Shown: one piece after another, positions 1-64,000 of the stretch
Position numbering within the stretch: the stretch's first letter is position 1
Layout: each line of letters opens with the position of its first letter
Position numbers and translations under genes: made by a program
NCBI GenBank assembly: GCA_945878725.1
Contig: CAMCTY010000001.1
Coordinates: 62,001 to 126,000, forward strand
From: Bifidobacterium breve
Lineage (GTDB): Bacteria; Actinomycetota; Acidimicrobiia; Acidimicrobiales; Acidimicrobilacustridaceae
Direction of reading: 5' to 3'
Length of the DNA stretch: 64,000 nucleotides
Notes under the pieces: model-generated
The model's input: the letters and a program-made list of their open reading frames with translations, nothing else
What the model was told of the DNA's origin: nothing
Databases searched by the model: none

Positions 1-57
1 TCGGTCGCAGGCTCACCCCATGCGGTGAATCGGGACAGGGAATCGCATCCCGCCATC

Positions 58-63
58 TACGAT
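58..63 (+). promoter_or_regulatory. putative -10 element for galU
   Basis: TACGAT lies 27 bases before the galU GTG. A transcript starting near base 70 would carry the purine-rich ribosome site (AGGGGA, about 81-86). No convincing -35 is visible because the window starts close by. Confidence 0.35.
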
Positions 64-90
64 GGCTCCGTTGTCGAACGAGGGGAAATC

Positions 91-975
91 GTGGCGAAGA
101 CCCGTGTGACCAAGGCAGTGATACCGGCAGCGGGTCTGGGCACCCGTTTCCTTCCGGCGACGAAAGCGCAGCCGAAGGAAATGTTGCCGATCGTGGACAA
201 GCCGGCGATCCAGTACGTGGTCGAGGAAGCGGTTCGATCTGGCATCGACGACATATTGATCATCACCGGCCGCGGCAAGCGGACTCTTGAGGATCATTTC
301 GACCGAAACTTCGAACTCGAGTACTACCTGGCCGACCGGGGCAAACACGACGATCTCGAAGGTGTGCGCGACCTCGCCGAACTGGCCGACATCCACTACG
401 TGCGTCAGGGCGAGCCGCTCGGACTCGGCCACGCCGTGTCAGTGGCCCGCAAACACGTCGGTGACAATCCGTTCGTCGTGATGCTCGGCGACGACATCAT
501 GGCCGAACACTCGACCGTGCTCTCCGACATGATCGACACACACATGGAAACTGACGCGTCGATCGTGGCGCTCATGGAATTTCCGCTCGACGAGATCTCG
601 TCCTACGGCTGTGTCGATCCGGAATCAATCGACGGCAACCTCGTCAAGCTGCGCGGCATCGTCGAAAAGCCGGCGCCGGCCGATGCACCATCGAACCTCG
701 CGGTGATGGGCCGGTATGTGTTCACGCCTGCCATCTTCGAGGTTCTCGAGGACGTGAAGCCGGGTGTCGGCGGCGAGATTCAACTCACCGACGCAATTGC
801 GCTGTTGCTCCGCGCCGATCCGGTATTCGGATTCGTATTCGACGGTGGTCGCTTCGACATCGGAAATAAGAGCGATTACCTCCGGGCGACGGTCGAGCTG
901 GCAATCGAACGCGACGATCTCGGCCCCGATTTCCGGGCGTTCCTGATCGACCTTGTCGATAAGCGTCTGAGGTGA
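91..975 (+). CDS. galU: UTP-glucose-1-phosphate uridylyltransferase
   Basis: Makes UDP-glucose and pyrophosphate from UTP and glucose 1-phosphate in the cytoplasm, supplying polysaccharide and glycolipid synthesis. The 294-residue product opens with the nucleotide-binding signature AAGLGTRFLPATKAQPKEML and contains GEPLGLGHAV and VMLGDD, typical of bacterial GalU. The GTG at 91 is preferred over the upstream ATG at 25 because AGGGGA sits just before it and the protein then begins at the usual place. Its stop overlaps the next start by 4 bases (GTGA), so it is translationally coupled to the moeA-like gene, an arrangement conserved in Actinobacteria. The family assignment is firm. Confidence 0.95.
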   Translation: MAKTRVTKAVIPAAGLGTRFLPATKAQPKEMLPIVDKPAIQYVVEEAVRSGIDDILIITGRGKRTLEDHFDRNFELEYYLADRGKHDDLEGVRDLAELADIHYVRQGEPLGLGHAVSVARKHVGDNPFVVMLGDDIMAEHSTVLSDMIDTHMETDASIVALMEFPLDEISSYGCVDPESIDGNLVKLRGIVEKPAPADAPSNLAVMGRYVFTPAIFEVLEDVKPGVGGEIQLTDAIALLLRADPVFGFVFDGGRFDIGNKSDYLRATVELAIERDDLGPDFRAFLIDLVDKRLR

Positions 976-2207
976 TCCCGCTCGGCGAGGCCAGACGATT
1001 CGTATTGGACGGCTGCGCTTGTTCGCGTACCGAGTCGTTGCCCCTGCACGCTGCGCTCGGTTGTGTCACAACGGCAACGGTGTCGGCCGAAGGTCCCGTT
1101 CCACCGTTCGCCAACACGGCGATGGATGGTTTCGCAGTGCGTGCCTCCGACACGACTGATGCGCCGGTTGTACTGCGAATCACGGGCACGGTGCGCGCCG
1201 GTATGTCGGGGCTCGACAACCCAGTCGGTGCCGGCGAAGCGGTGCGGATCATGACTGGTGCACCGGTTCCTCCCGGCGCTGATGCCATCGTGATGGTCGA
1301 ACTCACTAACGCCGGCGACGATGGCGAAACTGTGACGGTGCTCGAGGCCGTGCCCGTCGGTAATCACATCCGTCCGGCCGGCGACGACGTCGTATCGGGA
1401 GATGTGGTTCTGCATCCCGGGATTGCTCTCACTCCCGGGCACCTTGGTTTGCTGGCCACCATCGGAGCAACGCATGTTGAAGTTGTGCGGCGGCCCCGAG
1501 TCGGCGTGATCTCGACTGGTGATGAACTCATCGACGACGGCTCGGCGCTCGAACCTGGTCAGATCCGGGATTCGAACCGGCTGACGATCCGATCGCTGGT
1601 GGCCGAAAGCGGATTCGAGGCGATCGACCTCGGACTGGTGCGTGACGACGAGCAGGCGATCTCCGATGCGCTCCTTGCTGGCGTCGAAACCTGTGACGCG
1701 TTGGTCACGACCGGTGGCGTGAGCATGGGAGATTTCGACTTCGTGAAGGTGGTCCTCGACCGCATCGGCGACATGCGCTGGATGCAGATCGCCATCAAGC
1801 CGTCCAAGCCATTGGCGTTCGGCACAATCACCCGCCCATCAGACGGCACGAAGGTGCCGGTGTTCGGTCTGCCGGGTAACCCGGTCTCGTCGATGGTCAG
1901 CTACGAGCTTTTCTGCCGCCCCGGGCTCCGCAAGATGGCCGGGTTCGACGAAGCCAATCTTGATCGTCCGACGGTTCTCGCCATCGTCGAGGAACCGCTG
2001 AGCCGCAAACCTGACGGCAAAATCCACTTCGCCCGGGTCGTGTGCCGGTACGACATGGAGTCCGGTACCTATCGAGTGCGATCAGCCGGGGCACAGGGCT
2101 CGCATCACATGGCGGCAATGGCGGCAGCCGATGCTCTGGCCGAACTGCCCGATGGTCCGACAATCGAAATCGGTCAGGCCGTGCGGGTCCGCCTGCTCCG
2201 CCCCTAA
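972..2207 (+). CDS. glp: MoeA/gephyrin-like molybdotransferase (Glp)
   Basis: 411-residue MoeA-family protein. In molybdenum cofactor synthesis MoeA inserts molybdate into adenylated molybdopterin. Visible family motifs are PPFANTAMDGFAVRA (about 44-58), TGAPVPPGADAIVM (about 95), STGDELID, TTGGVSMGDFDF (about 235) and FGLPGNPVSS (about 305). The gene overlaps galU by 4 bases. In Corynebacterium and Streptomyces the MoeA-like gene in this position is Glp, a gephyrin-like protein that works with the membrane receptor SepX/GlpR in cell division. A SepX/GlpR candidate lies at 5092, so this copy may be Glp, a true MoeA, or both. The sequence alone does not separate these roles. Confidence 0.85.
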   Translation: MIPLGEARRFVLDGCACSRTESLPLHAALGCVTTATVSAEGPVPPFANTAMDGFAVRASDTTDAPVVLRITGTVRAGMSGLDNPVGAGEAVRIMTGAPVPPGADAIVMVELTNAGDDGETVTVLEAVPVGNHIRPAGDDVVSGDVVLHPGIALTPGHLGLLATIGATHVEVVRRPRVGVISTGDELIDDGSALEPGQIRDSNRLTIRSLVAESGFEAIDLGLVRDDEQAISDALLAGVETCDALVTTGGVSMGDFDFVKVVLDRIGDMRWMQIAIKPSKPLAFGTITRPSDGTKVPVFGLPGNPVSSMVSYELFCRPGLRKMAGFDEANLDRPTVLAIVEEPLSRKPDGKIHFARVVCRYDMESGTYRVRSAGAQGSHHMAAMAAADALAELPDGPTIEIGQAVRVRLLRP

Positions 2208-2210
2208 CCT
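2205..2210 (+). promoter_or_regulatory. -10 element for leaderless moaA
   Basis: TAACCT ends 6 bases before the moaA ATG and includes the stop codon of the preceding gene. There is no Shine-Dalgarno sequence before moaA, so an internal leaderless promoter is likely. Confidence 0.45.
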
Positions 2211-2216
2211 CAGGCC

Positions 2217-3227
2217 ATGGCATCGAAACCCTCGGACCTCGTCGACGGGTTCGGACGCGTGCATCGTGACCTACGCATCTCGGTCACCGATCGATGCAAC
2301 TTCCGTTGCAGCTACTGCATGCCGGCCGAGGGAATGGAATGGTTGCCGCGCGGCGACCTGCTTTCCTACGAAGAACTCGCCCGCATCGCCCGCATCTGTG
2401 TGGAGCGTTTCGGCTTTGATGGCATCCGCCTGACGGGCGGCGAACCAACTGTGCGGGCTCATCTTCCGGTGCTAGTCGAAAAACTCGCGAAGCTCGACGT
2501 CGACCTGTCGCTAACGACGAACGGCACTTCGCTGCCCTTGCTGGCTGCTGACCTCGTCGCAGCCGGCCTTCAGCGCATCAACATCTCGTGTGATTCGTTG
2601 CGCGCCGATCGTTTTGAACAAATCACTCGGCGTGACGAGTTGCCCAAGGTCCTCGCGGGCATCGATGCGGCACTCGCGGCCGGTCTCGGGCCGGTCAAGT
2701 TGAACGTCGTCGTGATGCGGGGAGTGAATGACGACGAGATCGTGGATTTTGCAACGTTCGGACGCGACAAGGGCATCAGCGTTCGCTTCATCGAGTTCAT
2801 GCCGCTTGATGCGCAAGGTGAATGGACGAACGAACAAGTCGTCACCCAGGACGAGATCGTCGCGACGATCAATGCGGTCTATCCGCTTGAGGTCGTAGCC
2901 GGGCGAGGTTCAGCCCCCGCCGAGCGCTGGCGGTATCTCGACAAGGAGTCGGGGAGTGTCGGAAGCGATGTCGGCGTGATCGCCAGCGTCACTCATTCCT
3001 TCTGCGATTCGTGTGATCGAGTTCGGCTTACCGCCGAGGGAATGTTGCGCCACTGTCTGTTCGCCACGCGTGAACTTGATCTGCGCGCCATGCTTCGGGC
3101 CGACGCCACCGACGACGATCTCGCTGCCGCGATTACGGCAGAGGTCGGAGCCAAGTGGGCCGGTCACCAGATCAACCAAGTCCATTTCATTCGCCCGGCA
3201 CGATCAATGAGCCAAATCGGCGGCTGA
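2217..3227 (+). CDS. moaA: GTP 3',8-cyclase MoaA
   Basis: Radical SAM enzyme that starts molybdenum cofactor synthesis by cyclising GTP to 3',8-cyclo-GTP, which MoaC converts to cyclic pyranopterin monophosphate. The N-terminal [4Fe-4S] motif is C27-x3-C31-x2-C34 (DRCNFRCSYCM). The C-terminal cluster site is visible as FCDSCDRVRLT with a further Cys in LRHCLF. The protein ends in Gly-Gly, as expected for MoaA, where the tail enters the active site. At 336 residues it has the usual length. It follows the moeA-like gene by 9 bases and is separated from moaC only by the bicupin gene on the other strand. Confidence 0.95.
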   Translation: MASKPSDLVDGFGRVHRDLRISVTDRCNFRCSYCMPAEGMEWLPRGDLLSYEELARIARICVERFGFDGIRLTGGEPTVRAHLPVLVEKLAKLDVDLSLTTNGTSLPLLAADLVAAGLQRINISCDSLRADRFEQITRRDELPKVLAGIDAALAAGLGPVKLNVVVMRGVNDDEIVDFATFGRDKGISVRFIEFMPLDAQGEWTNEQVVTQDEIVATINAVYPLEVVAGRGSAPAERWRYLDKESGSVGSDVGVIASVTHSFCDSCDRVRLTAEGMLRHCLFATRELDLRAMLRADATDDDLAAAITAEVGAKWAGHQINQVHFIRPARSMSQIGG

Positions 3228-3253
3228 ATCGTCGACGTTCGGAACTCGGTTCG

Positions 3254-4204
3254 TCAGCGTGCGGGTGGAGCGAACCGAATGTCGAGCGAACGCAGATAGG
3301 TGTGCAGCCCGGCATCTTGGATCGGGATGATGAACGCGGGAGCACCCGACTCGTTGTGATGTGCGTGCCAAAGCCCGGGCGGTGTCACGAATGCCGACGA
3401 CGGTTCCCAGTCGACGCGGAGCGGGTCGATGATCTCGCCTCGCTCGTCGATTGAGCGTCCGACGAGTGTGTAACAACCGGGCTCGCATGCGCCAACAAGA
3501 TCCAGCGCGACGGACTGGTGTCGGTGCGGGCGCTGTACAGCGTCGACAGGTAACAAGCCGTACATCGCCCACAGCACGTGCGTGACAGTCTGGGTGAGGT
3601 CGTTTGGTGCGGTGTTCAGCAGAACGGCCAGACGGTTTCGATCGGTGGCGCGGGGTGACGCTTCGATTGAAGCGAGTTCGGACTGAACCCGCGCGGCGGG
3701 GAAGTGAGTTGCGTCGAAGCGAGCGTGAGTGGGGGCGACACCGAGATGGCGCAACAGCGGCTCGTCGGTAACCCAGTACATAGTGGTGTCGGTGTCGGCA
3801 CAGTGTGTTGTCGCGCTGTTTGCCGGAAGGACGAAGAAGTCGCCTGCGCCCCACGCCAGTTGCTTTCCGTTGATGATCGAAACGCCGGTTCCCGAGATGA
3901 CGTAGTAGAGCTCTGACGTTGCGACTGGTGCTGTCGCCAGTTCGTCGCCAGGGGCAATGCGGATGAACGACGCAAGCAACGCCGGTGACGTGGCCGGCCC
4001 CGCTGTGATTGCGAGACCTTCGGAGAGATCGAACGGCACGATGCCGGTAGCGATCTCCTGATGACGCCGGGCCGGAAACATTTCCATCGGCAACCGGGGG
4101 ATGTGGCCGGATCCGACGGGATTCGCGGCGAGTGAGTACTCGAAATAGCGGGCGTCACCTGTCCAGTCCTCGTGCGCCTCACCTGCGAGCAGCGTCGGTT
4201 CCAT
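3254..4204 (-). CDS. bicupin protein, gentisate dioxygenase-like
   Basis: 316-residue protein with two cupin barrels. The first (about 95-185) keeps the fold signature ELYYVISGTGVSIINGKQ but lacks the usual HxH metal ligands. The second (about 240-310) has PHRHQSVALDL followed by PPGLWHAHHN, so any metal site is there. The layout resembles the gentisate 1,2-dioxygenase-like bicupin family, but the substrate cannot be read from sequence. The ATG at 4204 is chosen over an upstream ATG at 4315 because CACACT ends 6 bases before it on this strand, and the longer form would run across the moaC start. It interrupts the molybdenum cofactor cluster on the opposite strand. Confidence 0.7.
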   Translation of the reverse strand: MEPTLLAGEAHEDWTGDARYFEYSLAANPVGSGHIPRLPMEMFPARRHQEIATGIVPFDLSEGLAITAGPATSPALLASFIRIAPGDELATAPVATSELYYVISGTGVSIINGKQLAWGAGDFFVLPANSATTHCADTDTTMYWVTDEPLLRHLGVAPTHARFDATHFPAARVQSELASIEASPRATDRNRLAVLLNTAPNDLTQTVTHVLWAMYGLLPVDAVQRPHRHQSVALDLVGACEPGCYTLVGRSIDERGEIIDPLRVDWEPSSAFVTPPGLWHAHHNESGAPAFIIPIQDAGLHTYLRSLDIRFAPPAR

Positions 4205-4210
4205 GGCAAC

Positions 4211-4284
4211 AGTGTGCCTTGATGTCGACAAGGCCTGCACGCTGTCTTTTTCGAGGGGATGACCTGGAACACGAGCCCTACACT
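4211..4284. promoter_or_regulatory. back-to-back -10 elements, bicupin and moaC
   Basis: On the minus strand CACACT (4216-4211) ends 6 bases before the bicupin ATG. On the plus strand TACACT (4279-4284) ends 7 bases before the moaC ATG. Neither gene has a ribosome site, so both are probably leaderless and divergently transcribed. Confidence 0.45.
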
Positions 4285-4291
4285 TCGGTCC

Positions 4292-4858
4292 ATGACAGAT
4301 CGCGGCCTGACTCATCTCGATCCACTCGGCCGAGCACGGATGGTGGACGTCACTCCGAAGGAGATCTCACATCGTCGGGCCATCGCCCGAGGCCGTGTGC
4401 ATATGACTCCAGAAACCGCCACGCTCGTCGCCAACGGAGCTGTTGCCAAGGGCGACGTGCTGTCGGTGGCCCGGGTGGCGGGGATCATGGCGGCCAAGCG
4501 CACCTCGGATCTCATTCCGTTGTGCCATCCGCTCATGATCGGAGCGGTCTCGGTCAACTTCCGACTTGATGTGGACTACATAGAAATCGAAGCCCAGGTC
4601 GACATTGTCGATCGCACCGGAGTCGAGATGGAAGCGCTCACCGCCTGCACAGTTGCAGCGCTCACGATCTATGACATGTGTAAGTCCAACGACCGAGCGA
4701 TGGTCATTGGTGAGATCGCTCTGTGGGAAAAGACCGGCGGGCGCTCGGGGGTCTATCGACGCGATGCCGATGAGGTGCTGGGTGGCGACGTGGTCGAGGG
4801 CAATTTCACTGATGGTCTCGATTCGCGTGCAGAAACCGACGAATCGACGGATTCCTGA
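4292..4858 (+). CDS. moaC: cyclic pyranopterin monophosphate synthase MoaC
   Basis: Second step of molybdenum cofactor synthesis, converting 3',8-cyclo-GTP to cyclic pyranopterin monophosphate together with MoaA. The 188-residue product shows MVDVTPKEISHRRAIARG, SDLIPLCHPL with its catalytic-site Cys-His, GVEMEALTACTVAALTIYDM and GGRSGVY, all MoaC hallmarks. The ATG at 4292 gives MTDRGLTHLDPLG, the normal beginning, and lies 7 bases after a TACACT hexamer; the ATG at 4259 would add 11 unrelated residues. MoaB/Mog, MoaD, MoaE and MoeB genes are not in the window and must be elsewhere. Confidence 0.95.
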   Translation: MTDRGLTHLDPLGRARMVDVTPKEISHRRAIARGRVHMTPETATLVANGAVAKGDVLSVARVAGIMAAKRTSDLIPLCHPLMIGAVSVNFRLDVDYIEIEAQVDIVDRTGVEMEALTACTVAALTIYDMCKSNDRAMVIGEIALWEKTGGRSGVYRRDADEVLGGDVVEGNFTDGLDSRAETDESTDS

Positions 4859-5091
4859 GTGTCTCTCGGCACACGGTGAAATCGCTTGGCGCACAAGGGG
4901 TCGCAGCGGATTCTTCTGTGGATAAGTCCGGATTTGGGTCAATTTCGGGCACTGCCCGCTGGACCCAAGATTTCATTTCGTAGTAGAACCGTAATGTTCC
5001 ATTCCGGCCCGGACGGGCGAGATCTTCGGCATCCGCCAAGGGTTTCGCCGGAGCAACTACGGTCCCTAACACTGAAGGTAGGCAACGGAGC

Positions 5092-5598
5092 GTGACATTC
5101 GTGGTTCTGTTTATCCTCGCCGTTGTGTGGGCTGTTTACCTCGTGTCGTGGTTCCGTTCACGGACGGTTCAGACAGGTGGCAACTCCATCTCCACCTTCT
5201 CCAATCACCTCTCGATTCTTGAGCGCACGGCGCCGGGAGCGAACCCCTCGACCTATCGCAACCAGATGGTCAACCGGCCCCCGAAGCTCTCGCCGCAGAA
5301 AAAGCGTCGCCGCGACATCCTCGTCGGTCTTCTGGCTGCGACTGCAACGACGTTCCTCGGCACCATTGCCATCGGTGGCATGGTCACCAACCTTTTCTTG
5401 CTGTGTCTCGTCCTCACCGCTTCCTATGTCGGCCTTCTGGCCACGGCACAGAAGCAGGCACTCGAGCGCCGGGCCAAGGTCCGCTATCTCGATGACGCCG
5501 CACCGGTCGCCGAAATGGCGACGGCAGCAGATGCATTTCTCGACGAGGAAGCGGAGGCCGATCCGGTCCGTCGCTTCTACGCCGTGAACAGCAACTGA
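5092..5598 (+). CDS. membrane protein, likely SepX/GlpR divisome factor
   Basis: 168-residue protein with an N-terminal membrane segment (about 3-20), a basic cytoplasmic stretch with FSNHLSILER and QKKRRRDILVG, two adjacent membrane helices (about 77-118) and an acidic tail. This order (single helix, conserved F-S-x-x-L-x-x-L block, RRR followed by a hairpin) matches actinobacterial SepX/GlpR proteins, the membrane receptor of the gephyrin-like Glp protein in cell division. The genomic position, a few genes after galU and the moeA-like gene, is the known one. It starts with GTG at 5092 after AACGGAG. The family name rests on architecture and synteny rather than on a database match. Confidence 0.6.
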   Translation: MTFVVLFILAVVWAVYLVSWFRSRTVQTGGNSISTFSNHLSILERTAPGANPSTYRNQMVNRPPKLSPQKKRRRDILVGLLAATATTFLGTIAIGGMVTNLFLLCLVLTASYVGLLATAQKQALERRAKVRYLDDAAPVAEMATAADAFLDEEAEADPVRRFYAVNSN

Positions 5599-5660
5599 TC
5601 AACGCTTCGGTCGGCGCTCATAGTTGTGTGATGGATTCCTCTGGCGTGCATGGCCTCGGG

Positions 5661-5666
5661 TACTGT
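5661..5666 (+). promoter_or_regulatory. -10 element for tRNA-Ala
   Basis: TACTGT lies 12 bases before the mature tRNA 5' end, a spacing that allows a short 5' trailer for RNase P. No clear -35 is seen. Confidence 0.35.
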
Positions 5667-5678
5667 TTCCAACCCTGC

Positions 5679-5752
5679 GGGGGTGTAGCTCAGTTGGCTA
5701 GAGCGCTACGTTCGCAACGTAGAGGTCGGGAGTTCGATTCTCCTCACCTCCA
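5679..5752 (+). tRNA. tRNA-Ala (anticodon CGC)
   Basis: A complete cloverleaf can be folded by eye. The acceptor stem GGGGGTG pairs with CACCTCC, including the G3:U70 wobble pair that marks alanine tRNAs. The anticodon stem CTACG/CGTAG encloses TTCGCAA, placing anticodon CGC at 5713-5715. The T arm is GGGAG-TTCGATT-CTCCT. The discriminator is A. The 3' CCA is not encoded and must be added after transcription. It reads GCG codons, which are common in this genome. Confidence 0.97.
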
Positions 5753-5762
5753 CCGCAAAACC

Positions 5763-5794
5763 ACGAAGGCCCCTCCGCGAGGAGGGGCCTTCGT
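5763..5794. terminator. hairpin terminator after tRNA-Ala
   Basis: A perfect 14-bp stem (ACGAAGGCCCCTCC with its complement) closes a GCGA tetraloop only 10 bases after the tRNA. The arms are symmetrical, so it can also end the convergent thiolase transcript. The T tract is poor on both sides. Confidence 0.85.
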
Positions 5795-5828
5795 CATAGT
5801 TCGTTGATGTACTGCGGGAACAACTGGG

Positions 5829-7055
5829 TTAGGCGAGACGCTCAATGATCATCGCCATGCCCTGGCCGCCACCGATGCACATGGATTCCATGCCGACGGT
5901 CTTGCCGGTGTCCTCGAGTGCGTTGAGGAGAGTGGCCATGATGCGGGCACCGGTCATGCCGAAGGGGTGACCGAGGGCGATTGCGCCACCGTTGATGTTG
6001 AGCTTGTCCCAGCTAATGCCGAGGTGCTTGGCCGACGGAACGACCTGAGCGGCGAACGCTTCGTTGATCTCGACGAGGTCAATGTCGTCGATGGTCATTC
6101 CGGCGCGGGCCATGGCCTGACGGCAAGCGTCGATCGGGCCGAGACCCATGATCTCCGGGTTCACGCCGCTCACGCCGGAGCTGATGATGCGGGCGATCGG
6201 GGTGAGGCCGAGCTCACGGGCACGGGTGTCGCTCATCACGATGACGGCGGCAGCGCCGTCGTTAAGCGGACAGGCGTTGCCAGCGGTGACGGTTCCGTCC
6301 GGGCGGAAGGCGGGCTTGAGCTCGGAAAGCTTCTCGAGTGTCGTGCCGGCGCGGATGCAGTCGTCCTGTGTGATGGTTACGGGGTTGCCGTCAGCATCAA
6401 CGGTTTCGATTCCGGTGATCTCACGTTCGAAGAAGCCACGGGCCTGAGCGGCACCGGCACGCTGCTGCGACATGGCGGCGAACTCGTCCTGCTCTTGGCG
6501 AGAGACGCCTTCAAGCTGGGCGACGTTCTCGGCGGTCTGACCCATGCCGAGGTAGTAGTCGGCGACGCCGCCGGCGAACGGCGACCATACGGGTGCACCG
6601 CCTTTGACGCGCTCGGCAGTGCGGGCTTCGGCTGCTGCCATGAGCGGGTTGTGCGTTCCCGGAAGACCATCGGACATGCCAAGCATGAACTGGCTCACGG
6701 TTTCGACACCGGCAGCAACGAAGGCGTCGCCCTCGCCGGCCTTGATGGCGTGCGCTGCCATGCGAATCGTCTGAAGCGACGACGAGCAGTAGCGGTTGAC
6801 GGTCACGCCGGGGACGTTGCCCATGCCTGCGAGATCGGAAACGACACGGGCGATGTTGTAGCCCTGGGTGCCGGCCGGCTGTGCACAGCCGAGCATGAGA
6901 TCGTCGATTGTGGTCGGATCAAGACCCGGCACCTTGGCGAGTGCGGCGGCCACAATGGTCGCGGCGAGATCGTCGGGGCGAACCTTGGTGAGTGAACCCT
7001 TGTTGGCTCGGCCGATCGGGCTGCGGGCGGTCGAGACGATGACTGCTTCGGTCAT
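5829..7055 (-). CDS. acetyl-CoA C-acyltransferase (thiolase)
   Basis: 408-residue thiolase that either cleaves 3-ketoacyl-CoA in fatty acid degradation or condenses acyl-CoA. The acylated cysteine is C90 (NRYCSSSLQ), the catalytic His is in GGAIALGHPFG (H363), and the second Cys is C393 (MCIGGGQG). The ATG at 7055 is preceded by AGAGGAG, so the longer form starting at 7097 is rejected. An imperfect TACCG/CGGTA palindrome lies about 90 bases upstream and a TetR gene is nearby, so control by an acyl-CoA-responsive repressor is possible. Whether the role is degradative or biosynthetic cannot be told from sequence. Confidence 0.92.
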   Translation of the reverse strand: MTEAVIVSTARSPIGRANKGSLTKVRPDDLAATIVAAALAKVPGLDPTTIDDLMLGCAQPAGTQGYNIARVVSDLAGMGNVPGVTVNRYCSSSLQTIRMAAHAIKAGEGDAFVAAGVETVSQFMLGMSDGLPGTHNPLMAAAEARTAERVKGGAPVWSPFAGGVADYYLGMGQTAENVAQLEGVSRQEQDEFAAMSQQRAGAAQARGFFEREITGIETVDADGNPVTITQDDCIRAGTTLEKLSELKPAFRPDGTVTAGNACPLNDGAAAVIVMSDTRARELGLTPIARIISSGVSGVNPEIMGLGPIDACRQAMARAGMTIDDIDLVEINEAFAAQVVPSAKHLGISWDKLNINGGAIALGHPFGMTGARIMATLLNALEDTGKTVGMESMCIGGGQGMAMIIERLA

Positions 7056-7145
7056 GAACTGACTCCTCTGAGAGACGTTCCGGCAGGAAGCCGGCACGCA
7101 AGGCCCAGACGGGCCTAGACGGACTCTTGTTTATCGCATAGGACC

Positions 7146-7157
7146 TACCGAGCGGTA
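7146..7157. promoter_or_regulatory. possible TetR-type operator upstream of the thiolase
   Basis: TACCG-AG-CGGTA is a 5+2+5 inverted repeat in the divergent region between the thiolase and the isochorismatase-fold gene. It shares its arms with the larger palindrome at 14533-14552 before the desaturase. A 5-bp arm can occur by chance. Confidence 0.3.
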
Positions 7158-7269
7158 ACTGCCATGAAGAAAGGCGGGGCGGGTGGCGAAGGCCGTAACC
7201 TGACGCTCACGAATCCGGAAGGCGGGCGATTACTCCTGCGTCCGAACTGCCGAGAAGGACGACGTCTCC

Positions 7270-7887
7270 ATGGCCCTCGATCTGCGATCCCTGCTCGAAC
7301 CGACATCAACGGCGGTAGTCACCTCAGAATGCCAAAACGGTGTCTTGGGTCCGGACTCGGCGCTGCCCGATCTAGCTGCTGCGGCCCGCCCTTGGGCGAT
7401 TCCCAATGGCGCCCGAGTCGTGCATGCGGCCAGGACCGCCGGTGTTCAGGTGGTCCACGCCGTGTTTTGGCGACGCCCCGACAATCGCGGTGGAAACACC
7501 AACGGACGTCTGTTCGCAGCGATGAACCGTACGTCGCCGCCGATGGAACCCGGCAGCGACGCGGCCATGCCGATTCCGGAATTCGGCCACTCACCGGATG
7601 ATCTGGTGATCGGTCGCTATCACGGCCTCGATCCGATCGGCGGAACCGATCTCGATCCTCTCCTGCGGAACCTCGGCGTGCGCACGGTTGTGATCGTCGG
7701 AGTGTCGCTCAATGTTGCGCTGATGGGTCTGACGATCGGACTCGTCAATACCGGCTACCAAGTTGTGATCCCGCGAGACGCCGTCGCCGGAGTTCCTGCG
7801 GCATATGCAGAGTCCCTGCTCGACAACACGTACTCGCTGATCTCGACGGTCATCACCGCCAACGACGTGGTTGCCGCGTGGCTCTGA
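7270..7887 (+). CDS. isochorismatase-fold protein without the catalytic triad
   Basis: 205-residue protein of the isochorismatase/cysteine hydrolase fold. The alignment is clear around ECQNG (20-24), VIGRYHGLDP (113-122), GVSLNVALMGLT (144-155) and GYQVVIPRDAVAG (162-174). Members normally use Asp, Lys and Cys. Here the corresponding positions read E20, R116 and A150, so the standard hydrolase chemistry looks impossible. It may be a binding protein, or a divergent actinobacterial subfamily with another mechanism. The gene lies 13 bases before a TetR regulator in the same direction, so the protein could serve as a ligand-handling partner; that is conjecture. Confidence 0.75.
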   Translation: MALDLRSLLEPTSTAVVTSECQNGVLGPDSALPDLAAAARPWAIPNGARVVHAARTAGVQVVHAVFWRRPDNRGGNTNGRLFAAMNRTSPPMEPGSDAAMPIPEFGHSPDDLVIGRYHGLDPIGGTDLDPLLRNLGVRTVVIVGVSLNVALMGLTIGLVNTGYQVVIPRDAVAGVPAAYAESLLDNTYSLISTVITANDVVAAWL

Positions 7888-7900
7888 CGTTCGAGTGCCG

Positions 7901-8551
7901 ATGACTGATCTTGGTGAAATCTCCGCCGTCGACCGATCGCTCGGTCGACGCGGACAGGTGACGCGACAGAAACTTCTCGATGCCGCAACCGGATTGCTCG
8001 AGTCCTCCACGTATCGCGATCTCAAAGTCGTCGACATCGCCCGCGATGCCGGCACCTCGCCGGCGACCTTCTACCAATACTTTGCTGATGTCGAAGACGC
8101 AGTACTCGCCATTGCTGATGAGATAGCAGCGAGCGTCGGACCGGATCTCGCCTCACGGATTGTCGGTCGGACATGGTCGGGCGCAGATGCATGGCAGGCA
8201 TCGCTTGACATTGCCGACGGCTTCATCGAACTCTGGGACCGCGACCGACCAGTGCTGCGCGTCATCGATCTCGCTACCGACGAGGGTGATACCCGATTTC
8301 GCAACGTAAGAACGCGGCTTCTCGGTGCCCCAGCCGAAGCGTTTGTCGAGGTGCTTCAGTCCCGCGACCCGTCGGCCTCGCGAAGCAGGGCCCTATCCGA
8401 TGCCGGCGTTCTTGTGTCGATGCTGGCACACGTCGCCGCCCATCGTGATGGCCTCGAACAATGGGGTGCGACGGGAACGGACCTTCGCAGCAGCATGGCT
8501 GGCGTGGTCTTCACCACGATGACTGGTCAATCGGTGCCGGACTCGTTCTGA
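7901..8551 (+). CDS. TetR family transcriptional regulator
   Basis: 216-residue regulator with an N-terminal helix-turn-helix (about 20-65) carrying VVDIARDAGTSPATFYQYF, the TetR signature, and a C-terminal ligand-binding and dimerisation domain of the usual length. The ATG at 7901 follows the previous stop by 13 bases; an in-frame upstream ATG at 7871 would lie inside that gene. It sits near a thiolase with a TACCG/CGGTA repeat, and a related larger palindrome precedes the desaturase at 14591, so lipid-related targets are plausible. Its tail overlaps the small convergent gene by 25 bases. Confidence 0.9.
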   Translation: MTDLGEISAVDRSLGRRGQVTRQKLLDAATGLLESSTYRDLKVVDIARDAGTSPATFYQYFADVEDAVLAIADEIAASVGPDLASRIVGRTWSGADAWQASLDIADGFIELWDRDRPVLRVIDLATDEGDTRFRNVRTRLLGAPAEAFVEVLQSRDPSASRSRALSDAGVLVSMLAHVAAHRDGLEQWGATGTDLRSSMAGVVFTTMTGQSVPDSF

Positions 8552-8712
8552 GCGTCTTCGCCTAACTGAGAGTCTTCATCGGATCGAGCTCGGTCCGCGA
8601 TTGATCCGGCCCGGAACATTCCCCATAGGCAGACGGCAACGACGATGGCGATGCCGACAACCAGAGCGGGCCATGTGGTGTTGGCGGCGATGAGTGCGGT
8701 GTTCGAAGTCAC
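8527..8712 (-). CDS. small single-helix membrane protein
   Basis: A short reading frame gives about 61 residues: a polar start, one strong membrane helix (ALVVGIAIVVAVCLWGMF), then an acidic, Ser/Asp-rich tail. A GTG at 8712 is used because the ATG at 8769 would lie inside the start of the divergent membrane protein gene. No ribosome site is obvious. The 3' end overlaps the TetR gene by 25 bases. The hydrophobic segment argues for a real gene, but no function can be given. Confidence 0.4.
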   Translation of the reverse strand: MTSNTALIAANTTWPALVVGIAIVVAVCLWGMFRAGSIADRARSDEDSQLGEDAQNESGTD

Positions 8713-8753
8713 GCCAATCACGCTATTGCCTGCCGGATAGGTTGACGACCGCC

Positions 8754-9884
8754 ATGGAACGCGAAACATCTCTGATCCGCGATCGCCGATGGCTTCCGGG
8801 GATCTGGTTCCCTGTTTGTGTTTTCGCCATTTGGCGCTTGGCCCATGCGGCGGTGACCTTCAGGTTCGGGGGTAACTCCGTCGATGTCGCGAAGTATTAC
8901 GACGGAGCGCACTACCTGCGGATTCTGTACCTCGGCTACGGAACCCCGCGAAGGATGATGCCGTCGCACGCATTCTTCCCCGGTCTTTCGTGGATTGCTT
9001 CGCCGGTGCAATGGCTGACTAGTTCCGATACCTCAACGATTCTCATTGTCACCACGCTGACGTCGCTTGCCGCGTTCGTGGCCCTTTGGGGCGTGTCCAG
9101 AGAATGGATCGGTGAGCGTTCGGCCCGCCTCGCAGTCGTTCTCTTCGCGCTCTTTCCCTCGTCGCTTTTCCTTTGGACCTTCTACTCGGAATCGCTGTTT
9201 GTGGCATTGGGAGCGGGGGCGGTCTGGGCTGATCGTCGAGGTCGACGCTGGCTCGCACTCGCATGTTTTGCGGCACTGAGTACGACCCGTTCAATCGGAA
9301 TCGTCGTCCCGATCGTGATCGTTCTCGTGCGGGTGGTGCGGGAGCGCGGAATCGACAAATGGGCTGTCGGTTATCTCGCAGCCGGTGTGACTGGTTTTGG
9401 CGCGGTGCTGGTCACGATGCAGATCCAACTTGGTGATGCGTTCGCATTCATTCGCGTGCAGGAAGACTGGGGTCGGACGCTTGCCTGGCCATGGCGATCA
9501 GTCATACAAGGTGTTCAAAATCTCAACCCACGCGCTGGCACGGTGATGGTTCCGTCGTTGATCGCCCGCAATCTTGATCTTTGGTGTGTTGCCATAGTGA
9601 TCATCGGTGTCGGTTGGATGATCGTGTCGAAGCGACCGAGGTTTCCTGTCGAGGCATGGTTACTCGGCGTGGCGTTGATCGTCGCCCCGCTCTGTTCGAG
9701 CGTTCTTGCCAGTTTCAACCGATTCACCCTCGCTGACTGGGTGTTGTTCCCTGCTTATGCGTCACTCATCGACCGCTTTCCGGGGCGGTGGCGCAAGATT
9801 TCGCTTGTCGTAGTAGTCGTTGGCTGTGTTCTGACTGGTTATGCGCTACTCGGCCGATTAACCGCGAAACGGTTCCTTGGGTAA
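8754..9884 (+). CDS. PIG-V-like mannosyltransferase family membrane protein, copy 1
   Basis: 376-residue protein with about nine to ten membrane helices. YYDGAHYLRI followed by HAFFPGL in the first lumen-side loop and LFPSSLFLWTFYSESLF in the next helices match the PIG-V group of GT-C glycosyltransferases, which use a polyprenyl-phosphate mannose donor. The acidic D in the first loop is the likely catalytic residue. The ATG at 8754 begins MERETSLI. The next gene is a clear tandem paralogue, so the pair arose by duplication. The acceptor is unknown; a lipoglycan or cell-surface glycan is the general expectation. Confidence 0.72.
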   Translation: MERETSLIRDRRWLPGIWFPVCVFAIWRLAHAAVTFRFGGNSVDVAKYYDGAHYLRILYLGYGTPRRMMPSHAFFPGLSWIASPVQWLTSSDTSTILIVTTLTSLAAFVALWGVSREWIGERSARLAVVLFALFPSSLFLWTFYSESLFVALGAGAVWADRRGRRWLALACFAALSTTRSIGIVVPIVIVLVRVVRERGIDKWAVGYLAAGVTGFGAVLVTMQIQLGDAFAFIRVQEDWGRTLAWPWRSVIQGVQNLNPRAGTVMVPSLIARNLDLWCVAIVIIGVGWMIVSKRPRFPVEAWLLGVALIVAPLCSSVLASFNRFTLADWVLFPAYASLIDRFPGRWRKISLVVVVVGCVLTGYALLGRLTAKRFLG

Positions 9885-9918
9885 CTAGATGGAGGAGGGC
9901 AACCCGACTAGGTTTTTT
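9885..9918 (+). terminator. possible terminator between the PIG-V-like paralogues
   Basis: A weak stem (CTAG/CTAG around an inner GGG-CAA-CCC) directly follows the stop codon and is followed by GTTTTTTAT. The six-T run is unusual in this GC-rich region, but the stem is short. Confidence 0.35.
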
Positions 9919-9989
9919 ATAACTAGGCGGGAAAGCAGCTGTGGTCAGTCGGCACCATTGCCGGCAGGAGAGTTCCAAGGGGCATGGGA

Positions 9990-11189
9990 ATGTTGGAGGC
10001 ACGGAACTCGACGGGTCCGGCGCAAAAGCAGGTGAACGGAGGCCAGCCTGACACGGTGCTGGTGACTGGGAGCCGGGATCGGTTCATCGCTGGGATCCGC
10101 TTCCCGATTCTGGTCTTTGCCATCTGGCGCCTGGCCCACATCGTGATGGTCCGCGTGGCCGGGCGTCGGATTCTCGAATCCGCATACTTGTGGGACGGCG
10201 AGAATTATCTGCAAATCCTGCGCAATGGTTATTGGAACCCGCGCCCGTCATTTCCGGTGCACGCCTTCTTTCCTGGACTGGCATGGCTTGCTGAACCGGT
10301 TCAGTTCATCACCGATTCGCAGGCGATCACGGTCGCGATTGTCGCCAACGGGACAGCGTTGGCTGCGTTCATCACCGTTTGGGGTGTGAGTCGAGCGTGG
10401 GTCGGCGAAGCGATTGCCCGACGTTCGGTCCTGCTTTTTGCGTTGTTCCCGTCGTCACTGTTCCTGTGGGCCTTCTACTCAGAGGGACTTTTCATTGCAT
10501 TGAGCGCTGGTGCCGTCTGGGCGGACCGGCGGGGACGACACGTGATCGCAGCTGTCTGCCTGGGTGCGCTGTGCACGACCCGCTCTGTCGGCGTTCTGGT
10601 TCCCCTTGCGCTGATTCTGCTGAGAGTGGTCCGGATGAGACGTGTTGACCGGTGGGCGCTCGCCTACGCCGAGGCCGCTGTCGCAGGGGTCATGGCGGTC
10701 CTGGTCACGATGGAGATACAGGTTGGTAACCCCTTCGCGTTCATGGGTGTCCAGAAGGATTGGGGCCGGTCGATTTCTTGGCCTTGGGTATCGGTCTGGC
10801 AAGGGATCGAAAACCTGACGCCACAGCGGGGGACTGTCATGGTCCCTGCGCTGATTGCGAGGGAATTCGATCTGGTGTGTGTCGGACTGGTGATTGGTGC
10901 GATAGGGATCCTCGTACTGTCGAGAAAACCCCGGTTTCCTCCCGAGGCATGGGTGCTCGCAATCGCTCTCATGGCGTTGCCGTTTTGCTCGAGTGTGCTT
11001 CCCAGTTTCAACCGATTCACGTTGGCCACTTGGATGATTTTTCCCGCATATGCGGCGATGCTCGGGCGGACTTCGCGACGCATCCGGGGGGTTCTACTCG
11101 GAGTGGTGGCGTTGGCATCGATCGCGGTTTCGTACTCGATGGTGGAAAATTTCACCGTGCCCTACGGGCTGAGGAACTTCATCGGCTAG
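9990..11189 (+). CDS. PIG-V-like mannosyltransferase family membrane protein, copy 2
   Basis: 399-residue paralogue of the upstream protein. It shares FAIWRLAH, WDGENYLQIL, HAFFPGLAWL, LFALFPSSLFLWAFYSEGLF, WADRRGR, VQKDWGRS, RGTVMVP and SFNRFTLA in the same order, with about nine to ten membrane helices. The classical WDG in the first loop is complete here, whereas copy 1 has YDG. Start choice is between ATG at 9984 and 9990; AAGGGG spaced 7 bases favours 9990. It has an extra polar N-terminal segment of about 25 residues. A divergent acceptor specificity is possible. Confidence 0.72.
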   Translation: MLEARNSTGPAQKQVNGGQPDTVLVTGSRDRFIAGIRFPILVFAIWRLAHIVMVRVAGRRILESAYLWDGENYLQILRNGYWNPRPSFPVHAFFPGLAWLAEPVQFITDSQAITVAIVANGTALAAFITVWGVSRAWVGEAIARRSVLLFALFPSSLFLWAFYSEGLFIALSAGAVWADRRGRHVIAAVCLGALCTTRSVGVLVPLALILLRVVRMRRVDRWALAYAEAAVAGVMAVLVTMEIQVGNPFAFMGVQKDWGRSISWPWVSVWQGIENLTPQRGTVMVPALIAREFDLVCVGLVIGAIGILVLSRKPRFPPEAWVLAIALMALPFCSSVLPSFNRFTLATWMIFPAYAAMLGRTSRRIRGVLLGVVALASIAVSYSMVENFTVPYGLRNFIG

Positions 11190-11275
11190 CCAGTCGGAAA
11201 TCCCGGAATTCTCCGGGGTCTCGTTCGGCCGGTACCGTTCGTTCAACAAATCGATCCGATCGTTCGGGGAGTCAG

Positions 11276-12199
11276 ATGAAGATCTCGGTGGGGCTTCCCA
11301 CACATCACGTGAATGCACCGGACGAATGGTGCACGGCCGATGCAATCGCCGAGATGTCTCGTGCAACTGAACAAGCGGGCGCGTATGCGGTGTTCGTCAC
11401 CGATCATCCGGCACCCGACGCGAAGTTCATGGCGAAGGGTGGCCACCACGCGCTGGATCCGTTCGTGACGCTCACGGTTGCCGCGACTGCGACATCGACG
11501 CTCAAGTTGCACACGAACTTAGCGATCCTCGCCTATCGGAATCCGTTCATCTCGGCGAAGGCCATCGCCACGCTTGATGTCGTGTCAGCCGGCCGAGTCA
11601 TCGTCGGCACCGGTGCCGGATACCTTGCTCCCGAGTTCGCCGCTCTCGGATCGGACTTCGAGAAGCGGAACACCATCACCGACGAAGCGATTCTCGCCAT
11701 GCGTGCGGTCTGGTCGGGCGAACCAGTGACAATGGAAGGCCTGAACTTCTCTGCTGTCGACACGGTTTCGCTGCCGCGACCTGTGCAGCGTCCCGGTCCT
11801 CCAATCTGGATCGGGGGCAACAGCGATCGTGCCATCCGACGGGCGGTCGAACTGGCCGATGGTTGGAATCCGATGCCGAGCCCGGCTCGTGCAAGCCGCA
11901 TGCTGCGCACGCCACCGATCGAGAGTCTCGGCGATCTTGAGCGACGGATCGGCGACCTGAAAACCGCCAGCGAAAAGGCTGGGCGCGAAACACGGCCCGA
12001 TGTGATCTTCACGCCGATTGGTTACGACATGTTCAGCGGCGACTTTCCCGACGCCTCGAAGTTCGTCGAAGATATCGCTGCTCACGCCGCAATTGGTGTG
12101 AGTGCGCTGACCATCAACTTGCCGGGAGACACACGCGCCGCGTGGGTCGAGAGTGTCCAATGGCTCGGCGCCGAAGTCATCGCAAAGATCGGCTCCTGA
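11276..12199 (+). CDS. LLM class F420-dependent oxidoreductase
   Basis: 307-residue luciferase-like TIM barrel. Recognisable pieces are MKISVGLPTHH at the start, the flavin-pocket LHTNLAILAYRNPFISAKAI, LDVVSAGRVIVGTGAGYLAPEF and PPIWIGGNSDRAIRRAVELADGW. In Actinobacteria such proteins usually use coenzyme F420, though FMN users exist. The ATG at 11276 has GGGGAG just upstream; the reading frame stays open upstream inside the previous gene, but that extension is not plausible. The substrate is unknown. The next gene starts 19 bases after its stop. Confidence 0.85.
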   Translation: MKISVGLPTHHVNAPDEWCTADAIAEMSRATEQAGAYAVFVTDHPAPDAKFMAKGGHHALDPFVTLTVAATATSTLKLHTNLAILAYRNPFISAKAIATLDVVSAGRVIVGTGAGYLAPEFAALGSDFEKRNTITDEAILAMRAVWSGEPVTMEGLNFSAVDTVSLPRPVQRPGPPIWIGGNSDRAIRRAVELADGWNPMPSPARASRMLRTPPIESLGDLERRIGDLKTASEKAGRETRPDVIFTPIGYDMFSGDFPDASKFVEDIAAHAAIGVSALTINLPGDTRAAWVESVQWLGAEVIAKIGS

Positions 12200-12218
12200 G
12201 CGGATCCCCGCCGACCCA

Positions 12219-13262
12219 ATGAATGACGATGACGCGACCGGCCGAGGTGCGGAAAAAGCTCCTCGAGTCGTTGACGGGCCATCGGGAACAAGACTTGCCG
12301 TAGAGGCGCTTCGTGCTGGTGACGTTGTCGCCATACCCACCGAGACCGTCTACGGACTCGCAGCAGATGCAACAAACGAGCTGGCCATAGCGAAGATTTT
12401 CGCCGTCAAAGGACGACCGACAAATCATCCGTTGATCGTGCACATCGGTTCCGCCGATCAGCTCGATGACTGGGCGGTCGACATATCCGACCACGCAGGC
12501 GCGTTGGCGGACGCGTTCTGGCCTGGTCCAATGACGTTGCTCGTACGGCGGAGTGTGAAGGCGATTGATGCAGTAACTGGTGGTCGCGACACGGTCGGGT
12601 TGCGGGTGCCGGCCCATCCAGTCGCGCTTGAACTCCTGAACGAATTCGGAGGAGGTGTGGCGGCTCCATCGGCCAATCGGTTCGGGCGAGTCAGCCCCAC
12701 AACCGCTGCCCACGTCGTCGCTGATCTTGGGTCTGATATTTCACTCGTGCTCGATGGCGGTCCGTGCAGCGTTGGTGTCGAGTCCACGATTATCGACGTG
12801 AGTGGAGAGACTGCAGTTGTACTTCGACCCGGCGGATTGAGCCTAGAGATGATCTCCGAGGTGCTTGGTTTCCGTCCGGTCGTTGAGCAGCCTTCAGCTG
12901 CGGTCGGAGAATCGCGCGCTCCCGGAACTCTGGCAATGCACTATGCGCCCAAAGCACGGATCGTGATCGCGTCGGCGGAGACTCTTGCCGACTCACTTGC
13001 GGTGGCCGTTCGCGACGGTGGCGGAAAGGTAGGGCTACTTTCGCCGGCGTACGTTCGCGATGTTCCGGAGGAGATTGTTGTTCTCGAACCGGCGGGCGGA
13101 CCGGAAAATTACGCCGAAGTTCTCTACGCGCGTCTGCGACAAGCAGACCGGCTGGGATTGACGGTTCTTGTCTGCATCCCACCAACGCCGGACGGCAGAG
13201 GTCTTGCCGTGCTCGATCGACTGCAACGCGCCGCCGCGGCAGGACTATCGACGCAGGATTGA
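12219..13262 (+). CDS. L-threonylcarbamoyladenylate synthase (Sua5 type)
   Basis: Makes threonylcarbamoyl-AMP from threonine, bicarbonate and ATP, the first step of the t6A37 modification of ANN-decoding tRNAs. The YrdC domain occupies about 25-215 and shows PTETVYGLAADA, KGRPTNHPLIVHI, PGPMTLL, VGLRVPAHP and SANRFGRVSPTTAAHV. A C-terminal Sua5 domain follows after the linker APGTLAMHYAPKA, so this is the long two-domain form (347 residues). The start at ATG 12219 lies beyond the previous stop. It is convergent with the molybdoenzyme gene, only 4 bases apart. Confidence 0.93.
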   Translation: MNDDDATGRGAEKAPRVVDGPSGTRLAVEALRAGDVVAIPTETVYGLAADATNELAIAKIFAVKGRPTNHPLIVHIGSADQLDDWAVDISDHAGALADAFWPGPMTLLVRRSVKAIDAVTGGRDTVGLRVPAHPVALELLNEFGGGVAAPSANRFGRVSPTTAAHVVADLGSDISLVLDGGPCSVGVESTIIDVSGETAVVLRPGGLSLEMISEVLGFRPVVEQPSAAVGESRAPGTLAMHYAPKARIVIASAETLADSLAVAVRDGGGKVGLLSPAYVRDVPEEIVVLEPAGGPENYAEVLYARLRQADRLGLTVLVCIPPTPDGRGLAVLDRLQRAAAAGLSTQD

Positions 13263-13266
13263 TCGG

Positions 13267-14445
13267 CTAGGCGGAAACCGTGATGCGACGGGTGTGCCAT
13301 CCGGTGGCACCATCGGGTTGGACCGGCGCCTCGTCGCTTGTCTGCGTCTGCCCATCGTTGTCGGTGGCGCGAACACGGATCTTGTGCGCCCCGGCAGTTG
13401 CTTGCCACTGATGGACCCACTGCCGCCAGGTTCCGTCACTTACTGCAGGTCCGAGTTGGGCATCGATCCAAGGTCCGTCGTCGATCTGGACCTCGACCCG
13501 TGCTACCCCGGCAGGAGCCCATGCAACGCCTGCTATCGGGATGGCTCCGGCGCGCAGCGACCCGGAGGATTTCGGCACATCAATCCGAGATTCGATCTTG
13601 ACGGGACCTTCCTTCGACCAGCCGAGGGGGATCCAGTAGCCGTTGTATGTGTCCCATCCGGTGAGTTCGATGGTGCTCAACCACTTGGTTGCGGACACGT
13701 AGCCGAAGAGACCTTCGATGACCAACCGCGCCGGGAATCCATGATCGGGAGGCAATGGCTCGCCGTTCATGCCAAGTGCCAGTAGCGCAGTACGACCATC
13801 GAAAACTGCGGCGGTCGGAAAACCGGCGGTGAAGCCGTCAAGTGAACGTCCGACAATCTGATCGCCGGTTGGTTGGATGCCGGCCCGTTCGAGAAGTGAA
13901 CCGAGTGGGACTCCCTGCCAGACGGCGGTGCCGATGAGATCGCCGCCGACTCCGTTGGATACGCACGCGATGGTGAGCGGAACTTCTACTTGAGGGAGAG
14001 CCAACAACTCGTCGTAGGAGAACTCAAGCGGGGTATCCACCGAACCTTCGATTTTGAGACGCCAGGTATCGAGATTCACGTTCGGTGGGTAGAACGCGGT
14101 GTCGATGCGGAAGAACGAATCGTTCGGTGTGATGAACGGTGAAAGTCCGTCGATGCCAAGACCGGTCGGTTCGGCGAACGTGATCGGCTTCCCGGGAAGG
14201 GTTGCGGTCGGAGGGGGCAGAGTTACATCCGGAGCACTGATCTGGCTCGAAGGCTTCGATCGCAAAATGCTCGCGCCGGCAACAACGGCGATGCCTCCAG
14301 CGCCAGCCAGTCCGGCCCACTTGAAGAACGATCGGCGAGTTCCGGCAACGCGGGTTGGCTTTGGCGGGCGAGGTATCGCGCTCTCGGAACCGGATGCCTC
14401 GGACGGGTCACTGACCGGTGATGGGGACGTGGGAGGAACGGTCAC
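13267..14445 (-). CDS. Tat-exported sulfite-oxidase-fold molybdoenzyme
   Basis: 392-residue molybdopterin-dependent oxidoreductase. A twin-arginine signal (TRRSFFKWAGLAG, about 36-48) and hydrophobic stretch imply folded export. The SUOX-fold domain contains the likely Mo-ligand Cys in TIACVSNGVGGDLIGTAVW and the LPPDHGFPARLVIEGLFGY segment that lines the cofactor site. A C-terminal Ig-like dimerisation domain carries VEVQIDDGPW and TWRQWVHQW. No haem domain is present. The GTG at 14445 is the only sensible start. It uses the cofactor made partly by the moaA, moaC and moeA-like genes at the left end. Its substrate is unknown. Confidence 0.88.
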   Translation of the reverse strand: MTVPPTSPSPVSDPSEASGSESAIPRPPKPTRVAGTRRSFFKWAGLAGAGGIAVVAGASILRSKPSSQISAPDVTLPPPTATLPGKPITFAEPTGLGIDGLSPFITPNDSFFRIDTAFYPPNVNLDTWRLKIEGSVDTPLEFSYDELLALPQVEVPLTIACVSNGVGGDLIGTAVWQGVPLGSLLERAGIQPTGDQIVGRSLDGFTAGFPTAAVFDGRTALLALGMNGEPLPPDHGFPARLVIEGLFGYVSATKWLSTIELTGWDTYNGYWIPLGWSKEGPVKIESRIDVPKSSGSLRAGAIPIAGVAWAPAGVARVEVQIDDGPWIDAQLGPAVSDGTWRQWVHQWQATAGAHKIRVRATDNDGQTQTSDEAPVQPDGATGWHTRRITVSA

Positions 14446-14532
14446 GTCTCAACCCTTGCTCATGGCAGCGTGCCTCCGGGGATCGGGTCTGAATTTTTCG
14501 TGGAACGAAGCAAAATCTGCTGCCGCGACCTC

Positions 14533-14552
14533 CCTACCGACCGGTCGGTAGG
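14533..14552. promoter_or_regulatory. perfect 20-bp palindrome, likely TetR operator
   Basis: CCTACCGACCGGTCGGTAGG is a perfect inverted repeat 38 bases before the desaturase GTG, next to TTATCGT, which could act as -10. This size and CG-rich symmetry is typical of TetR operators. It probably represses the desaturase. Confidence 0.7.
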
Positions 14553-14590
14553 TTATCGTTCCGTATTCGCAGACAAGAAGAAAGCCAGTC

Positions 14591-15541
14591 GTGGATCATC
14601 AAAACCCCGCTCAAATGGCAGAAATCCTTGACAATCAGCCTTCACTGCCAGGTCGCACCGCCGCCGAGCGTCATCGCTTCGAACGCTCTGCCGATGAGCG
14701 CATCAACCGGGTTTCCTCGATCCCGTTTTTTCTCGTTCACGTGCTCGCCGTCGTAGGCACTGTTGCATTCGGGATCACACCGCGAGCCCTCGTGCTGTTC
14801 GTGGTGATGGTGTGGGGCCGCCAGTGGTTCATCACCGCCGGCTATCACCGTTATTTCGCCCACCGCTCCTTTCGGACGAGCCGCGGGTTCCAGCTCTTCT
14901 TGGCTCTCGGCGGCGCCATGTGTGTTCAGAAGGGACCGCTTTGGTGGGCCGGTCACCATCGCGATCATCATCGTTACAGCGACACTGAACTCGACATCCA
15001 CTCACCGAAACGCGGATTCCTTTGGAGTCACATGGGTTGGATCCTGTGCGACAAGAACTCCGAGATCCCGTTCGATCGAATTAAGGATTTCGCGAAGTAT
15101 CCCGAGCTTCGGATGATCGACAAATGGAACGGTGTGTTCCCGTGGATCGGTGGCGTCGGTTGCTATCTGATCGCCGGCTGGTCGGGGCTGTTCTTCGGGT
15201 TCTTCATGAGCACGGTGGTGCTCTGGCACAACACGTTCCTCGTCAACTCATTGGCTCACGTGTGGGGCCGTCGTCGTTATGTCACGGGCGACACAAGCAG
15301 GAACTCGTTGTTCATTGCCATCACGACACTCGGTGAGGGATGGCACAACAACCATCACTATTACCAAGCATCGGCCCGCAACGGATTCTTCTGGTGGGAA
15401 CTCGACGTCACCTGGTACATCCTCAAGATCCTGAGCTGGGTCGGCCTGGTTCATGATCTCAAGGTTCCGAGCGCGCAGATACTTAGGTCTAACCGGTTGC
15501 GTGATGTGAGCGAGTCAGAACTGGTAGTGGTTGACGTCTGA
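14591..15541 (+). CDS. acyl-CoA/acyl-lipid desaturase
   Basis: 316-residue membrane di-iron desaturase introducing a double bond, most likely delta-9, into fatty acyl chains. The three histidine boxes are present in order: HRYFAH (about 91), HRDHHRY (about 127) and EGWHNNHHYYQ (about 254), with membrane helices between them. The GTG at 14591 follows AAGAAAG. A perfect 20-bp palindrome 38 bases upstream indicates repression, probably by a TetR protein that senses acyl-CoA. It is transcribed away from the molybdoenzyme gene. Confidence 0.9.
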   Translation: MDHQNPAQMAEILDNQPSLPGRTAAERHRFERSADERINRVSSIPFFLVHVLAVVGTVAFGITPRALVLFVVMVWGRQWFITAGYHRYFAHRSFRTSRGFQLFLALGGAMCVQKGPLWWAGHHRDHHRYSDTELDIHSPKRGFLWSHMGWILCDKNSEIPFDRIKDFAKYPELRMIDKWNGVFPWIGGVGCYLIAGWSGLFFGFFMSTVVLWHNTFLVNSLAHVWGRRRYVTGDTSRNSLFIAITTLGEGWHNNHHYYQASARNGFFWWELDVTWYILKILSWVGLVHDLKVPSAQILRSNRLRDVSESELVVVDV

Positions 15542-15561
15542 CAATCCCGCCGCCGGGGTTG
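15542..15561. terminator. short hairpin between desaturase and glpX
   Basis: CAATCCC pairs with GGGGTTG (one G-T pair) around a 6-base loop directly after the desaturase stop. There is no T tract. It overlaps the start of a 15-bp tandem repeat. Confidence 0.4.
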
Positions 15562-15600
15562 TAGTCAGCGGCTTTGTAGTCAGCGGCTTTGTAGTCAGCT
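15561..15600. repeat. 15-bp tandem repeat, 2.7 copies
   Basis: The unit GTAGTCAGCGGCTTT occurs at 15561 and 15576, and again in truncated form at 15591, in the convergent gap between the desaturase and glpX. Confidence 0.85.
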
Positions 15601-15607
15601 GAGTTGC

Positions 15608-16564
15608 TCAGTCGGCCCGGTGACGGGCGTTCATGAATCGAACGGTTCCCGTCTTGGAACGCATGACGAGCGACTGCGTCGTGATTATTCCGGCTGAGTG
15701 GTGAACGCCCTTGAGGAGTTCGCCGTCAGTGATTCCTGTGGCGGCGAAGAAGCAGTTCGTGCCGGCGACGAGATCATTGGTTCCGAGCGGGCGGGCAAGG
15801 TCGTAGCCGAGGGCAAGTGCTGCCTCGCGCTCGTCGTCGTTGCGGGGCCAGAGCCGGCCGAGGAGCTCGCCGCCCATGCACTTCAGTGCCGCCGCGGCGA
15901 TGACACCCTCGGGGGTTCCACCAATGCCGAGAAGGATGTCGGCACCAGAGTCGGGCCATGCCGTCGTGATCGCTCCGGCAACATCGCCGTCCGGGATCAA
16001 GCGGATGCGGGCGCCGGCGGCGCGTACTTCGGCGATCAGGTCATCGTGACGATCGCGTTCGAGGATGACGACGGTGACGTCGCTCACGTCAATGCGCTTG
16101 GCCTTGGCCACGGCTTTCAGATTGTCGATCGGGCTGGCATCGATGCTGCACACGCCCACGAGCTCGGGACCGACTGCGATCTTTTCCATGTAGACGCACG
16201 GTCCCGGGTCGAACATCGATCCCTTTTCGGAAAGAGCGATCACGGCGAGGGCGTTACCGCGGCCCTTTGACGCCAGCGTCGTGCCATCGATGGGATCGAC
16301 GGCGATGTCGACTGACGGGGGAGATCCGTCGCCGATGCGCTCGCCGTTGTAGAGCATCGGAGCTTCGTCCTTCTCGCCTTCACCGATGATGACGGTTCCG
16401 TCCATCGGCACGGTTCCGAGTGCGAGACGCATGGCATCGACGGCGGCACCGTCGGCGCCTTCTTTGTCGCCACGACCCATCCAGCGGCTGGCGGCCATGG
16501 CGGCGGCTTCGGTGACCCGAACGAGATCGAGGGCCAAATTGCGGTCAAGAGGAACTCCAGGCAT
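15608..16564 (-). CDS. glpX: class II fructose-1,6-bisphosphatase
   Basis: Hydrolyses fructose 1,6-bisphosphate in gluconeogenesis. The 318-residue protein shows [17 protein letters not shown] and [21 protein letters not shown], the metal-binding core of GlpX-type enzymes, and [20 protein letters not shown]. This is the main actinobacterial FBPase type. On the minus strand TATCCT ends 6 bases before the ATG at 16564 and no ribosome site is seen, so the mRNA is probably leaderless. It is divergent from the J-domain gene. Confidence 0.95.
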
Positions 16565-16570
16565 CTGGTG

Positions 16571-16691
16571 AGGATACTTCGGAGATCCTTCGTACTGAAT
16601 TTTGCCTTGCAGGGAATGGGATCTCGGGCTTTCGAGGACCAGCGGAAACCCAGCCGCCGACGCTCCGGGTCAGGGCCGTCGGCGGTACTGT
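16571..16691. promoter_or_regulatory. divergent -10 elements, glpX and J-domain gene
   Basis: TATCCT on the minus strand (16576-16571) is 6 bases from the glpX ATG. TACTGT on the plus strand (16686-16691) is 7 bases from the J-domain gene GTG. Both genes lack a Shine-Dalgarno sequence. Confidence 0.5.
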
Positions 16692-16698
16692 CGTCGCC

Positions 16699-17430
16699 GT
16701 GGTGGTCCTGTCCGAACTCGAAATCTTCTGTTCCCGGCCCCATGCGCCCACCCGACGCGTGGCGCTCGGAACCTCCGCGCTTCCTTGCGATCCACCCCCT
16801 GGCTTCGGGGGCATCCTCCTCGGAGGCATTGTTGCCAATTTCATTCCGGCGATCGATCCCGAAGTCATTCCTGATTTGAAGCGCCTCATGCGCAATCTCG
16901 AGGACGGTCGACCGGTATCCCAGCCGATCCTGCGGCACCGACTCCAGGTCGACACGGTTGGACTCAACTCTGTTCGGCATCGCCTTCTCGGTGAGGGCGA
17001 GCGACTGTCGTTTGATTTCGACTCCAGCGGCGTGGCCGAACAGCAGGTGCTCGGCGCGGTCTATGCAGCAGCCGACCTCGACGCAGCCACGCGGCGGTCG
17101 GTCATGGGAACGATCAGGACCGCAATCGATTGGGTCGGTCCCGTCGGCGCAGATCTCATCGCCGCGTTGAGTGGAATCCGAACGGGAGGAATGCTTGGTC
17201 GGATGGCACTCGAGAATCCGACGGCGTGGGCACTTGATCAGCTCGGCTTCACTCGGCCCGACGAAGCCTCTTTGTTCAGAGCAGGCATCGCCCCCGATCA
17301 GCGAGATGTCCAACGTCGCTATCGGGAGATGCTCCGCGAAGTGCATCCCGATCACGGGGCGGCCACCGAAGGTGCGGCGCAACGAATAGCGGAACTCGGC
17401 GAGGCGCGGCGCATTCTCACCGGCCGATGA
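16699..17430 (+). CDS. protein with C-terminal J domain
   Basis: 243-residue cytoplasmic protein. The last 55 residues form a J domain with VQRRYREMLREVHPDHG, where the HPD tripeptide stimulates Hsp70 (DnaK) ATPase. The roughly 180-residue N-terminal part is not recognised; it contains a Gly-rich hydrophobic stretch (GFGGILLGGIVANF). Unlike DnaJ there is no Gly/Phe or zinc region, and the J domain is at the wrong end for a class A or B DnaJ. The GTG at 16699 follows TACTGT by 7 bases. Its stop overlaps the next start (ATGA). Confidence 0.75.
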   Translation: MVVLSELEIFCSRPHAPTRRVALGTSALPCDPPPGFGGILLGGIVANFIPAIDPEVIPDLKRLMRNLEDGRPVSQPILRHRLQVDTVGLNSVRHRLLGEGERLSFDFDSSGVAEQQVLGAVYAAADLDAATRRSVMGTIRTAIDWVGPVGADLIAALSGIRTGGMLGRMALENPTAWALDQLGFTRPDEASLFRAGIAPDQRDVQRRYREMLREVHPDHGAATEGAAQRIAELGEARRILTGR

Positions 17431-17990
17431 GTTCTGTCGGAGCATTGCTTCTTGCTCCGGGGGCAGGGTCCGATCGCGATCATCACACGCTCGTTGCCGT
17501 GGAACAGGCGATGGCCCCAATGCCGACGGTGCGGATGGACTTCCCGTCACGGAAAGCCGGGCGGCGCTCACCCGACCGAGTCCCAGTTGCCGTTGCCGCG
17601 GTGGTCGAGGAGGCGGGTCAGCTCGTCAGCTCGGCAAGAATCCGCGCGAATCGGCTCGCACTCGGCGGTCGGTCCTTCGGCGGCCGCATGTGTTCGCTGG
17701 CCGTGGCGGCCGGACTCCCCGCCGCCGGACTCGTCCTGTTGAGTTACCCGCTACATCCGCCGGGCAAGCCAGACAATCTGCGCATCGATCATTTCGAGTC
17801 GATCGATGTTCCCTGTCTGTTCATCGGCGGCCTCAAGGATCCGTTCGGAACTCCGGATGAATTCGACGAGCACACTCGGCGTATCGCGGGTGCGGTGACA
17901 CAGGTGTGGCTGCCAGGTGGACACGATCCGCGCAACTGCGACGAGGTGATTGCGCGCGAGGTAAAAAAGTGGCTCGCAACATTGCGCTGA
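17427..17990 (+). CDS. alpha/beta hydrolase, dienelactone hydrolase-like
   Basis: 187-residue small alpha/beta hydrolase. LLLAPGAGSDRDH forms the oxyanion region, GGRSFGGR carries the nucleophilic Ser, GLKDPFG the acid and GGHDPR the His, in the correct order. The length and APGAGSD motif resemble the TEX30/KANSL3-like hydrolase group. It is translationally coupled to the J-domain gene by a 4-base overlap. The substrate is unknown. Confidence 0.8.
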   Translation: MSSVGALLLAPGAGSDRDHHTLVAVEQAMAPMPTVRMDFPSRKAGRRSPDRVPVAVAAVVEEAGQLVSSARIRANRLALGGRSFGGRMCSLAVAAGLPAAGLVLLSYPLHPPGKPDNLRIDHFESIDVPCLFIGGLKDPFGTPDEFDEHTRRIAGAVTQVWLPGGHDPRNCDEVIAREVKKWLATLR

Positions 17991-17997
17991 CGCGAAC

Positions 17998-19629
17998 TCA
18001 GTCCGCGGTGCCAGTTCCGGCGCCAGTGCCGGTCTCGTGTCGGTCGGAGGGATTGAGATCCTCGAGTTCGCGGCGAGCCGTCTCCGGGTAAAACACAAGA
18101 ATCAGTCCTATGAGCACAGCAGGACCGATAGCGAGGATGGCGATGGCGGGACCGAGTCCACCGATGCGGTCGGCGAGCCATCCGGCGAGAAGGAGCCCGG
18201 TGCTGCTGCCAGCCACGCTCACGACTTGCAGCCCGCCGTTCGCAGTGCCGCGCTGATTCGTCGGGAATAGTTCGGGACCATAAACGGCAAGCGCGGGAAT
18301 GGCGAGCGCTCCGACGATCGATGCGACGATCGACGCCATCCAAAGCGACCAACCCCACGAGAGATATGCAACGACGGTGAATCCGACTCCGCCCGCGATC
18401 CCGAGAGCACCGATGATCCGCCGGCCGTGTCGATCAGCGAGTTTGCCGCCGAGGACGATCCCGATCGCGCCGGGAGTGTTGGTCGCGAGGACAAAGACGG
18501 CGATCCCGATTCCGGAGAAACCGCGTTCGGTGCGGAGGAACTCGTTCAGAAACTGCGCGGCAGGAGCGAGAAAGAGCGACCACAGAAAACCCGATGCGGC
18601 GAGCAGGACGAAGCGACTCCAATTCACTGAGCGCGATGACTTCTCGTCCTGATCGGGGAGTACCTCGCCCGTCGTGCGCTGTGCGAGTGCAACGGCAGCG
18701 TCGGCTAGATCCTTCTGTCGGGTGAATCGGTGTGTCTCGGGTAGGCGTCTTCCGATTCGCCAACAAGGAATGATGAACAGCAGAGGAATCGCATACGCGA
18801 CGCGCCAGGCCCCAGCTGCGACATCGACGTAAACGAGGTTGGACACGCAAAGGCCGGCACCGAGCGCGGCGGCCATGGTGAGCACCGAGACGGCGAACGC
18901 GCGCGCTCCGGCGGGCATCTCCTCCACGGCGATGATTGCGATGACGAGGGCGACGACGGTCGACAATGCTCGGGCGAACGTCTGGGTCGTGCCCAACCAC
19001 CACATGCCCGGTGCGAGCGCCCCCATCGCAGTAAACGCGCATGCTCCGATGACCGACGCGATAAGCACAATCCTGCGGCCGCGGCGATCAGCGAACGCAA
19101 CAACGACCATCGACATCAAGACGCCGATCCTGACGGTGGCCAGAAGAGTTCCCTGGTCTGCGGTGGAGGCGCCGAACTGTTCGGCGGCGTAGGTCAGGGT
19201 CTGAGAGATGAGTGTGCCGAGGTATCCGGCGAACGCGCCGATCACACAAAGAAGCGACAGGATCGTGGCGGCCCGGGCGGTGAGTACCTCAGGTGGCGCC
19301 CACCATGGCGCTTTGCCTTCAGGTTTCGGTTTCTGCCGGAGATGGAATCGCAGGGCGAACCGGAAGATTGCGCCCCAGACGGGAACGGCAAGTTGGTAGT
19401 CGATGCGTTCGGTGACGTCGACGAGTGATCGGCCTGATCCGTCTTCGGCAGGCAAGCCGACGTTGATCGTCCGATTCCACTCAACGAATGGTCCCGTCTG
19501 GGCGGAGAACGCAAGGTTTCCGTCGCCGTCGAGTTCAGGGTCCGACTCGTGGACGATGTCTCGGCGAGGTTGCGACCAGTTCGGGACATCATCGGCGTCG
19601 ACCCGATGATGATGGGTGAGTCGGGTCAT
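17998..19629 (-). CDS. MFS transporter
   Basis: 543-residue major facilitator with 12 membrane helices and an unusual N-terminal cytoplasmic region of about 85 residues. FADRRGRRIVL and GKLADRHGRRIIGALG are the paired loop 2-3 and loop 8-9 motifs, and RRLPETHRF is the sugar/acid-transporter-type signature after helix 6. The C-terminus ends in a Gly-Thr repeat (GTGAGTGTAD). The ATG at 19629 is chosen because the open frame upstream overlaps the DsbA-like gene. The start remains uncertain, as no ribosome site is seen. It follows the DsbA-like gene, so the two may be cotranscribed. The substrate is not predictable. Confidence 0.82.
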   Translation of the reverse strand: MTRLTHHHRVDADDVPNWSQPRRDIVHESDPELDGDGNLAFSAQTGPFVEWNRTINVGLPAEDGSGRSLVDVTERIDYQLAVPVWGAIFRFALRFHLRQKPKPEGKAPWWAPPEVLTARAATILSLLCVIGAFAGYLGTLISQTLTYAAEQFGASTADQGTLLATVRIGVLMSMVVVAFADRRGRRIVLIASVIGACAFTAMGALAPGMWWLGTTQTFARALSTVVALVIAIIAVEEMPAGARAFAVSVLTMAAALGAGLCVSNLVYVDVAAGAWRVAYAIPLLFIIPCWRIGRRLPETHRFTRQKDLADAAVALAQRTTGEVLPDQDEKSSRSVNWSRFVLLAASGFLWSLFLAPAAQFLNEFLRTERGFSGIGIAVFVLATNTPGAIGIVLGGKLADRHGRRIIGALGIAGGVGFTVVAYLSWGWSLWMASIVASIVGALAIPALAVYGPELFPTNQRGTANGGLQVVSVAGSSTGLLLAGWLADRIGGLGPAIAILAIGPAVLIGLILVFYPETARRELEDLNPSDRHETGTGAGTGTAD

Positions 19630-19693
19630 GTCGAGGTTGTTGCGATCGCAGTTGCGGAGCAGGGATGAGTATCGACGACTGCCAACGATGAAC

Positions 19694-20323
19694 TCAGGGT
19701 CTGGGTCCGAACTCGACGCCGTTTTTCCGGCCGCGCTTGAGTTCGAAGAAGTCCGGCAACTGCAACGCGCCCGACAGGATCTGCCACAGTGCATCGGCAT
19801 CTGCTCCGACGGGCGGCGGGGAGACAATCGGGCCGAAGAAGCCGCGCCCGTGGAGGGGTGAGGCGATGATCGGGGAACCCACGTCCGGTCCAGCAAGGTC
19901 GAGGGCTTGGGTGACCGAGGTTGTGATGGCGGAGTCCCACTGGGCATCGTCGGCCGCGCGCATTGTTTCGGCAAGATCGAGTCCGACCGCAGTCACACTT
20001 GCAGCCAGCACGCTGTCATCAGGTGACTCTTCGTCATGATGGATACGCTCTCCGTAGTCGGCAAAGATCGCCGCAACCATGTCGTTTCGACCGTCGGCCC
20101 GTAGTGATTCGAGAACGCGAGCGAGACGGCGACTGCACACAAGGCGCGGTCGGAAGTGCTCGGAGATCTCGCGGTCCTTGTTGAGTTCCGCCAGACTCAA
20201 TGTTCGCCACTCGATGTCGACTCCATGTCGGGCTGAGACATCGACAAGCCACCGACTGGTGTTCCAAGTCCATGGGCAGCAGGGGTCGGCGAAGAACTGG
20301 ACGCTCGTGATGGGGGTCGTCAT
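19694..20323 (-). CDS. DsbA-family protein, mycothiol-dependent nitroreductase-like
   Basis: 209-residue thioredoxin-fold protein. The opening VQFFADPCCPWTWNTSRWL resembles the actinobacterial mycothiol-dependent nitroreductase group (Rv2466c type), in which the motif is CPWC. Here it is C16-P-W-T19, so the resolving cysteine is replaced by Thr, and an extra C15 sits just before. A monothiol mechanism using mycothiol would remain possible. The ATG at 20323 follows GGAG. The upstream small membrane protein ends 1 base before it and the MFS gene lies downstream, giving a likely three-gene unit. There is no signal peptide, so it acts in the cytoplasm. Confidence 0.8.
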   Translation of the reverse strand: MTTPITSVQFFADPCCPWTWNTSRWLVDVSARHGVDIEWRTLSLAELNKDREISEHFRPRLVCSRRLARVLESLRADGRNDMVAAIFADYGERIHHDEESPDDSVLAASVTAVGLDLAETMRAADDAQWDSAITTSVTQALDLAGPDVGSPIIASPLHGRGFFGPIVSPPPVGADADALWQILSGALQLPDFFELKRGRKNGVEFGPRP

Positions 20324-20324
20324 A

Positions 20325-20513
20325 TCAATCTCCGGAGGTCGTTGGGGTTGCATCGTCGTGATCGGTTGTCGCTGCTGTTTCGGCACGCTGTCGCTGGACC
20401 GCCTTCGCCCGCTTGGTCGCAAGTGAGAGCAGAGCGACAAAGACCCCAACGGGAACGAGAACGAGAAGGGCCTCATCCCAGCCGCCTTGGTGAGCGAGAA
20501 GAAGGGTTGACAT
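20325..20513 (-). CDS. small single-helix membrane protein
   Basis: 62 residues: a short N-terminus (MSTLLLAHQGGWDE), one membrane helix (ALLVLVPVGVFVALLSLA), then a basic stretch and a Thr/Asp tail. The start at 20513 is the first ATG that does not run into the divergent gene region. It ends 1 base before the DsbA-like start, so it leads that operon. Function unknown. Confidence 0.6.
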   Translation of the reverse strand: MSTLLLAHQGGWDEALLVLVPVGVFVALLSLATKRAKAVQRQRAETAATTDHDDATPTTSGD

Positions 20514-20589
20514 GGGCGAAAGTCTCGCACGCCTGTGCCGGGAAACCGATTGCCGCACCTCAGACCGTGGAACTTCGGATTCCAGTACC

Positions 20590-20595
20590 TACACT
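20590..20595 (+). promoter_or_regulatory. -10 element for leaderless NfuA-like gene
   Basis: TACACT ends 6 bases before the GTG at 20602. Confidence 0.45.
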
Positions 20596-20601
20596 GGCAG
20601 T

Positions 20602-20868
20602 GTGCGAGCCCAGGTTGAACAAGTCATCGAAGTCATCCGCCCGGCGATTCAGGCCGACAACGGCGATGTCGTGCTTCACGACGTCAACGAAGAAACTGGC
20701 CTCGTGACCGTTGAGCTCATCGGAGCGTGCGTCTCCTGTCCGGCATCGACGGTGACCCTCAAGGCTGGCCTTGAACGGATCCTTATGGATCGGGTTCCTG
20801 GTGTCACCGAAGTCATCGATGCCGGTGCGGCCAAAGCTGAAATCGGCGAGACCCCAGTTTCGCTGTAA
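20602..20868 (+). CDS. NifU C-terminal-domain Fe-S scaffold protein
   Basis: 88-residue protein consisting of just the NifU-like C-terminal domain: VRAQVEQVIEVIRPAIQADN at the start and the cluster-binding C-V-S-C in GACVSCPASTVTLKAGLE. It can bind and pass on an [4Fe-4S] cluster. The GTG at 20602 gives the exact domain boundary and lies 6 bases after TACACT; the in-frame ATG at 20512 would overlap the divergent gene's start. It is separate from the cysteine desulfurase at 26627. Confidence 0.9.
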   Translation: MRAQVEQVIEVIRPAIQADNGDVVLHDVNEETGLVTVELIGACVSCPASTVTLKAGLERILMDRVPGVTEVIDAGAAKAEIGETPVSL

Positions 20869-20894
20869 ACAGCCGGTTCCCGCGGACACTGTCG

Positions 20895-20900
20895 TAGCGT
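20895..20900 (+). promoter_or_regulatory. -10 element for meaB
   Basis: TAGCGT ends 6 bases before the GTG at 20907, favouring that start over the GTG at 20901. Confidence 0.4.
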
Positions 20901-20906
20901 GTGGGC

Positions 20907-21854
20907 GTGAGTACGGTCCGTTCCTCTGATCCGGTTGCACTGTTCTCAAGTGCGCGCGCCGGCGACCGTTCGGCATTGGCTCGACTTCTCTCGATGGTCG
21001 AGCGGGGTGGCCCCGAAGCCCGCGCCGTTAGTGCTCTAAGTCATCCACTGAGCGGTAGTGCCGTGACGGTGGGAATCACCGGTGCCCCTGGCGCGGGAAA
21101 GTCGACACTTACATCTGCGCTCATCGGTTGCATCCGCGCTGCGGATGAACCAGTTGCTGTGCTCGCGATCGATCCGTCATCACCGTTTACTGGTGGAGCG
21201 ATTCTCGGCGACCGGGTGCGTATGAGCGAACACTCGTTGGATACTGATGTGTTCATCCGGTCGATGGCGACGCGTGGTCACCTTGGCGGATTGTCACTCG
21301 CCGTTCCCGAGGCATCGCGTCTTCTCGATGCAGTGGGCATGCCGTGGGTTCTGGTCGAAACGGTCGGAGTCGGCCAGGTCGAGGTCGAAATCGCCGGCGA
21401 AGCCGATACGACTGTCGTTGTCGTGAATCCGGGATGGGGCGATGCAGTTCAAGCCAACAAGGCCGGACTCATGGAGATCGCCGATATTTTCGTCGTGAAT
21501 AAAGCGGATCGTCCCGGCGTCCAGGACACGATCGGTGACATCGAACGGATGCTGTCGTTGCGTACCCGCGATGGATGGCGTCCTCCGATCATCACAACGG
21601 TCGCCACAACTGGAGATGGAGTCGAGGGGCTCTGGCAGGCGATGAGAGACCACGGTGAGTGGTCAGTGGAATCGGGCCAACGCGTTTCTCGTCGCGCCAA
21701 GCGTCTTGAAACGGAGCTTCGACGAATGCTCGAGGTCAGGTTGCTCGAGCGGATCACCGACCTTTCCTCGGGAGACCGGTGGACGGCGGCACTCTCTGCC
21801 GCCGCCTCGGGGCAGTCCGATCCGTGGGATGCCATCGACGATCTACTTAGCTGA
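20907..21854 (+). CDS. meaB: methylmalonyl-CoA mutase-associated GTPase MeaB
   Basis: 315-residue G3E-type GTPase that protects and reloads B12-dependent methylmalonyl-CoA mutase. Walker A is GITGAPGAGKSTL. Further family motifs are LAIDPSSPFTGGAILGDRVRM, MATRGHLGGLS, ETVGVGQVEVEIAGEADTT and NKADRPG for guanine recognition. No mutase gene is adjacent, so the partner lies elsewhere. Two GTG codons (20901, 20907) are possible; the second fits the leaderless spacing seen for other genes here. Confidence 0.93.
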   Translation: MSTVRSSDPVALFSSARAGDRSALARLLSMVERGGPEARAVSALSHPLSGSAVTVGITGAPGAGKSTLTSALIGCIRAADEPVAVLAIDPSSPFTGGAILGDRVRMSEHSLDTDVFIRSMATRGHLGGLSLAVPEASRLLDAVGMPWVLVETVGVGQVEVEIAGEADTTVVVVNPGWGDAVQANKAGLMEIADIFVVNKADRPGVQDTIGDIERMLSLRTRDGWRPPIITTVATTGDGVEGLWQAMRDHGEWSVESGQRVSRRAKRLETELRRMLEVRLLERITDLSSGDRWTAALSAAASGQSDPWDAIDDLLS

Positions 21855-21994
21855 GCGCGTTCGGATCCGACCCGACCGGGTCGATCGGATCCTTCTTGCC
21901 CAGAGTTGCGGGAAATTGCTTTCGGCCGGTGCGACCGTGCCGATTGCTCTTCGAGAGCGGCGCGGCAACTTGCGCACGGATCGGAGAGGAATCG

Positions 21995-22639
21995 ATGGAG
22001 CTCGCAGGAGTACAGATACGCGGTCAGAAAGCGCGCCTTGGTTCGAAGGCTGCAGCCATCGCAGTTCTGACGCTCGCCCTTCTGTCAGCAGGATGTTCGG
22101 CGGTCCCCAGGCAGGCCACAACCGATGATTCAGAGTTGGTGGCGCCGGACATCGCAATGTCATCCGTTCCGTCATCCGTCCCGATAGCCGTGGTTGCCGG
22201 CGCTCCGGTTGTGGATGTGGCGCCGGAAATCGCCATCTCTCGTGCCGTAGATGCATTCTGGCTCGCGTATCTCGCCGCTCACGATCCCCCGAATCCCGAT
22301 CATCTGTCCTTGGCCGACGTAGCGATTGGGGAGGAACTCGCGCTTCTTCGAGAGCGAATCTCGATGCGGCGAATGATTGGTGAGTCGATCAGGCGGTCGA
22401 AACAAGACGCGTTCATGAGCACAGCGAGAATCCGGTCACTCGCGGCGGAGAGTGCGGTCGTGGATGTCTGCGTGTTCGATGATTTGGTAGTCGTGGACAT
22501 CCTGTCGGGCAAGGTGGTGAACGACAAGGTCGGTACCTATCGATTCGAAATGTCAATGGTGAAACAGAACAGTCGCTGGCTCGTGGGTATGAATCGGATT
22601 CTCAGCCATCGGGCGGGAGTCGACGAATGCGAACGTTGA
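21995..22639 (+). CDS. lipoprotein of unknown function
   Basis: 214-residue predicted lipoprotein. A basic N-terminus is followed by AAAIAVLTLALLSAGC, a lipobox with the acylated Cys. The exported part has a Ser/Val-rich linker and then an alpha/beta domain (about 85-205) resembling the small NTF2-like domains often found on actinobacterial lipoproteins (VDAFWLAYLAAHD, RFEMSMVKQNSRWLV); this is a weak fold guess. The ATG at 21995 follows GAGAGGA. It overlaps the next secreted protein gene by 13 bases, so the two are coupled. Confidence 0.65.
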   Translation: MELAGVQIRGQKARLGSKAAAIAVLTLALLSAGCSAVPRQATTDDSELVAPDIAMSSVPSSVPIAVVAGAPVVDVAPEIAISRAVDAFWLAYLAAHDPPNPDHLSLADVAIGEELALLRERISMRRMIGESIRRSKQDAFMSTARIRSLAAESAVVDVCVFDDLVVVDILSGKVVNDKVGTYRFEMSMVKQNSRWLVGMNRILSHRAGVDECER

Positions 22640-23502
22640 AGCGGTTGGCTTCCCTCCTTTTCGTGCTTGCGGCGATAACGGCGACAGTCGTCGTTCCGGG
22701 TGATGGCGCCGATGCGGAAGGCAGTGATAGGTCGGGCTACGGAACGATCACCGATGGCTCTCCCGAGGCCGTCGTCATTGTTGATCAAGCGGGAACGATC
22801 GCTTCATGGTCAGGAACACGGCGCGGCGGGGCTCGTTGGACTTGCGGCTATTACACGGTTGATGCGATGCAGACCTCACCGCTCGATTTCGTTCTCGCGG
22901 TTCGCTGGTTCGATGGTCCGGTAGCGCCCGTTGCCGGGTTCTTCTATGTCCTTGCCTGTGACGACGAAGCGGGTAACCGCGTGAGATCGACCTATCTCCA
23001 GTACAACCCCGGCGATCCGTTCGGCGGTGTGGCCGCAGTGGAACGTGCGGTCGATGAAGCCCGTCGCAGGATCGAGCTTGAGCCGCCGGTGTTGGCGATG
23101 AACCCATCGCCAACGCAGTTAGCGGGAATCCCCACATGGTTCTGGATCTCCGAAGGTTGGACCGATCGCTGGGCAACCGCATCCATCGGATCAGTTTCGA
23201 CAACGGTACGAGCGCGTCCCATTGGTGTTCTTTGGGACTTCGGTGACGGCACGAGAATCATTTGCGACCGCGGTGTTGCCTACGACGTGTGGCGCCATCC
23301 GCGTGATCAATCCAGTTCCTGCACGCATGCCTATGAGAGGACGACGGTCGGTGAGCCGTTCGGGGCTGTCCTGGTCACGGCCACGTTGCACTGGGCGATC
23401 GACTGGTGGTCATCGGGCGGTGAGTACGGAACCCTCGGCACGCTGTCGCGATCGTCGAATGCAGTGACTCGGGTTCTCGAGGCGCAAGCACTTGTCCGTT
23501 GA
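22627..23502 (+). CDS. secreted protein with PKD-like segment
   Basis: 291 residues with an N-terminal signal peptide (RLASLLFVLAAITATVVV) and no later membrane helix. A C-terminal segment with GVLWDFGDGTRIICD and SCTHAYERT resembles a PKD-type beta domain, a fold common in surface proteins. The middle part is Trp and Arg rich and not recognised. Two Cys pairs could form disulfides outside the cell. Coupling to the lipoprotein gene by a 13-base overlap suggests a shared envelope role. Confidence 0.6.
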   Translation: MRTLKRLASLLFVLAAITATVVVPGDGADAEGSDRSGYGTITDGSPEAVVIVDQAGTIASWSGTRRGGARWTCGYYTVDAMQTSPLDFVLAVRWFDGPVAPVAGFFYVLACDDEAGNRVRSTYLQYNPGDPFGGVAAVERAVDEARRRIELEPPVLAMNPSPTQLAGIPTWFWISEGWTDRWATASIGSVSTTVRARPIGVLWDFGDGTRIICDRGVAYDVWRHPRDQSSSCTHAYERTTVGEPFGAVLVTATLHWAIDWWSSGGEYGTLGTLSRSSNAVTRVLEAQALVR

Positions 23503-23548
23503 AGTAGCTCCTGATGATTCGAGGCCCATCCCGGGGAGTGTCGAACGT

Positions 23549-23554
23549 TAGGGT
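23549..23554 (+). promoter_or_regulatory. -10 element for enoyl-CoA hydratase gene
   Basis: TAGGGT ends 7 bases before the GTG at 23562, with no ribosome site. Confidence 0.45.
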
Positions 23555-23561
23555 CATTGGC

Positions 23562-24338
23562 GTGACCGACGAACTCGTAACTCTCGAACGTGGCGAAGAT
23601 GGCGTTGCACTTGTACGACTGTGCAACGGAAAGGTCAATGCGCTTTCCTCGGCGACGCTGATGGCCCTCAAAAAGATTGCGGAAGATCTGACTGAGTCTC
23701 CGGCCGGTGCAGTGGTCGTTACCGGTAGCGAACGGATCTTTGCGGCGGGCGCCGAGATCGCCGAATTCGACGGCCCCGACGAAGCGACGCGCATCGGTCG
23801 ACTCTTTCTCGAGACTCTCGGTGCTGTGGCTGCCATTCCTTCTGTCGTCATTGCCGCAGTACATGGACCAGCCCTTGGTGGCGGATGTGAGCTGGCCCTT
23901 GCGTGTGATCTTCGGATCGCGGCCGACAACGCGAAGTTCGGCCAGCCGGAAATCCTCCTCGGGATCATTCCTGGTGGTGGGGGAACACAGCGTCTTGCTC
24001 GACTCATCGGGCCGTCGCGCGCTAAGGATCTGATCCTGACCGGACGTCAGGTGCGGGCCGAGGAGTCGCTTGCGATCGGACTCGTAAACGAAGTCCATCC
24101 GGCCGCCGATGTTCTTGGCCGAGCCCTTGCGCTGGCGGCGGAACTCGCTGCCGGGCCAGTCGTCGCCCACCGACTCGCGAAGCAGGTCATCGACGCCGGA
24201 CTCGAAACCACGCTTGACGCCGGGTTGGAACTCGAGCAGGACGCGTTCGTCGCCGTGTTCGCAACTGAGGATGCTCGTATCGGAGTCGCTTCGTTTCTTG
24301 AGTCCGGTCCGGGGAAGGCAATCTTCACCGGTCGCTGA
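23562..24338 (+). CDS. enoyl-CoA hydratase/isomerase family protein
   Basis: 258-residue crotonase-fold protein hydrating 2-enoyl-CoA or acting on related CoA esters. The oxyanion-hole segments are FAAGAEIAEF and HGPALGGGCELALACDLRI. The glutamates expected in hydratases appear in FGQPEILLGIIPGGGGTQRL. The GTG at 23562 gives the usual length and fits the leaderless pattern; an upstream in-frame ATG at 23514 would add 16 odd residues. The exact acyl-CoA cannot be inferred. Confidence 0.9.
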   Translation: MTDELVTLERGEDGVALVRLCNGKVNALSSATLMALKKIAEDLTESPAGAVVVTGSERIFAAGAEIAEFDGPDEATRIGRLFLETLGAVAAIPSVVIAAVHGPALGGGCELALACDLRIAADNAKFGQPEILLGIIPGGGGTQRLARLIGPSRAKDLILTGRQVRAEESLAIGLVNEVHPAADVLGRALALAAELAAGPVVAHRLAKQVIDAGLETTLDAGLELEQDAFVAVFATEDARIGVASFLESGPGKAIFTGR

Positions 24339-24362
24339 ACAGAGGTCCGGTCCGGACATGGA

Positions 24363-24368
24363 TAGGGT
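24363..24368 (+). promoter_or_regulatory. -10 element for rhomboid gene
   Basis: TAGGGT ends 6 bases before the GTG at 24375. Confidence 0.45.
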
Positions 24369-24374
24369 CGCTTC

Positions 24375-25274
24375 GTGACTGCTCCCGTGACCACGTGTTA
24401 CCGCCATTCGGATCGCCGGGCCGGGGTGACATGTCAGCGTTGTGATCGCCCGATCTGCCCGAGTTGCATGGCGCAGGCATCGGTCGGATTCCACTGTCCC
24501 GACTGCACCCGCAGCGCGGCTCGGACGTCACGAGTCATGCGCATGCGCGATCTTCAATCGGGTCGCCCAATCGTGACGCAGGTTCTGATCGCGCTCAACG
24601 TTCTCGGCATGCTTGCCGCCGCGGCCACGGGCGGATCATTGTTCGATGGTGGCGGAACGGCAACGGAGAATGGTCTACTCATCGGGTATTGGGAGACCAC
24701 CGAGATGACACGCTTCGGGTTTGTCACGACCCCGATCGGCGTGGCGAGTGGCGAGTGGTACCGGGTGTTCACCGGTGGGTTCCTGCATTCCGGTCTGCTC
24801 CATCTCGGCATGAACATGCTGCTGCTTTATCTGCTCGGCACCCAACTCGAACCACTCCTCGGCAAAGCGCGTTTCTTGGCTCTTTACGTGGCGTGTCTTG
24901 CCGCCGGATCGTTCGGCGTCCTTCTCGTATCGCCCACTGCCGCCACGGTCGGAGCCTCGGGTGCAGTCTTTGGCCTGATGGGTGCGGCGGTGATTGCACA
25001 ACGTCGTGCCGGTATCGACATCTGGCGAAATGGCATCGGTGGTTTGGTGCTCATCAACCTGCTGATCACATTCGCAGTGCCAGGCATCTCTGTCGGCGCT
25101 CACATCGGCGGCCTCGTCGCCGGCGTGTTGATCGGTGCGCTGGTGTTTGCTCTCGACAGCATCGTTCGCGCACCGGCGCTCGGCACCGCAGTTTGCGCGG
25201 CCCTGACCGTGTCGCTGGTTTTCGGCTGCATCTGGGCTGCCGGCCAATGGGCCGATCCAGTCCTCAACTTCTGA
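24375..25274 (+). CDS. rhomboid intramembrane serine protease with N-terminal zinc finger
   Basis: 299-residue polytopic protein. Residues about 8-45 form a B-box-like zinc motif (CYRH, CQRC, CPSC, CPDC). The rhomboid domain follows, with GEWYRVFTGGFLH, HLGMNMLLLY, the catalytic Ser in GASGAVFGLMG and the catalytic His in GAHIGGLVAGV. It cleaves membrane proteins within or next to their membrane helices. The substrate is unknown. The zinc module presumably faces the cytoplasm. Leaderless GTG start. Confidence 0.92.
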   Translation: MTAPVTTCYRHSDRRAGVTCQRCDRPICPSCMAQASVGFHCPDCTRSAARTSRVMRMRDLQSGRPIVTQVLIALNVLGMLAAAATGGSLFDGGGTATENGLLIGYWETTEMTRFGFVTTPIGVASGEWYRVFTGGFLHSGLLHLGMNMLLLYLLGTQLEPLLGKARFLALYVACLAAGSFGVLLVSPTAATVGASGAVFGLMGAAVIAQRRAGIDIWRNGIGGLVLINLLITFAVPGISVGAHIGGLVAGVLIGALVFALDSIVRAPALGTAVCAALTVSLVFGCIWAAGQWADPVLNF

Positions 25275-25307
25275 ACGCAGCCTCTGCGTGCGTTCTCGAG
25301 CGGTTGC

Positions 25308-25748
25308 TCAGGCGGCTTCGACGATTGACTTCAGGAGGCGCAGGTTTCGCTTCCAGATGAGCTTGAGCAATTGTCCGCCAACAAGAGCGCCGATCGGTCC
25401 ACCCATCCACCAAGGAAAGCGAAGGTCTTCGCGCCACGAGAACGTGGTTTGGCCGGGTGCGGGGGAGTCGAGGGTGAACTCGCCGGTACCGGTCACCATG
25501 CCTACGTGACGCACGCCCATCGTTCGGGCGGGAACCCAGGTTGTGATTTCCATTTTGTCGGTGAGACGGAATGGTCCGACTTTGGTGTCGCAATCGAATG
25601 TCGTTCCCTCACCGGACGTGCTCGGTGACGTGAAACGGATAGCCACGGCATCGTGCATCCAGTCGACATGGTTCTCGACATGGCGAACAACTTCCCAAAC
25701 CTGCTCGGGGGTTGCACTGATGACGGTACGAACGTTGATCTCGGCCAT
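25308..25748 (-). CDS. SRPBCC (polyketide cyclase/START-like) protein
   Basis: 146-residue ligand-binding fold of the SRPBCC superfamily: AEINVRTVISATPEQVWEVV opens the domain, the middle has the expected strands (TTFDCDTKVGPF, MEITTWVPARTMG) and the C-terminal long helix is QLLKLIWKRNLRLLKSIV. Such proteins bind hydrophobic ligands or act as cyclases; no specific role is evident. TAGCCT ends 6 bases before its ATG on the minus strand. It lies downstream of the methyltransferase gene on the same strand. Confidence 0.8.
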   Translation of the reverse strand: MAEINVRTVISATPEQVWEVVRHVENHVDWMHDAVAIRFTSPSTSGEGTTFDCDTKVGPFRLTDKMEITTWVPARTMGVRHVGMVTGTGEFTLDSPAPGQTTFSWREDLRFPWWMGGPIGALVGGQLLKLIWKRNLRLLKSIVEAA

Positions 25749-25754
25749 GGGTCG

Positions 25755-25760
25755 AGGCTA
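25755..25760 (-). promoter_or_regulatory. -10 element for SRPBCC gene
   Basis: On the minus strand TAGCCT ends 6 bases before the ATG at 25748. Confidence 0.45.
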
Positions 25761-25805
25761 GGTCCCGGAATCGCCATTGGGTGGATCGTGGTTAGGAAAC
25801 GGGTG

Positions 25806-26570
25806 TTAGCGACGTCGGTAAACCGAGACATGCCGCTGGCTCAGTTCGGTGAACGCAAGGCCCCGCCAGTCCTCATGACGCGTCTCAAGTTCGAGCCCGG
25901 CGTTTGCAGCGAGTTGGTCGAGTTGCGACGGAGAGAGATAGCGAACTGACCATGGGCGAATGTGAACATGACCGTCAGCGAGTTTTTCGATGTGCCGACC
26001 TCGGATCGTCTGGGAATCCGCATCGTGCTCGGTCGACGTGATCACCTCGCGTTCGCTTTCGACTCGGGCTGCAGCGAACGCCCGATCGGGGACCGAATCA
26101 GGATCGGTGGGAACAAAAGCCTCGATAACGAGACGGCCGCCGGGAGAAAGGACCGCCGCGGTCTCGAAAAGACACGCGGATTGCAGATCCTCGGAATCGA
26201 GATTGAAGAACGTATTAAATGCGCAGAACGCGAGCGGATAGCCCTCGGTCGGAAGTCCCCGCGGGTCAGATCGCAGGATCTCCCCGAATGCCGCCATGTC
26301 GGCAAGGACGCCGGCGACGGTGGTGCTCGGGTCCTTGGTCCGCAGGCGCTCGAGCATCGCGGCTGACGCGTCGATTCCAATCACGGTGATTCCTGATTCG
26401 GCGAGCGGGATGGCGAGCCGCCCGGTGCCGACGCCTAGTTCCAGTACCGGTCCGGGACCGCTCAGATTCGCCAATGCCAGGACAGCTCCGGGGGTATCGA
26501 AGAAGTCGGCGTACCAGTCGTCGTACACATCGGCGAAGGCATCGCCATAACCGGCTGGATCGTGGACCAC
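25806..26570 (-). CDS. class I SAM-dependent methyltransferase
   Basis: 254-residue Rossmann methyltransferase. Motif I is VLELGVGTGRLAIPLA, followed by VIGIDASAAMLERL and GGRLVIEAFVP. An N-terminal DVYDDWYADFF cap is typical of small-molecule methyltransferases. The GTG at 26570 is chosen because CAGACT ends 6 bases before it on this strand; the longer open frame to 26807 would run into the divergent cysteine desulfurase gene. The acceptor is unknown. Confidence 0.82.
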   Translation of the reverse strand: MVHDPAGYGDAFADVYDDWYADFFDTPGAVLALANLSGPGPVLELGVGTGRLAIPLAESGITVIGIDASAAMLERLRTKDPSTTVAGVLADMAAFGEILRSDPRGLPTEGYPLAFCAFNTFFNLDSEDLQSACLFETAAVLSPGGRLVIEAFVPTDPDSVPDRAFAAARVESEREVITSTEHDADSQTIRGRHIEKLADGHVHIRPWSVRYLSPSQLDQLAANAGLELETRHEDWRGLAFTELSQRHVSVYRRR

Positions 26571-26576
26571 CCCCTG

Positions 26577-26618
26577 AGTCTGCCTCCTGTGGGCCGATCC
26601 TCGTGGCGCCGGTACCCT
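26577..26618. promoter_or_regulatory. divergent -10 elements, methyltransferase and cysteine desulfurase
   Basis: CAGACT on the minus strand (26582-26577) is 6 bases from the methyltransferase GTG. TACCCT on the plus strand (26613-26618) is 8 bases from the desulfurase ATG. Confidence 0.4.
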
Positions 26619-26626
26619 TCCAGACC

Positions 26627-27856
26627 ATGGATGCCTATCTCGATCACGCTGCGACGGGACCAATGCGTCCCGAAGCGATTGAGGCCATGCTTCCGTTTCT
26701 CGGGGACCGATTCGCGAATCCGTCGGGTGCGCATCGTCTGGCACGTGATGCGCGTCGGGCCATCGACGAGGCCCGAGACGAGATCGCCGAACTGGTAGGA
26801 GCTTCACCTGGTGAGATCGTTTTCACCAGTGGCGGTACTGAATCAGACAATCTCGCGGTGTTCGGAGCGGGGCGGGCTGCAGCTGGTCCGGCGGTCACCG
26901 CAGGTCCGGCTGATGATGTCGCCCGGTTCGGGCGGGCAGTGTGTAGTGCGATTGAACATCACGCGGTGCTTGACGTAATCACGGAACTTGATGGCGCCAC
27001 GATTCCCGTTGATGAATTTGGTCGCCTCGACTTGAGTGCCCTTTCGGCTCTGTTACTCGAAGAGGCTGACCGCGTGGCCGCAGGCACTGGGCCCGGCGTC
27101 CGTCTCGTTTCGGTCATGGCCGTCAACAACGAAGTGGGTACGTTTCAGCCGCTCGACGATGTGGCTCGAATCATGAAGCGTCACGCTCCGGGAGCGGTTC
27201 TTCACACCGATGCGGTGCAGGCCTTCTGCTGGACCGATGTTGCAGTGTCATGCAAGAGCGCGGATTTGCTCAGCATGAGCGCGCACAAGTTCGGAGGGCC
27301 GAAAGGCATTGGTCTGCTTGTCGCTCGGGAAGGCGTGGCGATCAATGCCCGTCAGGTCGGCGGAGGGCAAGAGCGCGATCGGCGATCGGGAACACAAAAC
27401 GTGGCCGGAATCGTTGCGATGGCCGTTGCCGCCCGACTCACCGCAGCCCATCGCGAAAGCGAAATCGCGCGCCTCGGAGCCTTGCGCGATCGACTTCTTG
27501 ACGGTCTGCTTCAACTCGTTCCTGATGCCATTGAAACCGCGGCGGTGTCTTCGACTGGTGTTGCCGACCGGACAGATCGGGCTGCCGGGATCGCGCACAT
27601 CTGTTTCCCCCAGGTTGAGAGTGAGGCTCTTCTGTTTCTGCTGGAGAGAGGTGAGATCTACGCCTCGGCCGCGTCATCCTGTGCAAGCGGAGCGATGGAA
27701 GAGTCACATGTGCTCGCGGCGATCGGCGTCGACCCGTCAATAGCCAAAGGATCGTTGCGGTTGTCGCTCGGATGGTCGACCACCGAGAGTGATATCGATC
27801 AAGCTCTTGCCGTGATCCCGCCCGCTGTTGAGCGACTTCGCACGTTCGGGATATAG
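26627..27856 (+). CDS. iscS: cysteine desulfurase
   Basis: PLP enzyme (409 residues) taking sulfur from cysteine as a persulfide, for Fe-S clusters and tRNA thiolation. MDAYLDHAATGPMRP is the usual start. The PLP lysine is in SMSAHKFGGPKGIG, the cofactor His in AIEHHAVL, and the catalytic Cys in ASSCASGAMEESHV. The long Cys loop is typical of IscS/NifS rather than SufS. It is followed after 9 bases by mnmA, its likely sulfur acceptor; the same pair is adjacent in mycobacteria. IscS is used as the closest symbol. Confidence 0.9.
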   Translation: MDAYLDHAATGPMRPEAIEAMLPFLGDRFANPSGAHRLARDARRAIDEARDEIAELVGASPGEIVFTSGGTESDNLAVFGAGRAAAGPAVTAGPADDVARFGRAVCSAIEHHAVLDVITELDGATIPVDEFGRLDLSALSALLLEEADRVAAGTGPGVRLVSVMAVNNEVGTFQPLDDVARIMKRHAPGAVLHTDAVQAFCWTDVAVSCKSADLLSMSAHKFGGPKGIGLLVAREGVAINARQVGGGQERDRRSGTQNVAGIVAMAVAARLTAAHRESEIARLGALRDRLLDGLLQLVPDAIETAAVSSTGVADRTDRAAGIAHICFPQVESEALLFLLERGEIYASAASSCASGAMEESHVLAAIGVDPSIAKGSLRLSLGWSTTESDIDQALAVIPPAVERLRTFGI

Positions 27857-27865
27857 GAGTCGGTC

Positions 27866-28939
27866 ATGCAGGTACTTGTCGGAATGTCGGGAGGTGTGGA
27901 TTCGTCGGTTGCTGCGGCGATGCTGCGCGACGAGGGGCATGAAGTTGTCGGCGTCACACTGAAACTGTGGGGTGGCGACTCCGACTCGGGTTGTTGCTCG
28001 GTCAGCGATGTCGACGATGCCCGAAGGGTTGCCCAGCAACTCGGCCTCGAGCATCTCGTATTCAACTTCGGTGAGGATTTTGACGAGCACGTCGTGAATC
28101 CCTACGTGGCTGACCACGCCAAAGGACTCACGCCTAATCCGTGTATTGAATGCAATCGTCATCTCAAGTTCGACAGGCTGCTTACCCGGGCGCGGGCGCT
28201 CGGCTTCGATGCGGTTGCGACCGGTCACCATGCGCTGGTTCGCCCCGTCGGCCCCGCGGGATCTCTCCGCATCTGTCGTGGTGTCGACGACCAGAAGGAT
28301 CAGAGCTACGTATTGCACATGCTGACGGCGCAACAACTGTCACAGGTGTTGCTCCCGATCGGATCGCTCACCAAGGACGAGGTCCGCACTCGCGCCGTTG
28401 CACTCGGGCTGCGCACGGCCGGAAAACCGGATAGCCAGGATGTCTGTTTCATCTCTCATGTCGGCGGCGGTCGACGTTCGTTTCTCTCGGACCGCATTCG
28501 GCTGCATCCCGCTCGCGTCGTCGACAAGTCGGGAGTCGACGTGGGCGAGGTCGATGCCGTCGAACTCGTGACGGTTGGGCAGCGCCGAGGCCTTGGTGTT
28601 GTGATCGATGGCAGGCCTCGTTATGCGATCAACGTCGATGTCGATGCGCGACTCGTTGTTGTCGGTGAACCCGAAGACCTCGACGTTACGGGTCAGTCAT
28701 TAAGCGGGTTCACCTGGGTTGATGAAGAGGCTCGCCTGCACGCGCTGTCGACAGCTTCCGTGACAGTGCAAACAAGCGCCCACGGCGAACCGATTGCGGT
28801 GGCGACACTTGGTTGCGAAGCCAACAACAGAACCGTCGTGGAGATCGAATGGACCGAGCCCCGCCATCGAGTGGCGCGCGGACAAAGCGCAGTTGTCTAC
28901 GACGGTGATGTTGTTCTCGGTGGTGGAATCGTCAGCTGA
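27866..28939 (+). CDS. mnmA: tRNA-specific 2-thiouridylase MnmA
   Basis: Thiolates U34 of Glu, Gln and Lys tRNAs. The PP-loop is VGMSGGVDSSVAAAML. The catalytic cysteines are in NPCIECNRHLKF and DSQDVCFI. The C-terminal beta domain has the VTVGQRRGLG motif. The length of 357 residues is normal. AGGAG precedes the ATG. Coupling with the cysteine desulfurase gene fits persulfide transfer. Its last 8 bases overlap the convergent membrane protein gene. Confidence 0.95.
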   Translation: MQVLVGMSGGVDSSVAAAMLRDEGHEVVGVTLKLWGGDSDSGCCSVSDVDDARRVAQQLGLEHLVFNFGEDFDEHVVNPYVADHAKGLTPNPCIECNRHLKFDRLLTRARALGFDAVATGHHALVRPVGPAGSLRICRGVDDQKDQSYVLHMLTAQQLSQVLLPIGSLTKDEVRTRAVALGLRTAGKPDSQDVCFISHVGGGRRSFLSDRIRLHPARVVDKSGVDVGEVDAVELVTVGQRRGLGVVIDGRPRYAINVDVDARLVVVGEPEDLDVTGQSLSGFTWVDEEARLHALSTASVTVQTSAHGEPIAVATLGCEANNRTVVEIEWTEPRHRVARGQSAVVYDGDVVLGGGIVS

Positions 28940-29828
28940 CGACGAGTCGGCGTCGCTTCGCTTCGTCAAGAACCCATCCTGGGCGGCTCGGCGTGAACAG
29001 GACCGAGCGCACTTCCACAGGCGTAATGATCGCTTTTCGATCGCGCCTCGGGGGCGCAGGAATGATGTCGTCCAGCTCGGTCAGTGTCAGTTGTAAGGCC
29101 AAACCGAGCGCACCGACGGTCAGGTCGGTGGCATCGGTTCCTTCAACAGCAGGTCCGAGCGACGCGATTCGGTGACGCTGGGCGAGCATCCCGTCCGTAA
29201 GTGCCATCTGGTCAACGAGCACCAATCCTGCGGGAACGAATACGACCCATCGCTTCGACAACTGATGCAGGATCCTGATACCCGCGGCGGCGACGGCGAA
29301 CCCGACGACGGTGACGACGGCTCCAGCGATCCACACGTGGGCGCCGAGTAACAACGGACCTGTGATCACGCCGGCAAATACAAGGACCCATGCGATCTGG
29401 ATGGGTCCGAGCGTGAGCACGCCAGGAGGGCGGAGCGGAAGGCGACGCTCATCGCCATACGAGGAACCGTTGACGAACCGGTCACCGACAATGGCGGAGA
29501 GGGCCACGACTGCGGCCAGCGACGTGATCGCAAGAGCAACGGACTCGGCGGTATCCGCGCCGTCGGGTGCGACGACTGCGGCCCAACCTGCAACGAAGAG
29601 CGCAGCGGGAGCGAAGATTCGGATCAACGTGAGCGAAACGGTGCTCGGAACGAGGGTGGCGGCCAACCCGATGGCCCAGAAAGCCCAGAGCCCGACCGAT
29701 CCGACACGTTGGACATCGCCACTCCGGGGGTCAAGGGCGTTCCCGAGCGACGGGCCGGCGATGAAGGGGAGGGTGACCCAAACGAGGGCGGGGGCCCAGC
29801 GACCGAAGGTGCGCGATTTAGAACTCAT
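28932..29828 (-). CDS. multi-spanning membrane protein of unknown function
   Basis: 298 residues (ATG at 29828; a second ATG at 29834 is possible). About seven hydrophobic helices occupy residues 15-210, including VWVTLPFIAGPSLGN and VSLTLIRIFAPAALFVAGWA. A soluble C-terminal part with VVFVPAGLVLVDQMAL, ELDDIIPAPPRRD and VRSVLFTPSRPGWVL follows. No family is recognised. It sits between mnmA and the MetE-like gene on the opposite strand, a slot that often holds a membrane protein in related clusters. Confidence 0.6.
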   Translation of the reverse strand: MSSKSRTFGRWAPALVWVTLPFIAGPSLGNALDPRSGDVQRVGSVGLWAFWAIGLAATLVPSTVSLTLIRIFAPAALFVAGWAAVVAPDGADTAESVALAITSLAAVVALSAIVGDRFVNGSSYGDERRLPLRPPGVLTLGPIQIAWVLVFAGVITGPLLLGAHVWIAGAVVTVVGFAVAAAGIRILHQLSKRWVVFVPAGLVLVDQMALTDGMLAQRHRIASLGPAVEGTDATDLTVGALGLALQLTLTELDDIIPAPPRRDRKAIITPVEVRSVLFTPSRPGWVLDEAKRRRLVVS

Positions 29829-29934
29829 TCCCATGAGATTTGCCTATCGGGGGCCATCCTCGCTACTAAGTGACCTATGGCACAGCCTCGGACTCCCTTT
29901 CGGAGAGTTCGACGGAGCGGGAGGAGGTGGGTGG

Positions 29935-30978
29935 ATGGGACGTAATCCAACGCCAGGAGACCTTCTTCGCGCGCCGATCACGATCCTGCCCACGGGACTG
30001 GCGACTGGCATTGGTCATCTTCCGCATTTCGATCCGGGCGATGCGGTGGAGTTTGTTCTTCGTCATTCACCGAAGTTGCCGTTTGCTCCCGCCCTTCCAG
30101 CCCGGTCACGCCGAGAGGGGATGGTCGCGCAGGCGGCGGCCGGAGTGCGGGGTCTTACCGTTCTCGAAAACGGGTCGTTAGTGATCAACCGAGGAGCAAT
30201 CGATCCTGAGGCTCCGCTCGATAGGGATGTCTTCTCCGGCGACGCCTACGTCGGACTCCGCGCCTTCCTCACCGCTGTGGCCGACCGCGATGGTCCGATC
30301 AAAGTTTCGGTTACTGGTCCCGTGACATTCGGAATCGCCCTGCATGCCGCCGGACTTGATGCAGATCTCGCGTTTCGCCTCGCGGGTTCAATCGTGCGGC
30401 AGCGCATGGCGGCAATCGTCGATCATGTTTTGCGCAGGGTGCCCCAGGCGCAGATCGTGGTGTTCGTCGACGAACCGGCGATGGGTTCGCTTACCGAAGA
30501 GGGTTTTCCGATCGGTCCAACCGACGGCGTCGATCTTGTCTCCGGAGCAATGGCGATCGTTGAACCAATCGCGATCACGGGGTTGCATTGCTGCACACCG
30601 GCCGATTACCGACTGCTGCTCGGGGCCGGGCCCCGCATCCTGTCCGTTCCCCTCGACGGTGGTATTGAACGACACTCGGGGCTTCTCGGCGACTTCATTG
30701 ACCGCGGAGGTTGGATCGCGTGGGGCGCTGTTCCAACTGATGGTCCAGTGGGAACCACCGTCGACCGGCTCTGGCGTCGGTTGTCGAAACTCTGGAGTGA
30801 TCTTGCTGACGAAGGTTGCGACCCGGCGCTGTTGCGGACGAACGCGTTGGTCACTCCCGTGTGTGGACTTGCCCATCACGGAGTGACCCAAGCCGAGCAC
30901 GTCATGGAACTCACGTCGCAATTGGCGCAGCGACTCCAAGCCCAGGCCAACGGTGTCCGCATCTCGGTCGGTGCCTAG
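29935..30978 (+). CDS. short MetE-like (UROD/MetE superfamily) zinc protein
   Basis: 347-residue protein resembling only the C-terminal, zinc-carrying half of cobalamin-independent methionine synthase. The ligands can be matched: H and C in ITGLHCCTPADY and C in TPVCGLAHHG. TGIGHLPHFDPGDAVEFV near the start is typical of this actinobacterial group. The ATG at 29935 has a strong AGGAGG 7 bases upstream, so the longer frame is rejected. In mycobacteria a similar gene precedes ligA, as here. Full MetE activity is unlikely without the N-terminal half; a methyl transfer with another donor is possible. Confidence 0.75.
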   Translation: MGRNPTPGDLLRAPITILPTGLATGIGHLPHFDPGDAVEFVLRHSPKLPFAPALPARSRREGMVAQAAAGVRGLTVLENGSLVINRGAIDPEAPLDRDVFSGDAYVGLRAFLTAVADRDGPIKVSVTGPVTFGIALHAAGLDADLAFRLAGSIVRQRMAAIVDHVLRRVPQAQIVVFVDEPAMGSLTEEGFPIGPTDGVDLVSGAMAIVEPIAITGLHCCTPADYRLLLGAGPRILSVPLDGGIERHSGLLGDFIDRGGWIAWGAVPTDGPVGTTVDRLWRRLSKLWSDLADEGCDPALLRTNALVTPVCGLAHHGVTQAEHVMELTSQLAQRLQAQANGVRISVGA

Positions 30979-31046
30979 GACTGCATTCAGGCCACCTTTA
31001 TCGCAATGAGTCCGTCAGCCAGCACGGATGTAGTCGGTCCGGTCGG

Positions 31047-33095
<2,049 letters not shown>

Positions 33096-33124
33096 CAACT
33101 CGTGTCAATTACTCAGGGGGATCC

Positions 33125-33757
33125 GTGACCATCGAAGCCGTTGTGTTTGATTTTGGTGGGGTCTTCACCTCGTCGCCGTTCACCGGGTTGCACGCATGGC
33201 ATGTCGAGCAGGGCAATGACCCTGCGTCGGGCCTTCGTGCCGTATTCGGCCCCTACGACCAAGACACCGATCATCCATGGCACCGTCTCGAACGCGGCGA
33301 GATCGCCCTCGAGGCTGCGGCCGAGCAGATCAAGGTGATCGCCGCTGAAGAAGGAATGGATCTTGACCTGCGCGAGATGTTCGGCGCATTCGGCGGCGAG
33401 AACGGAGCGCGCACCGATGTTGTCGAACTCGGACTCGATCTTCGTGCCCGCGGCTATCGAACTGCGTTGGTAACGAACAACATCAAGGAGTTCTCAGATG
33501 GTTGGCGGGCGATGATTCCTGTCGACGCCCTGTTTGAGGTCGTCATTGACTCATCCGCGGTTGGTATCCGTAAACCGAACCCGTTGATCTACACGATGGC
33601 GCTTGAGCAATTGGGCGTAGCCCCCGAGAACTCAGTGTTTCTTGATGACGCGGTCGGCAACATTGACGCGGCGAGGGCCGTCGGCATGCACGCAATCCTC
33701 GTCGAGGACGATCACTCCAAAGCTTTCACTGAACTCGACCTGCTCCTGCGCAGCTGA
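33125..33757 (+). CDS. HAD family hydrolase
   Basis: 210-residue haloacid dehalogenase-type phosphatase. Motif I is VVFDFGGVF with nucleophile D9, motif II ALVTNN, motif III RKPNPLIY and motif IV FLDDAVGN. The DFGG form of motif I, in which the usual second Asp is Gly, is shared with the HAD-IA group related to the epoxide hydrolase N-terminal domain. The GTG at 33125 has GGGGG shortly before it. The substrate is unknown. Confidence 0.85.
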   Translation: MTIEAVVFDFGGVFTSSPFTGLHAWHVEQGNDPASGLRAVFGPYDQDTDHPWHRLERGEIALEAAAEQIKVIAAEEGMDLDLREMFGAFGGENGARTDVVELGLDLRARGYRTALVTNNIKEFSDGWRAMIPVDALFEVVIDSSAVGIRKPNPLIYTMALEQLGVAPENSVFLDDAVGNIDAARAVGMHAILVEDDHSKAFTELDLLLRS

Positions 33758-33799
33758 GAATCTTGCGCAGCTGAAATTCCGTCTAGGGGATCCGCGGAC

Positions 33800-34294
33800 T
33801 CAGATGACTGTGAAGCACCAAGTCTGACGGGTCGCCTGATTCGGTCCCTTCGATGACATCCAATACGTCGCTGTGAGGCAGTTCTCGCCGGGCGGAAGTG
33901 ACTCGTAAATCTTGTCAGGGCCGGGCTTATACGTGATCTGGTTGAGCGGGGGGACGACGTTCACTTGGTCGAGGGGGAGAGGTTTGCCGTTGAGGGCGAT
34001 CGTTCCCTCGTAACCGGGGGCAAGGTCAATGCCGATGATGTCCTGCTGAAGAACCTTGGCTCCGGAGGTGGGGATGAGTCGTTCAATGGCGCTGTTGTTG
34101 AGCGTGCCAGATCCCTCGGACGCCTTTTTGACGAGTAGGGAGACACAACCGAGAACGATCACGACAAGAAGCGCGTAGGCAAGGTGGCGAGGATGAAACC
34201 GCCTTCCGCGTTTCCCCTGAGGTCGCGGAGACGGCGTTTCTCCCGATGGTGGCGTTTGTCCGGAAGTTGACGATGCAGAGGCGGCGGAAGTCAC
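33800..34294 (-). CDS. single-pass membrane protein of unknown function
   Basis: 164 residues: a Ser/Thr/Pro-rich cytoplasmic start, a basic stretch (GKRGRRFHPRHLA), one membrane helix (YALLVVIVLGCVSLLV) and an extracytoplasmic domain with two Cys (ENCLTATYW, QTWCFTVI). The GTG at 34294 lies 6 bases after CAAACT on this strand, matching the leaderless pattern. It is divergent from the PASTA kinase, whose extracellular side also faces the envelope; a functional link is only suggested by position. Confidence 0.6.
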   Translation of the reverse strand: MTSAASASSTSGQTPPSGETPSPRPQGKRGRRFHPRHLAYALLVVIVLGCVSLLVKKASEGSGTLNNSAIERLIPTSGAKVLQQDIIGIDLAPGYEGTIALNGKPLPLDQVNVVPPLNQITYKPGPDKIYESLPPGENCLTATYWMSSKGPNQATRQTWCFTVI

Positions 34295-34300
34295 GACGAC

Positions 34301-34395
34301 AGTTTGCCTCCCGCAGCGCGTGGACGGGCAGTCGGGGTCGGCAGCGATCGGGGCGATATGGGGTGGCCGATTCTTTAACAGCCAACAACTACCCT
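34301..34395. promoter_or_regulatory. divergent -10 elements, membrane protein and PASTA kinase
   Basis: CAAACT on the minus strand (34306-34301) and TACCCT on the plus strand (34390-34395) each end 6 bases before the corresponding GTG. Confidence 0.45.
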
Positions 34396-34401
34396 CGGAG
34401 A

Positions 34402-36381
34402 GTGTCCAACTCCCGCGCCGCCGACCGGGTCGGTCAGGTTCTCGGGGGCCGTTACCGGTTGCTCGCTCCCATCGGCACCGGGGCATCCGCCACCGTGTAC
34501 CTCGCCGACGACGTGGTTCTACGTCGCCGTGTCGCGGTCAAGGTCTTGCACGACGCGCTCGCCGGAGATGCCTCGTTCCTCAAGCGCTTTCGCGCCGAGG
34601 CCCAGGCCGCAGCAGCGCTGAACCATCCGAACGTGATGGCGGTGCACGACTGGGGGCAGGGCGATGTCCCTTATCTCGTAACCGAGATGCTGGCGGGTGG
34701 ATCGCTTCGAGGGTTGCTCGATACTGGCGCCCGACTCGATCTCGCGCAGACTCGGCACATCGGGATCGAAGCGGCCAACGCTTTGGACTACGCACAACGT
34801 CGAGGGTTCGTTCATCGGGACATCAAACCGGCGAATCTGCTTTTCGACGATGAGGCTCGCCTGCGAATCGCAGATTTTGGTTTGGCGCGCGCACTAGCCG
34901 AAGCGGCATGGACGGAGCCGGCCGGAGCCATTCTGGGCACGGCCCGCTATGCCTCACCCGAGCAGGCACAGGGTGCGGTTCTCGATGGCCGCAGCGACGT
35001 GTACTCGCTTGGACTTGTGCTGATCGAGGCCGTAACCGGGCAGGTTCCATTCGCGACCGACACGACGCTCGGCACACTCATGGGTCGCGTCGACAAGAAC
35101 GTGCCTGTTCCGGCCTCGCTCGGCGAATTGGTACCGGCATTGCAGGCGGTCGGAGTGCCGAATCCTGCTGATCGACCCGACGCTGCCGAATTCGCCACGA
35201 TGCTCATGGCTGCCGGAGATCTCGGCCCCGTTGCGGCACTTCCTCTGGCCGGAACTGCGACCTTGCGGCCTGATGAGCTCGATCCGCGCGAACCCACGAC
35301 GATGTACGTGCCAGAGAGCGCTGTCCTCGCAAGAGCAACGTCTGATGCGGTCGACGCCACCGGTGTGGTGTTCATCTCCGATGACATCAACCAACCCGCC
35401 ACACGCGTCATTGAAAGACCGGCATTCGATCTTGATCTGGCTATTGATGATTTCGGCCCGGGGAGGAGAGGGGCCGGCGGGGGATCCGTTCGGAAGCGAC
35501 GTCTATCTCGCCGCAGTTTCTTGGTCACGTTGCTTGCGCTACTCATCGTGGGAGGCGGGGCGGCATTCATGCTGCTGCGCACGCCCACGCACGTGCTCGG
35601 CGACTACGTCTCGACGACGATCGAGGAAGCACGAAACGATCTTTCCTCAAAGGGACTGAAGATCGCCGAAACCGGTACCTACGACGAGAGCATTCCCTCC
35701 GGAATCGTCATTACCCAAGATCCTCTCTCCGGTGTGTCGTTGGCTGAGGGGAAGACGGTGTCGCTTACCGTTTCGCTCGGTCCACCGCCGGTGCCGGTGC
35801 CGACTGATCTTGTCGGCAAGAGCGTTGATCAGGCCACGGTGGCCCTCAGCGCAGCTGGATTGAAAACCGGGACGCTCATCGATGCATTCGACGAAAACGT
35901 CGCGAAGGGAATCGTGCTCTCGCTCGCTGAAGGAGTTGGTGCCGAAGCCCCGAAGGGTTCCGCAGTGAATCTCATCGTGAGCGCTGGCCCAAAACCGCGG
36001 ACGGTACCCGCTGACCTCATCGGAAAACCCGTCGATTCGGTCACCGCCCAATTGACTGCCCTCGGACTCAAGGTGGCTCGTGACGACGCGTATTCAGAGA
36101 CGGTGGCCGAAGGGATCGTGATCTCGGTGAATCCCGCGTCAGGAGCGACTGTTGCGAAAGGCGGCTCGGTGACGGTGAGCGCGTCAAAGGGCCGGAGGCC
36201 CGTGACGATTCCGCAGTCGATCATTGGAAAGACCGTCGCCGCGGCGGAGGCGGAACTCACAGCACTCGGTCTGGTTGTGAACGGTGTCTCCGGACCTCCG
36301 AGCGGCAGGGTGACCGGTTCCACGCCGGCGGTTGGCTCGCAGGTAAAACCGGGATCATCTTTGCAACTCACGACCCGATAG
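34402..36381 (+). CDS. serine/threonine protein kinase with PASTA domains
   Basis: 659-residue membrane kinase of the PknB type. The kinase domain (about 18-285) has IGTGASATVYL, K47 in RVAVKVL, FVHRDIKPANLLF and IADFGLARAL. A Ser/Thr-rich linker leads to one membrane helix (FLVTLLALLIVGGGAAFML). Four PASTA repeats follow outside the cell, of the kind that bind peptidoglycan or lipid II. It probably couples cell wall state to growth and division. The GTG at 34402 follows TACCCT by 6 bases; the open frame extending upstream to 34246 would overlap the divergent gene. No partner phosphatase is adjacent. Confidence 0.93.
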   Translation: MSNSRAADRVGQVLGGRYRLLAPIGTGASATVYLADDVVLRRRVAVKVLHDALAGDASFLKRFRAEAQAAAALNHPNVMAVHDWGQGDVPYLVTEMLAGGSLRGLLDTGARLDLAQTRHIGIEAANALDYAQRRGFVHRDIKPANLLFDDEARLRIADFGLARALAEAAWTEPAGAILGTARYASPEQAQGAVLDGRSDVYSLGLVLIEAVTGQVPFATDTTLGTLMGRVDKNVPVPASLGELVPALQAVGVPNPADRPDAAEFATMLMAAGDLGPVAALPLAGTATLRPDELDPREPTTMYVPESAVLARATSDAVDATGVVFISDDINQPATRVIERPAFDLDLAIDDFGPGRRGAGGGSVRKRRLSRRSFLVTLLALLIVGGGAAFMLLRTPTHVLGDYVSTTIEEARNDLSSKGLKIAETGTYDESIPSGIVITQDPLSGVSLAEGKTVSLTVSLGPPPVPVPTDLVGKSVDQATVALSAAGLKTGTLIDAFDENVAKGIVLSLAEGVGAEAPKGSAVNLIVSAGPKPRTVPADLIGKPVDSVTAQLTALGLKVARDDAYSETVAEGIVISVNPASGATVAKGGSVTVSASKGRRPVTIPQSIIGKTVAAAEAELTALGLVVNGVSGPPSGRVTGSTPAVGSQVKPGSSLQLTTR

Positions 36382-36413
36382 TTCCGGACAATCGGTCAGC
36401 TGATCGCCACCGG

Positions 36414-36419
36414 TACCCT
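36414..36419 (+). promoter_or_regulatory. -10 element for MFS gene
   Basis: TACCCT ends 8 bases before the GTG at 36428. Confidence 0.35.
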
Positions 36420-36427
36420 TTGCCATC

Positions 36428-37999
36428 GTGACCCCTTCGCCTGACACCCCCGGCTCCGGCGACTCGGGGAATCGGCGTCCGGTCACGGAAGTAGAAGTCG
36501 GCACAGAAACCGATACAGGCGTCGACGTCCTCGAGATCGGTATCGATCCGATTGGCGCTGAGGACGTCGTGCTTCTTCCATGGAGTCTGCTGTTACAGCG
36601 ACGCGTGGCGGGACGTCTTGAGCGCAGTCCACGCCGAGCATGGATCATCCTCGCGGCATCACTTCTCGGTGTCTTCACCGCAAGCTTCACCATCACCGTG
36701 CTCACTGTGTCGCTTGGCGAGATCGCCGGTGATCTCGGATCAACCAAGAGCATCCTGACGTGGGCAGTGACGGGTCCGAGTTTGGCGATGGCCGTCCTGG
36801 GTCCGATCGGAGGAAAACTCGCCGACAGGTACGGAGCCCGTCAGGTTTATCTGATCAGCATTACGGGTGTAGCCGTCTTTTCGGGTGCTGCCGTCCTTGC
36901 CTGGAACGCGCCCTCGCTGATCGCGGCGCGCTTTCTTGGCGCCGCGCTGGGCGCTGCCGCAGGCCCGGCCGCACTTGCGATGATCAACCGGAGCTTTGCG
37001 CCGGAACGCCGCGCTCAGGCACTCGGCTACTGGTCATTGGTCGGCGCCGGCGCCCCTGTGATCGGGGTCGTCGTCGGTGGTCCACTCGTCGATGCATTCG
37101 GGTGGCGCTGGATCTTCATTTTGCAGACACCGATCGCTATCGCCTCCGTCGTTATTGGATTCCTCGTACTCCCATTTTCGAAGCGGGGAGATCGTCATCC
37201 ATTCGACATCGCCGGTTCGGTGCTGCTTGCGTTTGGAGTGGGGTCCCTGCTCGTGGCGCTCAACCGCGGGCCGGAAATGGGATGGAGTCATCCGTTCGTT
37301 GTCGCCTGTTTCATCGGCGGACCCGCACTTCTCGCATGGTTCGTCAAAGTCGAAAATCGTCAGAGTCATCCGTTGCTTCCGATGCGCTATTTCCGCCTGC
37401 GCAACTTCACGTTCCCCATCACGAACCAGTTCTTCGCAAACTTCACCTACATGGGCGGCTTCATCCTGACGCCACTGCTTCTTCATGACGTACTGGGGTA
37501 CAGCACGACAAAGACCGGACTCGTATCGATAGCGAGGCCATTGGCGTTCTCAATCGTGGGGCCGATCGCCGGTTATCTCGTCATCAAGTTCGGCGAGCGG
37601 ACCATCGGCATGTTCGGATCGGCCGTTCTTGTTCTGTCGATGATCGGACTGGCGATGGTCACGGCCACAACCGGATTGATGTGGATTGAGGGAGCCCTCG
37701 TGCTGTCCGGGATCGGAATGGGAGCGTGCGCTCCGGCAATGATCGCCAGCATCGCGAATGCCGTCGACCGGGGTGATCTCGGCGTCGCGAGCGCAGCATC
37801 ACAGACGGTCAGTCAGATCGGTGTCGTCGCCGGGATGCAGTTGCTCTTGACGGTGCAAACAGTCGTGGCCACAGGCGATGGCGGCACTGGCTCCTACTCG
37901 GCGGCCTATCTGTTGGGCGCCGTCGCCGCCGTGTGTGCATTCATCGCATCGGTATTCGTGAGGCGCACCGCTCACACTCCCGAGAACGCGATAGCGTGA
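36428..37999 (+). CDS. MFS drug exporter, EmrB/QacA type
   Basis: 523-residue transporter with 14 predicted helices after a cytoplasmic N-terminus of about 75 acidic residues. GPIGGKLADRYGARQVYL is the loop 2-3 motif and GWRWIFILQTPIAIASVVIGFL is the helix 5-6 region typical of the DHA2 family. The usual role is proton-driven efflux of drugs or lipophilic compounds; the substrate is unknown. It is not paired with a periplasmic adaptor or TetR gene. Confidence 0.85.
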   Translation: MTPSPDTPGSGDSGNRRPVTEVEVGTETDTGVDVLEIGIDPIGAEDVVLLPWSLLLQRRVAGRLERSPRRAWIILAASLLGVFTASFTITVLTVSLGEIAGDLGSTKSILTWAVTGPSLAMAVLGPIGGKLADRYGARQVYLISITGVAVFSGAAVLAWNAPSLIAARFLGAALGAAAGPAALAMINRSFAPERRAQALGYWSLVGAGAPVIGVVVGGPLVDAFGWRWIFILQTPIAIASVVIGFLVLPFSKRGDRHPFDIAGSVLLAFGVGSLLVALNRGPEMGWSHPFVVACFIGGPALLAWFVKVENRQSHPLLPMRYFRLRNFTFPITNQFFANFTYMGGFILTPLLLHDVLGYSTTKTGLVSIARPLAFSIVGPIAGYLVIKFGERTIGMFGSAVLVLSMIGLAMVTATTGLMWIEGALVLSGIGMGACAPAMIASIANAVDRGDLGVASAASQTVSQIGVVAGMQLLLTVQTVVATGDGGTGSYSAAYLLGAVAAVCAFIASVFVRRTAHTPENAIA

Positions 38000-38002
38000 C
38001 GT

Positions 38003-38419
38003 TCAGTCGGCAGTGATGGCTCGCACCGCTTCGGCGATAGCGAGCGCCTGCGGATCGGGTTCGGCACCGGGGGTCTGCATGGCAAGAAGCTTGGTGATGT
38101 CGCCCTGAACCTGGATTTTGCCGGCCATGAAGGACTGCATGGCGGCGGTGAAATCCAGATTGACGAAGATCGCTCGTGCCGTCTCGTATTCGATGGTTAC
38201 CGTCAGGTCGGGACCTTCGAGATGGCCGTCCTCGATGAGGATCTCGCCTTCGGAGGTATCGATATGGCCCTGGACATCGGAGTCGAACGGAGTTTCGGTG
38301 ACGTTCAGATTCATCTTCATGAGTCCGACGGAGGGAACCTCGGGGTGCGGCATGGTGTCGCGGATTTCCTTAGCGGCATCCATCCATGCCTGACTGAGGA
38401 ATTGATAGGTCTCGGCCAC
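38003..38419 (-). CDS. SCP2 sterol-binding domain protein
   Basis: 138-residue single-domain protein of the SCP-2 type. MKMNLNVTETPFDSDVQGHI, TVTIEYETARAIFVNLDFTA and FMAGKIQVQGDITKLLAMQ are characteristic; such domains hold hydrophobic ligands such as acyl-CoAs or sterols. The GTG at 38419 is preceded by a strong AGGAGG. It is convergent with the MFS gene and divergent from gatC. Confidence 0.85.
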   Translation of the reverse strand: MAETYQFLSQAWMDAAKEIRDTMPHPEVPSVGLMKMNLNVTETPFDSDVQGHIDTSEGEILIEDGHLEGPDLTVTIEYETARAIFVNLDFTAAMQSFMAGKIQVQGDITKLLAMQTPGAEPDPQALAIAEAVRAITAD

Positions 38420-38495
38420 CGGGCCTCCTGCGCGTGAGATGAAGAACTTAAGGAGACACTACCGGCCCCCGGGTGGGGGATGGCCGGTCGGCACC

Positions 38496-38501
38496 TACGA
38501 T
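38496..38501 (+). promoter_or_regulatory. -10 element for gatCAB
   Basis: TACGAT ends 8 bases before the gatC ATG at 38510. Confidence 0.4.
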
Positions 38502-38509
38502 AGGGATCT

Positions 38510-38812
38510 ATGTCTGCACACCTCACGCGTGACGATGTCGCCAAAGTTGCCCTTCTGGCCCGCCTCGAACTCACCGATGCCGAGCTCGACACCTACACCG
38601 GTCAGTTGGCCGCAGTGATCGATCACGCCGCCGATGTCGCTGCTCTCGATCTGGCCGACATCCCTCCGACGGCCCATCCTCTGCCGCTCGTGAACGTCCT
38701 GCGCGACGACGTAATCCGTCCCGGAGCGAATCGTGACGAAGTCCTCTCTCAGGCCCCATCAGTCGAAGACCGAAGGTTCCGGGTTCCTGCGATTCTCGGA
38801 GAGGAGCCCTGA
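38510..38812 (+). CDS. gatC: Asp-tRNA(Asn)/Glu-tRNA(Gln) amidotransferase subunit C
   Basis: 100-residue GatC, which holds GatA and GatB together. [22 protein letters not shown] at the start and [13 protein letters not shown] toward the middle are typical. It leads the gatCAB operon, 2 bases before gatA. The complex allows Gln-tRNA, and possibly Asn-tRNA, to be made by transamidation. Confidence 0.94.
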
Positions 38813-38814
38813 TC

Positions 38815-40269
38815 ATGGCGTCCATTCCGACAACCGCAATCGAAATTGCTGCCGCCGTGCGCTCCGGTGAACTCTCGGCACGTGAGGTCCTCGAATCCCA
38901 TCTCGATGCGATCGAGGCGCGCGAACCGGAGATCAATGCGTTCAACCTCGTGTTGGCCGACGAAGCGCGCGCAGCCGCGACGGCGATCGACGAACGAGTC
39001 GCGGCTGGCGAAGATCCCGGCGTGCTCGCTGGGGTGCCGCTGGCGCTCAAAGACAATCTCTGCACACACGGGATTCCCACGACCTGTTCGAGTCGCATCC
39101 TTGAGGGATGGCGTCCGCCATACGACGCAACGGTTGTGCAACGTGTCGCCGCCGCTGGCGCAATCGCGATCGGCAAGACCAACCTCGACGAATTCGCAAT
39201 GGGTTCATCGACGGAGAACTCGGCGTTCGGCCCGACCCGTAATCCCCGCGACCTCAGCAGAGTTCCTGGTGGCTCCTCCGGTGGCTCCGCTGCTGCTGTT
39301 GCCGCCGGCTTTGCTCCCATCTCGCTCGGATCAGATACGGGCGGTTCCATCCGTCAGCCCGCCGCACTCTGTGGCGTTGTCGGGGTCAAGCCAACGTACG
39401 GAATGGTGAGCCGCTACGGATTGGTGGCATTTGCCTCGTCGCTTGACCAGATCGGTCCGTTCTCGACAACGGTTGCCGATTCGGCACTTCTTCTCGAGGC
39501 GATCGCCGGTCACGACCCGCGCGATTCCACATCGATCAACGCGGCGGCACCGTCACTTCTCGATGTTCTCGATCAGGGCGTCGCCGGACTGCGCATCGGT
39601 CTCGTGACCGAACTCATGGGTGAAGGCATTGCCCCCGATGTTGCCGCTCGGGTGCGCCAGGCTGCCGAGGCGCTCGCGGCCGCCGGTGCCGAGATCGGTG
39701 AGGTTTCCATTCCGGCCCTCAGCTACGGACTCTCGGCGTACTACCTCATCGCTCCGGCGGAAGCTTCGAGCAACCTCGCTCGATACGACGGTGTTCGTTA
39801 CGGAATGCGTGTTGATGCCGCGACAACTGCCGAGATGAACACGAAGACTCGCACTGCCGGTTTCGGCGATGAGGTGAAGCGACGCATCATGCTCGGAACC
39901 TATGCACTTTCGGCCGGGTACTACGACGCGTATTACGGCAAGGCGCTCAAGGTCCGTACGCTGATCATGCGTGATTTCGAAACGGCGTACAAGGATTTCG
40001 ATCTCCTCCTGACGCCCACATCGCCGACTACCGCTTTTCGCTTTGGTGAGAAGACGAGCGATCCGCTGTCGATGTACCTCAACGACATCTGCACCATTCC
40101 GACCAATCTCGCCGGGCACCCAGCAATGAGCGTTCCGTTCGGTGCCGGTTCCGATGGCATGCCGGTCGGGGTGCAATTGATGGCTCCGGCGCTCGCTGAA
40201 CCGACAATGTTCCGGGCCGCTGCGGTTCTCGAAGATGCTGCGCCGCCACTCGAGGAGGCATTCCAATGA
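38815..40269 (+). CDS. gatA: Asp-tRNA(Asn)/Glu-tRNA(Gln) amidotransferase subunit A
   Basis: 484-residue amidase subunit that frees ammonia from glutamine. The Lys-cisSer-Ser triad is seen as [28 protein letters not shown] and [15 protein letters not shown]. Length is normal. Its last 4 bases overlap the gatB start (ATGA), giving coupled translation of the complex. Confidence 0.97.
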
Positions 40270-41765
40270 CGTTGAATCTCACGCACGAGCCGATCGAAGG
40301 CGAACACTTCACGATCACGAGTGAGAACACTGGTGATGTCTGGGAGATCGTCGTTGGTCTCGAAGTGCATTGTGAACTTGCAACCGTGACCAAATTGTTC
40401 TGCGGCTGCCCGAACATGTTCGGTGATGAACCGAACACGAACGTGTGCCCGGTCTGTCTCGGACTCCCGGGTTCGTTGCCGGTGCTGAATCATCAGGTTG
40501 TTGAACTGGCGATGCGCCTCGGACGCGCGCTGCACTGCTCGGTTGAGCCGTCGGTGTTCGCCCGCAAGAACTACTTCTACCCGGACATGCCGAAGGATTA
40601 TCAGGTCAGCCAGTTCGACCGGCCAATCAATGTTGACGGTTGGCTCGACCTTCCCGATGGCACTCGTGTCGGCATCGAACGCGCCCACATAGAAGAAGAC
40701 ACCGGCAAGAACACCCATGCTGGTGGCAGCGGTCGCATCCACGGCGCCGACTACTCGCTCGTCGATTACAACCGTGCTGGCGTTCCGTTGGTCGAGATCG
40801 TCGGGCGCCCGCATATTCGTCATCCGGAGCAGGCGAAGATGTACATCGACGAACTTCGCGCGATCCTGCTGGCCACCGGTGCCTCCGACGCAAAGATGGA
40901 AGAGGGTTCGCTTCGCGTCGATGCCAACGTTTCTGTCCGTCGTGTCGGTGATCCCGAACTTGGGAAGCGCTGCGAGATCAAGAACCTCAACTCGTTGCGA
41001 TCGCTCGGCCGAGCGATCGATTACGAGGCTCGACGCCAAGTCGATCTTCTCGAAGAAGGGATCGCGATCCGTCAGGAGACGCGGCACTGGGATGAGGGTG
41101 CTGGTCGCACGCGTCCAGGTCGTTCGAAAGAAGAGGCCGAGGACTATCGCTACTTCCAGGAACCGGACCTCGTTCCGCTCGAACCCTCAGCCGAATGGAT
41201 TGCAGCTATTGATGCCGCTCTTCCGGTGCTTCCCGCACAGCGTCGGGCGATCCTTGCCGAGGCCGCCGGGGTAGGAGCGACCGAGTCGGGCGTCGTCATG
41301 GCAGTCCAGCGCGGACTGGATGGACTCGCGCTTGCGGCAATTGATCAGGGCGGCGAAGGCCGACGGGTCCTGACCCACGTCGAACACAACCTCGCTGTCG
41401 ACGGAGCAGGGTCGCTCGACCCGAAGCATCTTGCAGAATTGGTCGGTCTGGAATTGGCGGGCCAGTTGACCGCTACGCAGGCCAAGACAGTTCTCGCCGA
41501 AATGGTCTCGTCGGGATCATCGCCGGCCGCCATCGCTACCGAACTCGGATTCGAAGCCATGGATTCGTCGGAACTCGAAGCGATGATCGATGCGATCATC
41601 GCTGAAAGCCCTGACGAGTGGTCATCGTTCCGCGACGCCGACGAGAAGCGCCATGCCAAGTTGCAGGGGTTCTTTGTCGGCAAGGTGATGAAGGTCTCGA
41701 AGGGGCAGGCTGACGGCAAGGCCGTCACTGCGATTCTCGAGTCCCGCCGCAACGCATCGAGCTGA
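40266..41765 (+). CDS. gatB: Asp-tRNA(Asn)/Glu-tRNA(Gln) amidotransferase subunit B
   Basis: 499-residue tRNA-binding and kinase subunit that phosphorylates the misacylated Glu or Asp before amidation. It shows [11 protein letters not shown], the zinc cysteines in LFCGCPNM and [16 protein letters not shown], the [15 protein letters not shown] segment and a C-terminal YqeY-like tail ([20 protein letters not shown]). Last gene of the gatCAB operon. Confidence 0.97.
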
Positions 41766-41771
41766 TCGCTT

Positions 41772-41791
41772 CGGCCCACTTCGGGCTGTTT
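41772..41791 (+). terminator. possible weak terminator after gatB
   Basis: CGGCCC pairs with GGGCTG around a 5-base loop, followed by TTT. The stem is short. Confidence 0.3.
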
Positions 41792-41919
41792 CGGTTGCAG
41801 TTGGATGAGAAGAAGAGCGAATCGTCCTCATTGCCCTAGTGATGACTCGGTGCGGTCCGTAGTCTCCTAACTGTTCATTGTGTTCGTCACGGGTAGCCCC
41901 GAACAAAGAAGAGACCTCC

Positions 41920-42432
41920 ATGAAATCGTTTCGACTTCGTATCTCTGTAGTCCTGTTGATTGGATGCATGGGTCTGGCGGCGGCCTGTAGCGGGTCATCA
42001 TCCGACTCGGGAGCGACGTCGATGACGCGATCCTCGGGTAGCGACGCGGAGGATCTGAGCGGAGCACTTGATTCGCTTACCGGGGATTGCGCCAAGGCCG
42101 GCGCCGCGTATTTCGCGCTCAGTCTCTCGGCTGCTGCTGCGGTAACGGGAGAGTCGGACACCGACAAAGCGCAGATCGAGGACGAACTGGCGAATCTCAC
42201 CGCCGAGATTCCCAACGAGATTACGAACGATTTCGGCGTTTATTCCGACGCGCTGCGCCAGTACGTAAACGCCTTGACGGGTATTTCACTGGGCGATCTC
42301 ATGAACTCCGAGGCCCAAGGCAAGGCCATGAATGCGGCGAAGTTCCTTGAGGCACCAAAGGTGAAGGAGGCGCAGGCCAACATCGAGAAGTACTTCGACA
42401 CCAAGTGCCCATCGCTCTCTGGAGGCAACTGA
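41920..42432 (+). CDS. small lipoprotein of unknown function
   Basis: 170-residue predicted lipoprotein. After a basic start, VVLLIGCMGLAAAC forms the signal and lipobox. A Ser-rich linker is followed by a mostly helical domain (about 45-165) with two further Cys (GDCAKAG and TKCPSLSGG) that could pair. The ATG at 41920 follows GAAGAGA. No family is recognised. A hairpin terminator overlaps its stop, so it is probably a single-gene transcript. Confidence 0.6.
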   Translation: MKSFRLRISVVLLIGCMGLAAACSGSSSDSGATSMTRSSGSDAEDLSGALDSLTGDCAKAGAAYFALSLSAAAAVTGESDTDKAQIEDELANLTAEIPNEITNDFGVYSDALRQYVNALTGISLGDLMNSEAQGKAMNAAKFLEAPKVKEAQANIEKYFDTKCPSLSGGN

Positions 42433-42459
42433 CCCCAACGGGGATGCTCCCGGGGTCAG
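42429..42459 (+). terminator. hairpin terminator after the small lipoprotein gene
   Basis: CTGACCCC pairs perfectly with GGGGTCAG across a 15-base GC-rich loop. The stem includes the stop codon. There is no T tract. Confidence 0.6.
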
Positions 42460-42506
42460 GCTGCGGTTGGGACGGCGGCGGGTGGTTGAGGCACGTGCCA
42501 CCGGCG

Positions 42507-42512
42507 TAACCT
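42507..42512 (+). promoter_or_regulatory. -10 element for ilvD
   Basis: TAACCT ends 7 bases before the ilvD ATG at 42520. No leader peptide is seen for this gene, unlike ilvB and leuA. Confidence 0.45.
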
Positions 42513-42519
42513 CTCGTCC

Positions 42520-44199
42520 ATGTCGAATCCGATGAAGCCTCACTCCTCCGATGTGACCGACGGGAAGAGTCGTGCCCCGGCCCGAGCCATGCTTCGCGCT
42601 GTCGGCATGACCGACGACGACTGGGACAAGTCCCAGATCGGGGTCTGCTCCTCATGGAATGAAGTCACCCCGTGCAACCTCCCACTCGATCGCCTCGCGA
42701 AGCAGGCCAAGGAAGGCGTCCGCTCTGCCGGCGGCTTCCCGTTCGAGTTCGTCACCATTGCGGTGTCCGACGGCATTTCGATGGGTCACGAAGGCATGCG
42801 CGCTTCGCTCGTAAGCCGTGAGGTCATCGCCGATTCGGTAGAGACGGTCATGCACGCCGAACGTTTCGACGGACTCGTCACGTTCGCAGGTTGCGACAAG
42901 AGCTTGCCGGGAATGCTCATGGCGTCGGCTCGTATCAATCTGCCTTCGGTGTTTGTGTACGGCGGATCGATCCTGCCCGGCAATTGTGACGGCAAAGTTC
43001 TCGACATCGTTTCGGTGTTCGAAGCTGTCGGTGCCGAAGCCACTGGTGCGATCACCGAAGCGGAACTCGATGCGATCGAACGCAACGCGTGTCCCACCGA
43101 AGGCAGCTGTGCCGGAATGTTCACCGCCAACACCATGGCGGCGGTCGGCGAAGCACTCGGCATGTCGCTTCCCGGATCGGCATGTCCCGCGGCGGTCGAT
43201 CGCCGCCGGGATGATTTCGCCCGGGCTTCAGGTGTGGCCGTCATGAACTTGATGCGCCTCGGGATTCGTCCCCGTCAGATCATGACGAAGAAGGCATTCG
43301 AAAACGCGATCGCCGTCGTCATGGCACTCGGCGGTTCTACTAATGCCGTTCTTCACCTTCTTGCGATCGCGGCTGAGGCCGAGGTCGACCTGGAACTGGC
43401 TGATTTCAATCGCATTGCGGCGAAGGTTCCGCATATCGCCGACACCAAGCCCCATGGCCAGTACCACATGATCGATTTAGACCGAGTTGGCGGAGTTCCG
43501 ATGGTGATGAAGGAACTTCTCGATGCCGGACTTCTCCATGGTGACTGCCTCACAGTCACCGGACTCACCGTCGCCGAGAACCTCGCGGCAATGACGCTGC
43601 CGGGGCCTGACGGTTTAGTTGTGCACCCCCTCTCTGATCCGATCCACGCAGTTGGTGGTATCGCCGTGCTTACGGGTTCGCTTGCTCCTAAGGGATCAGT
43701 CGTCAAAGTTGCCGGAATCGACTTCGACCGTTTCGAAGGCAACGCCCGCGTGTTTGATGGTGAGCAGGCTGCGATGGACGAGATCCTCGCCGGCAAGATC
43801 AAGTCAGGCGATGTCGTAGTCATCCGTTACGAAGGCCCCAAGGGTGGACCGGGTATGCGCGAGATGCTTGCCGTCACTGGTGCCTTAAAGGGCGCCGGCC
43901 GCGGCGGAGACACTGCACTCATTACCGACGGTCGGTTCTCCGGTGGAACGCACGGTTTCTGCATCGGGCATGTCGCGCCTGAAGCCGTCGACGGCGGACC
44001 GATCGCGTTTGTCGCCGATGGTGACAGGATCGTGATCGACACCGTGAACCACACGATTGATCTCATGGTCGACGAATCAGTTCTCGCTGCCCGCCGCGCC
44101 GAATGGGTCCTGCCTGAACCTCGTTACACGCGTGGCGTGCTGGCGAAGTATGTCCGTCTGGCCCAAGGCGCCGACAAGGGCGCCATCACTCTCGCCTGA
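42520..44199 (+). CDS. ilvD: dihydroxy-acid dehydratase
   Basis: Third common step of isoleucine and valine synthesis, dehydrating the dihydroxy acids to 2-keto acids. The 559-residue protein has the three Fe-S cysteines in [24 protein letters not shown] and [16 protein letters not shown], and the active-site end [19 protein letters not shown]. The length fits the shorter IlvD class. It is separated from ilvBNC only by a DUF4870-like gene on the other strand. Confidence 0.97.
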
Positions 44200-44264
44200 A
44201 CCCTTGCCTCTGCAGCGGGTCCAGGCGCGAGCTCAGGCCAACGCTTGAACGAACTGGCTCGGAC

Positions 44265-44717
44265 TCAGCCGACCGCGCCGGGGACGAGGCGGATACTCAC
44301 CGGATAGCGATACCACTCGCCCTTGTTCGCGGCTACGGCGGCGAGGATCGGGAAGACGATCCCGAGAACGAACAGGACCGGGAGCAGTATCAACCCGATG
44401 AGGATCAGCGAAAGCGCGAACGCAACGACGTATCCGATCAGCAGCGTGATCTGGAAGTTGAGGGCCTCGGCGGCGTGATGACGAACGAAGGGGTCCTTTT
44501 CGCCATTGACGAGATAGATCACGAGTGGCGCAATGAAACCGGTGACGATCCCGAGTGCCTGGGCGAGTACAGCCATCGTCTTGGGATCGGCGCTGGAACT
44601 GCTTGGAGCGAATGCGGCGGGTTCGCCCCAGGCTTGGCCATCCCACCAGCGGGAAACGCCCTGGGTGTCTGGGTAATAACCCGGAGCGGGATTTGAGTTG
44701 GGCTCTTGAGGTGTCAT
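44265..44717 (-). CDS. DUF2510/DUF4870-type membrane protein
   Basis: 150 residues. The N-terminal PGYYPDTQGVSRWWDGQAWG is a DUF2510 motif, common at the front of actinobacterial membrane proteins. The C-terminal part is a DUF4870/Tic20-like bundle of about three helices with KDPFVRHHAAEALNFQI. Function is unknown. TAGCCT ends 6 bases before the ATG at 44717 on the minus strand, giving a leaderless start. It separates ilvD from ilvBNC. Confidence 0.8.
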   Translation of the reverse strand: MTPQEPNSNPAPGYYPDTQGVSRWWDGQAWGEPAAFAPSSSSADPKTMAVLAQALGIVTGFIAPLVIYLVNGEKDPFVRHHAAEALNFQITLLIGYVVAFALSLILIGLILLPVLFVLGIVFPILAAVAANKGEWYRYPVSIRLVPGAVG

Positions 44718-44723
44718 GGGGAA

Positions 44724-44729
44724 AGGCTA
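44724..44729 (-). promoter_or_regulatory. -10 element for DUF4870 gene
   Basis: On the minus strand TAGCCT ends 6 bases before the ATG at 44717. Confidence 0.45.
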
Positions 44730-44801
44730 AGTCGGATCCTGGTTGAGCGGGAGAAATAATTGGGTTTCAGGGTGCTTGCATGGTCGGATAGCCCGCAGGA
44801 G

Positions 44802-44831
44802 TTGCCCGCTGACCAGTGGCGCTGACAGACT
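44802..44831 (+). promoter_or_regulatory. promoter of the ilvBNC leader
   Basis: TTGCCC (44802-44807), an 18-base spacer and CAGACT (44826-44831). The same -10 hexamer occurs before the leuA leader. Confidence 0.5.
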
Positions 44832-44840
44832 GAAAGCCAT

Positions 44841-44888
44841 ATGAGCATCAAGGTTGTTCCCAACTCCACGCTCGTAGTACTCAACTAG
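44841..44888 (+). CDS. ilvBNC leader peptide
   Basis: A 15-codon frame, MSIKVVPNSTLVVLN then TAG, in which seven residues are Ile, Val or Leu. It starts 9 bases after a CAGACT -10 hexamer and ends 31 bases before a terminator hairpin. This is the classical layout of ribosome-mediated attenuation for ilvB operons in Actinobacteria: shortage of charged branched-chain tRNA would stall the ribosome and let transcription continue. Too short for most gene finders. Confidence 0.75.
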   Translation: MSIKVVPNSTLVVLN

Positions 44889-44914
44889 CACGCGCCGGCT
44901 CAGCCTGCGTGTGC
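44888..44914 (+). promoter_or_regulatory. leader hairpin between ilv leader peptide and terminator
   Basis: GCACGCG (44888-44894) pairs with CGTGTGC (44908-44914) with one G-T pair and a 13-base loop. It begins at the leader stop codon and could act as a pause hairpin. An antiterminator overlapping the terminator arm was not found by eye. Confidence 0.4.
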
Positions 44915-44919
44915 GTCTC

Positions 44920-44950
44920 CGACCTCCCAATGCGGGAGGTCGTTTGCGTT
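44920..44950 (+). terminator. ilvBNC attenuator terminator
   Basis: CGACCTCCC pairs perfectly with GGGAGGTCG (9 bp) around AATGC, followed by GTTTGCGTT. It lies between the leader peptide and ilvB, 69 bases before the ilvB start. Confidence 0.75.
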
Positions 44951-45018
44951 ACCAGCGGCCGCAGTTCGCCACAGCGCCCTGACCTATCCACCGTTTCGCA
45001 CTTTCCCCGAGGATGACA

Positions 45019-46749
45019 ATGAAGACAAATGGCGGTGCCGCACTCATCAAGGCCCTTGAACTCGAGGGCGTCGATGTCATGTTCGGTCTGCCCGGCGGAG
45101 CGATCCTGCCGGTCTACGACCCGATCATCGACTCGCCGATCCGCCACATCCTCGTTCGTCACGAACAAGGTGCCGGCCACATGGCCGAGGGTTATGCCCA
45201 CGCGACCGGTCGTCCGGGTGTGGCCATGGTTACCAGCGGTCCAGCCGCTACCAACATCATCACCCCGCTAGCTGACGCCTACATGGACTCGATTCCGATG
45301 GTTGTCATCACTGGCCAGGTTGGTACCGCCGGAATCGGCACCGACGCGTTCCAGGAAGTTGACACGGTCGGCATCACCCGGTCGATCACGAAGCACAACG
45401 AGCTCGTGACTCGAGCGCAGGACATCCCGCGCATCGTCCGCGAAGCGTTCCACATCGCCACCACCGGTCGGCCCGGTCCGGTGCTCATCGACATCCCGAA
45501 GGATCTCGTCGATCCGACAAACCCGAATTCGGCTCTTGACTGGTATTGGCCCGACTCTGTCGACCTGCCCGGCTACAACCCCCGTCTCGACGGCGATCCC
45601 GAACTTATTGAAGCCGCTGCCCGTCTGATCCTCGCCGCCGAGCGCCCAATTCTGTACGCCGGTGGCGGCATCCTTAAAGCACGAGCCGCCGAAGCGCTTC
45701 TCGCACTTGCTGAAATGTTGGACATCCCCGTCGTCACGACACTGATGGCCCGCGGCGCCATGCCTGACGATCATCCGCTCTGTCTCGGCATGCCCGGCAT
45801 GCATGGCAACTACACCGCCGTCACCGCGATGCAGGAGTCTGATCTTCTCATCGCTCTCGGTTCGCGCTTTGACGACCGCGTCACGGGCAAGCTCGACGGC
45901 TTCGCTGCCAACGCGAAGATCATTCACGTCGACATTGATCCCGCCGAACTCGGCAAGGTCCGTCGTCCCGATGTCGGGATCACCGGCGATTGCCGTCTCG
46001 TGATCACCGAAATGATCAATGCGCTCAAAATCCTTGGGGGAGCGGACAAGCAGCCGGATCGCTCGGCATGGAAGTCCACCATCAGCGGTTGGCAGGAGAA
46101 GTTCCCGCTTACCTACGTGCAGTCCGAGCCGGGCGATCTACTCAAGCCGCAGTTCGTGCTTGAACAACTTCGCGACAACACGCCGGATGATTGCATCGTC
46201 GCTTCCGGAGTTGGTCAGCATCAGATGTGGACCGCGCAGTACTGGAAGTTCAACCATCCCTACACCTGGATCAACTCGGGTGGTCTCGGAACAATGGGCT
46301 TCGCGGTTCCCGCGGCGATCGGCGCCAAAGTCGGTCGTCCGGATCGCATGGTTTGGGCTGTCGACGGTGACGGTTGTTTCCAGATGACGGCGCAGGAACT
46401 TGTGACTGCCGCTGCCGAACGCATCCCCGTCAAGATCGCGATTCTCAACAACGCCTATCTCGGCATGGTTCGCCAATGGCAGGAGATGTTCTACGAGGAG
46501 CGCTACAGCGAGGTCTACCTCTCGCCGGATCTTCCCGATTACAAGATGTGGGCTGAGTCGATGGGCTGCGTCGGCATGCGGGTCGAATCGCCGGAAGATG
46601 TGCTGCCGGCGATCCAGCGTGCGAACGAAGTTGACGATCGTCCGGTCGTCATCGACTTCCGCACCGATGCACGCGAGAAGGTCTTCCCGATGGTTCCCTC
46701 GGGTAAGTCGAACTCCGACATTGTCGTCGGACCGGAGGACTACCGATGA
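45019..46749 (+). CDS. ilvB: acetolactate synthase large subunit
   Basis: First common step of branched-chain amino acid synthesis: condenses pyruvate with pyruvate or 2-ketobutyrate using thiamine diphosphate. The 576-residue protein has the cofactor Glu in VRHEQGAGHMAEGYA and the ThDP-metal motif GDGCFQMTAQELVTAA...NNAYLG. The ATG at 45019 has GAGGA at good spacing; the ATG at 45013 would be too close to it. It overlaps ilvN by 4 bases and is controlled by the attenuator upstream. Confidence 0.96.
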   Translation: MKTNGGAALIKALELEGVDVMFGLPGGAILPVYDPIIDSPIRHILVRHEQGAGHMAEGYAHATGRPGVAMVTSGPAATNIITPLADAYMDSIPMVVITGQVGTAGIGTDAFQEVDTVGITRSITKHNELVTRAQDIPRIVREAFHIATTGRPGPVLIDIPKDLVDPTNPNSALDWYWPDSVDLPGYNPRLDGDPELIEAAARLILAAERPILYAGGGILKARAAEALLALAEMLDIPVVTTLMARGAMPDDHPLCLGMPGMHGNYTAVTAMQESDLLIALGSRFDDRVTGKLDGFAANAKIIHVDIDPAELGKVRRPDVGITGDCRLVITEMINALKILGGADKQPDRSAWKSTISGWQEKFPLTYVQSEPGDLLKPQFVLEQLRDNTPDDCIVASGVGQHQMWTAQYWKFNHPYTWINSGGLGTMGFAVPAAIGAKVGRPDRMVWAVDGDGCFQMTAQELVTAAAERIPVKIAILNNAYLGMVRQWQEMFYEERYSEVYLSPDLPDYKMWAESMGCVGMRVESPEDVLPAIQRANEVDDRPVVIDFRTDAREKVFPMVPSGKSNSDIVVGPEDYR

Positions 46750-47246
46750 ACACGAATCCGAGTGTTGTCCGTCATCACATCATCTCGGTGCTCGTCGAGA
46801 ACAAGCCTGGCGTTCTTGCCCGAGTCTCAGGTCTGTTCGCCCGACGCGGGTACAACATCTTCTCGCTCGCCGTCGCTCCGACCGATGACGACCGGCGTAG
46901 TCGCATCACGATCGTCGTCGACGTCGAGTCCGCTCCTCTCGAACAAATCGTGAAGCAGCTCGACAAACTCATCAACGTTCTCGAAATCGATGAACTCGCC
47001 CCCGGCGATGCCGTCGAGCGTGAATTGCTGCTTGCCACGGTCGAGAGCCCCCAGGCCACCCGTCAGACCTTCGCCGTTCAGGTCGAAGTGGCTGGCGCCC
47101 GGATCCTGGATGCTGGCGACGACACCGTCACGGTCTCCCTCGAGGGAACCCCGGACGAGCTCGACCAGTTTGCCCTCCTTTTGGCCACCCACCCGGTTGT
47201 TGCCCTCCAGCGCACGGGCCGCGTGGCATTGCCGAAGATCGGCTAG
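46746..47246 (+). CDS. ilvN: acetolactate synthase small (regulatory) subunit
   Basis: 166-residue regulatory subunit giving valine feedback. The N-terminal ACT domain shows HHIISVLVENKPGVLARVSG and RRGYNIFSLAVAPT, and the C-terminal domain ends LLATHPVVALQRTGR. The ATGA overlap with ilvB ensures coupled synthesis. Confidence 0.96.
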   Translation: MNTNPSVVRHHIISVLVENKPGVLARVSGLFARRGYNIFSLAVAPTDDDRRSRITIVVDVESAPLEQIVKQLDKLINVLEIDELAPGDAVERELLLATVESPQATRQTFAVQVEVAGARILDAGDDTVTVSLEGTPDELDQFALLLATHPVVALQRTGRVALPKIG

Positions 47247-47280
47247 TCCGGCAGTTTTCCGTAGCAGGGGGCCCACGCCC

Positions 47281-47286
47281 TAACCT
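47281..47286 (+). promoter_or_regulatory. possible -10 element before ilvC
   Basis: TAACCT lies in the 134-base gap between ilvN and ilvC and would give a 5' region of about 90 bases. It may be a secondary promoter. Confidence 0.25.
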
Positions 47287-47290
47287 CTGA

Positions 47291-48415
<1,125 letters not shown>

Positions 48416-48422
48416 ACTGTCG

Positions 48423-48441
48423 GGCGTCGCCGAGCGACGCC
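48423..48441 (+). terminator. hairpin after ilvC
   Basis: GGCGTCGC pairs perfectly with GCGACGCC around a 3-base loop, 7 bases after the ilvC stop. There is no T tract, so its strength as a terminator is uncertain. Confidence 0.5.
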
Positions 48442-48453
48442 GGGCTGCACTGA

Positions 48454-48484
48454 CCTAAATCCGACTTGATTGGTCGGGTTTAGG
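48454..48484. promoter_or_regulatory. 12-bp inverted repeat over the metY promoter
   Basis: CCTAAATCCGAC pairs with GTCGGGTTTAGG (one G-T pair) around TTGATTG. The loop contains the likely -35 box, so a bound regulator would cover the promoter. It could alternatively be a second terminator for ilvC. Confidence 0.5.
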
Positions 48485-48494
48485 CTCCTAGTGT
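48466..48494 (+). promoter_or_regulatory. metY promoter
   Basis: TTGATT (48466-48471), a 17-base spacer and TAGTGT (48489-48494) give a good promoter, with a 5' untranslated region of about 70 bases. Confidence 0.5.
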
Positions 48495-48573
48495 CACATC
48501 TCGTTGATTGAAAAGCGCAGCGCACAAGGCGTTGGCTTGTTTCGGTCCCGACACGTGACCAAAGGGAGTTCAG

Positions 48574-49884
48574 ATGAGCGAGCAGTGGGGTTTCGAAACC
48601 CGTCAGATCCATTCCGGCCAAGAGCCCGATCCGACCACCGGTGCGCGCGCCGTCCCGATTTACCAGACGACCTCGTACCAGTTCCGTGACACGGCGCATG
48701 CCGCGAATCTCTTCGCCCTCGCGGAGATGGGCAATATCTACACCCGCATCATGAACCCGACGCAGGGTGTGTTCGAAGCGCGGATCGCCGCCCTCGAAGG
48801 TGCGACCTCGACGGCAGTCGGCATCCCCGGCGCCCTTGCTGTTGCTTCCGGCCAGGCGGCCGAAACCATGGCGATCATGAACCTCGCCGAGCAGGGGAGC
48901 CACATCGTGGCGTCGGCCGCGCTTTATGGCGGCACGTACAACCTTCTTCACTACACGCTTCCGAAGTTCGGCATTGACGTCACCTTCATCGAAGATCCCG
49001 ACGATCTCGATGCATGGCGCGCCGCAGTGCAGCCCAACACAAAGGCGTTCTACGGCGAAAGCATCGGCAACCCTCGCAATGACGTCCTCGACATCGAAGG
49101 CGTCTCGGGCGTTGCCCACGAGAACGGTGTTCCGCTCATTGTCGACAACACCGTGGCCTCCCCATGGCTGATTCGCCCCCTCGAGTGGGGCGCCGACATC
49201 GTCGTGCATTCGGCCACCAAGTTCATCGGTGGTCACGGCACTTCGATCGGCGGACTTATCGTCGACGGTGGAACCTTTGACTTCTCGGCGAACGACAAGT
49301 TCCCGATGTACACGACGCCTGACCCCAGCTATCACGGTCTCAACTACTGGCCGGCTCTTGGCCCGGGTGCGTACATCATCAAGGCTCGCGTGCAGATCCT
49401 GCGTGACATGGGTGCGTCGATCACCCCGTTCAACTCGTTCCTCTTCCTTCAGGGTCTCGAGACATTGAGCCTTCGTATGGAACGTCACAATGCGAACGCC
49501 CAGGCCGTCGCCGAGTTCCTCGCTGCCCATCCGCAGGTCGAGTCGGTTCAGTACGCCGGCCTCGCGTCGTCTCGCTGGCACGCCCGTGCGGCGAAGTACG
49601 CCGAGGGTCGTGGCTTCGGCTCAGTTCCCGCATTCGTCATCAAGGGCGGCAAGGAAGCCGGCCAGAAGTTCGTCGAAGCGCTCGAACTGCACAGCCACGT
49701 TGCCAACATCGGTGATGTGCGCAGCCTCGCCATCCAGCCGGCAACCACGACTCATTCGCAGCTCACCGAGCAGGAGCAGATCGCGACCGGTGTCGAGCCG
49801 GGTCTTGTGCGTCTCTCCGTCGGCCTCGAGACGATCGCCGACATCATCGCCGATCTCGAAAAGGGATTCGCCGCTGCGAAGTGA
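48574..49884 (+). CDS. metY: O-acetylhomoserine aminocarboxypropyltransferase (sulfhydrylase)
   Basis: PLP enzyme making homocysteine (or methionine directly) from O-acetylhomoserine and sulfide or methanethiol. The 436-residue length, FETRQIHSGQEPDPTTGARA, PIYQTTSYQF, NIYTRIMNPTQGVFE and the PLP lysine in VHSATKFIGGHGT fit MetY rather than the shorter MetB/MetZ. The ATG at 48574 follows GGGAG. A 24-bp repeat begins in its last codons. No metX is adjacent. Confidence 0.93.
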   Translation: MSEQWGFETRQIHSGQEPDPTTGARAVPIYQTTSYQFRDTAHAANLFALAEMGNIYTRIMNPTQGVFEARIAALEGATSTAVGIPGALAVASGQAAETMAIMNLAEQGSHIVASAALYGGTYNLLHYTLPKFGIDVTFIEDPDDLDAWRAAVQPNTKAFYGESIGNPRNDVLDIEGVSGVAHENGVPLIVDNTVASPWLIRPLEWGADIVVHSATKFIGGHGTSIGGLIVDGGTFDFSANDKFPMYTTPDPSYHGLNYWPALGPGAYIIKARVQILRDMGASITPFNSFLFLQGLETLSLRMERHNANAQAVAEFLAAHPQVESVQYAGLASSRWHARAAKYAEGRGFGSVPAFVIKGGKEAGQKFVEALELHSHVANIGDVRSLAIQPATTTHSQLTEQEQIATGVEPGLVRLSVGLETIADIIADLEKGFAAAK

Positions 49885-49941
49885 TTCTGCTTCGCGGGTG
49901 CGAAGTGATTCTGCTTCGCGGGTGCGAAGTGATTCTGCCTC
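49875..49941. repeat. 24-bp tandem repeat at the metY 3' end
   Basis: Copies start at 49875, 49899 and 49923; the last diverges near its end. Each unit holds GCGAAG and CTTCGC, which can form a 6-bp hairpin. The first copy spans the last codons and stop of metY. Confidence 0.85.
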
Positions 49942-49984
49942 GCAGATTCTGCCTCGCATCTGCACTGATGCGTCCGGGACTAAC

Positions 49985-50018
49985 AACGGTCCGCTCACCT
50001 TCGGGGGGCGGACCGTTT
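49985..50018 (+). terminator. hairpin terminator after metY
   Basis: AACGGTCCGC pairs perfectly with GCGGACCGTT (10 bp) around a 13-base loop, ending in TTT. It lies about 100 bases beyond metY, after the tandem repeats. Confidence 0.8.
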
Positions 50019-50130
50019 CGCGTCGTCAAGAAGGCCTGCATCGTCATGGTGGCTGTGGCTCAATCGACGGCTACGGTCTGCGACGAAGGGTTGGAAGACA
50101 AAAGTGCTGGAAGACAATCGAGGGGGACTC

Positions 50131-50901
50131 GTGCAGGCATCATTCGATTTTACGAACAAGGTCGTCATCGTCACTGGGTCCACAAAGGGTCTCGGCCGGG
50201 CAATGGCATCAGGGTTTGCCGCATCGGGCGCCAAGCTCGTCGTGAGCAGTCGCAAGCAAGACCTGTGCGATGCCGTCGCCGACGAACTCCGTTCTGCAAC
50301 CGGCGCTGATGTTCTTCCGCTGGCGTGTCATGTCGGCGACTGGGACGCGATTCCGACATTTGTCGAGGCAGTCGTCGAACGGTTTGGCCGGATCGATGTT
50401 CTCGTGAACAACGCCGGCATCAACCCGTCGGGAGCTTCGCTGTCTGACACGGAACTGTCACTCTGGCGCAAAGTGTTCGCCGTGAACCTGGAGGGACCCT
50501 TGCGCATGTCCACCTGCGTCGCTCCAATCATGCGCGACGGCGGTGGCGGCAGCATTGTGAACATCGCAACCGTCGGCGCGTACAGCGGCGGTCAGGGTGT
50601 CGGCGCCTACGGAGCTTCCAAAGCCGGTCTCATCAACCTGACAAGAACTATGTCGAAGGAGTTTGCTCCTTGGAACATTCGGGTCAACGCGATCAGCCCG
50701 GGGCCGATTCGTAGCGAGCTGACCGATGGCGCGGAGGCGATGGCCCCCGGTTTCTTCGACCGGGCTGCATCAGCAACGTCAATGAAGCGGATTGCCGAAA
50801 CCGACGAGATCATCGGTCCGGTGTTGTACCTCGCCAGTGATGCGTCATCGTTTGTGACCGGTGAGGATCACGTCGTTGCCGGAGGCATGCCCCGCGGCTG
50901 A
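50131..50901 (+). CDS. short-chain dehydrogenase/reductase
   Basis: 256-residue SDR oxidoreductase. The cofactor motif is TGSTKGLGRA, followed by NNAGINPSG, and the catalytic Tyr and Lys are in YGASKAG. The absence of acidic residues that bind the adenosine hydroxyls is not decisive between NAD and NADP. The GTG at 50131 has GAGGGGG at good spacing. The substrate is not known; FabG-like or sugar/alcohol dehydrogenase roles are both possible. It converges on serC with a gap of 26 bases. Confidence 0.88.
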   Translation: MQASFDFTNKVVIVTGSTKGLGRAMASGFAASGAKLVVSSRKQDLCDAVADELRSATGADVLPLACHVGDWDAIPTFVEAVVERFGRIDVLVNNAGINPSGASLSDTELSLWRKVFAVNLEGPLRMSTCVAPIMRDGGGGSIVNIATVGAYSGGQGVGAYGASKAGLINLTRTMSKEFAPWNIRVNAISPGPIRSELTDGAEAMAPGFFDRAASATSMKRIAETDEIIGPVLYLASDASSFVTGEDHVVAGGMPRG

Positions 50902-50927
50902 GTGTGCTCAGGAGCCGCAGCAGCGAG

Positions 50928-52064
50928 TCAGGAAAGTTGTGCGACCACGTGGTCGACGCACTTCGTGAGCGCAGCGACATCTTCCGGGTCGATAGCGGGG
51001 AACAGCGCAACGCGGATCTGGTTACGTCCGAGTTTGCGATAGCTGTCCGTGTCGACGACGCCATTGGCGCGAAGCACAGCGCTGACGGTGTTGGCATCAA
51101 TCGAATCGTCGATATCGATGGTGGCCACGACGTGACTGCGCTTTGCCTCGTCGGTAACGAACGGCGTTGCGTAGGAGCTGGCTTCGGCCCACGAGTAGAT
51201 GATCTCGGCAGAACGATCGCAACGCGATGCCGCCCAATGAAGGCCGCCGTTGTCGTTGAACCACTCGACTTGCTGCACTGCGAGGAAGATCGTGGCAAGT
51301 GCAGGCGTGTTGTAGGTCTGATCCTTGCGGGAGTTATCGAGCGCAGTGACGAGACTGAGCGATTCGGGTATCCAACGACCTGATGCACCGATTCGCTGAA
51401 TGCGATCGATGGCCGCGGGTGAAACTGCAGCGAGCCACAGACCGCCGTCGGAAGCGAAGCACTTCTGCGGAGCGAAGTAGTACACGTCGGTTTGGGCGGC
51501 ATCGAAACGCAGACCGCCGGCGGCGGAGGTGGCATCGACGAGAACGAGGGACTCATCGGCAGTGGTGCCGGCCGGGCGTACGAGCGGCATCGCTACGCCA
51601 GTTGACGTTTCGTTGTGCGTGAACGCGTACGCGTCGATCGCCGAATCCGGGATGGCTTCGGGATGCGTGCCCGGCTCGCTCTTGATCACAACTGGATCGT
51701 CGAGAAATGGAGTGGCGGCGGCGGCCTGAGCGAACTTGGAGGAGAACTCACCAAAGGTCAGGTGTTGGCTGCGGCGATCGATGAGTCCGAACGTGGCGAT
51801 ATCCCAAAAGACAGTGGACCCACCGTTGCCGAGCATGATCTCGTAACCATCGGGGAGGGCGAAGAGTTCGGCAAGTCCATTGCGAAGGCGGCTCACCATG
51901 AGCTTGACCGGCTCTTGACGATGACTGGTCCCGAGATAATCGAGCCCAGCCGAGGCGAGGGCGGCGACGGCTTCGGGACGCACCTTGGACGGACCGCAAC
52001 CGAAGCGGCCGTCAACGGGGAGAAGGTCGGAGGGGATGGTGATCTTTGGAATCGATGTAGTCAC
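50928..52064 (-). CDS. serC: phosphoserine aminotransferase
   Basis: Second step of serine synthesis, aminating 3-phosphohydroxypyruvate. The 378-residue protein has IPSDLLPVDGRFGCGPSKVR, the actinobacterial SerC opening, and the PLP lysine in FAPQKCFASDGGLW. The GTG at 52064 gives the normal N-terminus; a GTG at 52109 would add 15 residues. SerA is encoded about 3.4 kb away; serB was not found in the window. Confidence 0.92.
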   Translation of the reverse strand: MTTSIPKITIPSDLLPVDGRFGCGPSKVRPEAVAALASAGLDYLGTSHRQEPVKLMVSRLRNGLAELFALPDGYEIMLGNGGSTVFWDIATFGLIDRRSQHLTFGEFSSKFAQAAAATPFLDDPVVIKSEPGTHPEAIPDSAIDAYAFTHNETSTGVAMPLVRPAGTTADESLVLVDATSAAGGLRFDAAQTDVYYFAPQKCFASDGGLWLAAVSPAAIDRIQRIGASGRWIPESLSLVTALDNSRKDQTYNTPALATIFLAVQQVEWFNDNGGLHWAASRCDRSAEIIYSWAEASSYATPFVTDEAKRSHVVATIDIDDSIDANTVSAVLRANGVVDTDSYRKLGRNQIRVALFPAIDPEDVAALTKCVDHVVAQLS

Positions 52065-52200
52065 CTCAACATGTTCCCATCCGCGGGGCGTCCGGAGGAA
52101 ATGAGCCACAGATCACTGCGAACCGGCTTCGAACTTCAGGCTCCCAGCCGGTAGCGTCAGGACCGAAACATTTCCGTCAAACCGAGGATCACGTCAGCAA

Positions 52201-53406
52201 ATGGCTTTGGAACGCTTGTCCCGCCGAGTCGGCGCAATCACAGAATCGGCCACTCTTGCCGTTGATGCCCGGGCCAAGGCCCTGAAGGCAGCCGGCGAGC
52301 CCGTCATTGGCTTCGGAGCCGGTGAACCCGACTTCCCGACGCCGCAGCACGTGGTTGATGCCGCCATTGCGGCATGCAGCGATCCCAAGAACCATCGCTA
52401 CACCCCGGCCGCCGGACTTCCTGAACTGAAGGAGGCCATCGCGGCCAAGACTCTTCGGGATTCCGGAGTTGAGGTTCTACCGAGTCAGGTCCTTGTTACC
52501 AACGGCGGCAAGCACGCGGTTTACAACACGTTCGAGGCGTTACTTAACCCCGGCGACGAAGTGCTGCTTCCGGCGCCGTACTGGACCACCTATCCGGAGC
52601 CGATCGCACTGGCCGGCGGAATTTCTGTCGTCCTCCCTACCGACGTGTCATCGGGATTCCGGGTAACGGTCGAGCAACTCGAAGCTGCCCGCACACCTAA
52701 CACCAAGGCATTGGTCTTTGTGTCGCCGTCGAACCCGACTGGCGCGGTGTACCCGGCCGACGAAGTGAAGGCCATCGGTGAATGGGCGCTCGCCCACGGG
52801 ATCTGGGTCATCACCGACGAGATCTACGAACACCTGACATTCGGCGACAACAAGTTCACATCGATCCTTGCCCTGGTTCCTGGGCTTGCGGACACGTGCG
52901 TCATCCTGAACGGTGTCGCAAAGACTTACGCAATGACCGGTTGGCGCGTCGGGTGGATGATCGGTCCCGCCGATCTCATCAAGTCAGCCACCAATCTGCA
53001 GTCACATTCCACGTCAAATGTCGCCAACGTCTCGCAGCGCGCCGCAATTGCTGCGCTCGAGGGCGGCCTTGGGTGTGTTGACGAGATGCGTACGGCGTTC
53101 GCTCGACGTGCCGAACTGATACACGGCCTTCTCAACGCGATCCCCGGCGTCACGTGCATGGTGCCGCAGGGTGCGTTTTACGCATTCCCGTCGTTCGAGG
53201 GCCTCCTCGGTCGCAACTTCGAGGGTGTCGTGCCAACCACGACGGCTGAATTGTGCGAGGTCATTCTCGATCAGGCAAAGGTCGCGCTGGTTCCGGGCGA
53301 GGCATTCGCAGCCCCGGGCTACGTGCGCATTTCGTTTGCCGTGAGTGATGCCGACATCACCGAAGGCATTGGTCGCATCGCCGACCTCGTCGCGAACGCA
53401 AGCTGA
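52201..53406 (+). CDS. class I pyridoxal phosphate aminotransferase
   Basis: 401-residue aminotransferase of the aspartate aminotransferase Ib type: [72 protein letters not shown] and the PLP lysine in [16 protein letters not shown]. Likely transaminates aspartate and possibly other substrates. It is divergent from serC across 136 bases and is followed 7 bases later by the S9 peptidase gene. Confidence 0.92.
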
Positions 53407-53413
53407 GCATCTC

Positions 53414-55441
53414 GTGACCACCGCGCCGTTCGGATCGTGGTCGTCGCCGATCACAGCTGACCTAATCGTGTCCAAGTCGGTTTCGATCGGCGATGTGCAC
53501 GTGGGTGCTTCTGATGTCTGGTGGTCCGAAGCCCGCCCGGAAGAAGGCGGCCGCATCCAACTCGTTCGTCATCGTCCCGGCGGTGAAACGCTGGACATGC
53601 TTCCCGAGGGCTTCGGGGCGCGTACTCGTGTGCACGAGTACGGCGGCGGAGCCTGGTGGCTCCATGGCGACGATGTCGTGTTCGTCAACTGGGCCGACCA
53701 GCGGCTCTATCGGCTTGCCGGTGGCACGGATCACCCGGTGGCCCTGACCCCCGAGCCATCGGCACACCACGCTGATCGATACGCCGACGGGCGATTCACC
53801 GCTGACGGTCGATGGGTTGTTTGTGTGCGTGAGCGCCACACCGAGGGTGCCGAGCAGGCGATCAACGAAATCGTGGCGGTGCGGGTTCATCATGATGGGG
53901 CGCCGACTGAACCCGTCGTACTCGTCAGCGGCCCCGATTTCGTCGCCTCGCCGCGAGTCAACGCCGACAGGAATGTTCTGGCGTGGTTTCGTTGGGATCA
54001 TCCCGACATGCCATGGGATGGCACCGAACTCTGCGTCGCGTCGATGTATGACGATCAGGCCGATGAGGGCGAAATAGTCGTCGGCGACACGCACGTCATC
54101 GCCGGTGGACGCGACGAGTCCATCTCGCAACCCGAGTGGACGCCCGACGGTTCGCTGCTGTTTATCTCCGACCGCACTGATTGGTGGAACCTCTACCGCG
54201 TCGATGTCACGGGTGTTCGTGCGGTCGTCACCTCGGGTTCGGTTCCCGAGCCAACCCCGATAGCGCCGATCGATGCTGAAATCGGTATCCCACATTGGGT
54301 GTTCGATACGTCCCGCTACGCGGTGCTGGCCGATGGCCGCATCCTCGTGGCGTGGTTCCGGCACGGGATCGATCATCTCGGTGTCATCCCCGCCGACGGT
54401 GGAGCGATGGTTCCTCTCGACTCACCGTTCACTGCGTTGTCGTCGCTGCGTGCGTTCGGCTACGGCGCAGTCCTGATCGGAGCGTCGCCCACGACCGAAG
54501 CGGTCGTTGCTGTCATCGACATTCCGACGTCTCCCGACATCAATGGCTCGTCAGCGGTGCTCGTCAATTCCGTTAGCGATCCCCGCGAGCTCGGTCTCGG
54601 TACCGAATGGTTCTCCGTTCCCGAATCCATCACCTTCGCCACATCCGGCGATCGTTTCGCCCACGGGCTGTTCTATCCGCCGACCAATCCGGGGTTCGAC
54701 GCCCCGGAACGTGAACGCGCTCCACTGATTGTTCTCAGCCACGGCGGGCCGACGTCGGCGGCGCGTCCGCAACTGAATCTCGGCGTGCAGTACTGGACAT
54801 CACGCGGTTTCGGTGTGGTCGACGTCAACTACGGCGGCTCGACTGGCTATGGGCGTTCGTATCGCCGACGTCTCATCGGAGAGTGGGGAATCGTCGACGT
54901 CGACGATTCGGTTGCGGCTACGCGCTTCCTCATTGACCGCGGTGATGCCGATCGAGATCGACTCATCATCCGGGGTGGAAGTGCCGGCGGATTCACCACC
55001 TTGTGTGCACTCACCTTCCGTGAAGTGTTTGCCGCTGGCTGCAGCCTCTACGGCGTCGCCGATCTTGAGGCGTTGGCCCGCGACACCCACAAGTTCGAGG
55101 CCCGCTATCTCGATTCGCTGGTAGGTCCATGGCCGGCCCGTAGCGACCGCTACACGGCTCGCTCGCCGATCCATCACGTCGAGGATCTCGAATGTCCGCT
55201 CATTATTCTTCAGGGCATGGACGACGAGATCGTGCCTCCCAACCAGGCGGAGATGATGGTTGAGGCACTCGAGGCCAACGGTGTCCCGTGGGCGTATCTC
55301 GCCTTCGACGGCGAGGGCCACGGATTCCGACAGGCGGCGACGATCAAACGAGCGCTTGAGGCTGAGGCCTACTTTTACAGCCGCATTCTGGGCTTCGAAC
55401 TCGCCGACGAGGTCGAGCCGGTCGTCATCGCCAATCTCTGA
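53414..55441 (+). CDS. S9 family prolyl oligopeptidase
   Basis: 675-residue serine peptidase with an N-terminal beta-propeller (about 1-400) and a C-terminal alpha/beta-hydrolase domain. The catalytic Ser is in IIRGGSAGGFTTLCAL, the Asp in LQGMDDEIVPPNQAE and the His in FDGEGHGFRQ. HGGPTSAARP precedes the nucleophile as oxyanion region. It resembles the dipeptidyl-peptidase/acylaminoacyl-peptidase-like group. There is no signal peptide, so a cytoplasmic peptide-recycling role is likely. The GTG at 53414 is the first start after the previous stop. Confidence 0.88.
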   Translation: MTTAPFGSWSSPITADLIVSKSVSIGDVHVGASDVWWSEARPEEGGRIQLVRHRPGGETLDMLPEGFGARTRVHEYGGGAWWLHGDDVVFVNWADQRLYRLAGGTDHPVALTPEPSAHHADRYADGRFTADGRWVVCVRERHTEGAEQAINEIVAVRVHHDGAPTEPVVLVSGPDFVASPRVNADRNVLAWFRWDHPDMPWDGTELCVASMYDDQADEGEIVVGDTHVIAGGRDESISQPEWTPDGSLLFISDRTDWWNLYRVDVTGVRAVVTSGSVPEPTPIAPIDAEIGIPHWVFDTSRYAVLADGRILVAWFRHGIDHLGVIPADGGAMVPLDSPFTALSSLRAFGYGAVLIGASPTTEAVVAVIDIPTSPDINGSSAVLVNSVSDPRELGLGTEWFSVPESITFATSGDRFAHGLFYPPTNPGFDAPERERAPLIVLSHGGPTSAARPQLNLGVQYWTSRGFGVVDVNYGGSTGYGRSYRRRLIGEWGIVDVDDSVAATRFLIDRGDADRDRLIIRGGSAGGFTTLCALTFREVFAAGCSLYGVADLEALARDTHKFEARYLDSLVGPWPARSDRYTARSPIHHVEDLECPLIILQGMDDEIVPPNQAEMMVEALEANGVPWAYLAFDGEGHGFRQAATIKRALEAEAYFYSRILGFELADEVEPVVIANL

Positions 55442-55502
55442 GTCCGATGACCGTGAATCCCGGTTGGCGGATGGGTGTTCGGCCCGTAAGGATGGAAGAA
55501 CT

Positions 55503-57059
55503 ATGGCTCGCATCCTTGTAACAGAAACCATCGCGGACGGCGGCCTTGACCGCCTCCGGGCTGCCGGACATACCGTCGATGTCCAGGAGGGCTTGAGTCC
55601 CGAAGAGTTGCTGTCGGCAATCGTTGGCGCTCACGCACTCATTATCCGGTCGGCGACCGACGTCACCGCTGAGGTTCTCGCCGCCGGAACCGACCTCGTG
55701 GTCGTTGGTCGGGCCGGTATCGGTCTTGACAACGTCGACACGGCTGCAGCCACCGAACGCGGTGTGATGGTCGTGAACGCGCCGCAGTCGAACATCCTCT
55801 CCGCCGCCGAACACACGATGGCGCTGCTACTTGCCCTCGCTCGCAATGTTCCGCAAGCCCACGCCGCTTTGGTATCGGGCCGGTGGGAACGCAGTCGTTG
55901 GACTGGAGTTGAGCTTGCCGACAAGACACTCGGTGTCGTCGGTCTTGGTCGCATCGGGAAACTCGTCGCGCAGCGGGCGATGGCCTTCGGCATGAACTTG
56001 ATCGCCTATGACCCCTTCGTCTCGCCCGAGATGGGTCGCAAGATGAACATCGAACTCGTCGATCTCGACACATTGTTGGCTACCGCCGACTTCGTAACGC
56101 TCCATGTCGCCAAGACGCCTGAAACTATTGGTCTCATCAATGCGACAACGTTGGCGAAGGCCAAGAAGGGCATCCGCATAATCAACGTGGCCCGAGGCGG
56201 AATCATTGTTGAGAGCGATCTTGCCGACGCGATTAAGTCTGGACATGTCGGAGGTGCCGCACTGGACGTCTTCGACAAAGAGCCCACGACGGAATCACCG
56301 CTATTCGGGCTTCCTGAAGTTGTCGTCACCCCGCATCTTGGTGCGAGCACTCACGAAGCTCAGGACAAGGCTGGCGACACGATCGCCGAGATGGTCGGAC
56401 TAGCCCTCGCCGGTGAGTTCGTGCCGTTTGCCGTCAACGTCAACGCGGCCGAAGCCAGTGAAACTGTCCGCCCGTTCCTTCCATTGGCCGAACGTCTCGG
56501 TTCGCTGTTCGCTGGCCTCTGCGGTTCGGTCGACTCTCTCGAAATCGCCTACGAAGGTGAGATTGGCGGATACGACACTCGCATCCTCACGCTGTCGTTG
56601 CTCAAGGGCTTCTTCGCACGCACGAGTGATGAGCCTGTCTCGTTCGTGAACGCACCGAAGTTCGCGGAAGCGCGGGGCATCACCGTGACCGAATCGAGTT
56701 CGACAACGGCACACCATTACGTCAATCTCGTGACGGTCCGAGGTAGCGGCCACAACATCGCCGGCACTCTCGTCGGCATGGAAGGCGAGGCCCGCTTGGT
56801 GATGGTGGACGATCACCGCGTGGATGTTCCGCCGGCGAACAACATGCTCGTTGTGCGCAACGATGATCGACCCGGAATGATCGGCATCGTCGGAACCATC
56901 GTCGGTGAAGCCGGAGTGAACATCGCGGATATGGATGTCGGCCAGGCTGCCAGTGGCGCCTCGGCGATGATGGTTCTCGCCACAGCCGCACCGGTACCGG
57001 CTGAGGTCTGCGAGAAATTGCGCGCCGTTGAAGGAATCGTCTCGGTCGACGCCCTCTGA
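55503..57059 (+). CDS. serA: D-3-phosphoglycerate dehydrogenase
   Basis: First step of serine synthesis. The 518-residue length is the long type with NAD-binding core (GVVGLGRIGKLVAQRA), catalytic region (NVARGGIIVE and PHLGASTHEAQDKAG), an allosteric substrate-binding domain (about 325-445) and a C-terminal ACT domain (RNDDRPGMIGIVGTIVGEAG). Serine feedback is expected. GGAAGAA precedes the ATG. Confidence 0.97.
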   Translation: MARILVTETIADGGLDRLRAAGHTVDVQEGLSPEELLSAIVGAHALIIRSATDVTAEVLAAGTDLVVVGRAGIGLDNVDTAAATERGVMVVNAPQSNILSAAEHTMALLLALARNVPQAHAALVSGRWERSRWTGVELADKTLGVVGLGRIGKLVAQRAMAFGMNLIAYDPFVSPEMGRKMNIELVDLDTLLATADFVTLHVAKTPETIGLINATTLAKAKKGIRIINVARGGIIVESDLADAIKSGHVGGAALDVFDKEPTTESPLFGLPEVVVTPHLGASTHEAQDKAGDTIAEMVGLALAGEFVPFAVNVNAAEASETVRPFLPLAERLGSLFAGLCGSVDSLEIAYEGEIGGYDTRILTLSLLKGFFARTSDEPVSFVNAPKFAEARGITVTESSSTTAHHYVNLVTVRGSGHNIAGTLVGMEGEARLVMVDDHRVDVPPANNMLVVRNDDRPGMIGIVGTIVGEAGVNIADMDVGQAASGASAMMVLATAAPVPAEVCEKLRAVEGIVSVDAL

Positions 57060-57076
57060 TCGAATCGTTCCTACCT

Positions 57077-57097
57077 CCTGGGATCTCCGATCCCGGG
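57077..57097. terminator. hairpin after serA
   Basis: CCTGGGATC pairs with GATCCCGGG (one T-G pair) around TCC, 18 bases beyond the serA stop. No T tract. Confidence 0.5.
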
Positions 57098-57102
57098 GGT
57101 GG

Positions 57103-57131
57103 TTGCAATCGTGCCGAGTCTCCGGCAGACT
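57103..57131 (+). promoter_or_regulatory. promoter of the leuA leader
   Basis: TTGCAA (57103-57108), a 17-base spacer and CAGACT (57126-57131). The leader-peptide ATG follows 6 bases after the -10 box, so its mRNA probably starts at or next to the ATG. Confidence 0.6.
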
Positions 57132-57137
57132 CCAGTC

Positions 57138-57179
57138 ATGCGTTCCATTGATTTCATCTCGGAGCTACTCCTTCGATAA
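57138..57179 (+). CDS. leuA leader peptide
   Basis: A 13-codon frame, MRSIDFISELLLR then TAA. The three consecutive Leu codons are CTA, CTC and CTT. It begins 6 bases after a -10 hexamer and is followed by an antiterminator/terminator pair. This is a leucine-specific attenuation leader for the downstream 2-isopropylmalate synthase gene. Confidence 0.8.
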   Translation: MRSIDFISELLLR

Positions 57180-57210
57180 GGCGAGTGCCACCTTTGGTGC
57201 TCGTCAGCCT
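57179..57210 (+). promoter_or_regulatory. leuA antiterminator hairpin
   Basis: AGGC (57179-57182) pairs with GCCT (57207-57210), and GAG with CACC in the inner part pairs with GGTG and CTC. It shares bases 57208-57210 with the terminator's left arm, so the two structures exclude each other. A ribosome at the leader stop would cover its 5' arm; one stalled at the Leu codons would not. Confidence 0.5.
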
Positions 57211-57245
57211 CTCGTACCTTTGGGTTCGGGAGGTTTCTTCGTTTT
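57208..57245 (+). terminator. leuA attenuator terminator
   Basis: CCTCTCGTACC pairs with GGTTCGGGAGG in 10 of 11 positions (one G-T pair, one T-T mismatch) around TTTG, followed by TTTCTTCGTTTT. Confidence 0.75.
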
Positions 57246-57261
57246 GCGGCTCAGTCAACCC

Positions 57262-57322
57262 GATAGCAGTCAGTCCGATAGCAATCAGTTCAGCAGCAAT
57301 CAACCCAGCAGCAATCAACCAG
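57262..57322. repeat. short CAGCAATCAAC-type repeats before leuA
   Basis: Degenerate copies of AGCAGTCAG/AGCAATCAG and two close copies of CAGCAGCAATCAACC fill the region between the attenuator and the leuA ribosome site. Such A-rich, unstructured sequence may keep the start accessible. Confidence 0.6.
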
Positions 57323-57341
57323 AAGTGAAAGGCAGCCTTCC

Positions 57342-58937
57342 ATGGCCTCCACCCCCGAATCTGTAACTCCCAAGACCGACGCTGATCGCGTGATCATCTT
57401 CGACACGACGCTGCGCGACGGCGAGCAGTCGCCGGGTATCTCGCTCGACGAGGGGGAGAAGCTCGAGATCGCGGAGCAACTGGCGAGGCTCGGGGTTGAT
57501 GTGATCGAGGCCGGCTTCCCTATCGCCAGTCAGGGCGACTTTGAATCCGTGCAGGCCATTGCCCGTAGCGTTTCGGGTCCGATCATCTGCGGCCTGTCCC
57601 GCACGGCGTTGGGCGATATCGATCGTTGTTGGGAGGCCATCGAGCCGGCCGCTCGTCGGCGCATCCATGTCTTCATCGCGACGAGTGAGACACACATGGT
57701 CCACAAGCTGCGCATGACTCGCGATCAGGTGAAGGCCGAAGCAGCCTCGGGCGTGGCCCGGGCGCGTGAGTACACCGAGGACGTCGAGTTCTCGCCGGAG
57801 GACGCGTCGCGTTCCGACTTCGAATTCATGTGCGAGGTTCTGCAGATCGCCGTCGACAACGGAGCGACGACGTTGAACATTCCGGACACAGTTGGTTTTG
57901 CGGTGCCGGATGAATATGCACAACGGCTCGCCAACGTTCGCAAGGTAGTCAAAGGTGACTATGTCGTTTCGACGCACTGCCACAATGACCTCGGGCTGGC
58001 CGTGGCGAATTCGCTTGCGGCGGTGCAACTGGGCGCACGTCAGATCGAATGTGCGGTCAACGGTTTGGGTGAGCGGGCTGGTAACGCGGCACTTGAAGAG
58101 ATCGTCATGGCACTGCGCACGCGTGCCGATTTCTTCGGCGGTATCGACACCGGCATCAAGTCCGAAGAACTGGCGCGGACGAGTCGTTTGGTTAGTCGCC
58201 TGACCGGCTACCCGGTGCAGTACAACAAGGCTGTTGTCGGCCGTAACGCATTTGCCCACGAGTCAGGCATTCACCAGCACGGTGTGCTGAACGAGCGCAC
58301 TACCTACGAGATCATGGATCCGGCTGCGGTGGGTCAGGGCGAATCCAAGATTGTTCTGGGTAAGCACTCTGGCCGGCATGCGTTTGCCGACACGCTCAAG
58401 AAGATGGGATACGACCTGAGTGGCGACGCACTGAATCAGGTCTTCACCCGCTTCAAGGAACTGGCCGATCGCAAGGTGGAACTGAGCGATGCCGATCTTG
58501 AGGCGCTGGTCGCCGAAGAGGTTGGCGACACCGTTCGCTACGCGTTCTCGCTTGTCGCGATTGAATGCAGCGGTGGAACCAACTCCACGCCGACGGCCTC
58601 GATCGTGCTGGACCATGACGGCGAGAAGCTCGAAGCTTCGGCTGAAGGCGATGGCATGGTCGACGCTGCGTGTAAGGCGATCCGAATTGCAACAGGCATC
58701 GATGGCAACCTCACCGACTACGCGGTGACATCCGTAACCGGTGGCGTGGATGCGCTCGCAGATGTTGCTCTGCGTTTCGATGTCGATGGCGTATCGATGC
58801 CCGGTCGCGGGCTGTCGACCGATGTCGTCGAGGCCTCGGCTCGTGCCTTTCTCAACGCGATCAACCGGATCGTCAGGGTGCGCGATTCAGGGGAGAACCC
58901 GAACTCGGTGTCGCGACCTGGTTCAATCACTCCCTGA
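57342..58937 (+). CDS. leuA: 2-isopropylmalate synthase
   Basis: First committed step of leucine synthesis, condensing acetyl-CoA with 2-ketoisovalerate. The 531-residue protein has FDTTLRDGEQSPGISL at the start of the TIM barrel, THCHNDLGLAVANSLAA metal ligands, NGLGERAGNA and the HESGIHQHGVL and LGKHSGRHAF motifs. A C-terminal LeuA regulatory domain (about 395-515) binds leucine. Expression is controlled by the leader attenuator upstream. Confidence 0.95.
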   Translation: MASTPESVTPKTDADRVIIFDTTLRDGEQSPGISLDEGEKLEIAEQLARLGVDVIEAGFPIASQGDFESVQAIARSVSGPIICGLSRTALGDIDRCWEAIEPAARRRIHVFIATSETHMVHKLRMTRDQVKAEAASGVARAREYTEDVEFSPEDASRSDFEFMCEVLQIAVDNGATTLNIPDTVGFAVPDEYAQRLANVRKVVKGDYVVSTHCHNDLGLAVANSLAAVQLGARQIECAVNGLGERAGNAALEEIVMALRTRADFFGGIDTGIKSEELARTSRLVSRLTGYPVQYNKAVVGRNAFAHESGIHQHGVLNERTTYEIMDPAAVGQGESKIVLGKHSGRHAFADTLKKMGYDLSGDALNQVFTRFKELADRKVELSDADLEALVAEEVGDTVRYAFSLVAIECSGGTNSTPTASIVLDHDGEKLEASAEGDGMVDAACKAIRIATGIDGNLTDYAVTSVTGGVDALADVALRFDVDGVSMPGRGLSTDVVEASARAFLNAINRIVRVRDSGENPNSVSRPGSITP

Positions 58938-58969
58938 TCGAACCGAGATCACTCTCGGCCAACCGACAA

Positions 58970-59566
58970 CTACTTCGAAGTGGAAGGCATCCAGCTCGGA
59001 CGAGTCTTCTCGAATTCGGTGATGGCAGCTTCGTGCTGGAGCGTGATGCCGATGTCGTCGAGTCCATTCAGGAAGCGGTCCTGAGTGGCGTCGTCGAGGG
59101 GGAACTCGATATCGATCCCGAGCGATGGGGCGATCACCCGGCGGGTGGCGATGTCGATCGTGATCTCGGTAGTGGGATCGGCTTCGACGGCCCGGAGCAA
59201 TTGCTCAGCGATCTCGGGTGAGACGATCACGGGCACGAGACCGTTCTTGGTCGAGTTGTTCCGGAAGATGTCGCCAAAGCGTTGTGTGATGACAGCCTTG
59301 AATCCGTAATCCATGATTGACCACACGGCGTGTTCGCGTGAGGAACCCACGCCGAAGTTAGGCCCGGCTATCAGGATGGATGCGCCGCCGAATTGCGGAA
59401 GGTTCATGACGAACTCGGGATCCTCGCGCCATTCAGAGAACAGCCCGGCTCCGAAGCCCGTACGCTCGACACGCTTGAGCCAGTCGCTAGGGATGATCTG
59501 ATCGGTGTCGACGTCTGAACGGTCGAGTGGCACCGCAGTGCCGGTGATGGTGATGACTGGTTCCAT
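58970..59566 (-). CDS. leuD: 3-isopropylmalate dehydratase small subunit
   Basis: 198-residue small subunit that completes the isomerase active site. DRSDVDTDQIIPSDWLKR and NFGVGSSREHAVWSI are the key motifs. Follows leuC after 21 bases with GAGGGA before its ATG. It is convergent with leuA. Confidence 0.96.
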   Translation of the reverse strand: MEPVITITGTAVPLDRSDVDTDQIIPSDWLKRVERTGFGAGLFSEWREDPEFVMNLPQFGGASILIAGPNFGVGSSREHAVWSIMDYGFKAVITQRFGDIFRNNSTKNGLVPVIVSPEIAEQLLRAVEADPTTEITIDIATRRVIAPSLGIDIEFPLDDATQDRFLNGLDDIGITLQHEAAITEFEKTRPSWMPSTSK

Positions 59567-59587
59567 GATGTGCTCAGTCCCTCTTGT

Positions 59588-60994
59588 TCAGGCCAGATCG
59601 CGGGGATCGGCGAAAGTTCCGGAGATGGCGGTGGCGGCAGCGACGGCGGGGGAGACGAGATGCGTCCGTCCGCCCTTGCCCTGACGTCCTTCGAAGTTGC
59701 GGTTGGAGGTAGATGCCGAACGCTCGCCGGGAGCGAGCTTGTCGGGGTTCATGGCGAGGCACATTGAGCAGCCCGGTTCGCGCCAGTCGAATCCTGCTGC
59801 GATGAAGATCTTGTCGAGACCCTCGGCCTCGGCTTGACCCTTCACGGCAAACGAACCCGGAACCACCATGGCTCGGATGCCTGCGGCAACCTGACGTCCT
59901 TCGGCAACGGCCGCAGCAGCACGGAGATCTTCGATGCGGCTGTTGGTACAGGAGCCGATGAACACGGTCTGTACGGGAATGTCGCGCACCGGCGTGCCGG
60001 CGGTGATGCCCATGTACTCGAGGGCGCGGCGAGCGGCATCACGCTCACCGGAATCGGCGAAGGAATCGGGATCGGGGATAAGGCCATCGAGTTCGATGAC
60101 CTGGCCGGGGTTGGTTCCCCACGATACGAACGGCCGCAGCTTTGTGGCGTCGATCGTGACGGTCTTGTCGTAGGTCGCACCTTCGTCGGTGGGCAGCGTG
60201 CGCCAGTACTCGACGGCTGCATCCCAGTCGGCTCCGGTAGGGGCATGCAAGCGACCCTTGAGATACTCGAAGGTCGTTTCATCGGGAGCGATGAGTCCGG
60301 CCTTCGCGCCTGCTTCGATCGACATATTGCAGACGGTCATGCGGCCTTCCATCGACAGGCTGCGGATCGCCGAGCCCCGGTATTCGATGACCGAGCCGAT
60401 GCCACCGCCGGTGCCGATGCGACCGATGATGGCGAGGATGAGGTCCTTGGCGGTGACGCCATCGGGAAGTTCGCCTTCGACTTCAATGGCCATGGTGCCC
60501 GGCTTGTTCTGCGGCAGCGTTTGGGTGGCGAGGACGTGCTCAACCTCGCTGGTTCCAATGCCGAAGGCGAGCGCACCAAATGCGCCATGCGTCGCGGTGT
60601 GGCTGTCGCCGCACACGATGGTCATGCCTGGCATGGTGAGACCCTGTTCCGGACCGATCACGTGCACGATGCCCTGTCCGGGTGTTCCCATCGCGTGTTC
60701 GACGATGTCGAACTCGGCGGTGTTGGCCCGGAGCACATCGACCTGCTTGCGCGAGATCGGATCGGCGATGGGCTGATCAATGTCGGCGGTGGGGACGTTG
60801 TGATCCTCAGTGGCGACGGTCAGCTCGGCGCGGCGGACACCGCGGTTGCCGAGGCGAAGCCCGTCGAACGCCTGCGGCGAGGTGACCTCGTGCACAAGGT
60901 GCAGGTCGATGTAGAGCAGATCGGGTTCACCATCAGCTTGGCGGACCAAGTGATCGTCCCAGATTTTCTCGGAGAGCGTGCGGGCTTTGGCCAT
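59588..60994 (-). CDS. leuC: 3-isopropylmalate dehydratase large subunit
   Basis: 468-residue aconitase-family subunit isomerising 2- to 3-isopropylmalate. [20 protein letters not shown] is the start. The [4Fe-4S] cysteines are in [15 protein letters not shown] and [33 protein letters not shown] is the substrate region. GAGGGAAGG precedes the ATG. The divergent IclR gene and shared operator indicate control by NdgR/LtbR. Confidence 0.97.
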
Positions 60995-61102
60995 GGGTGC
61001 CTTCCCTCGTGTCGACCAACTGGCGTTGGTGCGGATTCAGATCGATTGTTGATGCGCATGTCGCAGGTGCCCGGGCGAGGTGCTTGGAGCTCGGGTGCTT
61101 GT

Positions 61103-61119
61103 GTCTCATATAGTGAGAC
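61103..61119. promoter_or_regulatory. inverted repeat operator between leuC and the IclR regulator
   Basis: GTCTCA-TATAG-TGAGAC (6-bp arms, 5-base centre) lies in the divergent region, just before the TAATCT -10 box of the regulator gene. It is the likely binding site of the IclR protein on both promoters. Confidence 0.65.
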
Positions 61120-61121
61120 GT

Positions 61122-61127
61122 TAATCT
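61122..61127 (+). promoter_or_regulatory. -10 element for the IclR gene
   Basis: TAATCT ends 6 bases before the GTG at 61134. Confidence 0.5.
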
Positions 61128-61133
61128 TGCCCT

Positions 61134-61802
61134 GTGGGAAACAGTGTAGGTGGTGTGGGAGTCCTCGACAAGGCGGTGGAGGTCCTTGCCGCTCTTGAGG
61201 AACGTCCCCTGGCGTTGGCCGAGTTGGTCGAGGTGACCGGCTTGCCCCGCGCTACAGCTCACCGTCTTGCCAAAGCCCTTGAGTCGCACGGACTAGTCCG
61301 TCGAGAGGCTGACGGACGCTTCGCTCTGGGCACTCGCCTGATCGCGCTCGGTCGAGTCGCCGCCGATGGACTGCCGCTCGCTCAGGCCGCCAGCGAAGCC
61401 TTGTTGGTTCTGCGGGACTCGACCGGTGAAAGCGTGCAGTTGTTCATTCGGGAAGGAGATCGGCGCGTGTGTATCGCCGCGCTTCAGTCTCTCCATGGCT
61501 TGCGGACAATCGTTCCGCTCGGAGCAAGCCTCCCGCTCGATGCTGGTTCGGCCGGCAAAGTCCTCTCCGGGGTCCCTAAACGATCATCGGAGGGTTGGGT
61601 CGAGAGCATCGGCGAACGTGAGGCCGGTGTTGCGTCGGTCTCTGCTCCGATTCGCGATTCAAATGGCACAGTTGTGGCTGCGGTGAGCGTCTCCGGACCG
61701 ATCGAACGTACAACGCGTCACCCGGGGCGGCAGTACGGTTCGATGGTGGCCACTGCAGCTCGACAGATCGAAGTCGACGCCGGATTGCGGCTTGAACCGT
61801 GA
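61134..61802 (+). CDS. IclR family regulator, NdgR/LtbR type
   Basis: 222-residue regulator. The winged helix (about 8-65) has LAELVEVTGLPRATAHRLAKAL. The effector domain carries LVLRDSTGESVQLFIREGDRRVC, LPLDAGSAGKVL and ASVSAPIRDSNG. In Streptomyces and Corynebacterium the regulator divergent from leuCD is NdgR/LtbR, controlling leucine and related genes. The gene's position, the palindrome between the genes and the leaderless GTG fit that role. Autoregulation is likely. Confidence 0.88.
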   Translation: MGNSVGGVGVLDKAVEVLAALEERPLALAELVEVTGLPRATAHRLAKALESHGLVRREADGRFALGTRLIALGRVAADGLPLAQAASEALLVLRDSTGESVQLFIREGDRRVCIAALQSLHGLRTIVPLGASLPLDAGSAGKVLSGVPKRSSEGWVESIGEREAGVASVSAPIRDSNGTVVAAVSVSGPIERTTRHPGRQYGSMVATAARQIEVDAGLRLEP

Positions 61803-61821
61803 TCCCGACTTTTACGAACGG

Positions 61822-61827
61822 TACGTT
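61822..61827 (+). promoter_or_regulatory. -10 element for Ppx/GppA gene
   Basis: TACGTT ends 6 bases before the ATG at 61834. Confidence 0.4.
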
Positions 61828-61833
61828 GCCTCG

Positions 61834-63426
61834 ATGACCGACCGTCCGATTGCTGCGATCGATATCGGAACTAATTCGTTTCATATGGTTGTTGCCCGCG
61901 TCGGCGCACTGGCTGATGACGATGAATCAATCCATGGTCCGTCTTTTGATGTGATCGCTCGCGAAAAGGAAATCGTTCGGCTCGGTTCCAGCTCCGGCGA
62001 CATGAAGCGGCTCGATCCTGATGCCATCGACCGTGGGGTGGCCGCACTCATCCGTCTGGGTCGACTGGCATCGGTCAACGATGCTGAGGTTTTTGCGGTG
62101 GCGACCAGCGCGGTTCGCGAAGCCGAGAATGCCGACGAATTCATCGACAGGGTTCGAGTCGAGGCCGGCATTGAGATTGATGTGGTTTCAGGCGTAGAGG
62201 AGGCCCGGCTCATCCATCTCGGCGTCCTCCAGGCGGTGCCGGTCTACGACCGGCGACTCCTCCTGATCGACATCGGGGGCGGCAGCACGGAGATCCTTGT
62301 CGGCGAGCGAGGCGAGACGATCGTCGCCGGCAGCCTGAAACTTGGTGCAATCCGACTGACCCGTCGGTTCTTTCGCGGCGAGCGATTGCACCCTGGGGCG
62401 GTTGAAGCCTGTCGTCGTCACATTCGCTCGGCGCTCGTGCCGATGGTCCGCGAGGCGGGCCGGGCCGGATTTGAGGTGGCCATCGCTTCGTCGGGAACAG
62501 CCGAGACAATTGCGGCAATGTCAAATGCGAGAAACGTCGGGGGATCGCTGCGCACGCTCAACAATTTTGTGTTGACCAGGCCTGACGTCGAGCGTTCGGT
62601 GGCCGATCTCGTGGCCGCCTCGACGAATGACGAGCGGCGAAAACTCCCGGGTATGGACCCGAGTCGCGCCGACATCATCCTTGGCGGCGCGCTCGTCCTT
62701 GAACAGGCGATGATCGAACTCGGAATCGATGAACTCATCATCTCCGATTCGGCCCTGCGTGAGGGTGTGCTGCTCGACGCTCTGTCGCGCCGGCGGGGAG
62801 CGACGCTGCATCATCTGCACGATCTACGTCGGCGCAGCGTGCTTCATCTTGCCGAGTCAATGGACGAGGATTCCCGCCACTCAGCCCGCACCGCGGCTTT
62901 GGCCCTCGAACTCTTTGATGCCACGGCGGATCTTCATGGTCTCGGCGACGACTCTCGAGAACTGCTCGAGGCAGCCGCACTGTTGGCGAACGTCGGACTG
63001 TTCATCTCGCATTCGGAACATCACAAGCACAGCTATTACGTGATCCGGAACTCAGATCGCCTGACGGGCTTCACCGATCATGAGATCGAACTGATCGCGC
63101 AGATAGCCCGCTATCACCGCAAGAGTGCGCCCAAGTTGAAGCATCCGGAGTTCGCGCGGTTGCGGCCCGACGATCAGCATCGAGTGCGCGCATTGGCCGG
63201 AGTCCTGCGCATCGGAATCGCGCTTGATCGTTCGCATGCTGGTCATGTGAACGCGCTGATCGTGCGAGACGCAGTATCTGACATTCCCGATGGGTTGCCC
63301 GGTCTCGATATTCTCGTGGCCTCAACTGAGGGTGCTGATATCTCGCTCGAGCTTCAGACCGCCGACGAGCGCAAGTCGCTTCTTGAAGAAGTTCTCCTAC
63401 GTCGTGTGAAAATTGAAGCTTCATAG
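61834..63426 (+). CDS. Ppx/GppA family phosphatase
   Basis: 530-residue exopolyphosphatase or guanosine pentaphosphatase. The ASKHA N-terminal domain has AAIDIGTNSFHMVVARV and LLIDIGGGSTEILVGE. A C-terminal HD-like domain (about 345-485) contains HSEHHKHSYYVIRNSDRL and IARYHRKSAPK. This resembles long bacterial Ppx rather than the short mycobacterial form. The ATG at 61834 gives the standard start and the leaderless spacing; an earlier ATG at 61792 overlaps the IclR gene. Confidence 0.9.
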   Translation: MTDRPIAAIDIGTNSFHMVVARVGALADDDESIHGPSFDVIAREKEIVRLGSSSGDMKRLDPDAIDRGVAALIRLGRLASVNDAEVFAVATSAVREAENADEFIDRVRVEAGIEIDVVSGVEEARLIHLGVLQAVPVYDRRLLLIDIGGGSTEILVGERGETIVAGSLKLGAIRLTRRFFRGERLHPGAVEACRRHIRSALVPMVREAGRAGFEVAIASSGTAETIAAMSNARNVGGSLRTLNNFVLTRPDVERSVADLVAASTNDERRKLPGMDPSRADIILGGALVLEQAMIELGIDELIISDSALREGVLLDALSRRRGATLHHLHDLRRRSVLHLAESMDEDSRHSARTAALALELFDATADLHGLGDDSRELLEAAALLANVGLFISHSEHHKHSYYVIRNSDRLTGFTDHEIELIAQIARYHRKSAPKLKHPEFARLRPDDQHRVRALAGVLRIGIALDRSHAGHVNALIVRDAVSDIPDGLPGLDILVASTEGADISLELQTADERKSLLEEVLLRRVKIEAS

Positions 63427-63505
63427 TCCCGGTATGACAATTGACCGATCAAGAGGCGGGTTACTTCAAAAATGTCAGGGGTTCGTGAGCTAGACCTAGT
63501 TCACG

Positions 63506-64000
63506 ATGATGATTTTTCGGAAATTAAAGCGTCACGATGTTCGATTTTTCCGAGGGGCACTCGTCTTTCTCGCCTTGACGGTTCTGCTTCCAAGTTGCTT
63601 GGTGAACCAGTTAAACATTTCGCCCAACGACAAGCTTTCGCCGAGTACTCCCACGACCAGACCGGTGAGTCGGCCGAACATCTCTTATGGAACGGACCCA
63701 CTTCAGAAGCTGGATCTCTATCTTCCTGCAGTCGCTCCAATTGGCATCATCATTTTCTTCCACTCAGGTGGTTGGTGCTGCGGAGATAAGGCAGAAATTG
63801 ACCCTCTCACTCTTTCTCAAATTGATCGCGGGTATGCAGTTGCATCCGTGAATTACCGATTGGTTTCTGGAACGACGGACGAGGGTGTCCTAGTCGATGG
63901 GATAAGCCGAAGGGAGGCGCCGTCGAGCGGTACGGAAGTGACCGCAGAGATGCAGTTGGCTGATGGCGATCAAGCGGTGAGATTCATCAAGGCGTTCTGG
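63506..64000 (+). CDS. lipoprotein alpha/beta hydrolase (esterase), partial at window end
   Basis: The frame opened by ATG ATG at 63506 stays open to the last base, giving 165 codons without a stop. The N-terminus has a signal ending in LTVLLPSC, a lipobox. Then come ISYGTDPLQKLDLYLP, the oxyanion motif FFHSGGWCCGDK and YAVASVNYRL, typical of carboxylesterase/lipase (HGGG) enzymes. The catalytic Ser and His lie beyond the window. The DNA is visibly richer in A and T than the rest of the window. Confidence 0.75.
   Translation, partial: MMIFRKLKRHDVRFFRGALVFLALTVLLPSCLVNQLNISPNDKLSPSTPTTRPVSRPNISYGTDPLQKLDLYLPAVAPIGIIIFFHSGGWCCGDKAEIDPLTLSQIDRGYAVASVNYRLVSGTTDEGVLVDGISRREAPSSGTEVTAEMQLADGDQAVRFIKAFW

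Follow-up and report, generated by a model that had tools for sequence, protein, structure and literature searches.

The region upstream of leuA in the window, i.e., the whole 64,000-nucleotide stretch of DNA that was analysed, combines promoter-like hexamers, a short reading frame with successive leucine codons and two hairpins. This raises the question of whether these elements constitute a leucine attenuator and, if so, how a ribosome in the leader might decide the fate of the terminator. The earlier note on this DNA had described a complete switch of that kind, in which an antiterminator at 57179-57210 overlapped a terminator at 57208-57245 and the two hairpins were mutually exclusive. The parts of the leader, as we now define them, are as follows.

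57103-57108, + strand: -35-like hexamer TTGCAA; relatives have TTGCAA/TTGACG-like hexamers
57126-57131, + strand: -10-like hexamer CAGACT, with a 17-nt spacer from the -35 and 6 nt before the leader ATG
57138-57179, + strand: leader peptide ORF of 13 codons, MRSIDFISELLLR and stop, with its start codon at or next to the predicted transcript start
57165-57173, + strand: control codons CTA CTC CTT, the run of three Leu codons in the leader ORF (CTACTCCTT)
57180-57205, + strand: hairpin P1, 11 bp, directly after the stop codon (folding, covariation)
57206-57235, + strand: hairpin T, stem-loop of a predicted intrinsic terminator (folding, covariation)
57234-57245, + strand: U-rich tail TTTCTTCGTTTT after T
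57327-57332, + strand: leuA ribosome-binding site GAAAGG, outside P1 and T
57342-58937, + strand: leuA, 2-isopropylmalate synthase (NF002086, 731 bits; TIGR00973, 684 bits)

The leuA leader and its conservation in Acidimicrobiia

The promoter, the 13-codon leader with its three successive Leu codons (the peptide ends Leu-Leu-Leu-Arg-stop) and the terminator lie where the earlier note had placed them; the hairpins are arranged differently. The segment folds at -43.5 kcal/mol, compared with -32.6 kcal/mol for dinucleotide shuffles (z -2.9; 2 of 200 shuffles were as good), and P1 and T are formed together in the minimum-energy fold, where they have no base in common, P1 ending at 57205 and T beginning at 57206. 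They are therefore not alternatives, and an overlapping pair of hairpins is ruled out by folding. A generic promoter and terminator scan flagged neither element of the leuA leader on the + strand, because the -10 hexamer does not begin with the consensus T and other bases break up the tail (UCUUCGUUUU); nor was the leader matched by any of the 4227 covariance models of Rfam, at gathering level or at E values up to 1. Tandem imperfect repeats of ~15 nt (AGCAATCAACCC-like, 57258-57321) are located in the window between T and the leuA ribosome-binding site, a GAAAGG that is also seen before leuA in relatives; in the same genome, leuS is preceded by a short repeat of similar kind (TGATTCTGCGCTGTC; L263).

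LeuA relatives from genomes and named contigs gave 89 distinct upstream regions, nearly all of them from MAGs labelled Acidimicrobiia, Acidimicrobiales or Candidatus Microthrix, and in 87 the Leu run, usually one further codon, the stop codon, P1 and T follow each other in this order. Nearly all of the 87 leaders have three or four Leu codons, then one codon, then the stop; the gap from stop to P1 is 0 nt in 80 of them and that from P1 to T is 0-3 nt in 83, while in 75 the 8 nt that follow T include at least five U. A covariance model of 16 members found a single match in the window's own genome (E 1e-11); among 198 genomes of the class it matched 107, and it gave a few matches in other classes of the phylum. 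It is this conservation that places the element beyond chance. In an alignment of 67 members fitted to the model, the P1 and T pairs are retained in 96.8% of cells and 17 of 20 pairs show double changes (0 of 500 shuffles scored as high). Because that alignment was fitted to the model, the swapping of arms between species is the more independent check, and it gives z values of -9.1 for P1 and -11.5 for T.

Several minor features of these loci were noted. CTT makes up 35% of the codons in the Leu runs, compared with 8% of the Leu codons in leuA genes, and 54 of the 87 leaders end their Leu run with it. Some genomes encode both a short (TIGR00973) and a long (TIGR00970) LeuA, and each of the two genes has an attenuator of the layout described above: L162/L018 (G027), L163/L164 (G302) and L165/L166 (G292). 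Past the U-tract of L005, L009, L010 and other loci of the same genus is a conserved CUCCGGCC that can pair with the 3' arm of the terminator (GGCCGGGAG), a pairing that beats the terminator in the full-length fold of L009 and L010. Three MAG records titled 'Bifidobacterium breve' (L040, L041 and L046) have an Acidimicrobiia-type LeuA 81-90% identical to that of the window, and these titles look wrong.

The end of serA at 57059, ~150 nt upstream, might suggest that T is only the 3' terminator of that gene and that the Leu-rich ORF is incidental. However, the fetched locus contains no serA in 27 of the 87 loci with the element, and T is therefore not a serA terminator; the promoter, leader, P1 and T are also kept as a unit across LeuA types, one family having retained the leader before a LeuA of the unrelated, long type (TIGR00970). 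Locus context rules out this reading, which we consider scarcely credible. From its conserved leader, pathway-tracking codon run, covarying hairpins and U-tailed terminator, a real and conserved ribosome-mediated attenuator very probably precedes leuA, as the earlier note had proposed. Searches of the open-access literature gave no account of a terminator-bearing leuA attenuator from Acidimicrobiia. The element would be a class-wide leucine attenuator that uses an intrinsic terminator and has apparently not been described before, in a class whose gene control has been little studied.

Leader start and control codons

Of 85 distinct leaders, 62 have a -10 hexamer of the type [TC]AnnnT at a distance of 6-8 nt upstream of the start codon, compared with a frequency of 1.4% per position in dinucleotide shuffles, and an SD-like core precedes the leader start in only 2 of 87. 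By sequence, the leaders have the arrangement of leaderless genes, i.e., a -10 element 6-9 nt before the start and no Shine-Dalgarno box, which fits a transcript that starts at or within a few nucleotides of the leader start codon; leaderless initiation of the leader peptide is well supported in this sense. While the -10 spacing agrees with the leaderless start that the earlier note had suggested, it is not the unusual twist described there, being normal for actinobacterial leader peptides (PMC8079986, PMC11857589). The leader peptides leuL1, leuL2, ilvL and trpL of S. lividans have been mapped as leaderless (PMC8079986), the ilvB leader of C. diphtheriae is also leaderless (PMC5784534), and in C. 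glutamicum the ilvBNC leader start is one nucleotide from the transcript start (PMC11857589).

The same layout is found before ilvB in the window, the gene being identified by TIGR00118.

44841-44888, + strand: ilvB attenuator leader ORF, MSIKVVPNSTLVVLN and stop
44889-44913, + strand: ilvB attenuator hairpin P1, directly after the stop codon
44920-44942, + strand: ilvB attenuator terminator hairpin CGACCTCCC-AATGC-GGGAGGTCG, then TTTGCGTT

Here the run is LVVL, with Val codons GTA GTA as in most relatives, and most ilvB genes of relatives carry an attenuator of the same layout. Covariance-model matches and direct inspection identified ilvB leaders with the runs LVLIL, VVVLV and similar; leuS follows an LLL leader of the same layout at three loci (L159, L171 and L180), and citramalate synthase (TIGR00977, 639 bits) an IIII leader. 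Among close relatives the layout was not found before trpE, leuS or citramalate synthase, the one exception being L259, which belongs to another family and has FIIIP-stop before citramalate synthase. Ile-run leaders before citramalate synthase, an isoleucine-pathway relative of LeuA, read MAPINTIIIID-stop and MPQQTSTNVPFIIIP-stop in other families (L176 and L259); the other relatives examined had no such leader ahead of this gene. Short leader ORFs with a codon run for the product of the operon consequently occur before leuA, leuS, ilvB and cimA, and a predicted intrinsic terminator, with covariation and a U-rich tail, stands between the leader ORF and the first gene. That the identity of the codons matches the pathway gene is the strongest evidence for the codon run being the sensor.

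The relationship between P1 and T

Attenuators of the E. coli trp/leu type resemble the leuA leader in that ribosome stalling on pathway-product codons controls an intrinsic terminator; in these, the stalled ribosome masks segment 1 and 2:3 forms. Transposed to the window, P1 would be 1:2, GGUGC (57196-57200) and GUACC (57214-57218) would pair as the 2:3 antiterminator, T would be 3:4, and a stalled ribosome would break P1 and so allow 2:3. This helix can be made to form in the window sequence, where masking 7-12 nt of the P1 5' arm ties up the T 5' arm (P 0.64-0.81), and 87.5% of cells are able to pair in this way, more than in slid controls. However, native duplexes between the P1 3' arm and the T 5' arm are no better than those of arms swapped between species (z +0.7), and GGUGC:GUACC shows no double changes and a covariation equal to that of shuffles. 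A ribosome on the Leu codons, moreover, masks only 0-5 nt of P1, which stays folded (P of the T 5' arm being paired 0.03-0.13), and it is the ribosome at the stop codon that would trigger 2:3, the opposite of the logic needed. Folding of the partial transcript leaves the T 5' arm available in the first of these states and partly occupied by GGUGC:GUACC in the second, an order opposite to that of a classical 2:3 switch, and we consider such a switch unlikely. Unlike the E. coli type, the Leu-stalled ribosome of the window would leave P1 intact, and the 2:3 helix does not coevolve. No antiterminator helix that overlaps and excludes the terminator was found in the leuA leader; P1 and T lie side by side and can coexist, and their cross-pairings do not coevolve, so that the mutually exclusive hairpins of the earlier note have to be abandoned.

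The Leu run might also pair with a purine-rich strand, in the window GGGAGG of the T 3' arm, in the manner of the LEU element of other actinobacteria, where the run pairs with the leuA Shine-Dalgarno box. At -11.4 kcal/mol this is indeed the strongest cross-duplex, but it is equal after arm swaps between species (z -0.3) and equal to that of random synonymous Leu codons (z 0.07); furthermore, the Leu run is covered by the ribosome when stalled, and the leuA ribosome-binding site takes no part. The synonymous recoding test rules out the run as a decoy for the T 3' arm, and LEU-like control of this kind appears highly improbable.

We propose instead that P1 acts as an antiterminator by proximity, without competing base pairs. 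Transcription would start at or beside the leader ATG, and a ribosome would load on the transcript end and translate the 13-codon peptide. When charged tRNA-Leu is present the ribosome would reach the stop codon and cover the 5' arm of P1, P1 would melt, and T would form before leuA; when leucine is short, it would stall on the Leu codons directly upstream of P1, which would stay folded, and T would fail. In the conserved geometry, a hairpin that starts at the stop codon would be left free by a Leu-stalled ribosome and melted by one at the stop. Taking the ribosome edge as ~12 nt beyond the A site, a value derived from established footprints (a footprint of 26 nt centred on the codon is used in PMC13236596), a stall at any of the Leu codons from the first to the third should leave P1 intact or nearly so, whereas a ribosome at the stop should cover its 5' arm.

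How would an intact P1 then prevent termination? By looping out the RNA between the ribosome and T, it would leave a stalled ribosome ~20-26 nt from RNA polymerase upon closure of T, i.e., at or below the contact distance. It is the spacing that is tightly conserved. When both hairpins are folded, the RNA between the P site and polymerase in the window measures 26, 23 and 20 nt for stalls at the first, second and third Leu codon (the middle value was derived by a one-codon shift from the others), and the class medians are 28 nt for the first Leu and 21 nt for the last. With P1 open, this path lengthens to 40 nt if the ribosome is at the stop and to 52 nt if it stalls at the first Leu. These lengths assume E. 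coli expressome distances and a polymerase ~8 nt past T, and a stall at the first Leu (26-28 nt) is borderline. The reported contact distance between ribosome and polymerase is 25-26 nt, and modelling of collided complexes at 26-34 nt indicates that the polymerase is unable to respond to terminator hairpins (PMC10953045); ribosomes trailing close behind polymerase likewise block terminator hairpins, as in pyrBI (PMC5021804). We prefer the steric explanation because the path lengths are near the contact distance and close ribosomes block terminators (PMC10953045, PMC5021804).

It also predicts that the spacing should be kept where sequences change. In most of the ilvB leaders found in other actinobacterial families, 4-5 nt separate the run from P1 and 0-1 nt separate P1 from T, with the stop codon sometimes inside P1; the spacing of run, P1 and T is retained widely while sequences, amino acids and stop positions vary, which fits this prediction. 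Counting against it is the alternative GGUGC:GUACC pairing, which is weak but able to form in most members. On balance, that the leuA element is a leucine-responsive ribosome-mediated attenuator in which P1 blocks T by proximity has, in our judgement, an even chance of being correct, the leucine response and termination at T both being predicted from the arrangement. The steric step taken by itself, in which a stalled ribosome and a folded P1 together block T, is plausible, if short of an even chance. More tentative is the generalisation that attenuation may operate with no alternative antiterminator helix, a non-overlapping hairpin simply shortening the RNA between ribosome and terminator, and that one spacing rule may cover the leuA, ilvB, leuS and citramalate synthase leaders across Actinomycetota. 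In Acidimicrobiia leaders and the related actinobacterial ilvB leaders, the supposed antiterminator and terminator are neighbours and not alternatives, and the spacing rule is specific and testable.

Alternatively, P1 might be mainly a pause hairpin that synchronises ribosome and polymerase, with leucine stalling acting via pausing or an unrecognised pairing. Many members have the hairpin 10-12 nt upstream of a pyrimidine-G step (e.g., ..CCUGYG.. after P1), as judged by eye in alignments, and pause hairpins belong to the model for C. glutamicum ilvBNC (PMC11857589). Yet the corresponding step in the window is U-A and not YG, and pausing alone accounts neither for how a leucine stall would stop T nor for the 0-3 nt spacing of P1 and T, so we regard this as rather improbable.

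Comparison with known attenuators

The LEU element (PMC1262725) precedes the same gene and likewise has a leaderless leader with a Leu run and an RNA structure downstream of it. It has a pseudoknot, a pairing between the Leu run and the leuA Shine-Dalgarno box, and no terminator, and the same is true of S. lividans leuL1 (PMC8079986). In the window, by contrast, a terminator is present and conserved, pairing of the Leu run is at chance level and the leuA ribosome-binding site is free; neither a pseudoknot nor a base stem of Leu run and Shine-Dalgarno box was found there, the structure being two simple hairpins. LEU-like elements without a terminator do occur before leuA in other actinobacterial families (L112-L121), which makes the Acidimicrobiia leuA leader a different element. 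Mutation of the leucine codons before leuA in Streptomyces coelicolor gave results unlike classical attenuation (PMC1262725), a point against a leucine attenuator that is tempered by that leader having no terminator.

Closer analogues are C. glutamicum ilvB (PMC11857589) and M. tuberculosis ilvB1 (PMC13236596), in which control codons lie just upstream of a hairpin directly preceding an intrinsic terminator. In each case the proposal is that a ribosome stalled on these codons allows the first hairpin to form (PMC11857589, PMC13236596); in M. tuberculosis that hairpin is masked once the ribosome is at the stop, and an LVVI-to-AAAA change abolished induction (PMC13236596). The two states we envisage for the window have the geometry put forward for M. 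tuberculosis ilvB1, opposite to that of E. coli trp. However, the hairpins of these two leaders are called overlapping (by 3 nt) or mutually exclusive, while those before leuA share no base; the window leader also differs in having Leu-only control codons, in its gene, leuA, and in a P1 that starts at the stop codon. The Streptomyces leuS leader leuL2 shares a leaderless LLL leader, a hairpin and a U-stretch, but serves a different gene, and its antiterminator and terminator are described as alternatives (PMC8079986; PMC1262725). Finally, E. coli pyrBI is a case in which a ribosome that follows polymerase closely keeps the terminator hairpin from forming (PMC5021804), as we propose by analogy for the window; pyrBI senses UTP via pausing, whereas in the window the position of the ribosome would be set by the codon run and its distance shortened by a hairpin.
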